The translations under genes were made by a program, and so were the position numbers. The notes under the pieces are model-generated. The model was not told the DNA's origin and made no database searches. It saw only the letters and a program-made list of their open reading frames with translations. Positions 1 to 64,000 of a DNA stretch of 64,000 bases are shown piece after piece (positions within the stretch are counted from its first letter, which is position 1; each line of letters begins with the position of its first letter). This DNA is from a bacterium SCSIO 12741 (GTDB taxonomy: Bacteria > Bacteroidota > Bacteroidia > Flavobacteriales_G > Salibacteraceae): the NCBI GenBank assembly GCA_024398055.1, contig CP073749.1, positions 4,464,594 to 4,528,593 of the forward strand, in the 5' to 3' direction.

Positions 1-247
1 CCTGATTTCCCTTTCCATCCGATCCCAAGGTCACCTGGGCTGTAGCGTTAAAAGTGAGTGGGTAGCGGTAGTAGTTCCAAGCAGTCACAGTAAGTGTGGA
101 ATCTGCATAGGCACTGTCTTGTAAAGCGTAAGAGATGGTTTGATCAGACAATTCGTTCTGATCCGCAAAATGAAGGGTGTCATGCTGTTGAGCAACAGCG
201 TAGAAACCTACCAGAACAAAGATTGCAAATGAATAAAATGATTTCAT
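1..247 (-). CDS. secreted protein, partial (C-terminal part outside window)
   Basis: This frame starts at an ATG at 247 and is open to the left edge, so only about 82 N-terminal residues are visible. Residues 1-19 form a signal peptide: short basic start, hydrophobic core with FAIFVLVGFYAV, and an A-Q cleavage-like site. The mature part is rich in Thr, Asn and Tyr and looks extracellular. I do not recognise a family. It begins 2 bp after the stop of the MBL-fold gene, so it is probably the last visible gene of the glmM operon. Secretion is supported by the signal peptide; function is unknown. Confidence 0.7.
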   Translation of the reverse strand, partial: MKSFYSFAIFVLVGFYAVAQQHDTLHFADQNELSDQTISYALQDSAYADSTLTVTAWNYYRYPLTFNATAQVTLGSDGKGNQ

Positions 248-249
248 GA

Positions 250-1011
250 TCAAATAGTTACAGTTAAGCCATCGTAGGCTAAATATACGTTTTCAGGCAA
301 CTCAGCCGACACCTCCCGGTGAAAACCAAGCAAATGCGATATGTGGGTAAAGTAGGCACGCTCTGGTTTTAACTCCTCCACCAAAGCCAATGCCTCTTCC
401 AGGTTCAAATGGGAATAATGCTCCTCAATTCTCAAGGAGTTCAAAACCAATACTTTGCTCCCTTTGATTTTTTCCTTCTCCTCTGATGTAATGGTTTTTG
501 CATCGGTGATGTAGGTCAAATCACCAATACGATAGCCCAACACAGGTAAATTCATGTGCATCACCTCAATAGGCGTCACCTCTATTCCGTCTAACTGAAA
601 GGGAGACCCGTCCAACTCATGCAAGTTTGCACTGGGTGCACCTGGATAACGATTCGCGGCAAATACATAGGCAAAATCTCGTTTCAAGGCTTCACAGACC
701 CTGGGCTGAGCATAGATCTCCATCGGTCTCTTCTGCATGAAATTGTATGGCCTCACATCATCAAAACCAGCCGTATGATCCCGGTGCTCATGGGTAAATA
801 AAATAGCATCCAGCTTAGGAACCTTATGGGTCAGCATTTGCTGCCGAAAATCGGGTCCGGTGTCAATTACCCAAGAGCGGCCATCTACCTCAATCCATAC
901 GGAACTCCTTAGGCGGGTATCTTTGGGATCGTCACTGAGACAAACCGGATGAGTGCTCCCTATTACCGGAATACCTTGAGAGGTTCCGGTGCCTAAAAAG
1001 GTCATTCTCAT
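250..1011 (-). CDS. MBL-fold metallo-hydrolase (PhnP-like)
   Basis: 253-aa cytosolic metallo-beta-lactamase-fold protein. The di-metal signature HEHRDH is at residues 74-79, inside the usual T-H-x-H-x-D-H-T-x-G context. Further ligands are likely the Asp in YITDAKT and the His in FTHISH. The start GTGTSQGIP and the second half resemble the PhnP / cyclic-phosphodiesterase branch of the superfamily found widely in Bacteroidota. Family members hydrolyse phosphodiesters such as cyclic ribose phosphates, but substrate cannot be read from sequence. The start overlaps the stop of the upstream GT-C gene by 4 bp (ATGA), so translation is probably coupled. Confidence 0.88.
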   Translation of the reverse strand: MRMTFLGTGTSQGIPVIGSTHPVCLSDDPKDTRLRSSVWIEVDGRSWVIDTGPDFRQQMLTHKVPKLDAILFTHEHRDHTAGFDDVRPYNFMQKRPMEIYAQPRVCEALKRDFAYVFAANRYPGAPSANLHELDGSPFQLDGIEVTPIEVMHMNLPVLGYRIGDLTYITDAKTITSEEKEKIKGSKVLVLNSLRIEEHYSHLNLEEALALVEELKPERAYFTHISHLLGFHREVSAELPENVYLAYDGLTVTI

Positions 1012-2531
1012 CGTTGGTATTCAATTTTGTAAATGAATCCTTTTTCGTTGTCGTTGTTCGGATTGAGCCAATGTAGCAATCGATCCAAATAGCTGGATTC
1101 TACTTCGGCAATTGGGGTAAGCTTCGCACTAAAGGTTTGCTCGAAACGCACCAATCGACTATCTAATTCATCGGGTTCGAACATGACCAGGTACTTGGCT
1201 CGTTGATCTATTGGGCGATTCAAAATGATGGCAGCCTCTTCGTCGTAGTTGGATTTGGTGATGTAGAATACGCTATTCCAGGAAGTGTCATGTGCATAGA
1301 ATACGGGCAATAGAAAGGTGCTGTATTCGATGGAGCGCTCTACAATGGCACCGTTGAAATTGGGTTGTTCGCCTAAAATCGTCATTACCTCTACCCTACT
1401 TTTCTTGGTACTGGCAGGGGTAACAGCTAACAACAGAATACCGTTGAGCACCCAAAACATGGTCCAGGAAAACTTGTGTACCTTTTTCCAAATCTCTTTT
1501 CTTCCTGGCGATTCAATCCATTCCGTCCACCCCAGGTATCCCAAAAGAATCAAGAAGGGAATAAATGGAACAATAAACCGCTCTTGCTTATTGGGAAAGT
1601 AGCTGTGAAAGGCAAAAAAGATTAAACTCGGAACGGCCAGCATCACGTATTTTCTAACCATTCGTCCGTAACCAAACATCAAAGCCACACTTAAAGGTGG
1701 CAGCAGCAGACCTGCCAGAGTTCCAAAGTACATGTACCATGGCCGGTTAAAATAGGTCTCTGAGTTCCTGAAATTGTACATGATGTACTCCGTAATCTCA
1801 GCAAAAGGCCTTCCCCACAAAAAGAGGTCACCAATTTGGGTAAAGAATAAAGCCACTAACAGAGCTATTCCAAACAGAACGGCCTTGCCAATCTTCTTTT
1901 GAAACAGCAATACTAAGCCAATACCTCCTGCATACAGAATAATCTGAAAGCGCAATGCCATGGCAACACCGACCAGAAATCCGGCAAAAATCACATGCTT
2001 TAGGGGTTGCTTATCTTCCTTGAGTAGCAGCCAAAACGCCCACATCAACGGCGGCACACAAACCAACTCCACCAAGTTCCGAACGCTCAAAATGGGTAAA
2101 AACCACAACAGGGCCATGATCAAAGTCGCATTCCAAGCACGTTCTTCGCCACCGTATTTTTTCACCAAACGGTAGAAAGGAGGAATGAGCAGTAAGGAAT
2201 AGAATCCATGAATAATTCTAACCAGAAACATTTTAGCCGCTGGGGCGGTAATGCCTATGGATTCCAAAAACATGAAGAAGTAGTAATGAAGCCCTACATA
2301 AAACCAGGAGTGACCTGTAGGTGTGGCATCGGGTCTGTTTTGAGGAAGCCAGGCGTTGTAATCCTTTCCATCTAACCAACTTTGGGCAGCTTCAATGATC
2401 AGAAAGTGATCATCATGCATGCCGTACCCTTGAGAAAACAACATAGAAACCAGCCTCGGTATGGTCGCCAGAATTAACAAAGCGGTCAAGGGTTTCAGGT
2501 TCCATTTATCAGCCCAACTACTACTTATCAT
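1008..2531 (-). CDS. GT-C glycosyltransferase, GT22/Alg9-like mannosyltransferase family
   Basis: 507-aa integral membrane protein with about 10-12 predicted membrane segments. Two features place it in the GT-C fold, GT22 (Alg9/PIG-B) type. One is an acidic pair in the first periplasmic loop (MHDD, residues 38-41). The other is NKQERFI at 314-320, which corresponds to the family motif H-K-E-x-R-F. Such enzymes transfer mannose or another sugar from a lipid-phosphate sugar on the outer face of the inner membrane. The 5' end overlaps the SGNH-like gene by 11 bp. With the MBOAT and SGNH genes upstream, this suggests assembly or decoration of a surface glycan; acceptor unknown. Confidence 0.8.
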   Translation of the reverse strand: MISSSWADKWNLKPLTALLILATIPRLVSMLFSQGYGMHDDHFLIIEAAQSWLDGKDYNAWLPQNRPDATPTGHSWFYVGLHYYFFMFLESIGITAPAAKMFLVRIIHGFYSLLLIPPFYRLVKKYGGEERAWNATLIMALLWFLPILSVRNLVELVCVPPLMWAFWLLLKEDKQPLKHVIFAGFLVGVAMALRFQIILYAGGIGLVLLFQKKIGKAVLFGIALLVALFFTQIGDLFLWGRPFAEITEYIMYNFRNSETYFNRPWYMYFGTLAGLLLPPLSVALMFGYGRMVRKYVMLAVPSLIFFAFHSYFPNKQERFIVPFIPFLILLGYLGWTEWIESPGRKEIWKKVHKFSWTMFWVLNGILLLAVTPASTKKSRVEVMTILGEQPNFNGAIVERSIEYSTFLLPVFYAHDTSWNSVFYITKSNYDEEAAIILNRPIDQRAKYLVMFEPDELDSRLVRFEQTFSAKLTPIAEVESSYLDRLLHWLNPNNDNEKGFIYKIEYQR

Positions 2532-3627
2532 AGATCATTCTGAGTTTATCAAGTTCTGCCTTTAACTCCTCCACATTCTGTTCGTCGATCCAAACGCCAA
2601 AGATATCAGGTCTTAATTCTTTTTGGCGGGTTTCCATTCGCTGTTTTAGTATGGGGAACATTTCCTTTCGGGCATGGTGAGAATCCCAATACAAACTTGA
2701 ATCAGAGGTCCATTTATTCACCCCTCCAAAATAATACATCCCACCCGTATAGGCCAGCGAGTCAAGCCATTGCTTGTAATCATCGAAACCATCAGAAATC
2801 AGCAACTCTTTAAAATGCCCGGCTGAAAGTGGATTCACAAATGGATAAAAGCTAACGTTCTCTTCCTCCAAGGATTGCACCGTTTTCTTGTACCACTTTA
2901 AGTTGGCACTGCTCATCTCCAAAGTGTCCCGGTTGTACAATCCTTTATACTGATTTCTGGAAATATCCATGACTTCTTTCAACCAGCCATTGCCGCGTTT
3001 GCTTAACGTTAACTCTCTCCACCCTCCGGTTCGTGAACCTCGGTTGTTGTATTGATATTGAATATCAAGCCCCAGTGAATCGCCACGAGTGGTATTATAG
3101 TGCAGGCAAGCTTCAGAATCTTTGAGTCCTTGAAAGGATAGGTATTTCTTAATGACTTCAAACTTCGCCCATTTCCTTCCTTCCAGAAGTTCTAAATCCA
3201 AGAGGGAGTCTTTCTCTTCTGACAGATTACTAAAGGAGTAGAAATCCAGGCCAAACCACACCTCTTCCAGGTCTTCGTTGTTTAAAGCGAACTGAAGCAC
3301 CTTGTGCATTTCATAGGTACTGCCGCTTGTTAAGGCCAGATTGAAACCAGGATTTGTTTCACCGCTAAATGCCGAAATATCCGGAGCCAGATACTCCATT
3401 CTGGAAGTCCCCAGAAACACTCTTTTTTCGGACTTTATACTCCATTGCAAGGGCTTCAAGGAACGGGTATATCGGTGGTAATCTGGTTTGTAAAAACGAT
3501 CAGATTCAGTGGAGGCTTTCGAAGCAAATCGATAAGGATCTACCTTCCAGTTGTATTGAAACACACTGTAGCCGATTCCCAAAAAGGAAACGAGAAAGAG
3601 GATCAGGTATATCAGAGAGCGCTTCAA
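2521..3627 (-). CDS. SGNH-hydrolase-like protein, partner of MBOAT O-acyltransferase
   Basis: 368 aa with one N-terminal membrane anchor (residues about 5-23) and a periplasmic remainder. It shows an SGNH-like layout. Block I is G-T-S-R at residues 73-76. The catalytic-type D-S-H-H is near the C-terminus (315-318), fitting the D-x-x-H dyad. It overlaps the MBOAT gene by 4 bp. In alginate (AlgI/AlgJ-AlgX), DltB/DltD and similar systems, such a pair works together: the MBOAT moves an acyl group across the membrane and the SGNH-like partner places it on a sugar polymer. By analogy this one is probably the periplasmic acyl acceptor/transferase. Sequence divergence is high, so the call relies on motifs and neighbourhood. 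Confidence 0.68.
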   Translation of the reverse strand: MKRSLIYLILFLVSFLGIGYSVFQYNWKVDPYRFASKASTESDRFYKPDYHRYTRSLKPLQWSIKSEKRVFLGTSRMEYLAPDISAFSGETNPGFNLALTSGSTYEMHKVLQFALNNEDLEEVWFGLDFYSFSNLSEEKDSLLDLELLEGRKWAKFEVIKKYLSFQGLKDSEACLHYNTTRGDSLGLDIQYQYNNRGSRTGGWRELTLSKRGNGWLKEVMDISRNQYKGLYNRDTLEMSSANLKWYKKTVQSLEEENVSFYPFVNPLSAGHFKELLISDGFDDYKQWLDSLAYTGGMYYFGGVNKWTSDSSLYWDSHHARKEMFPILKQRMETRQKELRPDIFGVWIDEQNVEELKAELDKLRMIYDK

Positions 3628-5018
3628 AATCCGAAATAAATAAATTCTGAAATTTCATTTAAACTCATGATCACCGCTGAAAACGTGGCCACTTGAAAAG
3701 CCAAACGATACCAGGTAGGACGGAATGACTCGGCCAGCTTATTGGTGTTGGGCACAAGCCAGATAAAGGCAAGCGCCAAAACAATACATAAACCCGGATC
3801 AATGGGAAAAGCATTGACATGAGATAGCTGCCAGGAAAAACCCATTCCCGTTTGTCCAAGCATTCCCTTAAATACCTTCAAGGCATCATCAACGCTCGTA
3901 GCTCGGAAAAAGACCCAAGCTATATGAACAAACAAAAAGGTGATCAGCCAGGCTATTGGGTTAGGAAGCCGAACGCCCACCTTTGTCCAAAGTCGATGAA
4001 TCACTGTTGCAATTCCATGCAGAACACCCCAAATGACAAAGGTCCACCCTGCGCCATGCCAAATACCACCTAACAAAAAAGTGAGAAACAGGTTGCGGTA
4101 GGTCTTCCCTTCTCCGGAGCGATTCCCTCCCATGGGAATGTATAGGTAATCTCTAAGAAAGCGGCTCAGAGTCATGTGCCAGCGTTTCCAGAAATCCTGA
4201 ATATCAACCGCCCGGTAAGGTGAATTGAAATTGAAGGGAAGTTTAATGTTAAACATCCAGGCAAGACCAATGGCCATGTCCGTATAACCACTAAAATCAA
4301 AGTAGAGCTGCAAGGTGTAGGAAAGGCTGCTTACCCAGGCATCCTCAAAACTCAACACGGGCAGTTGATCGAAACCCACTGTGGCGAGCCGGGCAAAATT
4401 GTCGGCAATCAAAACTTTCTTGGCCAAACCAATAGAGAAGATATAACTCCCCTTAGCAATGTTGTCCCAACGAATGCGATTAACCCATGACTGGGCAAAT
4501 TGAGGCATCATCTCCAAATGATGGACGATGGGGCCTGCGATGAGTTGAGGGAAAAAGGTGACAAAAAGGGCATAATTGAGAAAGGATGATTCCCGTGTTA
4601 CCCTTTTGTATGAATCCACCAAATAGGCAATTTGCTGAAAGGTAAAGAAGCTGATAGCCAGGGGCAGAATCCAATGCGTGAGTGGTAAAGGCTCCGGCAA
4701 TAGATTCAGAAAATTGATATTGGTAAGTACAAAATCAGTGTACTTAAAAACACCCAACAAAGCCAGGTTAACGACGATACCAAGAATGAGCAATGGTTTG
4801 GATCGCTTAATCACCAATTGCCGCCCCAAAGCATAATTAAAGAACAGGGAAAACAGCAGAACGATGAGAAAGTCAGGCTTCCACCAGGCATAAAAGCCCA
4901 AGGAGGCCAACACCAACCAAGCTTTGGAAAAAGAGGCCGATAATCGACCGAGAATAAAATAGACTCCTACCGCAATGGGAAGGAAAACAAAAATGAATTC
5001 GTAGGAGTTAAAAAGCAC
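3624..5018 (-). CDS. MBOAT family membrane-bound O-acyltransferase (AlgI/DltB-like)
   Basis: 464-aa polytopic membrane protein of the AlgI/PatA/DltB branch. Diagnostic blocks are D-F-W-K-R-W-H (275-281), Y-I-P-M-G-G-N-R (293-300) and G-G-I-W-H-G-A-G-W (317-325), with His321 as the expected catalytic histidine. The length is normal for the family. It carries acyl (usually acetyl) groups from the cytoplasm to a periplasmic sugar acceptor. It lies 9 bp after the broken cysteine desulfurase gene and overlaps the SGNH partner. The gene set glmM-MBOAT-SGNH-GT22 points to O-acylated surface polysaccharide or glycolipid. Confidence 0.9.
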   Translation of the reverse strand: MLFNSYEFIFVFLPIAVGVYFILGRLSASFSKAWLVLASLGFYAWWKPDFLIVLLFSLFFNYALGRQLVIKRSKPLLILGIVVNLALLGVFKYTDFVLTNINFLNLLPEPLPLTHWILPLAISFFTFQQIAYLVDSYKRVTRESSFLNYALFVTFFPQLIAGPIVHHLEMMPQFAQSWVNRIRWDNIAKGSYIFSIGLAKKVLIADNFARLATVGFDQLPVLSFEDAWVSSLSYTLQLYFDFSGYTDMAIGLAWMFNIKLPFNFNSPYRAVDIQDFWKRWHMTLSRFLRDYLYIPMGGNRSGEGKTYRNLFLTFLLGGIWHGAGWTFVIWGVLHGIATVIHRLWTKVGVRLPNPIAWLITFLFVHIAWVFFRATSVDDALKVFKGMLGQTGMGFSWQLSHVNAFPIDPGLCIVLALAFIWLVPNTNKLAESFRPTWYRLAFQVATFSAVIMSLNEISEFIYFGF

Positions 5019-5027
5019 TTGGTGAGA

Positions 5028-6159
5028 TTAGGCATAAAAATCAGCCAGCTTCTCCACGGCATAATCAATTTCTTCGCGGGTAGTAAACCGGGAAAATGAA
5101 AACCGTACAGCTGGTCGCATACCATCTGAACCAATACCTTCTAATACGTGAGAACCTTTAGCCGCACCACTGGAACAGGCACTACCACCAGAAGCAGCAA
5201 TTCCCATAATATCCAGATTAAACAGCAACATTCCCCTTTATCCATGGGTGGCAAGGAAACATTCAATACCGTATACAAGGAACTTCCTTTAGGATCACCA
5301 TTAAAAGCAATGCCTTCAATCTTCTCCTCCAGTTGCTCAATCATATACATTTTCAAGCCTTTAACATGCTCGATGTGATCATCCACATGATCATTGGCCA
5401 ATTGCAGAGCTTTAGCCAAACCTACAATACCGTATACGTTTTCCGTTCCCGCTCTCAAACCTCTTTCCTGACCACCACCGGTAATCAATGAAGGAATGTG
5501 TAGGCTCTTATTTACATATAAGAAGCCAACACCTTTTGGACCGTGAAACTTATGAGCGGCACAAGTAGCAAAATGTACATTGAGGTTACTAAAATCGAAG
5601 GCATAGTGCCCCATGGTTTGAACCGTATCGGAATGGAAGATGGCGTCGTATTTTTTGCACAACTCCCCTACTTTCTTAATTGGAAGCAGGTTTCCAATTT
5701 CATTGTTCGCATGCATCAGCGAAACAAAAGACTTCTCGTTGTTGGCCAGAAGTTCTTCCAGGTGATTCAGGTCAACGTACCCATTTTCATCCAAGCGAAC
5801 CTTGCTCAACTTAATCCCTTCCAGTTCGGCCGCTTCCTCCATGGTATCCAACACCGCGTGGTGCTCAATTTCAGAGGTAATGGCGTGCTTTACTCCGAGG
5901 TGTTTTAGTGAATTACGAATGGCCATGTTATCGGCTTCTGTTCCCCAGAAGTAAAAATAATCTCTCCAGGTGTTACGTGAAGCATGGCCGCAATCTGACG
6001 GCGCGCTACCTCAATCTTAGCTTTGATTTTACGGCCAAAGGAATGCGTTGACGAAGGATTGCCAAAGCCCTCCTGCAATACCGGAATCATTTCCTCTACT
6101 ACGAGTGGATCAATGGGCGTGGTGGCTGCATTATCGAGGTATACGTGCTTGATTTTCAT
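5028..6159 (-). pseudogene. iscS: cysteine desulfurase (NifS/IscS class), broken by two 1-bp frameshifts
   Basis: PLP enzyme that takes sulfur from cysteine for Fe-S clusters and tRNA thiolation. The reading frame is split in three: residues 1-72 from ATG 6159 (YLDNAATTP present), a middle part beginning ADNMAIRN after about 5943, and the end from about 5231 with the catalytic loop S-G-G-S-A-C-S-S-G. Both breaks sit at four-G runs on the coding strand (5943-5946 and 5233-5236). Adding one base at each restores the conserved S-G-G-T-E-A and K-G-E-M-L-L-F blocks and a protein of about 377 aa. Nothing else is decayed. A sequencing or assembly error is as likely as a real pseudogene. The start overlaps the glmM stop by 4 bp. 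Confidence 0.85.
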
Positions 6160-7544
6160 TTAATAATCTCCTTAATATCACTAATAATTTTATTAGCCAG
6201 GTTGTTGGCCGTATTCAGGTTTTCACTTTCTGTGTAAATCCGAATGATGGGTTCTGTATTTGATTTTCTCAAATGTACCCACTCGTTGTCGAAGTCAATT
6301 TTTACGCCGTCAATCTTGTTAACAGGGTACTTTTTATACTTCTTCTCAATCTCTACCAATACCCGATCTACATCAATCTCTGGAGTGAGCTCGATTTTGT
6401 TTTTGGAAATATGGTAGTTCGGGTAAGTCGCTTTTAGAATTGAAGCCGTTTTATTGGACTTGGCCAAATGGGTAAGGAACAAAGCGATTCCAACCAAAGC
6501 ATCACGACCGTAGTGCAATTCCGGGTAAATGATTCCGCCATTCCCTTCTCCACCAATTACCGCGTCGATGGACTTCATCTTCTCCACTACATTTACTTCA
6601 CCCACAGCTGAAGCTTCATAGCTCTGACCGTGTTTGGTGGTAATGTCTCTCAAAGCACGAGTGGATGATAGGTTGGAAACGGTATTTCCGGGAGTATGTC
6701 CCAAAATGTAATCCGCAACAGCAACCAGGGTGTATTCCTCTCCAAACATTTCACCGTCTTCGCAAACCAAGGCGAGACGATCAACATCTGGGTCCACGAC
6801 AATACCCAAGTGGGCATCATACTTCGTCACCATGGAAGAAATCTCCGTTAGGTTTTCGGGAAGCGGCTCTGGATTATGAGCAAAGTGTCCTGTAGGTTCG
6901 CAATGCAGCTCATGAACCTCTGTAACGCCTAAGGCCTTAAGCATAGCCGGAACATATATTCCACCGGTTGAATTCACAGCATCAACTACAATGCGGAAAT
7001 TCTTTTTGCGAATAGCTTCAACATCTACCAAGGGTAGAGCCAAAATACTTTCAATATGTTTTTCCAGGTAAGAGTCATCCTGGGTATAAGAACCGATGTC
7101 TTTTACATCAGCAAATTGATAGTCTTCTTTTTCAGCAATGGCTAAAACCTCTGCACCATCCTTAGCACTGATGAATTCACCTTTTTCGTTCAAAAGTTTT
7201 AGCGCATTCCATTGCTTCGGATTATGACTTGCCGTAAGAATGATTCCGGCATCGGCATTTTCCATCTCCACTGCCACTTCTACAGTTGGCGTGGTGGTTA
7301 GTCCAAGGTCTACTACGTCTATGCCCAATCCCTGAAGAGATCCGGTAACCAATCGGCTAACCATATTTCCGGAAATCCGGGCGTCACGTCCTATGATGAT
7401 CTTCAGTCGCTTATCGGCATTTCTATCCTTAACCCAGGTACCAAACGCAGAAGCAAATTTTACAATATCGGGAGGGGTCAATCCTTCGCCTGGTGCACCC
7501 CCGATGGTGCCGCGAATTCCTGAAATTGATTTTATCAGTGTCAT
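6156..7544 (-). CDS. glmM: phosphoglucosamine mutase (alpha-D-phosphohexomutase family)
   Basis: 462-aa enzyme of the phosphohexomutase family, most likely converting glucosamine-6-phosphate to glucosamine-1-phosphate for UDP-GlcNAc synthesis. The active-site serine loop T-A-S-H-N-P is at residues 104-109 with catalytic Ser106. The metal loop D-P-D-V-D-R is at 251-256. The sugar loop G-E-G-N-G-G lies in the middle, and the phosphate-binding R-K-S-N-T-E-P near the C-terminus. The N-terminus S-G-I-R-G-T fits the family. It is the first gene of the 7544-to-1 operon and has a good Bacteroidota promoter 39 nt upstream. Phosphomannomutase activity cannot be excluded from sequence. Confidence 0.85.
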   Translation of the reverse strand: MTLIKSISGIRGTIGGAPGEGLTPPDIVKFASAFGTWVKDRNADKRLKIIIGRDARISGNMVSRLVTGSLQGLGIDVVDLGLTTTPTVEVAVEMENADAGIILTASHNPKQWNALKLLNEKGEFISAKDGAEVLAIAEKEDYQFADVKDIGSYTQDDSYLEKHIESILALPLVDVEAIRKKNFRIVVDAVNSTGGIYVPAMLKALGVTEVHELHCEPTGHFAHNPEPLPENLTEISSMVTKYDAHLGIVVDPDVDRLALVCEDGEMFGEEYTLVAVADYILGHTPGNTVSNLSSTRALRDITTKHGQSYEASAVGEVNVVEKMKSIDAVIGGEGNGGIIYPELHYGRDALVGIALFLTHLAKSNKTASILKATYPNYHISKNKIELTPEIDVDRVLVEIEKKYKKYPVNKIDGVKIDFDNEWVHLRKSNTEPIIRIYTESENLNTANNLANKIISDIKEIIK

Positions 7545-7582
7545 CTGTTTTCTTTACTGCCTAATGGGGCAAAACAAGCGAA

Positions 7583-7610
7583 CAAATATAAATTTATCTC
7601 ACGTGTCCAA
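7583..7610 (-). promoter_or_regulatory. Bacteroidota-type promoter of the glmM operon
   Basis: On the minus strand a perfect -7 box TATATTTG (7590-7583) matches TAnnTTTG. A TTG (7610-7608) lies 17 nt upstream, as expected for the -33 element. The box ends 38 nt before the glmM start codon, leaving a normal short leader. Confidence 0.6.
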
Positions 7611-7673
7611 TAGCTGGCTATAGGATTATTTGAGCCAGTTTTTTAACAGCTTATCGGTGAGAAAAACAAGGGG

Positions 7674-8756
7674 CTATTTGCTGGATTCTTTTCTAAAAAT
7701 ACCGTAGAATTCGTGACCGACATTATACTCGGGATTAATCTTAAACAACACCCCGTGCTGAAAGGAACTGTAAGCATAAGCAAGTCCTTTGTTTTGGGGA
7801 TTGATGTACCACTCGTTTAGGATGGATTGCTTATCCCAAGATTCTGCCTGAAGTTCTTTTTCACGACCAATGTAATCACCTGCCGCCCGGCGTTTGGAAG
7901 AATCGGCAACCAGTTTAGGTTTGTTTTTCCGTCCCTTTCCCTTCAATGAGGTTTTGATCTTATAGGTATAGTACTCGACAGGATTAAGTCCTTCCTGTTT
8001 CAATAATTCCTTTAGGCCTTTACCATCAAAATAGTTCACGTGGTTAATGAGCAATTCGGAAGGCTCGTGATGGTTTTTGTATCGCAAATAATGCTTCCAA
8101 ACATCCTCCTGGCCATTGGGGGTAATAAAATGGAAGAGTCCACCCTTCTTCAGGTACTTTTTCACCTGCTGCACCACCAGTCGCACATCGGTAACGTGCT
8201 CTAAAATATCTCGGGCGATAACCAGGTCGAATCGATTGTCCAATTCAACCACATGCCTATCGGGTATTCCCTGAACAGTGGCATATCCATGATGGCTCTT
8301 ATTGAAATCCAACACTTCCTGATTCACATCCATAACGGTTACCTGTGCCTCAGGAAATACAAATTGGATCCCCTGACTAAAGTACCCCGATCCAGGACCT
8401 AGCTCCAAAATCTGTTGAGGCTGCTCGCCCCGCTTCTGCAATCCACGGGCGAAAAGAACACCCCGACGAAAATTGCGAACCGCGTTGCGCTGCATTTCTT
8501 GTTGCCCTGAGCGAAGGCCCTCTTCTATGTAGTAAGCCAAACAGCCGCGAGCCGTTTCTTCTTCATTAAGCATGGGATCCAATTGGGTGTGCTGGCAGTT
8601 GGGACACTTTACCAAATCCGAAGATTGAATATCCCAATAATCAACTTCACCAATTTTAATTCCTTCCTGAGAACCACATACCCGGCATGGTTCTTTGCGA
8701 ACGCATTTTTCACCCGTTAAAGGGGCCGGTAAGCCTTTGAGCATGGAGCCAATCAT
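7674..8756 (-). CDS. class I SAM-dependent methyltransferase with N-terminal zinc ribbon
   Basis: 360 aa. Residues 24-54 carry two C-x-x-C pairs (C24/C27 and C51/C54), the usual zinc-ribbon start of SAM methyltransferases that act on sugars or other small metabolites. The Rossmann motif I ILELGPGSGYF is at about 116-126, followed by an acidic motif II (TVMDVN) and the post-I motif DLVIARDILEHV. The C-terminal third is basic and specific to this protein. The gene stands alone, with a possible -7 box only 4 nt upstream of the ATG. Substrate unknown; it may modify a nucleotide sugar or lipid-linked sugar. Confidence 0.8.
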   Translation of the reverse strand: MIGSMLKGLPAPLTGEKCVRKEPCRVCGSQEGIKIGEVDYWDIQSSDLVKCPNCQHTQLDPMLNEEETARGCLAYYIEEGLRSGQQEMQRNAVRNFRRGVLFARGLQKRGEQPQQILELGPGSGYFSQGIQFVFPEAQVTVMDVNQEVLDFNKSHHGYATVQGIPDRHVVELDNRFDLVIARDILEHVTDVRLVVQQVKKYLKKGGLFHFITPNGQEDVWKHYLRYKNHHEPSELLINHVNYFDGKGLKELLKQEGLNPVEYYTYKIKTSLKGKGRKNKPKLVADSSKRRAAGDYIGREKELQAESWDKQSILNEWYINPQNKGLAYAYSSFQHGVLFKINPEYNVGHEFYGIFRKESSK

Positions 8757-8760
8757 GTCG

Positions 8761-8768
8761 CGAAATTA
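8761..8768 (-). promoter_or_regulatory. possible -7 box of the methyltransferase gene, near-leaderless
   Basis: The minus strand reads TAATTTCG, one mismatch from TAnnTTTG, then 4 nt, then the ATG at 8756. With the transcript normally starting a few bases after this box, the mRNA would begin at or next to the start codon. Confidence 0.35.
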
Positions 8769-8885
8769 GCACATTTATTGAGGCCGAAAAACGGCACTAC
8801 CATCAGTTATTCCGGGAGAAAACACGCTGTTAATTTCTTTTTAACAACTTATAAATGCCCACAATGTACCAGGATTCAAAATTTC

Positions 8886-8893
8886 TACATTTG
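8886..8893 (+). promoter_or_regulatory. -7 box of the TPR-comA-aroE operon
   Basis: TACATTTG is a perfect match to TAnnTTTG, 27 nt before the ATG at 8921. No clear TTG is seen at the -33 position. Confidence 0.5.
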
Positions 8894-8920
8894 TTTGTAC
8901 CCCTATTCGAGTCTTAGTAT

Positions 8921-10324
8921 ATGAAGGAAGATTTCGACCCCTCTTTTGACGAAAGAAACAACGATGACCGCCTGATCAAATTGGAAGATATGTTCGCCGA
9001 TGCGGCCTATTACTACTTCGACGTTAACGAATGGGAAGGCATCATCGAACACTACCTTTCTTCACTCAAATTGGACAAAGCCGTAAAGGCGCTCACCTTC
9101 GCTCAAAATCAGCATCCGATGAACTTGGAACTGATGCTTAAAGAAGCCGAAGTACTCGCTGAAAATAAAAAGCCTGCCCAAGCCATAGCCCTTCTTAAAA
9201 AACTGGAAACCTCCTACCCTTTTGATCCTGAATTAAACATGATGCAGGGATCGGTTTACAGCCGGTTTGGGCAACATGTTAAGGCCTTGGCCGCATACAA
9301 ACAAGCCTTGAGTAAAATGGATGACGCCCGTAGCGATGTGTTGTTGCAGATGTCTTCTGAATGCCAGATTTTGGATATGCCGGCTCAAAGTTTATTCTGG
9401 CTCAAAACCCTTCTTAAAGAAGAGCCGGAGAACATCGAAGGGCTCTACGAACTTTCCTTGTGTTTTGAGAGCTTAGACCGTATTCAGGAAGGAATTTCCT
9501 TCTTTCAGCAGTTTGTGGAACAAAACCCATACAACCACCACATTTGGTTTAACCTGGGAAACTTGTACACCGCCAATGATCAATTAGAAGAAGCTTTGGT
9601 CTCCTATGATTATTCTGTATTGAGTTACGACGAGTTTTCTTCCGGGTGGTACAACAAAGGAACGTTGCTGAGCAAATTGGACCGCTATACGGAAGCCATC
9701 GAATGCTACAGCCGAACCCTTGAATTGGAGGGGCCTTCTGCCCCCACCTATTGCAATATGGCCGAGTGTTATGAAAACCTCGAGGATAGCCAAAATGCAC
9801 TTGACTACTACCAAAAAACACTGGATCACGACGAATCATACCTGGAAGCCTGGATAGGTGCAGCGAATATCTATCTGGATTTGAACAATTTAGAGAATGC
9901 ACTTAACTATAGTGAAAAAGCCTGCAAATTAGACTCCTCTAATCCGCAGGCAAACTATATTTTTGCCGAGGTTTGTCAGGGTCTGGGATTTGTCGAGGAA
10001 TCCAGAAAAGCCTATAAAAAAGTTATTCAAGCAGATTCGGATAACTGGGAGGTTTACCTCGATTATTCGGCCCTGCTGTTTGAACACGACGAGAAAGAAG
10101 AGGCACTGTTTGTGATTGAAAGTGGCATTACACTTACCGGAAATAAAGTTGAATTGGCCTATAGGGCTGGAACATACTGCTATTTGATGGGAATGAAAAG
10201 TAAGGCCTTCGATCATTGGAACACCGCCGGAATGGAGAACCCCCAGGCTTTTATTCAGGTTTTTGACTACTGCTCAGAACTTCAAAACCTTTTAGAAGTA
10301 CAGGAGTTTTTCGAAAATTTTTAG
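8921..10324 (+). CDS. tetratricopeptide repeat protein
   Basis: 467 aa, no signal peptide, acidic. Ten or more degenerate 34-residue TPR units run from about residue 40 to the end; typical helices include A-L-A-A-Y-K-Q-A-L, G-L-Y-E-L-S-L-C-F-E and the unit around YNKGTLLSKLDRY. It should form a right-handed superhelix that binds other proteins. This type of cytosolic TPR protein is widespread in Bacteroidota without an assigned role. It is the first gene of an operon, with comA following after 2 bp, so it may serve the same process. No catalytic motif is seen. Confidence 0.85.
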   Translation: MKEDFDPSFDERNNDDRLIKLEDMFADAAYYYFDVNEWEGIIEHYLSSLKLDKAVKALTFAQNQHPMNLELMLKEAEVLAENKKPAQAIALLKKLETSYPFDPELNMMQGSVYSRFGQHVKALAAYKQALSKMDDARSDVLLQMSSECQILDMPAQSLFWLKTLLKEEPENIEGLYELSLCFESLDRIQEGISFFQQFVEQNPYNHHIWFNLGNLYTANDQLEEALVSYDYSVLSYDEFSSGWYNKGTLLSKLDRYTEAIECYSRTLELEGPSAPTYCNMAECYENLEDSQNALDYYQKTLDHDESYLEAWIGAANIYLDLNNLENALNYSEKACKLDSSNPQANYIFAEVCQGLGFVEESRKAYKKVIQADSDNWEVYLDYSALLFEHDEKEEALFVIESGITLTGNKVELAYRAGTYCYLMGMKSKAFDHWNTAGMENPQAFIQVFDYCSELQNLLEVQEFFENF

Positions 10325-10326
10325 CA

Positions 10327-11112
10327 ATGAATTTTGAGTTACCATTTATTCCCGAACGTGCCACTAAGCCCAGGGACAAGGGAATAACCATGATGATGGA
10401 TAAAGGGCTGAGCATTCGCGAGGCCGAAAATTTCATAGAGAAATCAGGACACCTTACCGATTTTGTAAAATTGGGATTTGGTACCTCCTACCTCACCAAT
10501 AGGCTCAAGGAAAAAATCAAACTGTATCACGAAGCGGATATCAAAGTTTACTTAGGTGGAACCTTGTTTGAAGCTTTCTTGGTTCGCGATAAGTTGGATG
10601 ACTACAAGCGTTTGTTGAACGACTTAGACATTCGAGCTTGTGAGGTATCTGATGGTTCCATCTCCATTGCACATGACCTAAAATGTGAGCTTATCCGCGA
10701 TATGGCTAAGGACTTTCTTACCCTGAGCGAAGTGGGTAGTAAAGAAGAAGGAATTTTCATCAGTCCTGGAAAATGGATTAGTATGATGACCAATGAGCTT
10801 GAAGCTGGTTCCTGGAAAGTGATCGCAGAAGCTCGGGAATCGGGTAATGTAGGTATTTACAGGCCCAATGGAACAGCTCATACCGTATTGGTAAACAAGA
10901 TTTTAGCTCAAGTCAATCAAGATGATATTCTTTGGGAAGCACCGAAAAAACCGCAGCAGGTTTGGTTTATCAAGTTGTTGGGTGCTAACGTAAACTTGGG
11001 TAACATTGGTCCGGAAGAGGTTATTCCTTTGGAAACCTTGCGTTTGGGCCTTCGTGGAGATACCTTCTTCACCTACCTTCCGGAAAATATCGTTGAAAAA
11101 CATCAGGACTAA
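10327..11112 (+). CDS. comA: phosphosulfolactate synthase (ComA family)
   Basis: 261 aa, the usual family length. The N-terminal block K-P-R-D-K-G-I-T-M-M and the strand D-F-V-K-L-G-F-G-T are typical, as is Y-L-G-G-T-L-F-E-A. ComA adds sulfite to phosphoenolpyruvate to give 2-phospho-3-sulfolactate, the first step of coenzyme M synthesis in methanogens. Many Bacteroidota carry homologues although they make no coenzyme M; there the product may feed sulfolactate or sulfonate metabolism. No comB or comC is in this window. The gene is in an operon with a TPR protein, a rhodanese (a sulfur carrier) and others. The family call is firm; the in vivo role is open. Confidence 0.85.
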   Translation: MNFELPFIPERATKPRDKGITMMMDKGLSIREAENFIEKSGHLTDFVKLGFGTSYLTNRLKEKIKLYHEADIKVYLGGTLFEAFLVRDKLDDYKRLLNDLDIRACEVSDGSISIAHDLKCELIRDMAKDFLTLSEVGSKEEGIFISPGKWISMMTNELEAGSWKVIAEARESGNVGIYRPNGTAHTVLVNKILAQVNQDDILWEAPKKPQQVWFIKLLGANVNLGNIGPEEVIPLETLRLGLRGDTFFTYLPENIVEKHQD

Positions 11113-11118
11113 TACAGG

Positions 11119-11442
11119 ATGAAAGTAATTGAAGTAAGTACACTCAAGCAATGGATGGATGATAAGGTGGATTTTCAGCTTATCGATATTCGTGAGCGTT
11201 ATGAATACGATTGGTGCCACATCGAAGGGTGTGAGCTTATTCCAATGGGAGAAATTCTGAATCAGGTCGATCGAATTAGCCGGGATAAAGAGGTGGTAAT
11301 GCACTGCAATTCAGGTAAACGTGCCGAAGCCCTGATCGATGTTCTCGAAAGCAACTTTCAATTTAACAACCTAATCAACCTCACTGGAGGTATTGAAGCT
11401 TGGGTGGATAAATACGCCCCCGAAAAAGTAGCTGAACGCTAA
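11119..11442 (+). CDS. single-domain rhodanese-like protein
   Basis: 107 aa, one rhodanese domain. The active-site loop is H-C-N-S-G-K-R-A with Cys63, and the entry motif L-I-D-I-R-E-R-Y-E is at about 21-29. Such small cytosolic rhodaneses pass persulfide sulfur (thiosulfate or protein persulfide to an acceptor). It starts 6 bp after comA, suggesting the two are made together; supply of sulfite or sulfane sulfur to ComA is a possible but unproven link. Confidence 0.88.
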   Translation: MKVIEVSTLKQWMDDKVDFQLIDIRERYEYDWCHIEGCELIPMGEILNQVDRISRDKEVVMHCNSGKRAEALIDVLESNFQFNNLINLTGGIEAWVDKYAPEKVAER

Positions 11443-11444
11443 TT

Positions 11445-12434
11445 ATGTCCAACCGATCCATTAAAGATTACATGGTCTTAACCCTGAAAGGGATGGCCAT
11501 GGGAGCAGCCGACGTAGTTCCTGGAGTATCTGGAGGAACAATCGCTTTTATATCTGGTATTTACGAAGAACTTTTGAGCACCATTAGCGGAGTTCGTCCC
11601 CGCTTGATAACGGTTTTAAGAAAAGAGGGATTAAAATCCTTTTGGAAAGAACTGAACGGAAACTTTATCGTTGCACTCTTTCTGGGAATATTGATCAGTA
11701 TTGCCTCGCTGGCCACGGTGATTAAGTATTTGCTTCGCGAACAACCGGTATTGCTTTGGTCCTTTTTCTTCGGGTTGATTATCGCCTCCGTCTTTTTGGT
11801 TGGAAAACAGGTACGAAACTTTAAAGCTCCTATTAATATAATAGGACTGATAGCCGGTACGGTGATCGCCTACTTTATCACCCTGGCCACACCAACGGGA
11901 GAAAGCCAAAACTTGATTTACATCTTTTTCTGCGGTTCTATCGCCATTACGGCCATGATCTTGCCTGGAATCTCAGGTAGTTTTATCCTGTTGCTGCTTG
12001 GCGCCTATACCACCGTGTTAGGCACTGTCAGCGATTTGATTCAATTCCTAAAAAATGGACAGTTCGGAGAAATGGTATCCGGTGTTACACTCATCGCTGT
12101 ATTTGCAGCGGGATGCTTGACAGGTCTGTTAGGTTTTAGTGGCGCTTTGAGCTGGTTGTTCAAAAAAGCCCATGACTTCACGGTAGCCGTTCTAACCGGT
12201 TTTCTAATTGGATCACTCAACAAGGTGTGGCCCTGGAAACATACCCTGGAATCGATTGTCCTTCATCCGGGCGAACCTAACGAACGGGTAGTTCCTATGG
12301 TGGAAGAAAACGTGCTGCCACAGGCTTTTAACGGTGACCCTCAACTTCTTTTTGCCATTTTATTGGCATTGGCTGGGTTTGGACTGATCATGATTTTGGA
12401 TCGTTTCGCTCCTGAAAATCAAGAGGCTGCCTAA
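11445..12434 (+). CDS. DUF368 family membrane protein (PopT-like undecaprenyl phosphate translocase)
   Basis: 329 aa with about 8-9 membrane segments. The N-terminal signature G-A-A-D-V-V-P-G-V-S-G-G-T is the hallmark of DUF368, and a second related motif A-M-I-L-P-G-I-S-G-S-F lies in the middle, indicating an internal repeat with inverted topology. DUF368 proteins (PopT) have been linked to flipping undecaprenyl phosphate back to the cytoplasmic face for reuse in cell-wall and glycan synthesis. The gene starts 2 bp after the rhodanese gene; its stop overlaps the aroE start (TAATG). Family membership is firm, substrate follows from published family members. Confidence 0.88.
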   Translation: MSNRSIKDYMVLTLKGMAMGAADVVPGVSGGTIAFISGIYEELLSTISGVRPRLITVLRKEGLKSFWKELNGNFIVALFLGILISIASLATVIKYLLREQPVLLWSFFFGLIIASVFLVGKQVRNFKAPINIIGLIAGTVIAYFITLATPTGESQNLIYIFFCGSIAITAMILPGISGSFILLLLGAYTTVLGTVSDLIQFLKNGQFGEMVSGVTLIAVFAAGCLTGLLGFSGALSWLFKKAHDFTVAVLTGFLIGSLNKVWPWKHTLESIVLHPGEPNERVVPMVEENVLPQAFNGDPQLLFAILLALAGFGLIMILDRFAPENQEAA

Positions 12435-13177
12435 TGCCCCAGTTTGGATTAATTGGGCAATCCTTAGCTCACTCTTTTTCCCGGGACTTCTTTCTGGATA
12501 AGTTTGAGAGCCTAAATCTCACGGATCACGACTACCTCAATTTTGAAATCAATGATTTGGAGGAACTCCCCCCTATCGTTGAGGCACATCCCGAATTAAT
12601 GGGATTCAATGTAACTATACCTTTCAAAGAAGAGATGGTTACCTTTTTGGATCGGCACACCCTAGAGGCCAGTGCCGTTGGAGCCGTTAATTGCGTTAAG
12701 ATTGTTCGCGAAGGAGAAAACGTGTTTTGGATTGGCCACAATACGGATGTCTATGGCTTTCAAACATCCTTACAAAACATGCCAGGTATCGACCGAGTTA
12801 AGACTGCCTTGATCCTTGGAACAGGCGGAGCGGCTAAATCGGTGCAATGGGTACTGGACCGAATGAAAATTAAACACAAGTCCGTTAGTCGCGATCCATT
12901 GGCCAGAATCAACTACTACAACCTCAAGCCTCAGCGAGTGGCCGATGTTCAGTTGATTATCAATGCTACACCTTTGGGTACCTGGCCTGATGTAGACGAA
13001 TGTCCACCCATTCCGTACGAAGTCATTGGAGCCGACCATCTCTGTTTCGATTTAGTCTACAACCCCGAAAAATCTTTGTTTTTAGCTCAAGCTGAAGCTC
13101 AAGGTGCCACCATTCAAAATGGGCTTGAAATGCTCGTTCTCCAGGCTGAAAAAAGCTGGGAGATTTGGAACAGTTAG
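12434..13177 (+). CDS. aroE: shikimate dehydrogenase (NADP+)
   Basis: 247 aa, slightly shorter than the E. coli enzyme. The substrate-binding start L-I-G-Q-S-L-A-H-S-F-S, the catalytic-lysine block N-V-T-I-P-F-K-E (residues about 56-63), G-A-V-N-C-V and the nucleotide loop G-T-G-G-A-A-K-S are all present. It reduces 3-dehydroshikimate to shikimate in aromatic amino-acid synthesis. Last gene of the plus-strand operon; the start codon overlaps the DUF368 stop by one base. It ends one base before the convergent M1 peptidase stop, so no separate terminator fits between them. Confidence 0.92.
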   Translation: MPQFGLIGQSLAHSFSRDFFLDKFESLNLTDHDYLNFEINDLEELPPIVEAHPELMGFNVTIPFKEEMVTFLDRHTLEASAVGAVNCVKIVREGENVFWIGHNTDVYGFQTSLQNMPGIDRVKTALILGTGGAAKSVQWVLDRMKIKHKSVSRDPLARINYYNLKPQRVADVQLIINATPLGTWPDVDECPPIPYEVIGADHLCFDLVYNPEKSLFLAQAEAQGATIQNGLEMLVLQAEKSWEIWNS

Positions 13178-15124
13178 CTATTGTTTCTGAAACTTGAGGG
13201 TCGTTTCTTCCCAAAAGTCCTTAATCTCTATCAAGTACTGCCCCTTGCCAATTCCGGCAAGTGAAAGCGAAAAAGATTCAGCCGAAAGCTGCGTGGTGAC
13301 CTGCTTTTCCATGACCATTCTTCCGGACATATCAAAGATTCTAATCTGCAAGGATGGGAGAATAGCATCCGAGTAAATCACGGTCAATACGTCATCTTGA
13401 ACAGGATTGGGTGCAATTTTATAGCTTACGGGTTGATGCTTGTAATCCACATGTATCACCTCATTGTCGGCCGATAGAATCCACCTCTTAGGATCAAAGG
13501 AAACAACCCTTACGGGCCCCTCCAGCGGTATTTTGTACTCTTGCCTGTCGTAGGAATGATCGAGGCGCAACAAGGTATCTGTTCTATCACCTACCACATG
13601 GATAGGCAACACCATATCGAAAAAGGTACCTTCCCATACCCAGGATTGCTCCTGGTTCAAAATCAAATAGAGATTGTATTGCCGGTCCTGATACCACTCA
13701 ATGGTATAGCTGGGCCAGCCCTGACGGTAGAACCAATCGTTAAAAAATTCATCAATCCCCTGTCCTCCGGCTTCTTTCAGGTGACGTATCAAATCTTCGG
13801 TCCGGGCAAATCCATAATTAAGAGACTCATCGTTGAGGTAGTTGCGAATGGCTTCAAAAAAGGCCTCGTCTCCCATTTTCCAGCGAAGCATGTGAAGCAA
13901 GTAAGCACCTTTGGCATAAGTCCACTTGGGATCGAACAAACGCCCTAAATTATTCGTATCTGGCACATGAACGGAACCCCCAGGGTGGGTTGTAATCAAA
14001 CTTATTTTGTCCTCCTTCCAGGCATTCCAAAGAACAGGAATGTTGAACTCATAAGTCAAGCCCTCCAAATAGGTAGCAAATCCCTCGTTTAACCACAGGT
14101 CCTGCCAGGACCCACAAGTAATTTGATCCCCAAACCATTGATGCGCCAATTCATGGGCCACCAAGCCGTGTTTGAAATGGTACATAAAACTCATGGTTTG
14201 GTGTTCCATACCACCACCCCACTTAAATTGGGCATGGCCATAATGCTCGTCAATAAAAGGATAGGTTCCAAACAAAGAATCAAACAAATGAAGGGTTTGA
14301 TCGAAGTCTACTAAATCATTTACCGCTTCAGCAGAATCTTCAGGATACACGTAATTGACAAAACGTAAGGACTTGTCGCCTACCGGAATATCCTCCTCAA
14401 AATAGGCATAGGGAGCCACAGTAATGGCAACCAGGTAACTCACTATGGGGTAATTGTGCTCCCAAACCGTTTTGCTCCAGCCGTTCCCCTTGTCCTCAAC
14501 GAGTTTTTTCAATCCGTTGGAAACGGAACTGTAAGCTGATGGAGCGGTGATGGAGATCTGAAGCTTCTCTATTTTGTCGGTAAGATCTTGTTTACAAGGC
14601 CACCAATCCTTAGCTCCATAGGGTTCAGAAAGTGTCCATAGAACCGGAATTCCCTGCCCAGTTGTATCGGTTTGGAAAGAGCGGGTAGATCGAGTCGGCT
14701 CCCCCTTGTAGAGAATAACGATGTCCAGCTCCATATCTAATGGAAGGGCCGAGTCCAGCGGAATGGTGATAACATCATTTTCATGGGTAATGGCCATCAG
14801 CTGATTGGCAACCAATACAGTGTCCACCTGCAGTTCATTACTCAAATCCAATTGAATGGTATCGAGTCCTTCGGCAACTACCTTCACCTTCGTTTGAACC
14901 GTACCTTCGATATAGTGGACGGCAGGATCAACCCGCAAAAAGAGACTCTGCTCTCTTACATCAAACTTTCCCCGCTGAGTATAAACCTGCGTTTGATCAG
15001 CTTGCCTCACGGCAAACCGACTTTGCTCCGCCTTACTAATGGGCCCCAATTGATGCTTAAACTCAATTTGAGCAAGTAAAACAGACGGGAAATAAAGACA
15101 GAGTATGATTAGGAGCCAGCGCAT
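13178..15124 (-). CDS. M1 family metallopeptidase with T9SS sorting domain
   Basis: 648 aa from ATG 15124, chosen because it gives a clean signal peptide (M-R-W-L-L-I-I-L-C-L...L-L-A-Q); a longer frame to 15154 has no such start. The zinc site H-E-L-A-H is at about 324-328 with the distal Glu in N-E-G-F-A-T-Y, and G-G-M-E-H at about 304-308 replaces the usual GAMEN exopeptidase motif. The C-terminal 80 residues (A-P-N-P-V, then R-I-F-D-M-S-G-R-M) form a type A T9SS sorting domain, so the protein is probably exported and attached to or released from the cell surface. It is an aminopeptidase that likely feeds on extracellular peptides. Confidence 0.9.
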   Translation of the reverse strand: MRWLLIILCLYFPSVLLAQIEFKHQLGPISKAEQSRFAVRQADQTQVYTQRGKFDVREQSLFLRVDPAVHYIEGTVQTKVKVVAEGLDTIQLDLSNELQVDTVLVANQLMAITHENDVITIPLDSALPLDMELDIVILYKGEPTRSTRSFQTDTTGQGIPVLWTLSEPYGAKDWWPCKQDLTDKIEKLQISITAPSAYSSVSNGLKKLVEDKGNGWSKTVWEHNYPIVSYLVAITVAPYAYFEEDIPVGDKSLRFVNYVYPEDSAEAVNDLVDFDQTLHLFDSLFGTYPFIDEHYGHAQFKWGGGMEHQTMSFMYHFKHGLVAHELAHQWFGDQITCGSWQDLWLNEGFATYLEGLTYEFNIPVLWNAWKEDKISLITTHPGGSVHVPDTNNLGRLFDPKWTYAKGAYLLHMLRWKMGDEAFFEAIRNYLNDESLNYGFARTEDLIRHLKEAGGQGIDEFFNDWFYRQGWPSYTIEWYQDRQYNLYLILNQEQSWVWEGTFFDMVLPIHVVGDRTDTLLRLDHSYDRQEYKIPLEGPVRVVSFDPKRWILSADNEVIHVDYKHQPVSYKIAPNPVQDDVLTVIYSDAILPSLQIRIFDMSGRMVMEKQVTTQLSAESFSLSLAGIGKGQYLIEIKDFWEETTLKFQKQ

Positions 15125-15128
15125 CCTA

Positions 15129-15136
15129 CAAATATA
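15129..15136 (-). promoter_or_regulatory. -7 box of the M1 peptidase gene, near-leaderless
   Basis: The minus strand reads TATATTTG, a perfect TAnnTTTG, followed by only TAGG and then ATG at 15124. This spacing puts the expected transcription start at the start codon itself. It also supports 15124 over the upstream in-frame start, which would lie before the promoter. Confidence 0.5.
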
Positions 15137-15176
15137 GCAGCGCAGGCCATTCAATACGTCTGAGAAATGACGGGAA

Positions 15177-16058
15177 TTAGTTCAAGCCTTCCAGCTCTTT
15201 TTCCATGGCCGTACGAAGGTCATCTGAAATATTCACCAAAGGCAAGCGAACCGCTTCTCCACAAACCCCTTTCATTTTAAGAGCAGCCTTGATTCCCGCG
15301 GGATTCCCTTGAACAAACAGCTGATCAATCAAATCAGAAACGCGGTTTTGAATACGCTGTGCTTCTGCATAATCGCCGTTGAGTGCAGCGTGGGTCATTT
15401 TTCCAAAATCCTTGGGTAAAGCGTTACCAATAACGGAAATAACTCCGTCTCCACCGGCTGCAATGTGTGGAACAACCAAGGCGTCATCACCACTAATAAC
15501 CTTAAAATCTTCGGGTTTGTCCTTGAGAATTTTCACGATTTGAACCAAATCACCGGAAGCTTCCTTCACAGCGATGATGTTATCAAAGTCCCGAGCCAAT
15601 CTTAAAGTGGTATCGGCCGACATGTTGCTCGCTGTGCGCCCAGGAACATTGTAAAGAATGATAGGCAATGGCGAAGCTTCGCTCAAAGCTTTGTAATGCT
15701 GATAGATACCTTCTTGGGTAGGCTTGTTGTAATAAGGGCTTGCCGATAAAATGGCATATACCCCGTCCAGGTCAAAATTGGAGAAACCTTCTACCAACGA
15801 GGCAGTGTTGTTTCCACCGTGACCGAATACCACAGGTTTTCTCCCCTGATTCACCTGTTTGACTACACGCAACACTTCCTGTTTTTCGGCCAAAGTCATG
15901 GTCGCTGATTCTCCAGTTGTTCCTTGAACAACCAAGTAATCCACGCCACCTTCTACCAAATAATTTGTCAGGTTTTCCAACCCGGCGTAATCTACCTCAC
16001 CCTTGTCGGTGAAGGGAGTAACCATGGCTACTCCGAGCCCTTTGAAATTATGCTGCAT
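15177..16058 (-). CDS. dapA: 4-hydroxy-tetrahydrodipicolinate synthase
   Basis: 293 aa, normal length. It condenses pyruvate with aspartate semialdehyde in lysine and peptidoglycan-precursor synthesis. The Schiff-base Lys165 is in A-V-K-E-A-S-G-D, Tyr136 in L-Y-N-V-P-G-R, and the G-T-T-G-E-S loop at 46-51 is present. The start overlaps the DUF6913 gene by 11 bp, so the two are probably co-expressed. No lysine riboswitch is apparent upstream. Confidence 0.94.
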   Translation of the reverse strand: MQHNFKGLGVAMVTPFTDKGEVDYAGLENLTNYLVEGGVDYLVVQGTTGESATMTLAEKQEVLRVVKQVNQGRKPVVFGHGGNNTASLVEGFSNFDLDGVYAILSASPYYNKPTQEGIYQHYKALSEASPLPIILYNVPGRTASNMSADTTLRLARDFDNIIAVKEASGDLVQIVKILKDKPEDFKVISGDDALVVPHIAAGGDGVISVIGNALPKDFGKMTHAALNGDYAEAQRIQNRVSDLIDQLFVQGNPAGIKAALKMKGVCGEAVRLPLVNISDDLRTAMEKELEGLN

Positions 16059-16590
16059 GATTGTTATTGTTTATCAGTTTCATGTAATGTATCCAGTGCT
16101 TTACCCACTCCACAGGTCCTTCTCCTTCTTTCAGGCCAATCATCAAATCAAGGTATTCCTTGTTCCAATCCTGTTCCCGACCGCAATGAAATTTTGCCTG
16201 GCACATCAATCTGCTGTAGGCCATTGGGATGGAAAAAGATTCGGTTAAATCCACGAATACGTCCACCTTAGGAATCTTATCCGCTTTAGGCTTTAACCAG
16301 GTTCCTACTTCTTTGGGAGAAATGATTTGAGGATCAAATTGAAGGCCATTCTCGGTTTTCGTGGGTTTGAAGGTTTTGTCGAAGCAAAGAAAATGAACCG
16401 TCGTTTGGGCATTTTCCTGATGAATAACCTTCAGCAACTTCTTCTGGTCCAAACCTTTAAGTGTTTCCGGATCCAGAATGATAAGCAGGCTTTTCATCTG
16501 CGCCAAGGGCAAGAAACCACCGGCCACAGCACCTTGAAGGGCTTTGTTGACCTGTCCATTACCAATCCGTTCTCTAAAACTCCAGAACAT
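16048..16590 (-). CDS. conserved hypothetical protein, DUF6913-like
   Basis: 180 aa, cytosolic, no membrane segment. It resembles the DUF6913 family that sits beside dapA in many Bacteroidota. Visible features are an N-terminal basic helix, a strand-rich core (S-L-L-I-I-L-D-P), the conserved-looking V-D-V-F-V-D-L-T block at about 118-125 and K-F-H-C-G-R. No catalytic residues can be assigned. Its 3' end overlaps dapA by 11 bp, which suggests translational coupling, but a role in lysine or cell-wall synthesis is only inference. Confidence 0.7.
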   Translation of the reverse strand: MFWSFRERIGNGQVNKALQGAVAGGFLPLAQMKSLLIILDPETLKGLDQKKLLKVIHQENAQTTVHFLCFDKTFKPTKTENGLQFDPQIISPKEVGTWLKPKADKIPKVDVFVDLTESFSIPMAYSRLMCQAKFHCGREQDWNKEYLDLMIGLKEGEGPVEWVKHWIHYMKLINNNNHAA

Positions 16591-16620
16591 AGCGCAAATA
16601 TATTCCTTTCAACGCCAATT

Positions 16621-17499
16621 TTAATGGCCTTTTTGCGCCCGAACCATTCGATCTCTACCCGATAAATCCTGACGAACGCAAACGTTCTCATAACCAAGAC
16701 TATCGAGGAGCTCCACTACCCCTTGGCCGTATTTTTCGTGAATCTCAAAATAGAGCTTTCCTCTCGGTTTTAAGGCCTTTTGAGCCTCTTCGGATATGCG
16801 GCGGTAAAAGATCAAGGGATCATTGTCCTCCACAAAAAGGGCCAATGAGGGTTCGTAATCCAAAACGTTGGCCTGCATATCGCTTGCATCCGATTTTAAT
16901 ACGTAGGGCGGATTTGATACCCAAATATCATAGGGTTTCTCCCCGTCGATCAGCTGGAAAGAATCCTGTAGGATATCCTTCGCATGGAAGTTAACCTCAG
17001 CATCATTTAAGCCAGCATTCTTCCTGGCGGTTTCCAAAGCCTCTGCAGATAGGTCGCATGCGTGGACCTCTACTCCATTTAATTCTTGCTGAAGGGTAAT
17101 CGGAATGCAACCGGAACCGGTACCCAAATCCAAAACCTTCAGTCCCGCCTCGTTATGATGATCATCAATAATCCACTGGCAGAGTTCTTCCGTCTCAGGT
17201 CGGGGTATTAAAACCGATCCATCCACTTTAAATATCCGTCCGTAAAATTCAGCTTCACCAACGATGTATTGCCAAGGCTCATTTCGCTTCAAAGCCTTTG
17301 CAGCCTTAACGATGAGTAGCATTTCGGATTCGCTTACCCGCTTATTGGGTTCCAGCAGGTAATCCGCGGCATTTACCCGGAAGTAGTGCTCAAAAAAGCG
17401 ATTTCGAAGCACGCGAATTTCTTCCTTGGAGAAGAATTCCTCGAGCTGTAATTGAAGGTACTGGTCTAAACTTTTGAGGGTGTTGTCTCTGGCTTTCAT
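16621..17499 (-). CDS. prmC: peptide chain release factor N5-glutamine methyltransferase
   Basis: 292 aa. It methylates the GGQ glutamine of release factors RF1/RF2 using SAM. The substrate-binding block L-I-P-R-P-E-T-E-E-L is at 97-106, SAM motif I L-D-L-G-T-G-S-G-C at 123-131, and the catalytic N-P-P-Y at 196-199. The N-terminal helical domain has the usual size. The start overlaps the stop of the upstream solute-binding gene by one base (TAATG on the minus strand), so it probably depends on that gene's promoter. Confidence 0.94.
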   Translation of the reverse strand: MKARDNTLKSLDQYLQLQLEEFFSKEEIRVLRNRFFEHYFRVNAADYLLEPNKRVSESEMLLIVKAAKALKRNEPWQYIVGEAEFYGRIFKVDGSVLIPRPETEELCQWIIDDHHNEAGLKVLDLGTGSGCIPITLQQELNGVEVHACDLSAEALETARKNAGLNDAEVNFHAKDILQDSFQLIDGEKPYDIWVSNPPYVLKSDASDMQANVLDYEPSLALFVEDNDPLIFYRRISEEAQKALKPRGKLYFEIHEKYGQGVVELLDSLGYENVCVRQDLSGRDRMVRAQKGH

Positions 17500-18356
17500 T
17501 AACGAATCTGCACCTCGTTGATCACTTGCAAATCGAGGTATTTGTCCAGAATGCTGTGGTATTCAGCGGTAGCGGCAAAACCGAAACCACCGACCATGAA
17601 CTCGTTGAAAATATCGTTCCAATCGCTGTTTGGAGGGAAGATAAATCCAAATCGTTCTCCATTTAAATCAGCGTTGCGATGCACCCGTAAAATACCTCCT
17701 TGTTCTTTCGTAAAGGCCCAGTAGGTAATGATATCTACGTACCCATAATAAATGGGATCGTCTTTCATTTTAACCAACATCTCCTTGGGTGAGGAAACGT
17801 AACTAATCTGCATTCCTGGATAATGATCTTCCCGAATCTTCAACAATTCCTTTTCATGTGATGATCCCTTTACCACCAAGGCAACACGATCTTTGAATAC
17901 AACGGAAAAATCCTTTACGCTTTCCAGCGAATTCACCTCAAGAGCAGATACAAGAACTGCTACATTTTTTAAATAGGGCTGAGAGAATTGAACCGAGTTT
18001 TTACGCTCAGCATTGATGGTTACAGAACCTAAACCAACCATTCCATTACCACCATCGCGGATAACATCATAGAACTTATTGAAGCCTTCATTTTTCACAT
18101 AGTTGATTTCTAACTGTACACCTTTGTACTTCATCAACCAATTGGAGAATTCCGATAAGATGTCCACTTCAACCCCCATCATTTTGCCATTTGGATCCTG
18201 ATAAGCAAAAGGGTAATTGTTGAAATAATAGGCGTTCAATACTCCATTCTTTTGAGTAGCAACCTTGTTCCAACTTTGATAAACCATCTGTTGAGAAAAA
18301 GCTTGTAGCCCACTCAACATCAATATCATACAAACTATTATCCGCATCGATTTCAT
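17499..18356 (-). CDS. periplasmic substrate-binding protein (bacterial extracellular solute-binding type 3-like)
   Basis: 285 aa with a signal peptide (residues 1-21, ending A-F-S-Q). The two-lobe fold of amino-acid-type solute-binding proteins is suggested by Y-Q-D-P-N-G-K-M-M-G-V-E-V-D-I-L (near 55-69), the central F-S-Q-P-Y-L-K and the late P-P-N-S-D-W-N. No permease or ATPase gene is adjacent, so it may be a stand-alone sensor or scavenging protein rather than part of an ABC transporter. A perfect -7 box lies 20 nt upstream of the ATG. Ligand unknown. Confidence 0.78.
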   Translation of the reverse strand: MKSMRIIVCMILMLSGLQAFSQQMVYQSWNKVATQKNGVLNAYYFNNYPFAYQDPNGKMMGVEVDILSEFSNWLMKYKGVQLEINYVKNEGFNKFYDVIRDGGNGMVGLGSVTINAERKNSVQFSQPYLKNVAVLVSALEVNSLESVKDFSVVFKDRVALVVKGSSHEKELLKIREDHYPGMQISYVSSPKEMLVKMKDDPIYYGYVDIITYWAFTKEQGGILRVHRNADLNGERFGFIFPPNSDWNDIFNEFMVGGFGFAATAEYHSILDKYLDLQVINEVQIR

Positions 18357-18376
18357 AACCTGTTCAAGATTTGCGG

Positions 18377-18384
18377 CAAAAGTA
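18377..18384 (-). promoter_or_regulatory. -7 box of the solute-binding protein-prmC unit
   Basis: The minus strand reads TACTTTTG (18384-18377), a perfect TAnnTTTG, 20 nt before the ATG at 18356. It probably also drives prmC, and perhaps the DUF6913 and dapA genes. Confidence 0.5.
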
Positions 18385-18487
18385 AGTCTATTCCCTGAAC
18401 CGACGAATAAGCCTAAGACAGACCGATTCTAAATTCACACAATCTTCGCTTTGGGATAATGTGGGTTTTTCTCCTTCCGAGGACGGA

Positions 18488-19591
18488 CTATTGGCCGTAT
18501 ATCTGTGAGTTTGGATAGAAGTTTAACCAGGCAAAAGCAAAATGGACTCCATAAGCCAATCGGTTCAGTTGCTCCCCTTTTCGATCACCTGAAATACACT
18601 GACCGCGATGATTCCAAATAGACTGACTGCGCTCATCATGAATCGCTCCCTCCTTCCATAGAAAAGTGTCCTCTCCTGGATCAAACACGGCAATTTTACC
18701 CAAGTCCTTTGACTCACGGATTTCTTTTTCATCCATCACCGAAAGTTGTCCGGACTCGTGCAACAAGAGAATCCCCTGCCCTTCGTGCTGATCTTGAATC
18801 AAATGTTGATTTTGAATTACGCTTAAGAGATAGACCTTGGGAATACGCTGCCCATATAAATTCACCACATACTCGGTTGGAGGAAGTCGGTCATCCACTT
18901 CACCATGGAAAAGAAAAGGCTTTTTTCCCAGACTATCGTAATGATGGTAGGGATTGGATCCATAGCTATTATCCGCTTTTGACTGCAGTACTCTTCCCTG
19001 CGGATAAAACTGAACAAAGTCCTCCAAAGAAGTAATCTCGGACGGAAGTATAGTGAGTTCCTGTCCGGACAGTTCTCCAACAATAGCTCGTCCTGTCATT
19101 TGCTGCCACCACGACTCCGTCTGCCGATCCCACATTACCAGATCCGAATGGCGTAACATTCCTGAAACACCAAAATCCAGTTCCAAGGGCTGGCCATTCA
19201 CATCCAGATTACGATCAAAAACGATGGATGCATGGCAAAGCGGGCAGAAGGTAACAGTGATACCTAATCCGCCAATTCGATCATTCACAATTTCATGAAA
19301 CATCAATATGCTTAAGGGATAAGCCTTAGCCTCGCCATCTCGCTCTACCACGATCACGGGCTCTTGAGGAATTCCAAGCACCAGAGCCTTAGCCCCATCC
19401 ACAAAATAGGGATCATCAATGGGTGGAATTCCGTCACGTGGCAACAGGCACAGAAATTCATCCAAGGGCACTTCAGCTTCGAGCGTATCCGTATTCCAAG
19501 ACTGGTTAACCTCTCGTGGATCTCGAATTTGCCCAAAAGACACCGAAGACCACAACACAAAGATCAAACTATAGAACAGCGGGCGAAGCAT
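18488..19591 (-). CDS. DUF3179 domain-containing secreted protein
   Basis: 367 aa from ATG 19591, chosen because it starts a clean signal peptide (M-L-R-P-L-F-Y-S-L-I-F...S-F-G-Q); a longer frame starts at 19636. The DUF3179 signature is clear: A-L-V-L-G-I, then Y-P-L-S-I-L-M-F-H-E-I-V-N-D, then F-C-P-L-C, with conserved His and Cys that could bind a metal or heme. Function of the family is not known; members are exported. The gene is alone between the solute-binding and radical SAM genes. Confidence 0.85.
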   Translation of the reverse strand: MLRPLFYSLIFVLWSSVSFGQIRDPREVNQSWNTDTLEAEVPLDEFLCLLPRDGIPPIDDPYFVDGAKALVLGIPQEPVIVVERDGEAKAYPLSILMFHEIVNDRIGGLGITVTFCPLCHASIVFDRNLDVNGQPLELDFGVSGMLRHSDLVMWDRQTESWWQQMTGRAIVGELSGQELTILPSEITSLEDFVQFYPQGRVLQSKADNSYGSNPYHHYDSLGKKPFLFHGEVDDRLPPTEYVVNLYGQRIPKVYLLSVIQNQHLIQDQHEGQGILLLHESGQLSVMDEKEIRESKDLGKIAVFDPGEDTFLWKEGAIHDERSQSIWNHRGQCISGDRKGEQLNRLAYGVHFAFAWLNFYPNSQIYGQ

Positions 19592-19649
19592 GAGGGTGAA
19601 AGTAGAACATTTCACCCAATGCAAAAGGTTAATCAACAGACAGAAAGAG

Positions 19650-20705
19650 CTAAAAAAGAGAAAGTTGATCAGGCTTCTTGGGGCTTAGTTGGTAGGCTGG
19701 CTTCCGGTCTTTAAAATGAAGGGTTCGATGAATACGAGCCAAGGCCGATATCGCATCAGCTTCAGCACCTTCTCCCCTCATTCTGATTTTTGATCGAGAA
19801 TCACTTAGACTTCCTCCATGCAGTTTTTTAATCTGGTTAAGCAATTTGTTCGCCCGATCTGGATAATGGCGCTGAGCCCATACTTCAAACAGGGTGCCAT
19901 TCTGATGATTCAGACGTACCACCAAATGATGGAAACCGGAAGCTCCTGCCTCTGCTGATCGCTGAATTATTTCAGGAATTTCAGTAGAGTTCAATCCAGG
20001 AATCACAGGAGCCATCATCACGGTTACCGGAATCCCAGCTTCACTCAATTGTTTAACCGCATTCAACCGGCGTAAACCAGTAGAAGTTCGAGGCTCCAAG
20101 GCTCTTCTAAGGCGCTCATCCAGAGTAGTTATCGATACTGCCACGGTTACCAATTGACGGGAAGCCAGCTCTTTAAGAATATCTAAATCCCGCAGAATCA
20201 GATCGTTTTTGGTAATCATTCCTACTGGGTGCCTTTCCTCCAAAAACACTTCAAGCAGCTGTCGGGTAATTCCAAGCTCTCTTTCAACAGGTTGATAGCA
20301 ATCCGTATTTCCTGATAACATGACCGGCTCACCTTCCCAATTGCGACTGCGCAGTTTGGCTCTCAACAAGGTGGGTGCTGTCTTTTTCACCATAATTTTT
20401 CGCTCAAAATCTACCCCGGCATCATAGCCCCAATAGTTATGGGTATGCCGGGCATAGCAATAGATGCAACCATGTTCGCACCCCTGGTAGGGATTTAATC
20501 CCCAACGATAGGGAATATCTGGGCTATCAATCTTGTTAAGAATGGATTTTGGATAAACTTCCTGATAGATCGTGGGTTCTGTAATTTCTGAATCGGGGAC
20601 ATCTAACCCATCATATTCTTCTCTAACATAACGGTGCTCGAGATAGGGATTATGCACTTTAGACTGGGCTCCCTGGCCTTTAACGGCCTGTGGCGAATGG
20701 GACAT
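19650..20705 (-). CDS. radical SAM protein, PA0069/SplB-like family
   Basis: 351 aa. The Fe-S cluster motif C-E-H-G-C-I-Y-C (Cys76, Cys80, Cys83) follows N-P-Y-Q-G, typical of the PA0069 family related to spore photoproduct lyase. The T-K-N-D-L-I block and P-V-I-P-G-L-N fit the TIM-barrel. Substrate of this family has not been established. The frame starts at ATG 20705. A gap of about 170 bp separates it from the divergent HD-domain gene. Its C-terminus (H-F-K-D-R-K-P-A-Y-Q) ends in a short basic tail. Confidence 0.88.
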   Translation of the reverse strand: MSHSPQAVKGQGAQSKVHNPYLEHRYVREEYDGLDVPDSEITEPTIYQEVYPKSILNKIDSPDIPYRWGLNPYQGCEHGCIYCYARHTHNYWGYDAGVDFERKIMVKKTAPTLLRAKLRSRNWEGEPVMLSGNTDCYQPVERELGITRQLLEVFLEERHPVGMITKNDLILRDLDILKELASRQLVTVAVSITTLDERLRRALEPRTSTGLRRLNAVKQLSEAGIPVTVMMAPVIPGLNSTEIPEIIQRSAEAGASGFHHLVVRLNHQNGTLFEVWAQRHYPDRANKLLNQIKKLHGGSLSDSRSKIRMRGEGAEADAISALARIHRTLHFKDRKPAYQLSPKKPDQLSLF

Positions 20706-20862
20706 AATATGGCCTTCATGGTTTTAGGTTTGGTACACGAATAATCCCCATGAATAGCAGCCTAAATGGAACTTAAGCTGCCGCTTCGAAGCACAAAGAG
20801 ACAGGGAATAAACGAGAATTCCAACAAGGGGGCATTTTACTACAAATTCAGGCAACATTATC

Positions 20863-20870
20863 TATTTTCG
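20863..20870 (+). promoter_or_regulatory. possible -7 box of the 7TM-HD gene, near-leaderless
   Basis: TATTTTCG, one mismatch from TAnnTTTG, is followed by 5 nt (TGGTG) and the ATG at 20876. If used, transcription would begin at or beside the start codon. Confidence 0.35.
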
Positions 20871-20875
20871 TGGTG

Positions 20876-22945
20876 ATGAAAGAACTGCTCAACAAGCTGC
20901 GTGACGGCCACGATATCATCTTCAAAGGCCTGTTGCTTTTGGTCAGCTTGGTCACCATCGTTTATTTCCTGCCTAAGGAGGCCAAGTTTCAATACGAATT
21001 TCAAGTTGGAAAACCCTGGCTTCACGAAAACCTGTTGGCTCCTTACGATTTTGCCATCTACAAATCAGATCAGGAAATGCAGGAAGAACGGGAGACGGTT
21101 ACCCGAAACTCCCAATATTTTTTCGATCAGGAAGAAATTGTGGGCGAAGAGGCCTTACGTCAGTTCGAAAAAGACCTGGTAAGCCGGCTGGATACCAGCA
21201 GAAAGAAAGAACGGAAAATTTACAACCGCTTACTCCCCATTGGTCGCTCTGCATTAGCCCATATTTACAAGCGAGGCATCGTTAAACCCGTTTCCGAAAT
21301 AGAAGATCTGGAAGAAGATCAGTTGGTTGTGATTAGTCGTGACAACCTGGGCCAGGAAAAAGTGCTGGGTGATTTGTACACGATTTCATCGGTTTTGGAA
21401 TACCTCAAATCCCAGTACAATAGAATCGATGATGATGAGCAAAGGCAATTGCTGAAGGATCTGTTAATTCGAAACATGTCTCATAACGTGTTTTACGATG
21501 CGGAAAAAACAGAAGCCGTATTGCAGGAACGCATAGAAGCCATCTCCCCGACACGCGGTAAGGTCGAAAAAGATGAGCTCATTATTTCCCGAGGAAATGT
21601 AGTTACTGAACCGCTTTATCAACGATTGGAGTCTCTGAAACGGGAATACCTCAAGCGTAAAGGAGGGGCTGGAAGTCAATATTACATTGCGGCTGGACAA
21701 ATCCTATTGGTAGGAATGATCCTGCTTGTTTTGGTCCTGTTCCTGTCTATTTTCCGGCAACACATTATCAACGTGAGCAACCGGGTATTCTTTATCCTCG
21801 TTACCTTCACCCTTATTGTGCTCATGGGAACCATTCCGCTCTATATCGAGCAAGTTCCCATTTATGTACTGCCATTTTGCCTCCTTCCCATTCTTATCAA
21901 GGCATTCTATGACGAAATACTGGCGGCCTTCATTCATGTACTCGCCATGATATTGATTGGCTTCGTAGCACCGAATGGGTATGAGTTCGTCTTCCTTCAA
22001 TCTATGGCCGGCCTCATTGCCATATTTAGCCTGGTTACGGTGCGAAAACGATCTCAGCTGATCACTACCACCCTGGTTATTTTTGTGACCTACGTTGCAT
22101 CGGATTTGGCCCTGCTTATCGTTCAGGAAGGAGATTGGCACAACATCGAGTGGCAAAATATGTATTGGTTTGCCGGTAGCGCCATTCTTACTTTACTCGT
22201 CTATCCTTTGATCTATCTGTTTGAAAAGCTATTTGGTTTCCTTTCCGATGTTACCCTGATGGAACTGGCCGATACCAATTCAAAATTGCTACGAGAATTG
22301 GCGACTCGTGCTCCTGGAACGTTTCAGCACAGCATGCAGGTAGCTAATCTATCAGAACGAGCCATTCTGAATATTGGTGGTGATCCGCTACTCGTTCGCA
22401 CCGGAGCTTTGTACCATGACATTGGTAAAATGAAACAACCGCACTACTTTATCGAAAATCAAGTAGGTGGTGTAAATCCTCACGACGAATTGGCTCCTGA
22501 GGAAAGTGCCGAAATCATTCTCGATCATGTACTTGAAGGTATAGAATTGGCCAAAAAAAGTCGGCTTCCAGAAGTCATTATCGATTTCATTCGGACCCAC
22601 CACGGCACCTCCCAAGTGAAGTACTTTTTGTACCAATACCAACAGGCGCATCCGGATGAAGAAATAGACCTGAGCCGCTTTTCTTATCGCGGACCTATCC
22701 CCTTTTCGAAGGAAACTGCCGTTTTGATGATGGCCGATGCCTGTGAGGCTGCTTCGCGTAGTTTACCGAATTACAGTGTGGAGAGTATTGGAAAGCTGGT
22801 TAATGGAATTATCGATAGCCAGGCAGATCAAGGTCAATTTGCCAATGCCGATATTACGTTTAAAGACATTAGCACAATAAAGAAAATCTTTACGAAGATG
22901 CTACTGAACATATACCATGTTCGCATCGAATATCCCAAGGACTAA
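20876..22945 (+). CDS. 7TM receptor-HD domain phosphodiesterase (PgpH-like)
   Basis: 689 aa from ATG 20876 (two GTG codons precede it in frame). The order is: one membrane segment (about 17-36), an extracytoplasmic 7TMR-HDED-like domain, about seven membrane segments (roughly 265-455), then a cytosolic HD domain with F-Q-H-S-M-Q-V-A and the metal pair in Y-H-D-I-G-K-M (His514, Asp515), plus I-R-T-H-H-G-T. This is the architecture of PgpH, which breaks down cyclic di-AMP. No diadenylate cyclase is in the window. The signal sensed outside is unknown. Confidence 0.88.
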   Translation: MKELLNKLRDGHDIIFKGLLLLVSLVTIVYFLPKEAKFQYEFQVGKPWLHENLLAPYDFAIYKSDQEMQEERETVTRNSQYFFDQEEIVGEEALRQFEKDLVSRLDTSRKKERKIYNRLLPIGRSALAHIYKRGIVKPVSEIEDLEEDQLVVISRDNLGQEKVLGDLYTISSVLEYLKSQYNRIDDDEQRQLLKDLLIRNMSHNVFYDAEKTEAVLQERIEAISPTRGKVEKDELIISRGNVVTEPLYQRLESLKREYLKRKGGAGSQYYIAAGQILLVGMILLVLVLFLSIFRQHIINVSNRVFFILVTFTLIVLMGTIPLYIEQVPIYVLPFCLLPILIKAFYDEILAAFIHVLAMILIGFVAPNGYEFVFLQSMAGLIAIFSLVTVRKRSQLITTTLVIFVTYVASDLALLIVQEGDWHNIEWQNMYWFAGSAILTLLVYPLIYLFEKLFGFLSDVTLMELADTNSKLLRELATRAPGTFQHSMQVANLSERAILNIGGDPLLVRTGALYHDIGKMKQPHYFIENQVGGVNPHDELAPEESAEIILDHVLEGIELAKKSRLPEVIIDFIRTHHGTSQVKYFLYQYQQAHPDEEIDLSRFSYRGPIPFSKETAVLMMADACEAASRSLPNYSVESIGKLVNGIIDSQADQGQFANADITFKDISTIKKIFTKMLLNIYHVRIEYPKD

Positions 22946-22946
22946 T

Positions 22947-24890
22947 CTATCGGATAATCAAAGGTTGAGTATCCAACATCGAGCCGTCCAGCGAAACAGC
23001 CTGAATCAAGTAATGGCCGATACCCAAAAACGACCAATTGAACGTCAAATCATTGGCATTGGGACTCAATTGAACACTTTCGCGATGCACCTCTTCACCA
23101 AGCTGATTGTACACAATTAACGCTGCCGAGGTATTTTGAGAAGCATGCAACACCAGGCTAAACTTACCGTCGTTAGGCAGGGGAAACAAACTTTTTAAGG
23201 TCTCCTTGGCGTCAAACTGAACCATCCGAATCTGTGAATAGGTGGCCGTTCCATCAAAATCTACCTGTTTTAGACGATAATAGTTGAGTAAGGCTGGATC
23301 GGAATCAATGACCTCATATTCTGTCGATTCATTGGTATTGCCTTGTCCGGATCGCAAACTGTGGAAATTCCAATTCTCCGAATCGGTCGATTTTTCCAAT
23401 TCAAAGTAATCGTTATTGATTTCACTGGCCGTTTTCCAATGTATTCTCACTTCGTCGGTGCTTAAAACGTCCGCATCAAATTCAACCAGTTCCACGGGTA
23501 ATGGCCCGGTTATTCCATCTTGAATACCGTCACCATTGCTTCCGGCGCCATTATCTGCACGGCCACATGCATTACAATTAATGCCTCCCATTCCCGCTTG
23601 GGTATTCGTGGTTACGTTCGTGGTAGGCTCCGAGGTATTGTAAATGACAGCGCCCATTCCACCACCACCACCTGCACCATGGATATGAGCATGGGTTACA
23701 TCACCCCCTCCGCCACCATTGGCTTGAACGGTTATTGGACAAGTTGCAGAAACGCTCCAGGCTCCAACCTGAAAAACTATCGAGCCGCCGCCGCCGCCGC
23801 CGCTGTTTCCATCACCTCCACTACCTTGGGTCACAGTTTCTCCATCGGCTTGAATGGTTCTTCCTACACACACGCCGCCAGTTCTTACTTCATCCGCTCT
23901 AATGAGAATGATTCCACCTCCATCTCCAGCAGCTACAGAACCACCGTTGTTTACTTCACCAGCTCCGCCGCCGCCACCCATAAAAATGCGGCTGGCCGAA
24001 ATATGTGCATCCAGGGAAATACCCCCTACTCCTCCAGCCGACGGAGAGCAATTGGGCCAACCTGGGCCACCTTCTCCACCAGCGGTAGCATTGCTTCCAC
24101 CACCGCCACCACCGTTGTGACTATTTCCGCCTCCGCCGCCATTCAGAATTTTGGCCTGCCCGGCAGCGTAATTGGAGTTTGAAACTCGGTAAATGCTTTC
24201 ACCTTTATCCGCAAAATGATCGGTACTTGCCAGGCGATAATTAGATGAACCGCTGCATCCGGTGGATCCACCACCGTTGCCTGAGGCGCCTCTAAAACCA
24301 AGGCCATCAACACTCATGTTATGGGCAATGGTTAAAACACCTTCCACTTGAAAAGCCAGTACCCCACCATTATTACCATCCCAGGCCTTGGCTGACAATT
24401 CTTGGGTAGTTGTATAATCAGGACTTCCAAAAGTGGGAAAGCTGATCACCTGAACCTGAGAGTTGGACCCTACATTATAGCTATTAGATAAACTGCCGGT
24501 GAGGGTTATTGAATTAGGACTTCCACCTGATTCCGTATGGGAATCTATCTGTCGAATTTCATATAATCCAGCTGATGCGATATTGCTCAAGTTTCCGAAA
24601 CTGGAATTATTGGACGTATTGGATCCAATAACATCGTCTTGCATTTGCATGATGACCACGTATTCTCCATCTTCGAAAGTGTCGTCCGTTTCATCGACCA
24701 TATCAATGGTCAACGTGGATCCAACAATACCCGTTACCGTGGCATAGGCGTTCACATTTTGTCCGAATACGGGAATACAGGAAATTAGGATTAGGGCAAC
24801 CCAAATCAAGTTCAGGGCATGAATCATTGTGGCATAACGACGACCACTCCGAGGGGTGTTTAAGGGGTTGTTGGGCAACTTCATTACCAT
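22947..24890 (-). CDS. glycine-rich surface protein with T9SS sorting domain
   Basis: 647 aa. A long N-terminus ends in a hydrophobic signal (about residues 25-43, A-L-N-L-I-W-V-A-L-I-L-I-S-C), so a later ATG such as the one before I-H-A-L-N may be the true start. Residues about 200-460 are glycine-rich with several runs of 5-6 Gly, alternating with N, S and A. The sequence P-V-E-L-V-E-F-D-A begins the conserved module before the sorting domain, which ends L-I-I-R. It is probably exported by the T9SS and displayed at the surface, perhaps as adhesive or structural material. Coding DNA has GC-rich triplet runs unlike neighbours. It ends one base after the convergent HD gene. Confidence 0.82.
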   Translation of the reverse strand: MVMKLPNNPLNTPRSGRRYATMIHALNLIWVALILISCIPVFGQNVNAYATVTGIVGSTLTIDMVDETDDTFEDGEYVVIMQMQDDVIGSNTSNNSSFGNLSNIASAGLYEIRQIDSHTESGGSPNSITLTGSLSNSYNVGSNSQVQVISFPTFGSPDYTTTQELSAKAWDGNNGGVLAFQVEGVLTIAHNMSVDGLGFRGASGNGGGSTGCSGSSNYRLASTDHFADKGESIYRVSNSNYAAGQAKILNGGGGGNSHNGGGGGGSNATAGGEGGPGWPNCSPSAGGVGGISLDAHISASRIFMGGGGGAGEVNNGGSVAAGDGGGIILIRADEVRTGGVCVGRTIQADGETVTQGSGGDGNSGGGGGGSIVFQVGAWSVSATCPITVQANGGGGGDVTHAHIHGAGGGGGMGAVIYNTSEPTTNVTTNTQAGMGGINCNACGRADNGAGSNGDGIQDGITGPLPVELVEFDADVLSTDEVRIHWKTASEINNDYFELEKSTDSENWNFHSLRSGQGNTNESTEYEVIDSDPALLNYYRLKQVDFDGTATYSQIRMVQFDAKETLKSLFPLPNDGKFSLVLHASQNTSAALIVYNQLGEEVHRESVQLSPNANDLTFNWSFLGIGHYLIQAVSLDGSMLDTQPLIIR

Positions 24891-25248
24891 CTGGAATACG
24901 ATGTCTAATTATCAAAAGTTGCGTTCTGTGGAAGTAATCCCAGCTAAAACCCCTGTTCTACAACGCTAATCAACGGATATCAAAAGACGCTCCTACACAC
25001 CCCACATGACTTGATATCAATCAATTAGAACCAAATAGAAGATTTAAATCTGTTAAACCTTCCACGTTTCGCACCATAAAATTCTCTCGCCGCGAAACTA
25101 CCTAACAGGAATACACCCCTTACAAAGCACCCTGTTCATAGGTCCAAGAAAAGTGCGTTTCAACGGGTGCTAAATTTCATGGTGATTGGGTGACACTTGG
25201 CTCATGTGTTTGAATCAGTCAATTTAAGCCTGCTGAAACCAAATAGTG
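24891..25248. other. intergenic spacer, no gene seen
   Basis: About 390 bp separate the glycine-rich surface protein gene from the small membrane protein gene at 25278. I see no ORF with coding character, no RNA fold and no strong repeat in it. Only the -7-like box at 25249-25256 at its right end is noteworthy. A TTG-started extension of the next gene to 25197 is unlikely. Confidence 0.5.
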
Positions 25249-25256
25249 TATCTTCG
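25249..25256 (+). promoter_or_regulatory. possible -7 box before the 216-aa membrane protein
   Basis: TATCTTCG, one mismatch from TAnnTTTG, ends 21 nt before the ATG at 25278. It supports that ATG over the TTG at 25197, which would be upstream of the promoter. Confidence 0.4.
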
Positions 25257-25277
25257 ATCAACGATAAAACCAAAACC

Positions 25278-25928
25278 ATGATATCCCTATTTCTTCGAGC
25301 CAAACACTGGCAATTTTTTCTACTCTTCGTTGCCATTCCATTTGGAGTCCATTCCTTCAATATGACGCAGTTGATTTTGAATACAGTAGGAAGCAATACA
25401 CCTGAATTCGATAACGCTATTGGGGTTTTTCGCGGGTTTGTTGGGGTTGCTACCTTATCGTTTTTTGGCTTGTTTGGCTGGTTTTGGTCCATCTACTTTG
25501 GGCTTAAAAAAAGCCTTCCTGCCCAAATCAAGTTTCCCGACAATCGATTCAGATTCTTTTTGCTCTTTCCAGCTATTTATATAGCTCTATTGCTGTTTTA
25601 TTTTTTATCGTTCATCAATAGTTTTTTTAGTGATGCCGGAGAAATAGAGCCCGTTTTCATCGGAATGGCAATGACAATTGTAATTCCTCTTCACCTCATT
25701 TCCGTGTTTGGAATGTTCCATAGCCTCTACTGGGTTGCCAAAACGATAAAAACGGCGGAAATGCAACGTAAGGTCGATTTCTCAGAATTCGTCGGTGAAT
25801 TTTTTCTGATTTGGTTTAATCCCATTGGGATCTGGATCGTTCAACCAAAAGTCAATCGATTATTTGAGCATCCGCCTGAAGTTGATGAGCAAAAACTGGA
25901 CGAAAACTGGGAAAGACGCACGAATTGA
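25278..25928 (+). CDS. hypothetical membrane protein
   Basis: 216 aa from ATG 25278. It has five or so hydrophobic segments: about 8-24, 47-70, 90-112, 125-147 and 175-192. The C-terminal I-W-F-N-P-I-G-I-W-I-V-Q-P-K-V-N-R-L is a block I have seen in small Bacteroidota membrane proteins of unknown role, followed by a charged cytosolic tail. No catalytic motif is visible. It lies alone upstream of tRNA-Ser. The start was chosen for the promoter-like box upstream and because the preceding 27 codons are not hydrophobic or conserved-looking. Confidence 0.65.
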   Translation: MISLFLRAKHWQFFLLFVAIPFGVHSFNMTQLILNTVGSNTPEFDNAIGVFRGFVGVATLSFFGLFGWFWSIYFGLKKSLPAQIKFPDNRFRFFLLFPAIYIALLLFYFLSFINSFFSDAGEIEPVFIGMAMTIVIPLHLISVFGMFHSLYWVAKTIKTAEMQRKVDFSEFVGEFFLIWFNPIGIWIVQPKVNRLFEHPPEVDEQKLDENWERRTN

Positions 25929-25993
25929 TCGCATCTAAGTTTCACTATCTCAGCAAATTCAAACTTTCCCTTAAATTTCCTATCCCACAAAGC

Positions 25994-26023
25994 TTGTCTA
26001 AATCCCATTTAGTGTTACTTTTG
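25994..26023 (+). promoter_or_regulatory. promoter of tRNA-Ser
   Basis: TTG (25994-25996), 19 nt, then TACTTTTG (26016-26023) fits the Bacteroidota -33/-7 consensus exactly. The tRNA begins 10 nt after the -7 box. Confidence 0.65.
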
Positions 26024-26033
26024 CCCTCCTTCC

Positions 26034-26122
<89 letters not shown>

Positions 26123-26125
26123 ACC

Positions 26126-26167
26126 AAAACCCTTCTGTCGACAGACAGAGGGGTTTTCTTTTTTTTT
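26126..26167 (+). terminator. intrinsic terminator of tRNA-Ser
   Basis: A 14-bp stem (26126-26139 with 26144-26157, one G-U pair) closes a GACA loop and is followed by C and nine T. This is a strong rho-independent terminator 5 nt after the tRNA. Confidence 0.88.
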
Positions 26168-26200
26168 AAGCGACGAAAACAAACGTTTTCAAGGAGCGTT

Positions 26201-26572
26201 AAAAAAAAGAAAACCGTTTGGCTTGCCAAACAAAGGGTTTTGATAAAGCCTCCCCCCAACAGGGATCACCGAACAAAGTGAGGTAATCCAAAACGAAAAA
26301 AAAAGAAAACCGTTTGGCTTGCCAAACAAAGGGTTTTGATAAAGCCTCCCCCCAACAGGGATCACCGAACAAAGTGAGGTAATCCAAAACGAAAAAAAAG
26401 AAAACCGTTTGGCGTGCCAAACAAAGGGTTTTGATAAAGCCTCCCCCAACAGGGATCACCGAACAAAGTGAGGTAATCCAAAAACGAAAAAAAGAAAACC
26501 GTTTGGCGTGCCAAACAAAGGGTTTTGATAAAGCTCCCCCAACCGGAATCACCGAACAAAGTGAGGTAATCC
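26201..26572. repeat. tandem repeat, about 3.9 copies of a 94-96 bp unit
   Basis: Four head-to-tail copies start near 26201, 26297, 26392 and 26487. Key points lie 96, 95 and 94 bp apart (the G before AAAACC at 26209, 26305, 26400, 26494). Each unit has a palindrome GTTTGGC-nn-GCCAAAC flanked by AAAACC and GGTTTT. A second imperfect inverted repeat pairs GGATCACC with GGTAATCC. Length differences come from A and C runs. Copies 1-2 have TT in the palindrome loop, copies 3-4 have GT, and copy 4 is the most diverged at its end. No spacers differ between copies, so this is not a CRISPR array. Read on the minus strand each copy is a hairpin followed by an oligo-T run. Confidence 0.92.
26209..26525 (-). 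terminator. four repeated terminator-like hairpins on the minus strand
   Basis: In copy 1, AAAACC (minus strand, from 26241), a 4-nt bulge, GTTTGGC-AA-GCCAAAC and GGTTTT make a stem of 13 pairs (26241-26210), followed by C and eight T (26208-26201). The same layout repeats in each unit. They would stop minus-strand transcripts coming from the right, for example read-through from the secretion operon, before they reach tRNA-Ser. Their tail resembles that of the tRNA's own terminator. Confidence 0.55.
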
Positions 26573-26671
26573 TGAATTGCTCAAATCCAGCCCCCCTCTT
26601 CCCCAATCGAATAAAAGGTGAATTTCACCTGATTAATGGCTTCACAAAAACTAAAATGTACTTACAAGCGT

Positions 26672-26679
26672 TATATTTG
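26672..26679 (+). promoter_or_regulatory. -7 box of the J-domain gene pair
   Basis: TATATTTG, a perfect TAnnTTTG, 35 nt before the TTG start at 26715. It would drive both J-domain genes. Confidence 0.5.
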
Positions 26680-26714
26680 ATACTAACCAATTAGGATAAT
26701 TCTCAGCAGAAAAA

Positions 26715-27272
26715 TTGTATCAACGTTATTACAGAATCTTAGGAGTCACGCCGGAGGCGAGTTTGGAGGAAATCAAAAAGGCCTACCGAATTTTGGCTCG
26801 TCAATACCATCCTGACTCCTCCAATGACCCGGGCACTCGGGAAAAGTTTATTGAAGTCACCTTGGCCTATGAGCGCATTCTGGAGCGCAGAAAGCGACCA
26901 TTGAGTTACCGAATTCAATCCAAAAAGACCATTCGGAAAAAGGTGCGTAAAGCTCGTAAAAGTCGTATTCATCCACGTGATCGAGCAGCAGGATACTCGG
27001 AACTAAACTACCAACGTTACAAAAAGAAAAGCTCTGCCTACAAGAGCCCAGAGGAGTTGAAATTCTACAAATGGTTCTACTATGTAGCTTTTTTCTTTAT
27101 TACGCTATTTGCAGGGTGGTTCACCTTTATGAGCTCCATAGTTCTTATTGAGTCTCACAACCCCGTATCCGCAGCTCAGGTTGCCGCAAGTGTTTATGTA
27201 TTTTTCGTATGCTTCAAGCGGTTTACAGGCTGGAGAAAAGATCAAAAACACGCCTTAGAGGCCCAGGATTAA
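26715..27272 (+). CDS. membrane-anchored J-domain protein
   Basis: 185 aa, started at TTG 26715 because the J domain begins at once (Y-Q-R-Y-Y-R-I-L-G-V) and no ATG lies nearby in frame. Residues 1-60 are a J domain with the H-P-D motif (Y-H-P-D-S-S), which stimulates ATP hydrolysis by an Hsp70. There is no G/F region, zinc domain or C-terminal substrate domain. A strongly basic linker (about 65-110) is followed by two membrane segments (about 115-137 and 145-165). So it probably recruits DnaK to the membrane face. The next gene is a paralogue 19 bp downstream. Confidence 0.82.
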   Translation: MYQRYYRILGVTPEASLEEIKKAYRILARQYHPDSSNDPGTREKFIEVTLAYERILERRKRPLSYRIQSKKTIRKKVRKARKSRIHPRDRAAGYSELNYQRYKKKSSAYKSPEELKFYKWFYYVAFFFITLFAGWFTFMSSIVLIESHNPVSAAQVAASVYVFFVCFKRFTGWRKDQKHALEAQD

Positions 27273-27291
27273 ATCCTATTTTTACCCGACC

Positions 27292-27824
27292 ATGCTACAA
27301 CGCCATTTCAGAACCCTTGAAATAAAACCAACTACCGATAAAAAGGTGATCAAAAACGCCTATCGGAAATTGGCGAAGAAATACCATCCAGACATCAGCA
27401 AAGTTCCCGACGCACATGAACGCTTTGTGGAAATTACCTTGGCTTATGAAAAAATCCTGGAACGTCTGGATCGTCCTGCGCCGCGCGTAAACAGACAATC
27501 AACTCAAACAAAAAGGCAACAATACCGGGATCATATTCGAAAACAGCAACGTCGACGTAGAGATCCGCGCAAACGGGCTGAGCGCTATGCCAAAATGAAC
27601 TACTCGCAGTTTGAAGAAGCTCAACCCAAACCTCCCCCTTTCCATGGGCGAATAGAATCATTTTTGGATTTTGCGCACTTATGTTTCTATACCCGGTATT
27701 CTATAGCTTTTACTCTGGGGAAATTATAACAACCTTGGTAGTTTTTGCGGCTGCTGGCGGGGTTGGCTATTTGGGTTACCTGGCAAGCACCTATATCGGA
27801 CGACAAGTTCGTGGCCCTTGGTAG
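27292..27824 (+). CDS. second membrane J-domain protein, C-terminus frameshifted
   Basis: The frame from ATG 27292 has a J domain with Y-H-P-D-I-S and a basic linker, and stops at 27729 after 145 aa. Its last residues (E-S-F-L-D-F-A-H...) are out of character. The next frame, from about 27657, reads I-I-F-G-F-C-A-L-M-F-L-Y-P-V-F-Y and then a second hydrophobic segment, ending at TAG 27824. This matches the two-segment C-terminus of the upstream paralogue. A single missing base between about 27610 and 27657 explains it, giving a protein of about 177 aa. Sequencing error or a recent mutation are both possible. Confidence 0.78.
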
Positions 27825-27829
27825 ATTAG

Positions 27830-28312
27830 CTATTTGTGAATAGTGCGTTGCTGATTTTCAAATTCCAGCAAAACAGAATCTTTCCAGATTTTAAGCACCT
27901 TGATCGACTCAAATTCCTCCATCTCCTCCAAGGCCTCTTTGCGGCCATTGATCTCGAAGAAGGCATACAAATTACCCGTTGTGTGGTTTTTTACCGTTCC
28001 GTTGTAAACCACAGGAGGCCAAATCTTAACAGGTTTAGCTATAACTGGCTTAGCGCGCTTCTTCTGCGTAACAGGTTGTATCGGATTACTTGGAGGTTGA
28101 TAAGCCATCTTCTTAAAAAACGGATCCGCATAGTTCTTCTGGAGATCCACGACTTCTCTCTTTTCTTCAGAAACTTGTGCTACAGGCCTGTTCATCGCAA
28201 AAGTCAAGTTATCATCTTCTATAGAAGCAGGTGCCAATATTTGGTAGGCAATCAAGCCCCAAATGGCCACCACACCGATCAGCAACGTTATTTTGACCGG
28301 CTTGCTTTTCAT
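27830..28312 (-). CDS. GspC/PilP-like inner-membrane secretion protein
   Basis: 160 aa: one N-terminal membrane segment (about 8-28), a linker, and a C-terminal small beta domain. The D-P-F in Y-A-D-P-F-F and the later W-P-P-V-V-Y-N-G-T-V-K-N resemble the PilP/GspC homology region that binds the N domains of the secretin. It is the last gene of the secretion operon and overlaps the Fn3 lipoprotein gene by 4 bp. The similarity is distant, so the call rests on topology, motif pattern and place. Confidence 0.6.
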   Translation of the reverse strand: MKSKPVKITLLIGVVAIWGLIAYQILAPASIEDDNLTFAMNRPVAQVSEEKREVVDLQKNYADPFFKKMAYQPPSNPIQPVTQKKRAKPVIAKPVKIWPPVVYNGTVKNHTTGNLYAFFEINGRKEALEEMEEFESIKVLKIWKDSVLLEFENQQRTIHK

Positions 28313-29271
28313 GGAATGGTGACTTTACGAGAAACTGAAAAGGTTCCCACATTTCCAGCCCGATCCGTGGCTCTAATTCGCCAATAGTAGTCTCCAGCTG
28401 TCAGGGAATCAGAATAGGTTTGTCCGGCTCCCGAAACCTTTTTGATCAACGTGGTTAATCCGGGATCAGAATAAAGGAACAAACTATCGTAAAGCGGTGT
28501 TCCACTATCCGATGGTCGGGTCCAGGTAAACACCACGTTGCCATCTGGCTGAGTAGCATTATCCTGTGGATTGTTGGGTGTAGCAGCTACAGGCGAGATA
28601 TTATCAAACCAAATGAAACGCTTACTATAGCCCGTTTTAGACTTGGCATTTTCCGCATTAACTCCCCAGGTAAACTTTCCATTTTCCAAGGCCTTGGTCA
28701 AGGTAAGGCTATTGTTGGTGGTTTCGACTTTACTCGTAAACAGTTCGCCATTTTCAAAATCGCTTCCCCGAACGATTCGAAAGCCATAAAACGATGATAG
28801 AGCAATCGGTTCCCAACTAAATTGAGGATATAATGAAGCCGTGAAAAAACTATCAACCGGTGAGGATAGTACCACTTGAGCCCCACTCAGGTTTTCAGAG
28901 CTATCTACCCGAATTCGGTAGGTGGTATAACCAGATTCATAACCGGAGTTTTTGGCCTGAACCCGCCATTCATAGTTCCCCGGGTTAAGGGTGTAAGTAT
29001 AGCTATTGGCTTCAACGGTAGAATCCAATACCACGGTGGCCAAAGAATCAAAACTTGGTTTGCCAATCTGTAAGCGATAAGAGCTCGCTCCCTCTACTTC
29101 GTTCCATAGGAAAGTAATGGTTTGATCTTCAATCTGCACTCCGTTAGAAGGAGCAACCAACGTGACACGGGCTTCGGTTATATCTTCCAAAATGGCTTGG
29201 TGGCAACTCCCGAGAAGGATTAACACCCCCAGAAACCAGACTGAATGATGATTAAGCAATTTCTTGTACAT
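28309..29271 (-). CDS. lipoprotein with fibronectin type III-like repeats, in the secretion operon
   Basis: 320 aa. A signal peptide with lipobox L-L-G-S-C (Cys23) is followed by about three beta-sandwich repeats of roughly 90 residues: L-V-A-P-S-N-G...Y-E-W-R-V-Q-A, then L-S-S-P-V-D-S...F-T-W-G-V-N-A, then A-T-P-N-N-P-Q...Y-Y-W-R-I-R-A-T-D. Each ends with the W-R-V/I-x-A strand typical of Fn3-like domains. It overlaps its neighbours gspM (20 bp) and gspC (4 bp), so it belongs to the same transcript. It may be a substrate, a pilotin-like partner of the secretin, or a surface-exposed part; none can be shown from sequence. Confidence 0.7.
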   Translation of the reverse strand: MYKKLLNHHSVWFLGVLILLGSCHQAILEDITEARVTLVAPSNGVQIEDQTITFLWNEVEGASSYRLQIGKPSFDSLATVVLDSTVEANSYTYTLNPGNYEWRVQAKNSGYESGYTTYRIRVDSSENLSGAQVVLSSPVDSFFTASLYPQFSWEPIALSSFYGFRIVRGSDFENGELFTSKVETTNNSLTLTKALENGKFTWGVNAENAKSKTGYSKRFIWFDNISPVAATPNNPQDNATQPDGNVVFTWTRPSDSGTPLYDSLFLYSDPGLTTLIKKVSGAGQTYSDSLTAGDYYWRIRATDRAGNVGTFSVSRKVTIP

Positions 29272-29779
29272 AGACTTTCATAAATAACTGCACCCTCTTT
29301 AGGCGCTTATTCTTCTTCTTGTAGAAGTGAACCGAGGCAATGCTTCCCACATAAGGGCCATTTTCCAACTGGTTAAGCACTTCCAGAAGATCAAAGTAGT
29401 TGCCTTCCAACACAAAATGTTGGGTCTTTACGTGCAGTTGTTTGTTTTCTTCTTCATGCAATTGAGGAAACTCAGCAATTCGAGCTTTTCGATTTTCCAA
29501 TTCCTGAGTCAATCGAAAGAGAATGCGCTCCTGAAAATCAGAAATAGCCTCCCCCTCGGGTTGATTCAAGGCGGCCAAATGTTGTTCCACCTGATTCTTT
29601 TGAGTCATCAATTGAACCTTCATTTCCTGATACTGCCGAATTTGTTCTTGTTGAGATTGATAGCGCTGGTAGCGATCCAGCGTATTGGAAAGGCTAAATG
29701 ACCATACCAACCACAGCACTCCAACCATTCCACCTAACAACACGGCAAACCGCTGCTTTATGTTGAGCTTATCCCACAT
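29252..29779 (-). CDS. GspM/PilO-like protein
   Basis: 175 aa: one membrane segment (about 12-30), a coiled coil (about 33-95, rich in Q and E) and a C-terminal ferredoxin-like beta-alpha domain (F-V-L-E-G-N-Y-F-D-L-L-E-V-L-N-Q-L-E). This is the bitopic layout of PilO and GspM, which pair with the GspL/PilN partner on the periplasmic side. It overlaps gspL by 11 bp. Primary similarity is weak; topology, fold pattern and position make the call. Confidence 0.65.
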   Translation of the reverse strand: MWDKLNIKQRFAVLLGGMVGVLWLVWSFSLSNTLDRYQRYQSQQEQIRQYQEMKVQLMTQKNQVEQHLAALNQPEGEAISDFQERILFRLTQELENRKARIAEFPQLHEEENKQLHVKTQHFVLEGNYFDLLEVLNQLENGPYVGSIASVHFYKKKNKRLKRVQLFMKVYVQEIA

Positions 29780-30986
29780 GCAAAGTCAGGTTTAGAATGA
29801 AAAAATTGGTGCGCTTATCAAAATCGTAGGAAAATTGCTCAATGCTCAAATCAGCAATGAAGGGCAACTCCATCAGTTCTCGGGTCCAACTCTGCAATTC
29901 GTCACTTTGCTTGATTTGTCCTTGCAATACCAAAGTAGTTGTACGGAAAGCGAGCTCCTTCTTACCTCGGTTAATCTTTTCCTGAACAGGAGCAAATTCC
30001 ATCTTAGATAGCTCAAGTCGTTTGGGTACCGTGGCCGCAATTTCATCGGCAAACCGGGCATAACGGCTTTGCCCAGAGAAGTTTATTTTTTCGAGAAGCT
30101 GCTGTTTATCCTGAATAGATTGATTCAATTTTTCCAACTGATCAATATCACCGGATAGTAAGGTAAGCTCTCCCTCTAACAAAGCTACCTTTTGATCATA
30201 ATGACTAAATACGAGTACATTAATGGTAAGCATGAGCAGCAGGAATCCGATAAATCCAATTCCTACCTTTTTAATTATCTGATTGCCCTTAAGATTAAGC
30301 TCCTTAGTCACCCATTGCTCACGATGACTTCCCAGCAATACGGGAATACCCACCAATCCGGCTAAAGCCGAAAAATAGGCCAATACTTGAGGGCCCCGAA
30401 GGGTTTCACCATGGTATTCCAGGTAATCTGTATTGGGATCGGTGATGGGCCCCGATGCTTCAACGTGGCCATGGTCAGTCCAATTCAGGCTATAATATCC
30501 CACTCTTTCAGGCTTCGATTCCCGCAGAAAAGGAAACAATACACCTGGACCAAGTCGCATATTGATCACCGAAGCACCAGCGGCTTCTAATTCTTTTAAT
30601 ACCGGATTAATCTGATCCAAGCGCAGCAATGAAACTTGAGTCGATCCTTCTTGAGCATCTACCTGAGTCATAAAATCCTCAGGAGTTATGTTTGGAAAAG
30701 CCTTCTTCATCAAGTCTTCCAAATCGTTGGAGTCAGTAAAGAGTTCCTTACTCAATACTCCTTTTCCACATACGGAAACAAACAGTCGCTTTTGCTTGAG
30801 CTTATCAAGAGGTAAATCTTCGAGGGTTCTAATATTTCCTTCTTCCCAAAGAAGCTCAACGGACTCCCCTTTTCGTTTAAGGGCAACCAAATGAATGACC
30901 CATGAATCCCGGGAAAAGAAACTCACCTCCATTCCGATCGTTTCGGAAGGTTTCAGCATTTTTTCCAGGTATTCTTTGGCCTTCAT
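29769..30986 (-). CDS. GspL-like protein (PilM-PilN fusion)
   Basis: 405 aa. Residues 1-about 230 are a cytosolic PilM-like (actin-like) part with S-L-N-W-T-D-H-G and A-Y-F-S-A-L-A. A single membrane segment lies at about 237-257. After it come a short coiled coil and a ferredoxin-like periplasmic domain as in PilN (T-V-P-K-R-L-E-L-S-K-M-E-F). In T2SS, GspL has this joined form and recruits the GspE ATPase to the membrane. The stop of the secretin gene touches its start (1-bp overlap). Confidence 0.68.
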   Translation of the reverse strand: MKAKEYLEKMLKPSETIGMEVSFFSRDSWVIHLVALKRKGESVELLWEEGNIRTLEDLPLDKLKQKRLFVSVCGKGVLSKELFTDSNDLEDLMKKAFPNITPEDFMTQVDAQEGSTQVSLLRLDQINPVLKELEAAGASVINMRLGPGVLFPFLRESKPERVGYYSLNWTDHGHVEASGPITDPNTDYLEYHGETLRGPQVLAYFSALAGLVGIPVLLGSHREQWVTKELNLKGNQIIKKVGIGFIGFLLLMLTINVLVFSHYDQKVALLEGELTLLSGDIDQLEKLNQSIQDKQQLLEKINFSGQSRYARFADEIAATVPKRLELSKMEFAPVQEKINRGKKELAFRTTTLVLQGQIKQSDELQSWTRELMELPFIADLSIEQFSYDFDKRTNFFILNLTLHVG

Positions 30987-32920
30987 TAGTAGATGATGGT
31001 TGGTTTGATAAATACATTCAATTTAGACTTGTCACTCTCTCGGGTGCGTTGTCCAAAAATCCATTTTAACACAGGTATCCGGGAAATTAGCGGTAGGCCC
31101 TTCCCTTCTTCGCTGGAGAGTTTTCGTTCCAAACCTCCCATCAATATCATCTCTTCATTTCGTACCCGAATCACTGAGTTAAACTGCCGAGTTTCACTTC
31201 CCGGTGGAGCATTTACACCACTCTTGCCCGTAAAATCGGATTGACTTACTTCAATTTCCAAAGTCACTTGCTCATCCCCAGATACAAAGGGCTTAATGGT
31301 GATGGACAAATCGGCTTGAACCGATTTCCAGTTTTGTTGAGAGGTAACCACATTATTGATCCCGGAGTTGATGGTATTTGATGTTTCCAGGTAATAATCG
31401 GTCTGACCAATGGTCATATTGGCCTCATGTCCGTTAATGGTGGCCAGCTTTGGTGTAGATCTCATCTTCAATATTCCATTGGCCTCCATGGCTTTGATGC
31501 TTAGGTAAAAATCCGGGGTAACCTTACCTAGGTTTAGAATCCCAAATCCATTGATTCCATTGATCACCTTGTTCACATCATCTGCATTGAGATTTACATT
31601 GTACTCGGGCAAATATTGGCTGGAACGTGTTTGGCCAGATGGGCCCGTAGTGGAAGTCCCGTTACCGGTATTTTCACCAATTCCCATGGAAATGCCTGTA
31701 GAGAGGGTTTTACTGTTGCTCACGTTCACAATCATCACATCGATCATCACCACAGGTACTACCTTGTCTATTTGCTTTAAGAAGGCCTTTACTTCGTTCA
31801 CATTCGGATAAGATCCGGTAAGAATCAATCCGTTCAATTCCACAAACTCCTTGATTTCAACACCCTTTTTGAGCTCTGCCGGAATCACGTCCATCACCGA
31901 CTCTATGGTACGGTTTTGCATTTGAACCAATTCGGTAGTTCTCAACCGCTCCAATTGTCTCTTACCAATCAGGTAAATATTGCCCTCATTTTTGTGGGTA
32001 TAATCGGTTCCGTTGAGCAGGTAAGTCAGAAACTCGTCGTAAGTCGCATTCTCAATGTAGAGCGTTGCTTTACCGTCAGGATCGTTGAACAGAAAGAAGT
32101 TTTTATCCAATTCATCCGACACCAGTTTAATCAAATCTTTGATAGGCGTATCCTCTGCCTCCAGGGTAATCAGTTGATCATTGATCTTGAGATCGAGATC
32201 CATATCTGGTTTTAGGGGTTTTCGCTTGTTCTTCTGAACCGTCCTTGGATCTTGCTTCTCTGCTGTTTTTTCGGGATCATCTACCTTTTCGAGAATGAAG
32301 AAATTATCGGTGGTTTCCTTGAGTTTTAATCCATTGGCATAAGCCAGTTTCTCCAGGGTATTCTTAAACGGGCGATTTTGAATAAAGGCACTTACAATAT
32401 GCTGATCAATTCCCGGAGCCAGAATCACGTTGATTCCTGCTACTTCGGTAATAGCCTTAGCGACATGAGCCAGGGTATCCTTCTTCAAATCCACAGAAAG
32501 GAAGTTGGTCCTTACCTCGTACTTCACATTAATCTTTCGGGCAATCAATGGTTCGGGCTCTTTCTCAGGAGCAACGTAAGCGGAAAAAGACAAAATACTG
32601 CCAATAAAAACGATATCCAGATCATGCTGCCGACACAGATACATCAAAACATCAATAACATCGGCGTCAGAAAAGTTATTGGTCACCTCCACCTGCAGCG
32701 AAGGATCCACACTCACATTGAGCTGATGAGCTTCAGCAATTCCTCGCAAGAATTCCTGGATACTTATCTCGCTCACAGATAGCTCTACCTGTTCTTTGAG
32801 CCCCGGTTCGGATTCCGACATTTTAACCAGCTTCTGACGAAGGTCCACAAAACGATTACCGTTCTGAGCCCAGCCTCCCAAGCAGGTAAAAAGCAGAATT
32901 ATGATGGTCAATTTTTTCAT
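30986..32920 (-). CDS. gspD: secretin (GspD/PilQ family)
   Basis: 644 aa with a signal peptide (ends G-W-A-Q). N0/N1-type domains fill the first half (V-D-P-S-L-Q-V-E-V, N-F-F-I-L-E), and the secretin domain covers about 380-644. The signature at the end, G-G-L-E-R with P-L-I-S-R-I-P-V-L-K-W-I-F-G, is clear and ends with I-K-P-T-I-I-Y. It forms the gated outer-membrane channel for T2SS or type IV pilus systems. The N-terminal F-I-G-S-I-L-S-F region has a small STN-like domain. It lies directly after gspE. Confidence 0.9.
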   Translation of the reverse strand: MKKLTIIILLFTCLGGWAQNGNRFVDLRQKLVKMSESEPGLKEQVELSVSEISIQEFLRGIAEAHQLNVSVDPSLQVEVTNNFSDADVIDVLMYLCRQHDLDIVFIGSILSFSAYVAPEKEPEPLIARKINVKYEVRTNFLSVDLKKDTLAHVAKAITEVAGINVILAPGIDQHIVSAFIQNRPFKNTLEKLAYANGLKLKETTDNFFILEKVDDPEKTAEKQDPRTVQKNKRKPLKPDMDLDLKINDQLITLEAEDTPIKDLIKLVSDELDKNFFLFNDPDGKATLYIENATYDEFLTYLLNGTDYTHKNEGNIYLIGKRQLERLRTTELVQMQNRTIESVMDVIPAELKKGVEIKEFVELNGLILTGSYPNVNEVKAFLKQIDKVVPVVMIDVMIVNVSNSKTLSTGISMGIGENTGNGTSTTGPSGQTRSSQYLPEYNVNLNADDVNKVINGINGFGILNLGKVTPDFYLSIKAMEANGILKMRSTPKLATINGHEANMTIGQTDYYLETSNTINSGINNVVTSQQNWKSVQADLSITIKPFVSGDEQVTLEIEVSQSDFTGKSGVNAPPGSETRQFNSVIRVRNEEMILMGGLERKLSSEEGKGLPLISRIPVLKWIFGQRTRESDKSKLNVFIKPTIIY

Positions 32921-34297
32921 TTAGTGGTTATGGGTTAAATAAGGATAGACCTCATCCAGGCTGGTTATACCTGACTCAAGAGCGTCAAATGCGTTATCTG
33001 ACAAGGATTTGATCTTCCATTTAAGGAGGTAATCGCTTATGTTGTTTTCGTTGTTCTTGATCGATTCTACCAATTCTCGGTATACCGGAATAATTTCGTA
33101 CAGGGCCAATCTTCCTTGATAGCCGCTATGGTGGCAATGAATACAGCCCACCGGTTGATGAATGTGTTGCAAGATCCGCGGTGGTTTGTAGGCAAGCGGA
33201 AATTTCTTTAAATCAAAAGCCTCTTCCCGTTTGCAATGGGGGCAGAGTTTTCGAACCAATCGCTGGGCAATGGAAGCATTTAACGTTCCGGACAGCAAAA
33301 AGGCCGGTACGCCCATATCACGTAATCGGGAAATGGTTCCCCAAGCAGAATTGGTATGCACTGTTGATAAAACGAGGTGCCCGGTAAGTGCAGCACGGAT
33401 GGCCATATTAGCCGTTTCAGCATCCCGAATCTCCCCCAGCATAATCACATCCGGATCCTGCCTCAAAAAAGACCGTAAGGCACTGGCAAAGCTCAATCCA
33501 ATGGATTCCTTTACCTGTACCTGATTGATTCCAGGAAGTGTGTATTCAATGGGGTCTTCAACGGTAACCACATTCAGGTTTTCTTTATTCAAAAGCTTCA
33601 GTGTAGCATACAGTGTGGTCGTTTTTCCCGAGCCTGTAGGACCACTGATTAGAACTATCCCGCTGGGTTTACGAATAGCCTCCCGGTAGTAATCTTTTTC
33701 CAAATCACGCATACCGAGGGTATCCAAATCGATATTGGTTGCGTCGTTGTTCAACAAACGCATCACCACCTTTTCGCCATACAGCGTGGGTAATACCGAT
33801 ACCCTAATATCAAACTTAACTCCGTGGTTGTCGTATTCAATTCGTCCATCCTGAGGCAGTCGTTTCTCGGCAATATCCAGGTTGGATTTGATTTTAATCT
33901 TATTGATTAGCGCCGGGTAGTCATTCTTTGGAATTGCATATTTTTCCATCAAGTGTCCATCGATACGGAAACGTACCCGGCATTTCTTCTCATAACTTTC
34001 GATGTGGATATCTGAACTATTTAATCCCTTGGCCTCACCAATAAGATCGTCCAAAAAAGTTTCCGGATTTCTAACCGAAACCGAAATGGCCGACCTTCCC
34101 TCCTGCTTCCGGTAATATTTCGAAAGCATCCATTCCATCTGATCGGTATCTACCTGCTCTACTTCAACCGATTTACCCAATAGGATTTCCAGCTCTTCCC
34201 ACAGCTCAGATTCACTCAAATCACTACAGCAACGCAGCGTTCCATCGCCCTGACCTACAGGAATTACCCGGTAGTCACGAGCCAATCCAGAATCCAT
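32921..34297 (-). CDS. gspE: GspE/PilB-type assembly ATPase
   Basis: 458 aa. Walker A G-P-T-G-S-G-K-T-T-T, Walker B with L-G-E-I-R-D, the His box (S-T-V-H-T-N) and the Asp box identify a secretion/pilus extension ATPase. Two C-x-x-C pairs (C-P-H-C and C-I-H-C) form the zinc site usual for GspE/PilB. The N1E domain is short. The frame is open upstream through S-I-Y-Q-H-P-R-E to about 34390 but has no ATG there, so a slightly longer protein from a rare start is possible. Hexameric ATPase that powers pseudopilus growth. Confidence 0.92.
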   Translation of the reverse strand: MDSGLARDYRVIPVGQGDGTLRCCSDLSESELWEELEILLGKSVEVEQVDTDQMEWMLSKYYRKQEGRSAISVSVRNPETFLDDLIGEAKGLNSSDIHIESYEKKCRVRFRIDGHLMEKYAIPKNDYPALINKIKIKSNLDIAEKRLPQDGRIEYDNHGVKFDIRVSVLPTLYGEKVVMRLLNNDATNIDLDTLGMRDLEKDYYREAIRKPSGIVLISGPTGSGKTTTLYATLKLLNKENLNVVTVEDPIEYTLPGINQVQVKESIGLSFASALRSFLRQDPDVIMLGEIRDAETANMAIRAALTGHLVLSTVHTNSAWGTISRLRDMGVPAFLLSGTLNASIAQRLVRKLCPHCKREEAFDLKKFPLAYKPPRILQHIHQPVGCIHCHHSGYQGRLALYEIIPVYRELVESIKNNENNISDYLLKWKIKSLSDNAFDALESGITSLDEVYPYLTHNH

Positions 34298-34353
34298 ACT
34301 CTGAATGATTTCGCGGGGATGTTGGTATATTGACTGGGAAGGTTCATTCCAGG

Positions 34354-34851
34354 TTAGTAAAAGGTCCAGTATTGAGTTAAGGGTAAGATTAAGTCAGTTG
34401 AAAAAGAAAGAAGTACCAAGGGGATGAGCTGAATGCTCAAGTATCCTGCTAAGGGCACCGATTCTTTCAAAAAGTTTTTCCGAAACAGAATGCCGTGTAA
34501 CAAAAGGCTAAAGACAAGACTAAGACTAAAAAAAAGCAAGTAATTGACAAAGGAAAAAAGCGGAGTAATCGCCAGGTAAAAAATTAAATCACCTATGCCA
34601 AATAGGTCTTTGAGCGCCTTGCCTTTAGCCCGAAAATATAAAGCTACGATCCCAATCATAGCCAAGCTGTAGGCCATGTTTCCGCCGATGCGCAGGAAAA
34701 AATCTACCCATCCATTAGTGGGCCAGGTCAACCCCACTCCAAGAGCGAAAATGACCGGAAAATACCAGGTTCTAATCGCCCGGAATTTCCAATCTTCAAT
34801 AGCGGCTATCAGCAATAGCAGAGATAATATTAAGCAGAGCAACAAGGTCAT
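34354..34851 (-). CDS. prepilin peptidase (A24 family), short form
   Basis: 165 aa, six membrane segments. Catalytic aspartates are Asp20 in I-E-D-W-K-F and Asp88 in the G-I-G-D motif. It lacks the N-terminal methyltransferase/zinc domain of full-length PilD, like TadV-type short peptidases. It should remove the leader of the GspG pseudopilin encoded 6 bp upstream. Whether the mature N-terminus is methylated is unclear, given the missing domain. Confidence 0.87.
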   Translation of the reverse strand: MTLLLCLILSLLLLIAAIEDWKFRAIRTWYFPVIFALGVGLTWPTNGWVDFFLRIGGNMAYSLAMIGIVALYFRAKGKALKDLFGIGDLIFYLAITPLFSFVNYLLFFSLSLVFSLLLHGILFRKNFLKESVPLAGYLSIQLIPLVLLSFSTDLILPLTQYWTFY

Positions 34852-34857
34852 AACGCT

Positions 34858-35289
34858 TTAGTCTTTGGTCACTTCCTTGAGATTCAGATCCTGGTCGATT
34901 TCCCAAACGTTAAGTTGGCCATCTCCATCGAAATCTGAAATCGCTGTAGCCCTTGCCAAAAAGGTCGCATTATTCGCTTCTACCACCTCTATCTGGTAAT
35001 TGGCATTTCCACCATCAGTGGTCAGCTTGGCATGTTCAAATCCCAATTCCGCCATGTCCGTGGAGTATTTGGTATGCACATAGAAATAGGTTTTTTGAAG
35101 CGTATGAATGTGCTTCAACTGAAGCTTAGCTTCCTGGGCTTTGGCCTCAGCAATTTTGGGCATTAGGTTGGGTAATGCAATGAGGATAAGAATTCCAATA
35201 ATGGCTAATACAATGAGCAATTCAGTTAAGGAAAAGGCCTCAGATCGGTGCTGAAATACAGACTTTAATGCTGGCTTCTTGATGGTCAT
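34858..35289 (-). CDS. gspG: GspG-like major pseudopilin
   Basis: 143 aa. A short basic leader (residues 1-18) is followed by the class III signal F-S-L-T-E-L-L-I-V-L-A-I-I-G-I. Cleavage is expected between Ala18 and Phe19 (Ala rather than the usual Gly before the cut), and Glu23 is the conserved Glu at position +5. The C-terminal D-F-D-G-D-G-Q-L-N-V-W-E-I-D resembles a calcium loop, in keeping with the calcium site of GspG. First gene of the secretion operon. The 302 bp between it and the divergent DNA glycosylase contain no -7 box that I can match for this gene. Confidence 0.88.
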   Translation of the reverse strand: MTIKKPALKSVFQHRSEAFSLTELLIVLAIIGILILIALPNLMPKIAEAKAQEAKLQLKHIHTLQKTYFYVHTKYSTDMAELGFEHAKLTTDGGNANYQIEVVEANNATFLARATAISDFDGDGQLNVWEIDQDLNLKEVTKD

Positions 35290-35564
35290 AATTTTGGTTC
35301 TAAATCGGTTTAACGTACAGTCAGATACCGCAAACCACCTAATACAAGTTCACAACAACCTATCATTCCCCAAAAGAGGACATGCCCAGGTTCAAATCAG
35401 TAAAAAGGAATCAATAATTGAAGCCGGTATGGTTTGGGTTCGTTTATCAATTCGTTGGTTCTCGAATTAGGTAGATTTTCAAATACCTGTCACAAATATC
35501 GCAATAAATTCGAATAAATCCATGCCTTTTTTGGGCACATTTAAAAATGAGAAGTGTCGTGGTT

Positions 35565-35572
35565 TAAATTTG
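35565..35572 (+). promoter_or_regulatory. -7 box of the DNA glycosylase gene
   Basis: TAAATTTG, a perfect TAnnTTTG, 19 nt before ATG 35592. The GTG at 35577 lies only 4 nt after it, so it is either a leaderless start or not used. Confidence 0.45.
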
Positions 35573-35591
35573 TTTTGTGCCTAAATCTTTG

Positions 35592-36107
35592 ATGCCTGAT
35601 TCGAATGGATCTTCCCACAATACATTCCTTTCCACCTATCCTATCCCCCAACCGCGTGTCCTAATCTTGGGTACCATGCCCAGTGTAAAATCCCTGGAGG
35701 ATTACTTTTATTACGCTCATCCCAGAAATGCCTTTTGGCCTATTCTGTTTGATCTATTCGCTCAAACTCCTTCCTCGGATAAAAAAAAACGAACCCAACT
35801 CATTGAAAACCATCACCTGGCCTTATGGGATGTTCTACACGGTTGTCAACGAAAAGGGAGTCTGGATCAGGCCATTCAACAGGAGGTTCCAAATGATATC
35901 AAAGGGTTACTCAAAAAACACCCCAGTATCCAGACCATCGCATTCAATGGGCAACCGGCCTTCAAATTCTACAAACGGCACCTCGGACCGCCCACTATTC
36001 CCCACTTAATTCTCCCGAGTACAAGCCCGGCACATGCCTCCAAAACCAAGCTTCAAAAGCAAGAAGAATGGGCCGCACTACTACCCTGTCTTTTACCGAA
36101 AGATTAA
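35592..36107 (+). CDS. DNA-deoxyinosine glycosylase (UDG superfamily family 6)
   Basis: 171 aa from ATG 35592; an upstream in-frame GTG at 35577 would add five residues. The start P-R-V-L-I-L-G-T-M-P-S-V-K-S-L and the block Y-Y-A-H-P-R-N-A-F-W are signature motifs of the hypoxanthine/uracil DNA glycosylase group in the UDG superfamily. The closing H-L-I-L-P-S-T-S-P-A-H-A resembles the minor-groove loop. It removes deaminated bases (inosine, perhaps uracil) as the first step of base excision repair. Confidence 0.88.
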   Translation: MPDSNGSSHNTFLSTYPIPQPRVLILGTMPSVKSLEDYFYYAHPRNAFWPILFDLFAQTPSSDKKKRTQLIENHHLALWDVLHGCQRKGSLDQAIQQEVPNDIKGLLKKHPSIQTIAFNGQPAFKFYKRHLGPPTIPHLILPSTSPAHASKTKLQKQEEWAALLPCLLPKD

Positions 36108-36241
36108 GCCAGTTTTACGAGGTAATTAACGGATATTCGACAACTGACATTTTGGAAGGTTAATCCCGCTGTTGGGAAGGTTTTTTAGGTAATTCCCTTA
36201 GGTCCTGGTAAACTTGTTTATTGGCAGGAATTTGGACGGAA

Positions 36242-36538
36242 ATGAGCTTTTCAGTGATATTAACTTTTGACTCTCCGGGAATGAATCCGGAAATAATGAA
36301 CAAACTTGACGATCGTATTCACGCTTTGGGTTTGAAGAGATCGGCTCGGGATGAAAAGAAGTCTGAGATCATGTTATCCAACAATACATTCTCGGGTGAA
36401 CTGGAAGGCGAAAGTGCGACCAATTTAAGGGATGATATTTTTAGTAAAACCGAAGCTATATTTCTTTCGTTTGGCTTGAAGGGCAAAATCTTTGTCTCTG
36501 TAGGAGGCAACTGGTCCTGGGGCATTCGAAACGTATAA
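36242..36538 (+). CDS. small hypothetical protein
   Basis: 98 aa from ATG 36242; a TTG 21 bp earlier would add 7 residues. It is cytosolic-looking, with an alternating strand-helix pattern and no membrane segment or recognised motif: F-S-V-I-L-T-F-D, then I-H-A-L-G-L-K, and a C-terminal I-F-V-S-V-G-G-N-W-S-W-G. Coding is supported by codon use and by the strong terminator 75 bp downstream on the same strand. Family unknown. Confidence 0.6.
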   Translation: MSFSVILTFDSPGMNPEIMNKLDDRIHALGLKRSARDEKKSEIMLSNNTFSGELEGESATNLRDDIFSKTEAIFLSFGLKGKIFVSVGGNWSWGIRNV

Positions 36539-36612
36539 ATAAGAATTTGCATCAACTCCATCGTTTGGTCACCGCAACAGGCCAAACAATTTCACATCTT
36601 AAGTTAAGACGA

Positions 36613-36650
36613 CAAATCCACTTGGAATTCCGGGTGGATTTGCTGTTTTT
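36613..36650 (+). terminator. intrinsic terminator after the 98-aa hypothetical gene
   Basis: CAAATCCAC (36613-36621) pairs fully with GTGGATTTG (36634-36642). The inner TTGG/CCGG extends the stem (with two G-U) to 13 pairs around an AATT loop. The stem is followed by CTG and five T. It faces the plus strand and would also insulate mnmA. Confidence 0.82.
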
Positions 36651-36739
36651 AGTGGAATCCATAACCAGCCTCAATCGTCCCTCAAGTGCTAAAAAAGGAT
36701 AATTCAATCAACCAGATCTACTCATTCTTAGAAAGGCCT

Positions 36740-36747
36740 TAATTTTG
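36740..36747 (+). promoter_or_regulatory. -7 box of mnmA
   Basis: TAATTTTG, a perfect TAnnTTTG, 9 nt before the ATG at 36757, giving a very short leader. The TTG inside the box in frame with mnmA (36745) is therefore not the start. Confidence 0.45.
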
Positions 36748-36756
36748 CAGCCGATT

Positions 36757-37953
36757 ATGAAAAGAGTGGTAGTTGGCCTTAGTGGCGGAGTAGATAGCAG
36801 CGTTACAGCCCTTTTATTGCAGCAGCAAGGATATGAGGTGATCGGAATGTTTATGCGAAACTGGCATGACAACTCGGTTATCATTTCGGAAGAATGCCCT
36901 TGGGTGGAGGACAGTACAGATGCCCAGCTTATCGCCGAACAATTGGGCATCCCCTACCAGGTAATCGACTTGAGCGAAGAATACAAGGAACGAATCGTGG
37001 ATTACATGTTCCGGGAATACGAAGCTGGAAGAACGCCTAATCCTGACGTTTTGTGTAACCGGGAGGTAAAATTTGACCTTTTCCTGAAAGCTGCTCTCCA
37101 ACTTGATGCAGACTATGTAGCTACCGGACACTATTGCCGAAAGGAAACGATGGAAATCGAAGGAAAACCAGTTCATCGCCTACTCGCCGGATTGGATCCC
37201 AATAAAGATCAAAGCTATTTCTTGTGTCAGCTAAATCAGGAGCAACTCTCCCGTGCTCTTTTCCCCATTGGTCATTTGCAAAAATCGGAGGTTAGAAAAT
37301 TGGCCCTGGAGGCCGGATTGGTAACTGCTGATAAAAAGGACTCTCAAGGTCTTTGTTTTATCGGAAAAGTTAGACTTCCGGAATTTTTGCAACAGCAGCT
37401 TAAGCCCAAATCGGGTGAAGTACTTGAAGTGGAAGCTAATTTGGAACAATACAGCCAACAATTTGATCGCAAAGAAGAGTACAATCAGGCAGAATTGGTA
37501 GCCATGAGCCGTCCTTACTCGTACGAGAATCAGGAAGCCGATTATCGAATAGCCGGAAAACACAATGGAGCTCACTATTTTACTGTAGGACAGCGAAAAG
37601 GACTGGGGATTGGAGGAACCACTGAACCTCTTTTTGTATTGCACACGGATACGGTGGCCAACAAAGTATATACGGGTCAAGGACATGATCACCCGGGACT
37701 GTACCGTAAGGGCCTGTTCATTCCAACAAATGACGTGCATTGGGTAAGAGACGACTTAGCGCTCGAGCCTGGAGAAAGCCGTCGCTACGATTTACGGATT
37801 CGCTACCGTCAACCTTTGGTAGGTGGTAAACTCTTTTGTGAGTCCGAAGGCCTTTACCTGATCTTTGATGAACCTATGTGGGGAATTACACCAGGACAAT
37901 TTGCATCCTGGTATCAAGGAGAAGAGCTAATCGGTTCAGGAGTTATTTCCTGA
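36757..37953 (+). CDS. mnmA: tRNA-specific 2-thiouridylase
   Basis: 398 aa from ATG 36757. The PP-loop S-G-G-V-D-S-S is at 9-15. The catalytic cysteines are Cys100 (P-D-V-L-C-N) and Cys200 (G-L-C-F-I-G-K). It makes s2U34 in tRNA-Lys, -Glu and -Gln, using sulfur passed on from a cysteine desulfurase. Length and order of domains are normal. Its 3' end overlaps the end of the convergent acidic lipoprotein gene by 18 bp. Confidence 0.94.
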
Positions 37954-38724
37954 TCCTTCAGGTACGTCTTTTTTCAAGAAATACTGAACCGTTCCAAAGT
38001 CTTTAAAGGAAGCGTCTGCTCCACCTATTTGCCAGTTCATGTTCAGCATGGTTTTTACATCCAATAGATTGGCATCGGTAACAGCCAGCAACAAACTGAT
38101 TTGACTTTGCTGAGTTTTAACCTCCGGAATGAAAATCTTAAGTTCCTTGTAAGACATATCGTTTCTGTCGCAGCTGATATCAAACTTCTTACCCGATACT
38201 GGGCCTTGAAAATTGAGCAATACAAAATGGTATTTCTTCCCTCCAAAAAAACGGCTTACATACAGGCTTCGAGAGGTTTGCCCACGCTCCATGGGTAGCA
38301 TAATATTGGTACTCAGGTAGGCAATATTGTCACAGGTAAATCCGGGCCCGGTAACCTGCTCAGAGACATATTTCAACGTATTGATGATTCGGAAAACTAC
38401 CTTTTCTGTATCCAGCTTTCCATCGGTTACCACATAGTTCCGAAGCTCTTTCACTGTCATCATTCCAGGTTCTTCGTCCTCTGCATCCGGCACATTTTCG
38501 TCTTCAGCATTAGGGGTCTGTTCCTGGTAAACTTCTTGATCGCCACGCATTTCAGGCCCACGAAAAGGTTGCTCCGTTTCGTCTGAGTATTCTTCCTCTT
38601 CGTAGTATTCGTCTTCGTAATATTCCTCGTCGTCGTAGTATTCACCATCCCCCTCTTCGTTGCAAGCAACAAGGGCAAACATGGAGAATGCGACCACCAA
38701 CCAAATCCAAAACTTTGTCTTCAA
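37936..38724 (-). CDS. acidic lipoprotein, unknown function
   Basis: 262 aa. A lipobox (F-A-L-V-A-C, Cys21) is followed by a strongly acidic stretch rich in D, E and Y (about 22-100, with repeats like E-Y-Y-E-D-E), then a folded domain (about 100-262) with K-F-D-I-S-C-D and cysteine pairs. I do not recognise the family. The acidic tail could bind cations or keep the domain away from the membrane. It converges with mnmA, sharing 18 bp at the 3' ends. Confidence 0.7.
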
Positions 38725-38846
38725 TGAAAATCTATTTAGCGTAAAAATAGCTCTTTCCTACGCACAGCCACTGCTCTGTTTTATCAAATTGAGTTTCTGC
38801 TTAAGGAAGAAGCACACACGGTTGCTCAAGGGTTGTTTTATCGGCT

Positions 38847-39284
38847 CTACTCGTTTAGCTCAAGTACATCCCAAGTGTGATCGGCCATTAGGCTCACTTT
38901 GGCCACGTAATGGTGTTGCAGGCGTCTTCCCCAGTCTTGTGGAGAAAGAAGGGATAATTGGAAAATTCCATCTTCCTTTTGATAGAGGAAATAGATTTTG
39001 CCAATAAGGGGCTCGAAGGACATTTCGGCGGTATAAATCCGCTCACTGATTTCTACCCTACTCTGGAGCTTTTTAGCCTGTTTAGCGAGCAATTCGATCT
39101 GCTCCTGGATTTGCTCCATCTGCCGCCCCGTCTGCTCTTCCATAGCAGCCATGGCACGGCCCTTTATTTTCCCTTGATCCTCGGGCTTCACTACAGCACT
39201 ACCCCGATGATGGCCATATTCAAGGCTGTGGGGAGTTTCCGTTATCTTATCCTTATCGATGGGATTAATGTTCTCTTCACTCAT
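38847..39284 (-). CDS. DUF2452 family protein
   Basis: 145 aa, cytosolic. H-R-G-S-A-V-V-K-P-E-D near residue 27 and the coiled-coil stretch (about 45-80), ending in E-P-L-I-G-K-I-Y-F-L-Y, fit the DUF2452 family, whose function is unknown. It overlaps the M14 carboxypeptidase gene by 8 bp and probably shares its transcript. Confidence 0.8.
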   Translation of the reverse strand: MSEENINPIDKDKITETPHSLEYGHHRGSAVVKPEDQGKIKGRAMAAMEEQTGRQMEQIQEQIELLAKQAKKLQSRVEISERIYTAEMSFEPLIGKIYFLYQKEDGIFQLSLLSPQDWGRRLQHHYVAKVSLMADHTWDVLELNE

Positions 39285-40461
39285 AGCGGATCTGTCCGTT
39301 TTCTACGTGTACAAATTTCTCATTATTCCCGCTTAAAACAAAACTTGCCTGCCCTTGCCATTTTAGAGGACTTGCAGTGTATTGGCCTTCAGCATCCCAC
39401 TCTTCATAACCGTGGTAATGCCGCAAATCGCCTAATTGGCTAACAAAGGCTTGAATTTCAAACTCTTCGGGATTATCTGAGATCTGTACCTCCTTGTATT
39501 CAATACCCACATCGGTAACAAGTGATTGACCATTGTGTTCAATCCGCACATTTCGCAGCATTAAATCGACCATTTTCTGGTCATTTTCTGGAATGGTGCC
39601 ATACCCCATGCGAGTGCCTTTATGCCATTTTCCTGATGCGATTAAGTCGAAACTATGCAGGAGCAACCAAAAATTCATTTCCCGAGCCACCATTCGTTCC
39701 GGATCTTTACGATGTCCGCCTGACTCTACCAAAACGGTTCGGTACCCCTGCTGCTGCAAATTATCTCCGGTAGCGGATGGGTAAAATTCATCCGTAAATC
39801 GGGAAATAGCCCCAGGAATGCGATGTTGAAGATCTTTGTTCAATTGGTCGATCAACATTTGAGCATCCGCCTGATTTTGACTAAACTCAGGCTTACCCGT
39901 TGAAGGCGATAAAAAGGCAATGGTAGCTGGAGTACTTGTTCCTTGAACATTAAACAGGTTGCGCTGATCGTGCATATTGAAGCACCAATCGGCCTTTTCC
40001 TGCTTTATGGTTTCCCAAAGAATTTTTATTTCTGGAGAGGACTGACTGACCGCGTCGCGGTTTAAATCAATATCCCAGGCATTTCTACGCTGGAATCGTT
40101 CCAATCCGTCCGGGTTTAATACGGGAATAAAAACCAGCGACAATTGTTCACTCCATTGCTCGCAACCAGATCCCTTGTTCAGAAACTCAAACAAATCGAA
40201 AAAAGCACGGGTGGCTGTCGATTCATTACCATGCATCTGCGACCAGAGTACAACCTTGATAGGCCCAGTACCCCATCGAACAGCATGTATATCCCTCCCT
40301 TCGATAGAAGAACCTAAGAAGCTTACTTCAAATCCTTTATACGCTCTAACTTGATTGAGCTGAGCATAAAAATGGTCACAGTTAAAGCGACGGTTGGGAA
40401 AGGCCGGGTGTTGATATTCAGAATAGCTTACAGAAGCAGGATCAAGAATTTGCCAGGGCAT
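39277..40461 (-). CDS. M14 family zinc carboxypeptidase
   Basis: 394 aa without a clear signal peptide. The zinc ligands are in H-G-N-E-S (His77, Glu80) and N-M-H-D near residue 162. Conserved substrate-binding N-P-D-G-L-E-R and D-L-N-R-D-A are present, and the late V-E-S-G-G-H block fits the M14 group. It removes C-terminal residues from peptides or acts on related amides. It overlaps the membrane protein gene by 20 bp and the DUF2452 gene by 8 bp. Confidence 0.88.
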   Translation of the reverse strand: MPWQILDPASVSYSEYQHPAFPNRRFNCDHFYAQLNQVRAYKGFEVSFLGSSIEGRDIHAVRWGTGPIKVVLWSQMHGNESTATRAFFDLFEFLNKGSGCEQWSEQLSLVFIPVLNPDGLERFQRRNAWDIDLNRDAVSQSSPEIKILWETIKQEKADWCFNMHDQRNLFNVQGTSTPATIAFLSPSTGKPEFSQNQADAQMLIDQLNKDLQHRIPGAISRFTDEFYPSATGDNLQQQGYRTVLVESGGHRKDPERMVAREMNFWLLLHSFDLIASGKWHKGTRMGYGTIPENDQKMVDLMLRNVRIEHNGQSLVTDVGIEYKEVQISDNPEEFEIQAFVSQLGDLRHYHGYEEWDAEGQYTASPLKWQGQASFVLSGNNEKFVHVENGQIRYE

Positions 40462-41149
40462 ATTGTTGCACTTTGGTTTTTACACCGATGTAATAAATAT
40501 AGTAGCAGCCTCCAAGGATGACATGAGACATTACATTGTAGTTAAAGTACTCATTAATTCCCCAATGGCGGCTATGCACAATTAATGCCCCTACACTTGT
40601 CACCAGGCCTAACAGAATGATGGCCGATCCATTGTCTTTCAATTTGATGAAGCGGATCAAGTGGGCCGGCATAACAAATCCTGCCATGGCAATTCCCGCA
40701 CTTACGCTTACGGCACCAAATCCGGGAACACCAACACGAGAAGGATCATGCTCAAAATTCCCCCAAAGTTGATAACCAAAATAAACACCAACCGAGATGA
40801 CCAATTGAGCCAGGAAGATGGGGTTTAGAATCTTTTTCACCTTATCACTGTAATCGTAATAACTGGCTACCTGAAAGAAGTAGAGCGCTACTGAGGAAAA
40901 AGACCAAGCCAAAACATGGAAGTAATTATGGGGAATGTACAGCGAAAACAAATGGGCTTGCCCACCAGTAAGGGTGCTGAGCCCCATAAAAAGAAAAAAT
41001 CCTGCAAAAATCTTCGTGTACTGACTCTTGTTTCTGGAGATCAGCTGATAGAATAGCAGCAAGCTCAGGGCACACAAGAAAATATCCGATAGATAGGTAC
41101 TTGGTTCCTGAAGTTGCAAGCCAAATAATTCAATGGTAACCTTCTTCAT
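40442..41149 (-). CDS. seven-segment membrane protein, DUF6962-like
   Basis: 235 aa from ATG 41149 (an upstream TTG at 41158 would add three residues but sits at the promoter box). About seven membrane segments. Conserved-looking polar residues lie in the membrane part: G-G-x-A-H near 60, and H-S-R-H-W-G-I-N-E with S-H-V-I near the end, which could form a metal site as in CREST-type hydrolases. I place it with the DUF6962 group on memory of layout; function is unknown. The -7 box lies only 6 nt before the start. Confidence 0.6.
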   Translation of the reverse strand: MKKVTIELFGLQLQEPSTYLSDIFLCALSLLLFYQLISRNKSQYTKIFAGFFLFMGLSTLTGGQAHLFSLYIPHNYFHVLAWSFSSVALYFFQVASYYDYSDKVKKILNPIFLAQLVISVGVYFGYQLWGNFEHDPSRVGVPGFGAVSVSAGIAMAGFVMPAHLIRFIKLKDNGSAIILLGLVTSVGALIVHSRHWGINEYFNYNVMSHVILGGCYYIYYIGVKTKVQQYALANS

Positions 41150-41155
41150 TGCGGG

Positions 41156-41163
41156 CAAAAATA
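41156..41163 (-). promoter_or_regulatory. -7 box of the DUF6962-like gene, near-leaderless
   Basis: The minus strand reads TATTTTTG (perfect TAnnTTTG), then CCCGCA and ATG at 41149. The predicted transcript would start at or a few bases from the start codon. Confidence 0.45.
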
Positions 41164-41205
41164 GTTATTCCGACCAGCTAGCATTTTTCATCGTCAGAAT
41201 CTTTC

Positions 41206-41213
41206 TAATTTTG
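41206..41213 (+). promoter_or_regulatory. -7 box of the PlsC gene
   Basis: TAATTTTG, a perfect TAnnTTTG, 20 nt before the ATG at 41234. Confidence 0.5.
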
Positions 41214-41233
41214 ACCCCGTTTTAAAAGCCTCT

Positions 41234-42535
41234 ATGTTCTATTTCCCCCTTCAGGTATTAATGGTCATCATTTACCGAATTTACTTTCGGAGCATGCACA
41301 TGGCCAACCTCAAGTACTGGCACACCAAAAAACCTACTCTCTTGGTATGCAATCACGTAAATGCCTTTTTGGATCCCATTATGCTTCCAGCACAAATGCG
41401 ATTAAAGGTCTATTTCATCACCCGGGGAGATGTATTTAAAACGCCTTTTTTGAGCTGGGCTATGTGGCAGTTGAACCAGTTGCCCATGTTCCGAAGAAGG
41501 GATGGACTCAAGAATTTAAAGCGCAACGAAGAAACGTTTAACCGATGCTTTGATTTGCTGAAAGAGGGTAAACGCATCATGATTTTTCCAGAAGGAGATT
41601 GTGTTAACGAAATGCACTTAAGACCCATCCAAAAAGGGTCAGCCCGAATGGTATTTGGAGCTATTGAAAAATACGGCTGGGATCTTGATTTGCACATTCA
41701 AACAACGAGCGTACACTACTCCAATCCTTCTGAATTTCGCTCCGATGTGACCACCAATGTGGGTAAACCTTTTCCGGTAATCGAATACAAGGAATTGTAT
41801 GAGAGCGAGCCTGCCAAGGCCATTACCAAAATGACCAAAGACATTGAGAAAAACATGAAGGAGCACTATATCCAGATGGATGATAAATCGGATATAGAGC
41901 TGTTTGATCAATGGGCCACCATCGCTCGTAGCGAAACCCCATCCTCGGTGGTTCCGTGGAGACAATTAAACAACAAACGATTTGATCGGGAAAAGGCCAT
42001 AAGCGACAAGCTCAACGACATAAGAGCAAACGACCCGGATTCACTGGAGCCCCTCAAAACTCAGGCTTCCAAGTATTTTGATAGGTTAAAAGGATTAAAC
42101 CTGCGTGACCGGGATTTGAGCCGTAGCCGTAAAAGCTTAGCTCCAGGCACCTTATTTCTAATTCTTGGACTTCCTTTATTTATCGTTGGCTATTTGCTCA
42201 ACATTGTTCAATTTACCGTAGCCGATAACAAAGCCAAAAAAGCCAAAGAGGTCATCTTTAAAAATTCCACACGATTGGTTTTCACCATGCTGATGAATTT
42301 GGGGGTGGTGTTCATCCTATTCTTAGGCCTATTAATTGCGGGAAACATTTGGATGGCGATTGGCGGTGTGGTGGCATTTTGGTTGCTGGCTTGGTACACG
42401 ATTAACTACCGCGAGTATTTAAGAGATACCAACTACGCCTTCCGCTACCATTCGGTAAAGGGCAAAAAATCGAAAGAAATGGAAGAGTTGACCCAGGAAC
42501 GCCAGGCCATTCTTGATCTTATTCCAGGACTCTAA
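41234..42535 (+). CDS. 1-acyl-glycerol-3-phosphate acyltransferase (PlsC-like), long Bacteroidota form
   Basis: 433 aa, longer than classical PlsC. The acyltransferase motif N-H-V-N-A-F-L-D (His41, Asp47) has five residues between His and Asp rather than four, as in the N-A-F-L-D subgroup common in this phylum. F-P-E-G-D is the second motif. Two or more C-terminal membrane segments (about 310-335 and 355-400) anchor it. It should put the second acyl chain on phosphatidic acid or act on a related lipid. A charged, helical middle part has no match I can name. Confidence 0.82.
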   Translation: MFYFPLQVLMVIIYRIYFRSMHMANLKYWHTKKPTLLVCNHVNAFLDPIMLPAQMRLKVYFITRGDVFKTPFLSWAMWQLNQLPMFRRRDGLKNLKRNEETFNRCFDLLKEGKRIMIFPEGDCVNEMHLRPIQKGSARMVFGAIEKYGWDLDLHIQTTSVHYSNPSEFRSDVTTNVGKPFPVIEYKELYESEPAKAITKMTKDIEKNMKEHYIQMDDKSDIELFDQWATIARSETPSSVVPWRQLNNKRFDREKAISDKLNDIRANDPDSLEPLKTQASKYFDRLKGLNLRDRDLSRSRKSLAPGTLFLILGLPLFIVGYLLNIVQFTVADNKAKKAKEVIFKNSTRLVFTMLMNLGVVFILFLGLLIAGNIWMAIGGVVAFWLLAWYTINYREYLRDTNYAFRYHSVKGKKSKEMEELTQERQAILDLIPGL

Positions 42536-42822
42536 CGAATCACGACCTCTTCAATCACTTCTGATCCGGCGAATCCGTTAACCTTTTGAACGATCAAATC
42601 TTTTCCGTAGGACAACTCTTGTTTTAGCACCGCTGAGTCCATTTGCAGGTACAATGTTTTTCCACGGATTTCCAGTTTTCGGGTATGACGGCTGATCATT
42701 TTGCCCATCAGTTCTTCCCAATGCTGACGAAGATCCACTTCCTGCAAGCGATCATCCAGTTGATATTGTTTCATTAGCTGCTTGAGCAGCGCTTTCATAT
42801 CATATTGATTTTTCTCGCTCAT
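42532..42822 (-). CDS. DUF721 protein (DciA-like)
   Basis: 96 aa from ATG 42822, chosen because the protein then begins M-S-E-K-N; a longer frame from 42873 would reach into recF. Conserved W-E-E-L-M-G, then L-Y-L-Q-M-D-S-A-V-L-K-Q-E-L. DUF721 includes DciA, the replicative helicase operator in many bacteria that lack DnaC. The 5' end overlaps the 3' end of recF by 23 bp, in line with the frequent recF-DUF721 pairing. Its own end overlaps the convergent plsC gene by 4 bp. Confidence 0.78.
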   Translation of the reverse strand: MSEKNQYDMKALLKQLMKQYQLDDRLQEVDLRQHWEELMGKMISRHTRKLEIRGKTLYLQMDSAVLKQELSYGKDLIVQKVNGFAGSEVIEEVVIR

Positions 42823-43921
42823 AATCTTTGATCTGTCCCTTCTCAACTTGCAACAGCTGAAAGGGTTTACCAATACGTTTTAGGATGGGTTCCATTCTTC
42901 CCAATTCCGTATCAGTGATGAAAATTTGTCCAAAATCATTACCACTCACCAATTTGACCAAGGCCTCTACCCGATTGGCGTCCAGCTTGTCAAAAATGTC
43001 ATCGAGCAGCAACAAAGGCATTGTTCCTTTTTTCTGACGGATAAATTCAAATTGCGCCAGTTTTAAAGCCACCAAATAGGTTTTCTGTTGACCTTGTGAT
43101 CCCATTTTTTTCAAGGGACGATCAGCCAGGGTAAAAGTTAAGTCCTCTTTATGGATACCTTGTGTGGTATACCTCATTTGACGATCCTTATCCAAGGACA
43201 ATTGCAACAACTCTAATAAGGAATGATCCTTCATTCCAGTAGAATACTCCAGGTTAATACTCTCTCGATCTCCGGAAATAAGGGAATAGAACCGCTGAAA
43301 ACAAGGAATAAACTCTTGCAAGAAAGATTCCCGGGTTTCATGAATGGGGGCTCCCAATTCCTGTAGCTTTTCATCCCAAATCTGAAGGGCGTCCGCATCA
43401 AAGAATCGATTTTCGTAAAATGACTTCAGGAGTGAATTTCGCTGAGTCAAAGCACGCTGGTAGTTCAAAAGGCGATCCAGGTAAAGATGATCAAATTGGG
43501 CAATCACTCCATCCATGAACCGTCTACGCACTTCCGAACCTTCCGATATTAATTGACTATCGGAAGGAGAAACCATCACCAGGGGAATTTCTCCAATGTG
43601 ATCAGCCAGCTTCTCATATTCCTTTTTATTGCGCTTAAACTGCTTCTTCTGCCCTTTTTTAATCCCGCAGAACACCTTCGACTCTTTCCCTTTTTTTTCA
43701 AAGGTTCCTTGAATAACAAAGAAGTCTTGATCTATTTTAATATTCTGACTATCAACCGGATTAAAAAAGCTTTTGCAAAAGGCCAGGTAGTAAATGGCAT
43801 CCAACAAATTCGTCTTCCCCTGCCCATTGTTACCAATGAAACAATTCACATTATCGTTGAGGCTTAATTCTGCCTCCTCGTAATTTTTGAAATTGACCAG
43901 GGAAAGGTTTTTGAGAATCAT
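42800..43921 (-). CDS. recF: DNA replication/repair protein RecF
   Basis: 373 aa from ATG 43921 (start M-I-L-K-N-L-S-L-V-N-F); a longer frame from 43954 is not supported. Walker A G-N-N-G-Q-G-K-T is at 30-37, the ABC-type signature-like G-S-Q-G-Q-Q-K at about 285-291, and Walker B L-L-L-D-D-I-F-D. It loads RecA onto gapped DNA with RecO and RecR. A -7 box lies 17 nt upstream of the start. Confidence 0.92.
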   Translation of the reverse strand: MILKNLSLVNFKNYEEAELSLNDNVNCFIGNNGQGKTNLLDAIYYLAFCKSFFNPVDSQNIKIDQDFFVIQGTFEKKGKESKVFCGIKKGQKKQFKRNKKEYEKLADHIGEIPLVMVSPSDSQLISEGSEVRRRFMDGVIAQFDHLYLDRLLNYQRALTQRNSLLKSFYENRFFDADALQIWDEKLQELGAPIHETRESFLQEFIPCFQRFYSLISGDRESINLEYSTGMKDHSLLELLQLSLDKDRQMRYTTQGIHKEDLTFTLADRPLKKMGSQGQQKTYLVALKLAQFEFIRQKKGTMPLLLLDDIFDKLDANRVEALVKLVSGNDFGQIFITDTELGRMEPILKRIGKPFQLLQVEKGQIKDYEREKSI

Positions 43922-43938
43922 GCTAACTGTATTCGAGG

Positions 43939-43946
43939 CAAATTTA
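43939..43946 (-). promoter_or_regulatory. -7 box of recF
   Basis: The minus strand reads TAAATTTG, a perfect TAnnTTTG, ending 17 nt before the ATG at 43921. It supports that start. Confidence 0.5.
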
Positions 43947-44014
43947 GAGCCCACTGAGTTAAGATATGAGCATTTAACCGTTTATATTTTTCCCCGTCTT
44001 ACTAACAAAGGCTG

Positions 44015-44043
44015 TTGATGATAGGGTAAAAAAAGTATATTTG
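44015..44043 (+). promoter_or_regulatory. promoter of the TPR-ribH unit
   Basis: TTG (44015-44017), 18 nt, TATATTTG (44036-44043): close to the Bacteroidota promoter consensus. The ATG of the TPR gene is 20 nt downstream at 44064. Confidence 0.65.
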
Positions 44044-44063
44044 CAGCTTCAAAAAAATGCCCA

Positions 44064-44762
44064 ATGTCTAAAAAGAATCACGAAGAAAAGGACGAAGTAA
44101 TTGTTGATATAGGCGGCACCTACAACCAGGTGGAGCAATTTATCGAAAAGAACAAGAACGTCATGGTTGGCGGTCTGGTAGCTATTGCCCTTGTTATCGG
44201 TGGCTTCTTTGCCTACAACTCATTTTATCTGGAACCTCTTCAAGAAGAGGCTTCTAACGAAATCTGGAGAGCCCAGCAATATGAGCGCTCTGACTCTTTG
44301 GAGCAAGCACTCTATGGAGACGGCATGTACATGGGCTTTGAAGGTATCTCTGATGACTTCGGTGCTACCAACACCGGAAAATTGGCCAACTATCAAATGG
44401 GCTTGGTTTACATGAGACAAGGAGAATACCAATTGGCTATCGATGCTATGGATGATTTCAAATCAGACGATGTCATGGCCTCTGCTATCGCTCTTGGCGT
44501 TCAGGGAGATGCTTACATGCAATTGGATGATCCTGATATGGCTCTTTCTAAGTACATCGCTGCTGCTCGTCGCAGTCCTAACAACTTTACCACTCCTATC
44601 TTCTTGAAGAAAGCTGGAGAAGTTGCCGAGGCCTTGGGAGACTACAGCCAGGCGGTTAGTCTTTACGAGGAAATCGAAAAAGACTACAAAGACACTCAGG
44701 AAGGTAAATCCATCGAGAAATTCTTGTACCGCGCCAAGACTCGTGCGGCAAACAACGGCTAA
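44064..44762 (+). CDS. membrane-anchored tetratricopeptide protein (YfgM-like)
   Basis: 232 aa: a short cytosolic start (about 1-32), one membrane segment (about 33-54), then periplasmic helices with TPR-like repeats (Y-Q-M-G-L-V-Y-M-R-Q-G-E-Y; A-L-S-K-Y-I-A-A-A). The layout is like YfgM/AncA, which helps outer-membrane protein assembly next to SecYEG. It precedes ribH by 5 bp, so the two are co-transcribed. The role is inferred only. Confidence 0.75.
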   Translation: MSKKNHEEKDEVIVDIGGTYNQVEQFIEKNKNVMVGGLVAIALVIGGFFAYNSFYLEPLQEEASNEIWRAQQYERSDSLEQALYGDGMYMGFEGISDDFGATNTGKLANYQMGLVYMRQGEYQLAIDAMDDFKSDDVMASAIALGVQGDAYMQLDDPDMALSKYIAAARRSPNNFTTPIFLKKAGEVAEALGDYSQAVSLYEEIEKDYKDTQEGKSIEKFLYRAKTRAANNG

Positions 44763-44767
44763 GCCCT

Positions 44768-45256
44768 ATGGCTACGGCACTCAAAAACCTTTCGGATTAC
44801 GATCCTCAATCTGTACCTAATGCTTCTGGCATGAAGTTCGGTGTGGTGGTTTCAGAATGGAATCAAAACATCACTTTTGCCTTGGCTAAAGGCGCAGTAG
44901 ACACACTCCTTAATTGCGGAGCCAAAGAAGAAAACATTCTTCAGCATTTCGTACCTGGCAGTTTTGAACTACCCTTGGGAGCTCAATGGATGCTTGAACA
45001 AACAGATGTGGATGCGGTAATCTGCATTGGAAGCGTTATCCGTGGCGAAACAGAACACTTCACCTTTGTTTGTGAAGCTACTTCTCAAGGCGTTAAAGAC
45101 GTTTCCCTCAAATACGGAAAACCTGTCATTTTCGGAGTTCTTACCGACGATACCCTTCAACAATCCATCGATCGCTCCGGCGGTAAACATGGAAACAAAG
45201 GCGATGAAGCTGCCATCACAGCCATTAAGATGGCGGCGTTGAAAGCTAGCCTTTAA
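44768..45256 (+). CDS. ribH: 6,7-dimethyl-8-ribityllumazine synthase
   Basis: 162 aa. It condenses the pyrimidine with dihydroxybutanone phosphate in riboflavin synthesis. The motifs V-V-S-E-W-N (start), V-P-G-S-F-E-L-P, G-S-V-I-R-G-E-T-E-H-F and G-G-K-H-G-N-K-G-D-E-A-A are all present, including the catalytic His in E-H-F. Probably forms a capsid-like or pentameric assembly. No riboswitch is seen. Confidence 0.95.
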   Translation: MATALKNLSDYDPQSVPNASGMKFGVVVSEWNQNITFALAKGAVDTLLNCGAKEENILQHFVPGSFELPLGAQWMLEQTDVDAVICIGSVIRGETEHFTFVCEATSQGVKDVSLKYGKPVIFGVLTDDTLQQSIDRSGGKHGNKGDEAAITAIKMAALKASL

Positions 45257-45362
45257 CAATTTCGAATTCTGAATTCTGAATTTTGATTTGCTCCTTAGAG
45301 CATTCTTGACTTGGATTAATAATGGACTAATATTTCCGAGCCGATCTCAAATAGGGAGGTGG

Positions 45363-45380
45363 AACATCTTTCCAGATGTT
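45363..45380. repeat. short hairpin with neighbouring direct repeats
   Basis: AACATCT-TTCC-AGATGTT is a perfect 7-bp inverted repeat between the convergent ribH and MazG-like genes. About 100 bp earlier a GAATTCT direct repeat runs three times. It could be a weak bidirectional terminator or a remnant of a dispersed repeat. Confidence 0.4.
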
Positions 45381-45431
45381 ATAATTTTCAAATTTCCAAC
45401 CCGGCAATATCGGATCTAAATTCCAACTCCT

Positions 45432-45854
45432 CTACCCTCTTTTCGGGCTGCGTCCTTCCAAAATGGCGGCGATGTCTGGACGAAAATACTGATCGCTTTT
45501 CATCACTTTTCCATCTTCCCGATAAATCGGTTCTCCATTCGCATCCAACTTGGATAAATTGCTTTGCTGGATCTCATGATACACTTCTTCGATCTTGTGC
45601 TGCAATCCGTGAGTAATGATTGTTCCACACAAGATGTAAAGCATATCTCCCAAGGCATCAGCCACTTCCACAAGGTCACCCGATTTTGCAGCTTGAAGGT
45701 ATTCCTCATTTTCCTCGGCCATCAATTTGTGTCTCAAATCAATGATCGATTCTTTTAAATCCACGGTAGGCGTTTCTGAATAACCCACTCGAAATGATTC
45801 GTGAAAGGTTTTAACGTATTCAATTGTCTCCTGAAGGCTTAATGGACTTTTCAT
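45432..45854 (-). CDS. MazG-like nucleoside triphosphate pyrophosphohydrolase
   Basis: 140 aa from ATG 45854; an in-frame ATG at 45872 is possible, but the A-rich stretch between them looks like a ribosome-binding region. The metal-binding pattern is E-E-N-E-E-Y (about 47-52) and E-V-A-D-A-L-G-D (about 62-69), typical of the all-alpha NTP-PPase superfamily. It hydrolyses NTPs or dNTPs, or phosphoribosyl-ATP-like substrates, to monophosphates. The C-terminal F-R-P-D-I is usual in the Bacteroidota version. Confidence 0.8.
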   Translation of the reverse strand: MKSPLSLQETIEYVKTFHESFRVGYSETPTVDLKESIIDLRHKLMAEENEEYLQAAKSGDLVEVADALGDMLYILCGTIITHGLQHKIEEVYHEIQQSNLSKLDANGEPIYREDGKVMKSDQYFRPDIAAILEGRSPKRG

Positions 45855-46015
45855 TTTAATTTTTTTTAACATCGGGAAGCCGCTAAAATAGGGCGTTTTG
45901 GCACATTTTCGAGTCTCTGATGCTTAACTTTAATTAACAGCGGAATAATTAGCAAACCCTTGTCAAATAAGGACTTTTGTAGTGCAGACACCCCCATATT
46001 GTTAAAAGAAAAAAT

Positions 46016-47041
46016 ATGAGTGAAATTCAGTCCCCGGTAACGTCGTCTGAATCGACCGACATTCGAGCGATAAACGAGAAAATTCAACAAGAAAGTTCCT
46101 TCGTGGATTTGATCCACATGGAAATGTCCAAAGTCATTGTTGGGCAAAGTCACATGGTAGAAAGCCTCCTTATCGGGTTGCTATCCGATGGACACATCCT
46201 GTTGGAAGGAGTACCAGGGCTGGCCAAAACCTTAGCCATTAATTCACTTTCTCAAACGGTGGATGCCGAATTTAGCCGTATCCAGTTTACACCGGACTTG
46301 CTACCGGCTGACGTTTTGGGAACCCAGATATACAGCCAAAAGAACGAAGAGTTTACGGTTAAAAAAGGGCCTATCTTCGCCAATTTCATTTTGGCGGATG
46401 AGATTAACCGAGCCCCGGCTAAAGTGCAGTCTGCCCTTTTAGAGGCCATGCAGGAACGTCAAGTTACCATTGGTGAAGAAACATTTAAACTGCCTGGTCC
46501 ATTTCTGGTGATGGCTACCCAAAACCCGGTAGAGCAAGAAGGAACTTATCCTCTTCCAGAAGCCCAGGTTGACCGTTTTATGTTGAAGGTCGTTCTGGAT
46601 TATCCGAAGAAGGAAGAAGAAAAGCTAATTATCCGTCACAACCTTTCCAAAGCAGGAATGGCACGTCCAAATACGATTCTGAAACCAGAAGACATCGAAC
46701 GGGCCAAGCAGATTGTGAAGGAAGTCTACCTGGATGAAAAAATTGAGCAATACGTGGTCGACATTGTATTCGCTACTCGTAACCCCGGAGCTTATGGCAT
46801 GAGCAACTTCGATTCGCTCATCAGTTTTGGTGGGTCGCCACGTGCCAGCATTAGTTTGGCTAAGGCAGCCAAAGCTTACGCTTTCATTAAGCGCCGTGGT
46901 TATGTAATTCCTGAAGATGTGAGAGCCGTTTGCCACGACGTATTGCGCCATCGAATTGGCCTATCATACGAAGCGGAGGCAGAAAACATCACCAGTGAAG
47001 ATATTATCACCGAGATTCTAAACCGGGTTGAGATTCCTTAA
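46016..47041 (+). CDS. MoxR-family AAA+ ATPase
   Basis: 341 aa. Walker A G-V-P-G-L-A-K-T is at 65-72, Walker B L-A-D-E-I-N-R, sensor motifs T-Q-N-P, and the L-P-E-A-Q-V-D-R-F block typical of MoxR. First gene of the Bat operon. MoxR ATPases act as chaperones on VWA proteins, and the DUF58 and BatA/B proteins encoded next are the likely partners. Confidence 0.95.
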   Translation: MSEIQSPVTSSESTDIRAINEKIQQESSFVDLIHMEMSKVIVGQSHMVESLLIGLLSDGHILLEGVPGLAKTLAINSLSQTVDAEFSRIQFTPDLLPADVLGTQIYSQKNEEFTVKKGPIFANFILADEINRAPAKVQSALLEAMQERQVTIGEETFKLPGPFLVMATQNPVEQEGTYPLPEAQVDRFMLKVVLDYPKKEEEKLIIRHNLSKAGMARPNTILKPEDIERAKQIVKEVYLDEKIEQYVVDIVFATRNPGAYGMSNFDSLISFGGSPRASISLAKAAKAYAFIKRRGYVIPEDVRAVCHDVLRHRIGLSYEAEAENITSEDIITEILNRVEIP

Positions 47042-47096
47042 TCCACCCGATTTTAATAAAGGCAAAACCTGGTAAATTATTAAGTCTGCATCCGCA

Positions 47097-47972
47097 ATGG
47101 ATACAACGGAGCTATTAAAAAAAGTCAGAAAAATTGAGATCAAAACACGTGGTCTCACCTCGCAGTTGTTTGCTGGAGAATACCACTCGGCATTCAAAGG
47201 CTCGGGTATGGCTTTTAGCGAAGTGCGGGAATACAACCGTGGCGATGAGATCCGTAAAATTGACTGGAACGTAACGGCTCGTTTTAATCACCCTTTCATC
47301 AAAATATTTGAAGAAGAACGTGAGCTAACGGTTATGCTCTTGGTGGATGTTTCGGGTTCCGAACAATTTGGAACCCAAACGCAATTGAAACGAGAGCTAA
47401 TCACTGAAATGTGTGCCGTACTCTCCTTCTCTGCCATTCAAAACAACGACAAGATTGGAGTCATTTTCTTCAGCGACAAAATCGAGAAGTTTATTCCTCC
47501 CAAAAAAGGAAAAAGCCATATCCTTCGAATCATTCGAGAGCTTTTGACCTTTGAGCCTGAAAGCAAAGGCACCAATATTTCTGAAGCCTTGCGCTACCTT
47601 ACCCAGGCCATTAAGAAAAAGAGTACGGTATTCTTACTATCCGACTTTTTGGACAAAGACTACGAACACGCTCTCAAAATCGCGAATCGGAAACACGATC
47701 TCATTAGCCTTCGCATTTATGACCGTTGGTTTTATGAGTTGCCGGATTTAGGAGCTATTCCCCTACTCGATCGGGAGAGCGGACAGATAAAACTCGTGGA
47801 CACTTCCAGCAAAAAAGTCCGTCAACGATACGAACAGGAAAATCAGGAATGGACCGAGGCTTTGGAAGAACAGTTTAAGCGGGCTGGAATTGACTTTACC
47901 CATATCGGAACGCATGAATCCTATGTTAAACCCCTTATGACCCTTTTCAAAAAGAGAGAGGGCAGACGATGA
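47097..47972 (+). CDS. DUF58 domain protein (VWA-like)
   Basis: 291 aa, cytosolic. The DUF58 signature S-E-V-R-E-Y-N-R-G-D-E-I-R-K-I-D-W is complete, followed by a VWA-like fold with L-V-D-V-S-G-S (incomplete MIDAS). In the MoxR-Bat clusters this is the standard second gene. Probable partner of the MoxR ATPase. It overlaps the next gene by 4 bp. Confidence 0.9.
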   Translation: MDTTELLKKVRKIEIKTRGLTSQLFAGEYHSAFKGSGMAFSEVREYNRGDEIRKIDWNVTARFNHPFIKIFEEERELTVMLLVDVSGSEQFGTQTQLKRELITEMCAVLSFSAIQNNDKIGVIFFSDKIEKFIPPKKGKSHILRIIRELLTFEPESKGTNISEALRYLTQAIKKKSTVFLLSDFLDKDYEHALKIANRKHDLISLRIYDRWFYELPDLGAIPLLDRESGQIKLVDTSSKKVRQRYEQENQEWTEALEEQFKRAGIDFTHIGTHESYVKPLMTLFKKREGRR

Positions 47973-48934
47973 GCAGCCGATTTCTACATAGCGGACTCCT
48001 TTTCACCTTGCTCCTATGGGCCAGTGGAGTATTTGCACAACAAGCGAGCTTAGAAGTCAAACTGGATACTGGGCTCATTGCTATTGGCGAGCAAATTCAG
48101 TTGACTCTTGATATTCGAGCTCCCAAAGATGCTCGTGTAGAATGGCCTGAATGGAAAGACACCCTGGTAGGAAAAATTGAGATTCTCGAAGCTTCCAACC
48201 CAGATACGGTTTACAACGCAGGATTAAAAACCGTGACACAGCAATTGACCTTAACCGGCTTTGATTCTGGCCTTTTTGTCGTTCCTCCTGTTGTCGCATT
48301 TGTTGATGATATTGCTGTAAAATCGCGTCCTTTTTTGATTCAAGTAGTTACTTATCAAATTGATACCATCAAAGGGATCAACGACATCAAACGAGTGCAA
48401 GAAGCTGATTTTGGTTGGCGCGATGCACTTGAAGTTTTTTGGCCAGTTGGAGTGGCCTTGGTTGGTTTAGGGGTAATTGGATTTATCATGGTATGGCTGG
48501 GTCGTCACCGCAAAAGAAAAGTGGTGGTGAAGGAAAAGCCCAAGGTTATTCCACATGCCCATGCCCTGCGCCGATTAGAAGAATTGCAGCAACAACAGCT
48601 CTGGCAAAGTGGTCAGGTGAAAGAATACCATGCCTCATTTTCTGAGATTATACGGGAATACATCGAGAATCAATTTGGAATTCTCGCCTTGGAGCAAACC
48701 ACCGATGAAATCATGCAACAATTGAGGGTAGTGAATATAGACCCATTACTCAAAGAAGAATTGCAGCGCCAGTTGATGCTATCCGATTTGGTCAAATTTG
48801 CCAAGCATCTTCCCTTACCTGTTGAGAACGAACGTATCCTCCGTTTTTCCTTTCAGTTTGTAGAACAGACGATTCCCAACGAAAAAGAAGAGGAAAAAGT
48901 GGCTGAACCTGAATCAGAAGGAGGTAAGTCATGA
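47969..48934 (+). CDS. BatD-like / DUF4381-like membrane protein of the Bat operon
   Basis: 321 aa: signal peptide (ends V-F-A-Q), an extracellular Ig-like part (I-A-I-G-E-Q-I-Q-L-T-L), one membrane segment (about 153-174) and a basic, helical cytosolic tail with Y-H-A-S-F-S-E-I-I-R-E-Y-I. The layout is like the small protein that lies between DUF58 and BatA in many Bacteroidota. No enzymatic motif. It overlaps both neighbours by 4 bp. Confidence 0.72.
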   Translation: MSSRFLHSGLLFTLLLWASGVFAQQASLEVKLDTGLIAIGEQIQLTLDIRAPKDARVEWPEWKDTLVGKIEILEASNPDTVYNAGLKTVTQQLTLTGFDSGLFVVPPVVAFVDDIAVKSRPFLIQVVTYQIDTIKGINDIKRVQEADFGWRDALEVFWPVGVALVGLGVIGFIMVWLGRHRKRKVVVKEKPKVIPHAHALRRLEELQQQQLWQSGQVKEYHASFSEIIREYIENQFGILALEQTTDEIMQQLRVVNIDPLLKEELQRQLMLSDLVKFAKHLPLPVENERILRFSFQFVEQTIPNEKEEEKVAEPESEGGKS

Positions 48935-49923
48935 GCGGAATAGACTTAGCAAACATCCACTGGCTGTGGGCATTAGGACTTATCCCCCTACTCGCACTTT
49001 ACTACTTTTGGCGCAATCCGAATAACCGGGCGACGGTATCCGTACCCACCTTTGGATCGCTGGCTAATTCAGGTTTCTCCCTCAAAGAATGGACCTATCA
49101 TGGCCTTATCGTCTTTAGACTAATTGCTTTGGGTTTAATCATCTTCGTACTGGCCCGCCCCCAATCCTCCTCCTCCTGGGAAGATGTGAACACGGAAGGA
49201 ATCGACATTGTGGTTTGCCTGGATATCTCAGGTAGTATGTTGGCCGAAGATTTTGAGCCCAATAGATTGGAAGCTTCCAAAGAAGTAGCTAAAGAGTTCA
49301 TTGAAGGTCGACCTAATGACCGTATTGGTTTAGTGGTGTATGCAGGCGAAAGCTTTACCCAGTGTCCTTTAACCACAGATCATACCGTGGTCAAAAATCT
49401 ATTTCAGGAGGTTCAGTTTGGCCAAATTCAAGACGGAACCGCTATCGGAATGGGATTGGCTACAGCGGTTAATCGACTAAAGAAGAGCGATGCAAAAAGT
49501 AAGGTAATCATCCTGCTAACGGATGGTCAAAATACCACAGGAGCCATTTCTCCAGTCACAGCAGCCGACATTGCCAAAACCTATGGAATTCGGGTCTACA
49601 CCATTGGTGTTGGAACGAATGGTCAAGCTCCATTTCCCGTCGAAACTCCATTTGGCCGCCAGTACCGCCACATGGATGTTAAAATTGATGAAGAAACCCT
49701 GACCTCTATTGCCGACCTCACCGATGGACAGTACTTTCGTGCCACAGACAACGATAAGCTGGCCGAAGTGTATCGGGAGATCGATAAACTGGAAAAATCA
49801 AAAACAGAAGTCACCGAATACCGTAAGAAAGCGGAAGAGTTTTTCCCCTATCTGTTGGCAGCTGTTTTGTTGTTGGGATTGGAATATTTAATTAGAAACA
49901 CCTACTTAAGGGCTCTGGTATAA
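48931..49923 (+). CDS. batA: BatA, VWA domain membrane protein
   Basis: 330 aa: two N-terminal membrane segments (about 10-27 and 57-76), a VWA domain with MIDAS D-I-S-G-S (98-102), T-D in L-L-T-D-G, and a C-terminal membrane segment. The aerotolerance (Bat) locus is linked to oxygen or envelope stress resistance in Bacteroides. BatA is expected to form a complex with BatB, C and E in the periplasm. Confidence 0.92.
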   Translation: MSGIDLANIHWLWALGLIPLLALYYFWRNPNNRATVSVPTFGSLANSGFSLKEWTYHGLIVFRLIALGLIIFVLARPQSSSSWEDVNTEGIDIVVCLDISGSMLAEDFEPNRLEASKEVAKEFIEGRPNDRIGLVVYAGESFTQCPLTTDHTVVKNLFQEVQFGQIQDGTAIGMGLATAVNRLKKSDAKSKVIILLTDGQNTTGAISPVTAADIAKTYGIRVYTIGVGTNGQAPFPVETPFGRQYRHMDVKIDEETLTSIADLTDGQYFRATDNDKLAEVYREIDKLEKSKTEVTEYRKKAEEFFPYLLAAVLLLGLEYLIRNTYLRALV

Positions 49924-49925
49924 CA

Positions 49926-50969
49926 ATGTATCGCTTAGAAAATCCGGATTGGTTGTGGGCGCTGGCAGCGCTTCCCGTGTTTGCTGTGCTTTACCTGGCG
50001 TATGAGCGTTGGAGAAAGCAAAAGCTACGCAAGGCCATGGATGCTCATCTGGTGGAACACCTTATTCCTCTGATGCCCAAGCATAAGTTAATGACCAAGT
50101 TTCTCTTGTTTTCGGCTGCTTTTTTCTTTTTGGTTATTGGCTTGGCCAATCCTCAAATTGGTTCGAAGTTGGAAGAAGTAAAACGAGAAGGTATTGACCT
50201 GATTATAGCCATTGACCTTTCCAACAGTATGCTGGCGGAAGACTTGAGCCCAAACAGACTGGATAGAGCCAAAATGGCCGTGATCCAACTCATGGACCAA
50301 CTTCATAGCGATCGTATCGGATTGGTCGTTTTTGGAGGAACGGCTTACACTCAAATTCCGCTAACAACGGACTATTCTGCCGCCAAAATGATGCTGAAGA
50401 CCTTATCCACTGATGACATTCCCACTCAGGGCACAGCTATTGGTGCGGCGATAAACCAAGCCGTTAAGGGATTTGATAGCCAGAGTAAGGCCGGAAAAGC
50501 CGTTGTGGTTATCACCGATGGAGAGAATCACGAAGACGATGCCGAATCCGCAGCCAGGGCTGCAGCCGAACAAGATATTAAGGTATTTACAGTAGGAATG
50601 GGTTCGGTGAGTGGTCAGCCCATCCCCTTGTACAAAAACGGTCGTCGATTAGGTTACCGCAAAGATCGCGAAGGAAACAGCATTGTAACCCGGTTAAATG
50701 AACCCATGCTGCAGCAAATTGCAGCGGCGGGTAACGGTACCTATATTCACGCCACCAATGCTGATGCTGGATTGGATCGGGTGTTTGAAGAACTAAATAG
50801 CCTGGAAACGGCTGAATACGGCACCAAATCTTTTACCGATTATGAAGATCGTTTTCAGTATTTCGTAGCCACGGGCTTACTCCTGCTGTTGATTGAATTT
50901 TTTGTTAGCGATAAACGAAATCAGTGGTTAAAAGATTTAAAGCTATTTGAAGCCAAGAGCAAACTATGA
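49926..50969 (+). CDS. batB: BatB, VWA domain membrane protein
   Basis: 347 aa, a paralogue of BatA: N-terminal membrane segments (about 7-26, 56-74), VWA domain with MIDAS D-L-S-N-S (97-101) and V-V-I-T-D-G-E-N, and a C-terminal membrane segment (about 312-328). It starts 2 bp after batA and overlaps batC by 4 bp. Confidence 0.92.
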   Translation: MYRLENPDWLWALAALPVFAVLYLAYERWRKQKLRKAMDAHLVEHLIPLMPKHKLMTKFLLFSAAFFFLVIGLANPQIGSKLEEVKREGIDLIIAIDLSNSMLAEDLSPNRLDRAKMAVIQLMDQLHSDRIGLVVFGGTAYTQIPLTTDYSAAKMMLKTLSTDDIPTQGTAIGAAINQAVKGFDSQSKAGKAVVVITDGENHEDDAESAARAAAEQDIKVFTVGMGSVSGQPIPLYKNGRRLGYRKDREGNSIVTRLNEPMLQQIAAAGNGTYIHATNADAGLDRVFEELNSLETAEYGTKSFTDYEDRFQYFVATGLLLLLIEFFVSDKRNQWLKDLKLFEAKSKL

Positions 50970-51763
50970 AATGGTCCTTATCCCATATCACTTTGGTTTT
51001 TGTTCTCCCCATAGGGGCCTGGGCTCAGAATGCGAATCTGAATGTATATCTCGGTAATCGCATTTATGAAACCGGAAACTTTGGAGCAGCTGAAAAACTG
51101 TACCTCGATGCTTTAACCACAGACGTGAATAATAATCAAGCTCAATTCAATCTGGGTAATTCCTACTTTCGCCAGGACAAAAAAGACGAGGCAGAGAAGG
51201 TTTTCAGAAAAATGGCTTACAACGAAGAATTGACGGATACACTGAGGGCAAAGGCCTTTCATAACTTGGGCAACATCTTTCTGACTCAAAAAGAGCCTAA
51301 AATTGAAGAAGCCATTGAAGCCTACAAAAGCTCATTGCGACTAAATCCAAAAGACAACGAAACACGCTACAACCTGGCAGTAGCCCAAAAATTGCTGGAC
51401 GCTCAACCTCCTCAAGAACAGCAGCAAAATCAAGATCAACAAAACCAGGATCAGCAGAACCAGGATCAGCAAAATCAAGACCAGCAGGATCAGGAAAATC
51501 AGGACCAACAAAACCAAGAGAATAAATCCGATAAGGAGAAGGAAAATCAAGATCAGGAAAACTCTGACAAATCGGAAGGAGATAAGAATAAGGACGAACA
51601 AAAAGACGAACCTCAAAATGGCGAAGGGCAAGAGCCTAAAATGTCAAAAGAGGATGCTGAACGACTGCTCGAAATGATGGAAAACGAAGAAGAGCAAGTT
51701 CAGGACAAACTGAAAAAGAAGAAAGTAAAGGTTAAGCAAAACTCCATTGAAAAAGACTGGTAA
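50966..51763 (+). CDS. batC: BatC, TPR protein with low-complexity tail
   Basis: 265 aa: a signal peptide, TPR units over about 25-140, then a charged low-complexity region (about 155-225) that begins with N-Q-D-Q-Q repeats and goes on with K, E, D-rich sequence. It ends with a helical, basic tail. Such Gln/Asn and Lys/Glu tails are common in BatC. It overlaps batB by 4 bp and directly abuts batD. Confidence 0.88.
   Translation: MKWSLSHITLVFVLPIGAWAQNANLNVYLGNRIYETGNFGAAEKLYLDALTTDVNNNQAQFNLGNSYFRQDKKDEAEKVFRKMAYNEELTDTLRAKAFHNLGNIFLTQKEPKIEEAIEAYKSSLRLNPKDNETRYNLAVAQKLLDAQPPQEQQQNQDQQNQDQQNQDQQNQDQQDQENQDQQNQENKSDKEKENQDQENSDKSEGDKNKDEQKDEPQNGEGQEPKMSKEDAERLLEMMENEEEQVQDKLKKKKVKVKQNSIEKDW
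51428..51520 (+). repeat. 15-bp tandem repeat coding N-Q-D-Q-Q within batC
   Basis: Residues 155-185 carry four successive N-Q-D-Q-Q units (51428-51487), then D-Q-E, one more N-Q-D-Q-Q and N-Q-E. The DNA units are near-identical 15-mers with CAA/CAG and AAT/AAC swaps. Slippage could change the copy number between strains. Confidence 0.8.
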
Positions 51764-53560
51764 ATGCCGATTTTACTAAAACATATCACTTACTTGTTCT
51801 TGATCCTGGGATGCACCCAATTGGGATGGGCTCAAACATTTACAACCACCGTTAGTAGTAGCAAGGTCGGTGTTGGTAAACAGTTTAAGCTTACATACAC
51901 CCTTGACAGACAGGGAACCAATTTCAGAGCTCCAGCGCTAAAGAATTTCCGAGTTTTGAGTGGGCCGAATCAAGCCCATAACATGTCGGTATACAATGGA
52001 CAAATGACCCAAACGCTGTCTGTCTCCTATGTATTGGCCCCTATTAAAGTGGGAACTTATACTATTCCTGGAGCCGAGATAACCGCCGATGGTAAGAAAG
52101 TAAAGGCTAACAGTGTAAAAGTACAAGTCGTAAAGGGCGCGCCTAAATCGCAGGAAGCAGGTGCCAATGAAAAGGCTCAGCTGCAAGAAATAAAGGACAA
52201 CGTTTTCATCCGATTGGTGGCCAACAAAACCAAGTTGTATCAAGGGGAACACCTGGTGGCTACTTACAAAATATACACCCGGGCGTCTATCGTTGATTAC
52301 TCACAAGATCAGGTTCCGGCCTTTAATGGGTTTTATACCCAGGAAATTGAATCTCAACAGCACGGATCTCTTCGTCCAGAAGTATACAAAGGGGTGCGTT
52401 ACAATGCGGCAGTCCTGAGGCAAGTATTGCTATCTCCCCAACGTACGGGAAAGTTGACCTTGGATCCATACAGCATGAACATGGTGATTCGGGTACGCGA
52501 AAACCGACGTCCTCAATCCGTTTACGATCAGTTCTTCGGTTCTTTTAAAGATATCCCTTACAAAGCCGTTAGTAACACCGTAGATATTGAAGTGCTGCCC
52601 CTCCCCTCTGCTGGCAAACCAGCCGACTTCTCGGGAGCCGTGGGTCATTACATTTTCTCGGCAAATTTGGATAAAACCGAGGTTGAAGCCAATGAAGCCA
52701 TTAATTTGAAAGTGACCATTTCCGGGAAAGGAAATATCAAACTTTTAAAGAAGCCTGAGATCTCCTTCCCTACTGATTTTGAGGTATATGATCCCAAAAT
52801 TAATACCCAGGCCAAAACTTCTGCCAACGGCACACAGGGAACCAAGACTTTTGAATACCTGATTATACCCCGTCATGCCGGAGAGTTTAAAATACCGGCG
52901 ATCGCCTTCAACTACTTTGATCCCAAAACGGGTAAATATGTGAAATCGGGTTCTGAAGAATTTACGGTAAAAGTGAATCGGGGTTCAGGAGACGCTGGAC
53001 AGGCCTCCGCTTATCAACCGGTGAGCAAAAAAGATGTAACCCTCCTGGGACAGGATATTCGCTACATCAAAGTTGGCTCAGGCAAGCTTAAAGAGCAAGA
53101 TCAATTTTTCGTTGGATCGGCACTCTATTACCTGCTACTACTTATTCCTTCTGTGTTGTTTATGCTTCTCTTGGTGGTAAGACGAAGACTTCGCGAACAG
53201 CAAGCTGACGCCGTTGGAATGCGAAGAAAACGTGCTACACGAGTGGCCGAGAAAAGATTGGCACAAGCCAAAAAACATTTGGACGCCAGCGAGAAGAACG
53301 CTTTTTACGAAGAGGTTTTCCGATCGCTCTACGGTTACCTGTCCGATAAATTCTCGATTTCCCTATCCGAACTGAACAAAGACAAACTCAAAGAAGTATT
53401 GCTGGCTCAAGGTTTTGAGGAAGCCGGAATAAACGAACTATTTGGCCTTTTAGACAATTGCGAAATGGCACGTTATGCTCCTGTTGCCCACATTCAGGAA
53501 CAACAGGTTTATGAAGAAGCTACACGGTTTATTAATCAAATTGAAGGAGGTAAAAGATGA
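51764..53560 (+). CDS. batD: BatD, large envelope protein
   Basis: 598 aa: signal peptide (G-W-A-Q), three or so Ig-like beta domains with the BatD signature (S-S-K-V-G-V-G-K-Q-F-K-L; V-A-T-Y-K-I-Y-T), one membrane segment (about 455-474) and a helical basic C-terminal cytosolic domain. It joins the Bat complex through its extracellular domains. No catalytic motif. Confidence 0.9.
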   Translation: MPILLKHITYLFLILGCTQLGWAQTFTTTVSSSKVGVGKQFKLTYTLDRQGTNFRAPALKNFRVLSGPNQAHNMSVYNGQMTQTLSVSYVLAPIKVGTYTIPGAEITADGKKVKANSVKVQVVKGAPKSQEAGANEKAQLQEIKDNVFIRLVANKTKLYQGEHLVATYKIYTRASIVDYSQDQVPAFNGFYTQEIESQQHGSLRPEVYKGVRYNAAVLRQVLLSPQRTGKLTLDPYSMNMVIRVRENRRPQSVYDQFFGSFKDIPYKAVSNTVDIEVLPLPSAGKPADFSGAVGHYIFSANLDKTEVEANEAINLKVTISGKGNIKLLKKPEISFPTDFEVYDPKINTQAKTSANGTQGTKTFEYLIIPRHAGEFKIPAIAFNYFDPKTGKYVKSGSEEFTVKVNRGSGDAGQASAYQPVSKKDVTLLGQDIRYIKVGSGKLKEQDQFFVGSALYYLLLLIPSVLFMLLLVVRRRLREQQADAVGMRRKRATRVAEKRLAQAKKHLDASEKNAFYEEVFRSLYGYLSDKFSISLSELNKDKLKEVLLAQGFEEAGINELFGLLDNCEMARYAPVAHIQEQQVYEEATRFINQIEGGKR

Positions 53561-54330
53561 GAATAATCGCACTCACCTTAGGAATAATTGCCGGACTTCA
53601 ATTTACCGGATGGGCGCTGGAAGACAACGCTGCTCGATATGACAACCTCTTTCAAATGGCTAATGAGGCCTACGAGCAAGGAGAATACGACACAGCTGTG
53701 AGTTTGTATTCGCAAGTGGTTAATGCCGGCTATTCCTCCGCTCGATTGTACTACAATTTGGGTAACGCATTTTTTAAAAGTGAACAATTGGCCCCGGCCA
53801 TTTTGTACTATGAAAAAGCCGCAAAATTAGCGCCTGCCGATGGTGATATCCGATTCAATTTGGAAATGGCCAACAGCCAGATTTACGACAAAATTGAGTC
53901 CGTACCGACTCCATTTCTGGAACAATCGTGGAGTTTTTTCCGCAATTTGCTTTCCGCTCGAGGCTGGGGAGTACTCACATTAATCTGTTTTACCGGATTT
54001 TTGGCACTCTTAGCCTTCTACTTAATTACCCCTGGAGTAAGCTTAAAACGGATTTCCTTTTTTGGCTTCATGGTACTTCTTTTCCTTGCTATCATTGGGT
54101 TTGTAGCAGGTCAATCAGCTCGAAACTACATCCTGTCTAAAGATCAGGCCATTGTATTTTCACCCTCTCTCAATGTAAAAGCAGAACCTAAGAACAGTTC
54201 CGCCGATTTGTTTGTTATTCATGAAGGAACAAAAGTGTCCGTTTTGGAGCAAAATATTAGCTGGAGTCGTGTAGCTTTGCCGAACGGAAATGAGGGGTGG
54301 GTACCAACCGATGAAATAGAACCTTTTTAG
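53557..54330 (+). CDS. batE: BatE, TPR and SH3 domain protein
   Basis: 257 aa: signal peptide, TPR-like repeats (about 25-110), two membrane segments (about 136-156 and 165-185) and a C-terminal SH3-like domain (about 200-257, ending N-G-N-E-G-W-V-P-T-D). Last gene of the MoxR-Bat operon. It overlaps batD by 4 bp. Confidence 0.88.
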   Translation: MRIIALTLGIIAGLQFTGWALEDNAARYDNLFQMANEAYEQGEYDTAVSLYSQVVNAGYSSARLYYNLGNAFFKSEQLAPAILYYEKAAKLAPADGDIRFNLEMANSQIYDKIESVPTPFLEQSWSFFRNLLSARGWGVLTLICFTGFLALLAFYLITPGVSLKRISFFGFMVLLFLAIIGFVAGQSARNYILSKDQAIVFSPSLNVKAEPKNSSADLFVIHEGTKVSVLEQNISWSRVALPNGNEGWVPTDEIEPF

Positions 54331-54403
54331 GTGCGCTTTTGCACGCTGGAAGACCATCTGTCTCATCGTTTTTTGTTAACTTACAAAGCAGAATATGTTG
54401 AAA

Positions 54404-55471
54404 ATGTTGAACGATATAAAAGAGATCCGAATTGAAAAAACCAACCAAACTCGTATCGGAGAATTTGATGAAAACAATCTGAAATTTGGACGAGAGTTTA
54501 CCGATCATATGTTCGTTGCCGATTACCACGATGGTGAATGGCAGGACGCTCGAATCATACCTTACCAAAACCTAAGTTTAAGCCCAGCTACCTCATTTAT
54601 CCATTACGGACAATCCATTTTTGAAGGCCTTAAGGCTCATAAATCCGAGAATGGAGAAATTCTGGTTTTTCGCCCAGATGCGAACTGGAAAAGAATGAAC
54701 GAATCCGCACATCGCATGTGCATGGCTCAACTACCACGTGAGTTGTTTATGGATTCCATCATCAAGTTATTGCAATTGGATAGCGCCTGGATGCCTTCAG
54801 CTAAAGGGACATCGATGTATATCCGTCCATTTATGTTTGCTACCGAACCCTTTCTTGGGGTTAAGCCTTCTCCTTCTTACCGTTTTATGGTGATTCTCTC
54901 TCCTTCTGGTTCCTACTACTCAGAGCCTGTTCGGGTAAAAATTGAGAAGCACTATGCACGTGCTATGGAAGGTGGTGTTGGTAGTGCCAAAACCTCTGGA
55001 AATTACGCAGCTTCCCTCTACCCTGCTCTACAAGGCATGAAAGAAGGTTACGATCAACTGATCTGGACCGACGCCAAGGATCATGAGCGTATTGAAGAGG
55101 CTGGAACGATGAACATCATGTTTGTTGTAGATGGCAAGGTAATCACACCTAAGCCCTCCACTTCTATCCTGGATGGAATTACCCGTCAAAGTGTGGTTCA
55201 AATTGCCCGTGACTGGGGATATGAAGTAGAACAACGCACCATTTACGTTAAGGAAATCTTAGAGGCCATTCAAAATGGAACCCTAACGGAAGCCTTTGGT
55301 GTAGGTACGGCTGCCACGATTGCCCCTATCAAAACCATAGGAATCGATGGTGTGGATTATGATCTTAATCCGGTAGACAACCGTCCTTTCTCTCAAAAAA
55401 TGGGCGCTTACCTATCTGACTATAAGCACGGCAAAGTGGACGATGAGTACCACTGGTTGGTGCGTGTTTAA
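54404..55471 (+). CDS. ilvE: branched-chain-amino-acid aminotransferase
   Basis: 355 aa from ATG 54404; three residues more would come from ATG 54395. The PLP lysine is Lys196 in G-V-G-S-A-K-T-S-G-N-Y-A. R-P-F-M-F-A-T-E and E-A-G-T-M-N-I-M-F are conserved substrate and PLP contacts of the class IV (BCAT II) group. Final step in synthesis of valine, leucine and isoleucine. It stands 64 bp after batE and 17 bp before nth. Confidence 0.92.
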   Translation: MLNDIKEIRIEKTNQTRIGEFDENNLKFGREFTDHMFVADYHDGEWQDARIIPYQNLSLSPATSFIHYGQSIFEGLKAHKSENGEILVFRPDANWKRMNESAHRMCMAQLPRELFMDSIIKLLQLDSAWMPSAKGTSMYIRPFMFATEPFLGVKPSPSYRFMVILSPSGSYYSEPVRVKIEKHYARAMEGGVGSAKTSGNYAASLYPALQGMKEGYDQLIWTDAKDHERIEEAGTMNIMFVVDGKVITPKPSTSILDGITRQSVVQIARDWGYEVEQRTIYVKEILEAIQNGTLTEAFGVGTAATIAPIKTIGIDGVDYDLNPVDNRPFSQKMGAYLSDYKHGKVDDEYHWLVRV

Positions 55472-55488
55472 GATTTTACCTGGCTAAC

Positions 55489-56124
55489 ATGACTAAAAAG
55501 GAGAAGGTAGCTTTTGTTGTTCAGAAGCTCAATGAATTGTACCCGGAACCTCCCATTCCACTCGATCATAAGGATTCGTATACCCTGTTAGTAGCCGTGC
55601 TGCTTTCAGCTCAGTGCACCGATGCCCGTGTCAATCAGATTACGCCATTGCTTTTTAAGCAAGCCGACAATCCCTACGACATGATCAAACTGAGCGTGGA
55701 GGAAATTCGCGAAATCATTCGTCCTTGTGGACTTTCTCCGGCGAAGAGTAAAGCCATTTTTGGTCTGTCTCAAATTTTGATCGATAAGCATGGCGGAGAA
55801 GTTCCGGCCAATTTTGAAGACTTGGAAGCGCTACCAGGAGTAGGCCACAAAACCGCATCGGTGGTTATGACTCAAGCTTTTGGTGTTCCTGCCTTTCCAG
55901 TAGACACTCATATTCATCGCCTGATGTATCGCTGGGGACTGTCGAATGGAAAATCCGTCGATCAAACCGAGAAAGATGCCAAACGACTATTTCCTAAAGA
56001 GAGCTGGAATAAGCTACATCTTCAGATCATTTACTACGGTCGGGAATACAGTCCGGCACGCGGTTTTGACCCACAAAAAAGCCCAATCGACTTAACGATT
56101 GGGCGAAAATCTTTGTTTAAGTGA
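55489..56124 (+). CDS. nth: endonuclease III lacking Fe-S cluster cysteines
   Basis: 211 aa. The helix-hairpin-helix L-P-G-V-G-H-K-T with catalytic Lys121 and the catalytic Asp139 in V-D-T-H-I-H-R are intact, so it should be an active thymine-glycol glycosylase/AP lyase. After I-I-Y-Y-G-R-E-Y the usual four-cysteine cluster is absent: the tail reads S-P-A-R-G-F-D and ends G-R-K-S-L-F-K with no Cys. The tail itself looks like a variant found in other Flavobacteriales rather than a frameshift product, as far as I recall. Its last codons contain a hairpin used as terminator on the other strand. Confidence 0.9.
   Translation: MTKKEKVAFVVQKLNELYPEPPIPLDHKDSYTLLVAVLLSAQCTDARVNQITPLLFKQADNPYDMIKLSVEEIREIIRPCGLSPAKSKAIFGLSQILIDKHGGEVPANFEDLEALPGVGHKTASVVMTQAFGVPAFPVDTHIHRLMYRWGLSNGKSVDQTEKDAKRLFPKESWNKLHLQIIYYGREYSPARGFDPQKSPIDLTIGRKSLFK
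56075..56104 (-). terminator. intrinsic terminator for the ECF sigma transcript, inside the nth coding end
   Basis: GCCCAATCG (56081-56089) pairs with CGATTGGGC (56096-56104) around ACTTAA, a perfect 9-bp stem. On the minus strand it is followed by six T (56080-56075), as in a rho-independent terminator. It is 28 bp past the small ORF's stop and lies within the last 50 bp of nth on the plus strand. Confidence 0.75.
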
Positions 56125-56131
56125 TCTAAGA

Positions 56132-56344
56132 TCAGTTCAACATGAAGGCTACTTTTCCAAGGCTTCGTGTGTCTTCCACTTTAAGCGCTTTGGAGTAGTT
56201 CAGAATGTTGTTCACTACTTTCTCACTTGGATTCTTTCTTTGGCTTTCCGCTACTTCTGGAAAGTCCGTTTTTTCGTTTTCAATGTTCTGTTGAAGCTTT
56301 TCTAAGTTGTTGAGAAACTCTTCCGGAGTATACACGTGATCCAT
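56132..56344 (-). CDS. small hypothetical protein downstream of ECF sigma
   Basis: 70 aa, hydrophilic, helical (F-L-N-N-L-E-K-L-Q-Q-N-I), without a membrane segment or Cys motif. It lies after the sigma factor on the same strand and is followed by the terminator at 56075-56104, so it is probably co-transcribed. It could be a small regulator or a protein of unrelated function; no family is recognised. Confidence 0.55.
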   Translation of the reverse strand: MDHVYTPEEFLNNLEKLQQNIENEKTDFPEVAESQRKNPSEKVVNNILNYSKALKVEDTRSLGKVAFMLN

Positions 56345-56469
56345 AGGCAGGAGAATAATTTGTTTTTGAGCAAACGCAGCCCATGGAAAGATTATTGTCT
56401 AACCCTGATAATTTTTTTTCTTGTGTACGTGTAAAGTGGAGAAGAGTATAGGTTCTCATGAGCAAAAAC

Positions 56470-57054
56470 TTAACTGTTCGTCAGTTGAATGTTTTTGTTT
56501 TTAACCAGCTTTCTCAGGTTAATCAAGGCATATCTCATCCTTCCCAAAGCCGTATTAATGCTCACATTGGTTTCTTCTGCGATTTCTTTAAAACTCATTT
56601 CACAAAAGATTCTCATGCGTAGAACAGTTCTCTGCTCCTCTGGAAGTAATTCCAAAAGCTTTACGACATCCTTTTGAATTTGGCCATAGATCATTTTCTC
56701 TTCCATGTTCTCATCTTCCAAACCCAGGGTATCGAAAATGTCAAACTCTTCGGTACCACGCTGCATAGGCATACGCTTGAGGTTACGGAAATGATCGATG
56801 GATAAGTTATGGGCAATTCTCAGTACCCATTGAATGAACTTACCTTCTTCATTGTACCGACCGTTTTTCAAAGTATTTACCACCTTAATAAAGGTATCTT
56901 GAAAAATGTCGTTAGCAATAAATTCGTCCTTAACTATTAAGTGAATGTAAGAATAGACGCGCTCCTGGTGTTTCTTGATTAATTTTTCGAGAGCGGCCTC
57001 TTTTCCTTCGAGGTATTCCCGGACCAAAATCCGGTCGTCCAAATGGCTGTTCAT
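56470..57054 (-). CDS. RNA polymerase sigma-70 factor, ECF subfamily
   Basis: 194 aa from ATG 57054, because the protein then starts M-N-S-H-L-D-D; a longer frame starts at 57087. Region 2 has D-I-F-Q-D-T-F-I-K-V and W-V-L-R-I-A-H-N-L; region 4 has L-P-E-E-Q-R-T-V-L-R-M-R and the helix-turn-helix F-K-E-I-A-E-E-T-N-V-S-I. No anti-sigma gene with a clear membrane protein lies next to it. It reads away from uvrA; 230 bp separate them. Confidence 0.9.
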   Translation of the reverse strand: MNSHLDDRILVREYLEGKEAALEKLIKKHQERVYSYIHLIVKDEFIANDIFQDTFIKVVNTLKNGRYNEEGKFIQWVLRIAHNLSIDHFRNLKRMPMQRGTEEFDIFDTLGLEDENMEEKMIYGQIQKDVVKLLELLPEEQRTVLRMRIFCEMSFKEIAEETNVSINTALGRMRYALINLRKLVKNKNIQLTNS

Positions 57055-57263
57055 ATTACTCGTATTTAGGTTGCGCCAAAAGCACAACAGGGTTAAACAA
57101 TAAAAAATGAAAAGAAAAAAACGGGGTTAACTGGTTAGGTTAAAAGCTTAGAAATACGAGTAAAATTTCTGTATAGGCGTATATAATTTTAGTCCGATTT
57201 TGAACACCGGATACACAAATATGAAAAATTTTATGAATACCTGCAAATTTTATTTGGGGAAGT

Positions 57264-57271
57264 TACATTTG
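57264..57271 (+). promoter_or_regulatory. -7 box of uvrA
   Basis: TACATTTG, a perfect TAnnTTTG, 13 nt before the TTG start of uvrA, giving a very short leader. Confidence 0.5.
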
Positions 57272-57284
57272 TGATCTTAATTCT

Positions 57285-60113
57285 TTGGCGGCATTGGAAG
57301 CATTCGAAACCCTCAGTTCACAAGATCATATTCTCATCAAAGGTGCCCGCGAGCACAACCTTAAAAATATTGATGTAGCTATTCCCCGTAACAAGTTGGT
57401 AGTCATTACCGGACTCAGTGGTAGCGGCAAGTCATCCCTGGCATTCGATACCCTGTATGCGGAAGGGCAACGTCGCTATGTAGAAAGTCTTTCATCCTAT
57501 GCCCGGCAGTTTTTGGGCAAGATTGACAAGCCGGCAGTGGAGTACATCAAAGGAATATCTCCGGCGATAGCTATTGAACAAAAAGTGGCTACTCGCAGTT
57601 CGAGATCTACCGTAGGCACCTCTACAGAATTGTATGACTACTTCAAATTACTCTTTGCACGCATAGGTAGAACCTACTCCCCTATTTCAGGAGAAGAAGT
57701 TACCCGTGATAGTATTGAGGATGTTCATCAGTTTATCCAAAGTCAGGCTGAAGGCAGTAAAGTAATGCTCACCTCTCCCATTCATCTGCGGGAAAAGGAA
57801 AACCTGGAAGGAAAACTGAAAATGCTCCTTCAGCAAGGTTTTACTCGGGTAATGATTGATGGGGCTATCGTGGCCATTGAAGATGTTAATGCCGCAGAAC
57901 ACAAACTGGAAGACATTACTCTACTTATCGACCGTTTTATCATTCGCAAGGACGATGAAGAAAATAGTAGTCGAATTTCAGACTCCGTTGAAATAGCCTA
58001 TTACGAGGGCAATAAGGAATGCCTGGTTACCGTATTCGGTGAATCTGGCCCCGTAACCCACCGATTTAATTATCGCTTCGAAAAGGACGGAATGAGCTTT
58101 GAAGTGCCAAGCGACCATTTCTTTTCTTTCAACAATCCTGTTGGCGCTTGTAAACGTTGCGAAGGATTAGGAAGCATTATTGGTATCGATCCTGATTTGG
58201 TGATTCCCGATAAGTCTTTGTCGGTATACGAGGGAGCCATTGTAGCCTGGAAGGGTGAGAAAATGGGGCTTTGGAAAAAGAAATTGGTCACAGCTGCCCA
58301 TCACTTTGATTTTCCCGTTCACAAGCCGGTTAACGAATTAAGTAAGGATGAAGTAGAGCTCCTTTGGACCGGCAACAAGCATTTTAAGGGATTGAATGCC
58401 TTTTTTAAAATGCTGGAAGAAAACGCCTATAAAATCCAATACCGGGTTATGCTGTCCCGCTATCGCGGAAAAACAACCTGCCCCGATTGTCAGGGCACCC
58501 GATTGCGCAAGGATGCCAATTTTGTGAAGATCCAGGGAAAGTCAATTACCGATTTGGTTTTAACTCAAATCAAGGATTTACCTGGCTTCTTTGACCAACT
58601 GGAACTGAATGAATACGAACAAACCGTTGCCAGAAGAATTCTTCTGGAAATCAGAAACCGTCTTCAATACCTCAATGATGTTGGTTTGGGTTACCTAACC
58701 CTGAATCGCCTCTCCTCTTCCCTATCAGGAGGAGAAACTCAGCGTATCAATTTGGCAACCTCTCTGAGTAGCAGCTTGGTGGGTTCCACTTATATATTGG
58801 ATGAACCCAGTATTGGACTTCACCCTCACGACACCAGTCGATTGATTCGAGTACTTCGCTCCCTTTGTGATTTGGGCAATACCGTTGTGGTGGTTGAGCA
58901 CGAGGAAGAAGTTATGCGTGCAGCTGATGAGATTATCGATTTAGGTCCCCTTGCCGGAACCTTGGGGGGTAATTTAATTTTTCAGGGCGATCACAGCGCT
59001 TTGGAAAAAGAACAGGATAGCCTGACGGCCAAATACCTGACTGGAAGAGAAGTTATCCCCATCCCCGATAAACGAAGAACCTGGAACAAATCCATTAAAG
59101 TATCGGGTGCCCGTGAGAATAACCTGAAAGGCATCGATGTTGAATTCCCCTTGGGTGTAATGACTGTTCTCACCGGTGTGAGTGGTTCTGGGAAAAGTTC
59201 CTTGGTGAACCAAATCCTGTTCCCGGCCTTAAAAAAGATTCATGGTGGATTCGCCAATGTGACTGGTAAGCATGATGAACTATTGGGTGATATCAAGGCA
59301 ATAGGGAATGTGGAATACATCAATCAAAATCCGATTGGTAAGTCTTCCCGATCCAATCCGGTAACCTATGTAAAGGCCTACGATGATATCCGTTCCCTAT
59401 TTGCAGCACAAGAATTGGCCAAGGTTCGTGGATACAAGCCCGCTTATTTTTCCTTCAACGTTGAAGGTGGACGCTGTGAAACGTGTAAGGGCGAAGGAAC
59501 CATAACGGTAGAAATGCAGTTTATGCCCGACATTCAGCTCAAATGTGAAGCCTGTCAGGGTAAACGATTTACCGAAGAGGTACAGGAAATCAAATACAGG
59601 GATCGTTCCATCTCCGATGTATTGGAAATGACCATCGACGATGCTTTGGATTTCTTCTCGGAAACCAAAGGCAAGCAAGAAAAGAAAATTCTGGACAAAC
59701 TGCGTCCTCTGCAAGATGTTGGTTTGGGTTATGTTACCCTGGGGCAGCCATCAAATACCTTAAGTGGCGGTGAAGCACAGCGGATCAAATTGGCCTCCTT
59801 CCTGATTAAAGGAAGGGTTACTGGAGCTAAAGATCGCACCCTATTCATCTTTGACGAACCTACTACCGGATTGCACTTTCACGATATTCGGAAATTACTC
59901 ATCGCCTTTGAGGCGCTTATTGATCTGGGCCATTCTGTTTTGGTCGTTGAGCATAATCAAGAGGTGATCAAAACTGCCGATTGGGTCGTTGATTTGGGCC
60001 CTGAAGGTGGCGACGAAGGAGGCACCCTGGTATTTGCTGGAACTCCTGAAGATCTCATTCAATGCAAAGGATCCTACACGGGTGAAGCCCTTAAAGAAAA
60101 ACTACCTGCATGA
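57285..60113 (+). CDS. uvrA: excinuclease ABC subunit A
   Basis: 942 aa from TTG 57285; the nearest in-frame ATG is far inside, and the sequence [15 protein letters not shown] starts the conserved part within 20 residues. It has the two ABC ATPase domains (Walker [10 protein letters not shown] and G-V-S-G-S-G-K-S-S), zinc sites C-K-R-C and C-E-T-C...C-E-A-C, and the signatures L-S-G-G-E-T-Q-R and L-S-G-G-E-A-Q-R. It scans DNA for damage in nucleotide excision repair. It overlaps the GT87-like gene by 4 bp. Confidence 0.97.
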
Positions 60114-61330
60114 GCAATAAGCTGAGCGAAACATTACAGAATAAGCCATGGTTAGTCTATGTGATACTATCCTCCTTGTTCTGCATTTTGTTTTTTATTT
60201 CCCTTTGGGTAAACGATCGATTCTGGCTGAACGATTTCAAAGTCTATTTCGCTGCCGCGCAGGCTTTACAAAACGATGAGCCTGTTTATGGAGTCATTCA
60301 CACCTTGGGTTCTGGATTCTTTAAGTACGCCCCTGTTTGCTTACTCCCTTTCATTCCCTTTACCTATTTGCCATATGAAGTGGCGGCTACCCTGTTTTTT
60401 GTACTTGTTTCATTCGCGGTTATCAGTGTTCCCGTATTTGCTTCGAAATTGTGTAATCGGTATTTTGGATTGAATCCCTGTGCCCTTTGCTGGGTGGTCT
60501 TTCTCTTAATTGTAGGAGTTCATCTGGAACGCGAATTACACCTGGGTAACGTAAACCTTATGGTATTGGGGGGCGTGCTTTGGGTGCTTTCTGATTTGCT
60601 CAAAGGAAAACAAACAAGAGCCGGTATTGTATTGGGAATCGTACTTCTGTTTAAGCTTCATTTTCTGGTTCTTCTTCCCTTGCTGTTCCTACGCAAAATG
60701 TGGAGACCTTTGGGTATTTCTGTAAGTGTATTTGGTATAGGAACCCTGATCCCCATTCTGTATCTCGGTTTTTCAAAAAACACGGAATTGCTGCAGCAAT
60801 GGGTTCAAACCATCGCTATTCATAACGGCTCGGTAGAGCTTTCTGGCAATACGCTCTACCATTGGTTAGATGTAACAGTAGGTGCATTTTGGCCTGCTTT
60901 TCCGTCTCAAATGGTGATTCTTGCCCTGGTAGCCTTGCTCATCCTTTTTTGGGTATTAAAACACCTCAAATCTGAAAAGGGGCGTATTGATTCCAGTTCA
61001 TCCAACCTAGTGATGGAATGGATGGTTTTGGTTGCACTGATACCTAATTTGGTAATTACGGATACCGAGCATTTCCTTTTGGGTGCACCATTGGTATACA
61101 CTGGATTGGTACGCATGCGTCGTTTATCCCTGTCTGTTCCTCAGCGAATGTTGATTATCGTAGGATTAATTCTCTACGGCATGAATTGGGGTGATTTATG
61201 GGGAGAAACCTCCGTCTGGATTACGGAAAACGGAATGCTTGGCTTAGGAAATGCTCTATTGATCCTGGCTTTTATTTGGATTGGAGAAAATCCCCCCCAA
61301 AGCAAAAAGACGGAACCAGCCTTAGTTTAA
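60110..61330 (+). CDS. GT87-like (DUF2029) membrane glycosyltransferase
   Basis: 406 aa with about 10-11 membrane segments. The early D-F-K-V-Y-F-A-A-A-Q-A-L with an Asp in the first outer loop, and Y-A-P-V-C-L-L-P near residue 70, fit the GT-C fold of GT87 (mannosyltransferase PimE-like, DUF2029). Substrate is not known. It overlaps uvrA by 4 bp and converges with the GldH-like gene, overlapping it by 4 bp. Confidence 0.78.
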   Translation: MSNKLSETLQNKPWLVYVILSSLFCILFFISLWVNDRFWLNDFKVYFAAAQALQNDEPVYGVIHTLGSGFFKYAPVCLLPFIPFTYLPYEVAATLFFVLVSFAVISVPVFASKLCNRYFGLNPCALCWVVFLLIVGVHLERELHLGNVNLMVLGGVLWVLSDLLKGKQTRAGIVLGIVLLFKLHFLVLLPLLFLRKMWRPLGISVSVFGIGTLIPILYLGFSKNTELLQQWVQTIAIHNGSVELSGNTLYHWLDVTVGAFWPAFPSQMVILALVALLILFWVLKHLKSEKGRIDSSSSNLVMEWMVLVALIPNLVITDTEHFLLGAPLVYTGLVRMRRLSLSVPQRMLIIVGLILYGMNWGDLWGETSVWITENGMLGLGNALLILAFIWIGENPPQSKKTEPALV

Positions 61331-61803
61331 GGTTGAGCAGGTACCTTTTTGACAATCATCCCCACTTCCATAGCCAGATTAACAACCTCTTCTTCTGCTG
61401 CGTGCTCCAGCGTAAAAGTGTAAATACCCGGTTCATCGAATCGGCGATTGCGAACTACCAGGTGGTCACTGTCCCAAATATCGTAGCCTGGTTCTCCGAT
61501 ATAGTCTCCTTTTTCATCCACCAGAAGCAGGTCATACTCCGCCTCGGTTGTGGTTCCTGAAGGTCCCGTTTCAATTGACTTTAATTTTAGCGTACGGTAA
61601 GCAAATCCATTGGCATATCGAAATGAGATTGAAAGGTTGTAGGGAACCGAAGTATCTTCGATTTTCACTTTAAACGTACGTGAATCTTCCCTTTTCCACT
61701 CAACGTTATCCGAAAGCTCCTGATGCTCTTCATACACCTTATTACTGTCGCATCCAACTAGGGTTACCGTCAGCATAAGCATAAGGTATACAAATGGTTT
61801 CAT
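61327..61803 (-). CDS. GldH-like gliding motility lipoprotein
   Basis: 158 aa. A lipobox L-V-G-C (Cys18) is followed by a beta-sandwich with pattern reminiscent of GldH: a Trp early in the mature part (V-E-W-K-R-E), Y-N-L-S-I-S-F-R-Y, Y-I-G-E-P-G-Y-D, and a closing G-I-Y-T-F-T-L-E-H-A. GldH is needed for gliding in Flavobacterium johnsoniae. Similarity is partial, so the family call is moderate. Confidence 0.55.
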   Translation of the reverse strand: MKPFVYLMLMLTVTLVGCDSNKVYEEHQELSDNVEWKREDSRTFKVKIEDTSVPYNLSISFRYANGFAYRTLKLKSIETGPSGTTTEAEYDLLLVDEKGDYIGEPGYDIWDSDHLVVRNRRFDEPGIYTFTLEHAAEEEVVNLAMEVGMIVKKVPAQP

Positions 61804-61861
61804 AGGTTCATAAAATACATTTCATCCTAAAAGATGCAACTTTTCCAGCAAATCGAAATCG

Positions 61862-63430
61862 TCATCTTTCCGAAACGATCATTTTTCTTGTCGAACTTCT
61901 TCCATTCACGGTAAGCCGGTAAAAGTAGATTCCGGGCTCCATGTTCCATGCACTCCGCTCCAGCGAGTATATGTGCTTACCGTATCCCAGATTTTCCTGA
62001 TTGAGCAACTTTCCTTTACTCTTTCCCAAGACATCAAAAATTTCAAGGCTCACGACGGATTCTCCCCGAAGCTTGAAGGATACATAAGAAACATCTACCA
62101 CAGGGTTTGGATAACTCTGAATCGATTCCAAAGGCACAGCTGATTGATTCTGGGCAATGGACAAATTAGTCCTCCTTGGAGTCACATCGGTCCACACACT
62201 CAGGCGACCATTATCCATACGCGACCATATTGGACGAACGATGCCGTCATGTGCCACAATGTTGGTGTAATCTCCAAAAAACACACCCGGAGAAGGAATA
62301 AATGAGGATTCGCTGATAACCTCATGTTCAAAGGTATTTCCCCCATCGCTTGAATGAGCTAGCACCACATCGGTCACATTATCCCATTCGCTTTCACGGC
62401 TGTAGTAGACAAACCACAATTCACCATTGGTCTGATCCACAGCCATCCAGGTTAAAAATTGATGGGTCTTAACCTGGCTATTGTTCACTTGTATGGGAGG
62501 ACTCCAGGTTTGACCTCCATTAACCGATCGGGAAAGCCAGATATCGGTGTCATCAGGACCATTTCGTTGATCGGCCCAGTTAACGTAAATGGTTCCTCGA
62601 TGTGGTCCGGAACTGACGTCACAAGCAGTGACCGGAAGCCCATTACTTCGGTTCAATCCGGGAATGGTAAGATTCCACCCGCCCGGCATGGGATCAATTG
62701 CAATTTCATCGTCCAGCCAGGTATCACCTCCATCCAGCGATTTATCAAACACCAATCCAGCTGGACCGGCCCAGGCCACATAAACTTCTCCATTTGGTCC
62801 TACGGCGGGAACAGCACCTTCTACGGTGTTATCATCATCGATGCAATCTCCAGCGACCTTATTGATCCGCAACGGCTTGGTCCAACTGGCTCCCAAATCG
62901 GTGGACTTGGAAAACAAAATCACCGAACTGTCCGATGGGGAATTGCTTCCATATTCATCAAACCGGGTCCAGGTCATGTAGAGATGATTATTGCTACGAT
63001 CCACTGCCATCCATTGTTTATCATGCTGGGTTTTCCCACTGGTATCAGGAAAGGTGCCATCGGTCCAATTAGCTCCATCATCATCTGAGCGCTGAATGAC
63101 GATACGATCAATCCAATGTCCTTGAGGTGGATTGGACAAATGGCTGAAGTAAAATCGTCCAGCCGTATCGACCACGAGCACTGGATCTCCCCACACACCA
63201 AAGGATGAGGTAAGAGCATGTTCCGTCCAGGTATATCCGGTATCTGAACTACGGTAGTAGTTATTGAGCACGGTAGCCGCCATCAACACATGAGGACGCT
63301 TAGGATCTATCATGATACAGGGCTCCGCCGGAGAATTGGAGTCAGAAATCAAAACATTTTGCCCTTTAACATAGGTGGTTAGGACTATGAGAAATCCAAC
63401 AATTAACCAGCGAAAGAATAATGTAGCCAT
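61862..63430 (-). CDS. Asp-box beta-propeller protein with T9SS sorting domain
   Basis: 522 aa with a signal peptide (ends Y-V-K-G-Q). Six Asp boxes in the S-x-D-x-G-x-T/N-W style occur through the protein (for example S-S-D-T-G-Y-T-W, S-L-D-G-G-D-T-W, S-S-D-G-G-N-T-F), typical of sialidase-like or BNR propellers. No sialidase catalytic arginine triad can be assigned with certainty. The C-terminal Y-P-N-P-V-V-D and L-E-I-F-D-V-L-G-K, ending with K-M-I-V-S, is a T9SS sorting domain. It is a probable surface or secreted protein that binds or breaks down glycans. Confidence 0.85.
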   Translation of the reverse strand: MATLFFRWLIVGFLIVLTTYVKGQNVLISDSNSPAEPCIMIDPKRPHVLMAATVLNNYYRSSDTGYTWTEHALTSSFGVWGDPVLVVDTAGRFYFSHLSNPPQGHWIDRIVIQRSDDDGANWTDGTFPDTSGKTQHDKQWMAVDRSNNHLYMTWTRFDEYGSNSPSDSSVILFSKSTDLGASWTKPLRINKVAGDCIDDDNTVEGAVPAVGPNGEVYVAWAGPAGLVFDKSLDGGDTWLDDEIAIDPMPGGWNLTIPGLNRSNGLPVTACDVSSGPHRGTIYVNWADQRNGPDDTDIWLSRSVNGGQTWSPPIQVNNSQVKTHQFLTWMAVDQTNGELWFVYYSRESEWDNVTDVVLAHSSDGGNTFEHEVISESSFIPSPGVFFGDYTNIVAHDGIVRPIWSRMDNGRLSVWTDVTPRRTNLSIAQNQSAVPLESIQSYPNPVVDVSYVSFKLRGESVVSLEIFDVLGKSKGKLLNQENLGYGKHIYSLERSAWNMEPGIYFYRLTVNGRSSTRKMIVSER

Positions 63431-63439
63431 GATGAATCA

Positions 63440-63447
63440 CAAATGTA
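63440..63447 (-). promoter_or_regulatory. -7 box of the beta-propeller gene
   Basis: The minus strand reads TACATTTG, a perfect TAnnTTTG, 9 nt before the ATG at 63430. Confidence 0.45.
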
Positions 63448-63528
63448 TCCAACATTTTGATGAGGGCTAAGTCATTTCATTAAGCTGGTTGGGTGAATGA
63501 GCAAAGGGAGTGTTACCAAGGTAAGTGG

Positions 63529-64000
63529 TTAGATATCAACACTAAAATTGAATCCAATGTAAGGATTGTTCACAGGAGTAAGAAACTCTACTTTCTGTCC
63601 CTGGAGGCTCTGTACGTCGGAGTAAAGAGGAACACTCAATTTGTTTCCCAATTGAAATGCAACGATGGTGTTTTTGGGTAGAAAAGGAAGAGGGCCACCT
63701 ATACGCAGTCCAAATTCCCCATAAACCACCGGGGCAATGGAATGTGTATTCTGTACGGTTGCATCATCACCCGAATAGGTCATTTCATCGCGAACTCCTG
63801 CTCCCAAACCCAGGTAGGGGTTAATTTGAAACTCTGGCCGAACTTCCTGCCAGGACAACTCTCCTCCTACGCCCAGTTGAATGTACTGTCCCCTTACGTT
63901 CGGATAAACTGGAATTTGCGCTTGACTATAGGCTCCAAAGGCGTGATTAATACTTACATGCAGCGGCAAACTCCATAAATGAGCCACTTGACGTTTGTAT
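63529..64000 (-). CDS. outer-membrane beta-barrel protein, partial (N-terminus outside window)
   Basis: The frame is open to the right edge, through Y-K-R-Q-V-A-H at 64000 onward, so the N-terminus is missing; a GTG at 63987 is probably internal. About 157 visible residues show alternating strands (Y-I-Q-L-G-V-G-G-E-L-S-W; P-Y-L-G-L-G-A-G-V) and end with G-F-N-F-S-V-D-I, the typical aromatic C-terminal strand of a beta-barrel. I do not assign a family; OmpA-like or PorP-like barrels look similar. Confidence 0.7.
   Translation of the reverse strand, partial: YKRQVAHLWSLPLHVSINHAFGAYSQAQIPVYPNVRGQYIQLGVGGELSWQEVRPEFQINPYLGLGAGVRDEMTYSGDDATVQNTHSIAPVVYGEFGLRIGGPLPFLPKNTIVAFQLGNKLSVPLYSDVQSLQGQKVEFLTPVNNPYIGFNFSVDI

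Follow-up and report, generated by a model that had tools for sequence, protein, structure and literature searches.

A tandem array behind tRNA-Ser(gct) in a Salibacteraceae genome as a probable Bacteroidota variant of the tRNA-linked repeats

The tRNA-linked repeats (TLRs) of Escherichia coli have been known since 1978; there are 22 of them, spread over ten loci, and each finishes with the last 18-19 nt of its upstream tRNA or rRNA. They are still described without a known function, except for the rRNA-linked RrA, RrB and RrF, which are sRNAs binding Hfq and CsrA (PMC8144298). In E. coli K-12, we found the units at tyrTV and argVYZQ to end in GAGTA|ATCC plus the tRNA 3' end (one in GAGTC|ATCC); their left arm, opposite TAATCC, reads GGATGA or GGATAA. 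A literature search on repeats behind tRNAs in Bacteroidetes returned only the E. coli repeats and nothing on the element described here.

The window analysed is a stretch of 64,000 nucleotides from bacterium SCSIO 12741 (Bacteroidota; Salibacteraceae), in which TRF detects a tandem array at 26201-26572 with a period of 96, 3.9 copies, 97% matches and a score of 670. The first-pass annotation had described head-to-tail units just behind a tRNA-Ser gene, and TRF bears this out: the units measure 94-96 bp and start at 26201, 26297, 26392 and 26486 (spacing 96, 95 and 94). The features of the locus are as follows.

26034..26121, plus strand: tRNA-Ser(gct), the anchor gene (ARAGORN; Rfam RF00005)
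26122..26135, plus strand: tRNA trailer forming the P1 5' arm (TACCAAAACCCTT), with its partner AAGGGTTTTGATA in unit 1 (inverted repeat I1; P1 pairing across loci)
26126..26167, plus strand: hairpin A, the intrinsic terminator of the tRNA itself, with T-run (terminator scan, site 26126-26157; folding)
26152..26216, plus strand: hairpin B, T-run (TTTTCTTTTTTTTTAAGCG) against A-run (CGTTAAAAAAAAGAAAA) (inverted repeats I1 and I6; B pairing across loci)
26201..26296, unstranded: repeat unit 1, comprising A-run, hairpin C, linker and hairpin D (TRF; covariance model match, E 1.3e-16)
26297..26391, unstranded: repeat unit 2 (TRF; repeat analysis; covariance model match)
26392..26485, unstranded: repeat unit 3 (TRF; repeat analysis; covariance model match)
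26486..26572, unstranded: repeat unit 4, the most diverged, without spacer after D (TRF; covariance model match)
26214..26233, minus strand: hairpin C of unit 1, antisense terminator-like (terminator scan)
26310-26329, 26405-26424 and 26499-26518, minus strand: hairpin C of units 2, 3 and 4 (terminator scan)
26263..26289, plus strand: hairpin D of unit 1, the boundary hairpin, GGATCACC-GAACAAAGTGA-GGTAATCC, with the invariant C.A mismatch
26359..26385, plus strand: hairpin D of unit 2 (D alignment across loci)
26453..26479, plus strand: hairpin D of unit 3 (D alignment across loci)
26545..26572, plus strand: hairpin D of unit 4, GGAATCACC..GGTAATCC, partly decayed (sequence; covariance model match)

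Copies 1 and 2 are identical, and CGTG replaces CTTG in the loop of copies 3 and 4, as the earlier reading had noticed. Each copy carries the reported GTTTGGC/GCCAAAC palindrome followed by a T-run on the minus strand; the AAAACC/GGTTTT extension claimed for it is real, but its pairing is interrupted by a bulge (CTTT). The units end in TAATCC followed by AAAACG and have only the 5-nt AATCC in common with the tRNA 3' end, no copy of which is present in the array. Local assembly collapse, which had been raised as a possible artefact, is unlikely, because the genome forms one contig of 5.1 Mb and there are differences between the copies. No other array with a period of at least 25 and a score of at least 150 was found in 404 kb of the same genome, and a search of the whole genome with the unit sequence returned the array itself, without dispersed copies. 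Elsewhere in the window, short-period tandem repeats (15-39 bp), perhaps coding, lie at 38578-38643 and 51422-51517.

Relatives of the unit emerged from a covariance model built on an alignment of 17 units from 8 loci. Searching this genome and 60 relatives gave 71 matches in 28 of the 61 genomes, with 1 to 8 matches per genome, tied to tRNA or tmRNA genes; since the loci were gathered partly through the model and many genomes are fragmented, such fractions are biased as prevalences. Fifty-eight of the 71 matches lie at most 700 bp 3' of a same-strand tRNA, the first unit usually beginning 66-85 bp past the tRNA. The other 13 comprise nine at contig ends (within about 210 bp, on the tRNA side), two behind tmRNA, one that follows a displaced tRNA 3'-end copy (locus L171) and one that overlaps a tRNA end. 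Units were found behind tRNAs for Ser, Arg, Pro, Leu, Asp and Val, and in other searches behind His and Met. In the genome of SCSIO 12741 all eight matches are at tRNAs. This genome has 2.8 copies of a 130-bp unit behind tRNA-Arg(tct), and Ser(tga), Pro(tgg) and Pro(ggg) are each followed by a single unit. The suggestion that the unit might sit near other tRNAs thus proved right, for this genome as for many more.

When the search was widened to 295 genomes from the class, 48 had matches at E<=1e-3, and among new loci from families outside the model 19 of 23 had a same-strand tRNA upstream. To check this without recourse to the model, we searched 257 Gb of genomes and viral contigs for the exact 18-mer of hairpin D (GGGATCACGAAGTAATCC). 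Of its 33 matches, 22 lie 3' of a same-strand tRNA, all in Bacteroidota records, five are at contig edges or behind an island, and the remaining six look like chance. The idea of a phage-borne element was rejected on the same search, the viral contigs holding one chance match; a D pattern with a fixed 10-nt spacer was likewise abandoned, as it gave chance matches only, since the spacer varies. The best of the weak sequence matches in relatives proved to be tandem arrays that directly follow a tRNA or lie at the end of a contig, and Rfam recognised no known family besides tRNA and tmRNA in the loci and the window. A tandem array beside a tRNA, which the first-pass annotation had considered unusual, is instead a recurring feature of the phylum, and the units form a widespread and apparently undescribed family of short hairpin-rich elements that follow tRNA and tmRNA genes throughout Bacteroidota. 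Arrays often sit at contig ends (G016, G024, G029, G052, G012), which suggests breaks in short-read assemblies and hence under-counting.

Read in the sense of the tRNA, the full element is a cloverleaf in which an outer stem, P1, encloses hairpins A, B and C, followed by a linker and hairpin D; the order is trailer with P1 5' arm, A, B, C, P1 3' arm, linker and D. Hairpin A is the tRNA terminator, B pairs the U-run of A with a downstream A-run, C is a terminator in the antisense direction and D is a boundary hairpin of the form GGATCA-(variable stem)-TAATCC. The tandem unit of the window corresponds to the right half of this element (A-run, C, P1 3' arm, linker and D). The arms of P1 pair better with their own partners than with those of other loci (score 22.9 versus 13.0 +- 3.0), as do the arms of B (32.9 versus 17.5 +- 3.9), in a permutation that ignores phylogeny. 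Direct similarity of the P1 and B arms has no such own-locus effect, so that the pairing reflects covariation and not shared sequence. In D, the pair needed for a perfect palindrome is C.A in 65 of 65 loci. Wobble mismatches have a sense-like strand bias in A (53:11) and in B (41:12), a weak one in P1 (23:16) and none in C (27:25); with the bias this uneven, an RNA function of the whole element is not established. A resemblance of the linker to a tRNA 5' half was dropped as a case of mimicry, the inversion between trailer and P1 3' arm together with degenerate 3'-end copies explaining it better.

As for the borders of the element, many single-unit loci have, behind D, a copy of the 3' end of the neighbouring tRNA and then a second terminator. 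This copy starts exactly at TTCG|AATCC in the T-loop in 14 of the 15 loci where it spans at least 11 nt; only 19 of 65 loci retain at least 10 nt of it after D. Near-identical units also occur behind different tRNAs of the same isotype within one genome, namely Ser(gct)/Ser(gga) in G031 (93%), Pro/Pro in G052 (80%) and Ser/Ser in G003 (78%), against a background of about 60%. In the G052 and G003 pairs similarity stops at the last base of D, in the G031 pair it continues into the tandem copies, and the regions upstream of the paired tRNAs are unrelated. Its behaviour is thus that of a discrete copied block. Such copying has been seen so far only between tRNAs with similar 3' ends, and gene conversion between similar tRNA loci could be the source of some of it.

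Set against the TLRs of E. coli (RtT/RttR, RF00391, at tyrTV; argVYZQ), the Bacteroidota units have several traits in common. Both lie 3' of tRNA genes, with one to five E. coli units per locus and often in tandem; the E. coli unit, like that of some Bacteroidota loci, closes with a copy of the 3' end of the tRNA upstream; and both have the breakpoint in the T-loop (TA|ATCC), GCGAAGC-type mini-hairpins beside GAGTAATCC and a GGATNA...TAATCC frame with a mismatched pair, a frame that we found ourselves in the two E. coli loci and did not take from the literature. Unlike the E. coli repeats, the Bacteroidota units have a compact D, the A-B-C cloverleaf and an antisense terminator, they keep the tRNA 3' copy in a minority of loci, and they possess a P1 stem, of which no counterpart was seen at tyrTV. 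The window array lies immediately 3' of its tRNA and carries the GGATNA...TAATCC frame, and its units lack the 18-19 nt of upstream tRNA at their 3' end. The Rfam model RF00391 (RtT), which finds four units at E. coli tyrTV, matched neither the window (E<=5) nor the relatives. Because this model does not match, P1 is not seen at tyrTV and the tRNA 3' copy is lacking, we describe the array as TLR-like and not as a TLR.

Other described systems are more distant. RrA, RrB and RrF of the E. coli rrn operons are alike in that they, too, are linked repeats that follow a stable-RNA gene and are flanked by two terminators; they differ in lying behind 5S rRNA and in binding Hfq and CsrA, they gave no sequence or model match, and no rRNA-linked copies were seen here. 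Genomic islands inserted by tyrosine integrases or large serine recombinases use the same target genes and have a tRNA or tmRNA 3'-end direct repeat in common with the unit, beside which they insert directly, whereas the unit is gene-less and measures ~100-170 bp. REP/BIME and MITE sequences are likewise short palindromic non-coding units with an imperfect hairpin and a conserved mismatch. In contrast to REP/BIME, the Bacteroidota units are few (1-8 model matches per genome) and tied to tRNA or tmRNA. The terminal inverted repeats common to MITE copies were not found, the P1 arms pairing within a locus and differing between loci; a possible counterpart of the direct target repeat expected of MITEs and integrative elements is the tRNA 3'-end copy that a minority of loci have behind D.

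We consider the array to be, with reasonable probability, a Bacteroidota variant of the tRNA-linked repeats: a non-coding unit, discrete and either copied or mobile, that is fixed to the tRNA 3' end and whose right half has been amplified here. Its location, fixed geometry, co-varying stems, invariant mismatch in D, T-loop breakpoint and same-isotype copies ending at D are the observed basis of this reading. The complete unit would run from the tRNA 3' end to D, sometimes with a fresh tRNA 3'-end copy starting in the T-loop. It may spread by recombination at the 3' end (T-loop) of tRNA or tmRNA genes, much as integrases use such genes, and it would exchange the tRNA terminator for its own, so that the tRNA stays functional. 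In the window, the right half (C-linker-D) would then have been multiplied to four copies by slippage or unequal exchange. Against this reading weigh the absence of any enzyme gene from the unit and the fact that just a minority of loci, the window array not among them, keep the tRNA 3' copy; we infer a recombining enzyme, a role for D as folded DNA and the slippage step. A broader proposal, which we put forward only tentatively, is that these units might form a class of minimal gene-less mobile elements, spanning the phylum, that integrate at the T-loop of tRNA or tmRNA genes through the folded end D and are mobilised in trans by island recombinases, with the E. coli TLRs as a distant branch.

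The first-pass annotation had seen in the array either a transcription barrier on the minus strand or copies of a dispersed repeat derived from a terminator. The latter comes close to the evidence, C and terminator A being inverted counterparts. As for the former, the intrinsic-terminator form (a stem followed by a U-run) does occur four times on the minus strand of the array, each hairpin C having eight pairs, only three of them G-C, followed by TTTTCTTTTT; the scan gave seven sites in total against 2.3 +- 1.4 in shuffles. Folded alone, the minus-strand units reach a z of only -0.7 to -1.1, no unusual stability, whereas the plus-strand terminator of the tRNA, with a z of -5.3, is exceptionally stable. 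One could suppose a bidirectional terminator or insulator in which A stops tRNA transcription and C antisense transcription, the array repeating C for a stronger block on the minus strand. Most loci do have a T-run after C in antisense, and in A the strand bias is of the kind that a sense terminator has (G.T 53 versus A.C 11), but C lacks the antisense bias that this would imply. The next gene in the window (26715, plus strand, DnaJ domain) is co-directional, and convergent neighbours are no commoner at loci with the element (23 of 51) than at those without it (48 of 86). A barrier would also leave hairpin D, the tRNA 3'-end copy and the copying between tRNAs without explanation, and we find it unlikely as the main role. 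The antisense terminator-like hairpins are real parts of the unit and probably serve its own palindromic architecture, not a dedicated barrier, a block to antisense transcription being possible as a by-product.

A small RNA gene, producing either a read-through transcript of the tRNA, bounded by two terminators as in E. coli RrB, or an RNA of D, linker, C and U-run from the minus strand, would recall the Hfq- and CsrA-binding RNAs of E. coli (PMC8144298) and would accord with the sense-strand G.T bias of B and with a D that is fully paired on the minus strand through U.G. It is nevertheless quite unlikely: no promoter-like site above chance was found in the region (consensus sigma-70 type only), the units abut so closely that a promoter would hardly fit, P1 and C have no clear strand bias and the stem sequences are not conserved. 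A purely local, neutral tandem duplication is consistent with the identity of copies 1 and 2, which recent slippage would produce; it is already contradicted by the tRNA-linked model and D 18-mer matches, which place homologues of the unit after numerous tRNAs in a wide range of genera, and it is close to negligible as an explanation. That the units are debris of island integration at tRNA genes, decayed into fossil attachment sites and kept alike by gene conversion, draws on islands that at several loci separate the tRNA or tmRNA from the element and have a copy of the tRNA 3' end at their junction. One of these (L205) encodes a tyrosine integrase and an HTH_17 protein, and another (L255) carries genes that we read as phage-like. 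In the genome of SCSIO 12741, the tmRNA (367747-368139) abuts a large serine recombinase gene, and a 1.9-copy array of a 136-bp unit with D follows a tmRNA 3'-end copy that lies at a distance of about 29 kb. A co-varying cloverleaf, a fixed offset of 66-85 bp and an invariant D are, however, not what debris would preserve, and this origin is very unlikely.

With the tRNA-linked unit as the preferred reading, the same breakpoint and boundary frame across Bacteroidota, a structured body and clear borders turn a local curiosity into a comparative system, in which both origin (T-loop copying) and function (termination, processing or read-through RNA) become directly testable. The element is also a recurring neighbour of the sites where genomic islands insert.

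Some further observations concern these islands and other repeats of the genome. The tmRNA island extends over about 338.4-367.7 kb of G000:C1 (L272, L282, L188), and a putAbiC gene (putative phage abortive infection) adjoins the displaced tmRNA array on the side away from the island. At L205, a short plus-strand ORF without Pfam match (3915-4136) lies just past D and resembles the N-terminal piece of a second integrase, across the element from the intact one. Behind tRNA-Arg(acg), L091 (G000:C1:4647913-4650986) contains a 31-bp repeat (TTCGGTACTGAATGGGTACTGAATTTCTG) in about 16 copies, which has no sequence relationship to the window unit. L100 (G000:C1:2502070-2505150), 3' of tRNA-Leu(tag), carries 2.4 copies of a 131-bp repeat whose unit takes in the tRNA 3' end and terminator, a layout like that of the E. 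coli TLRs, without hairpin D.
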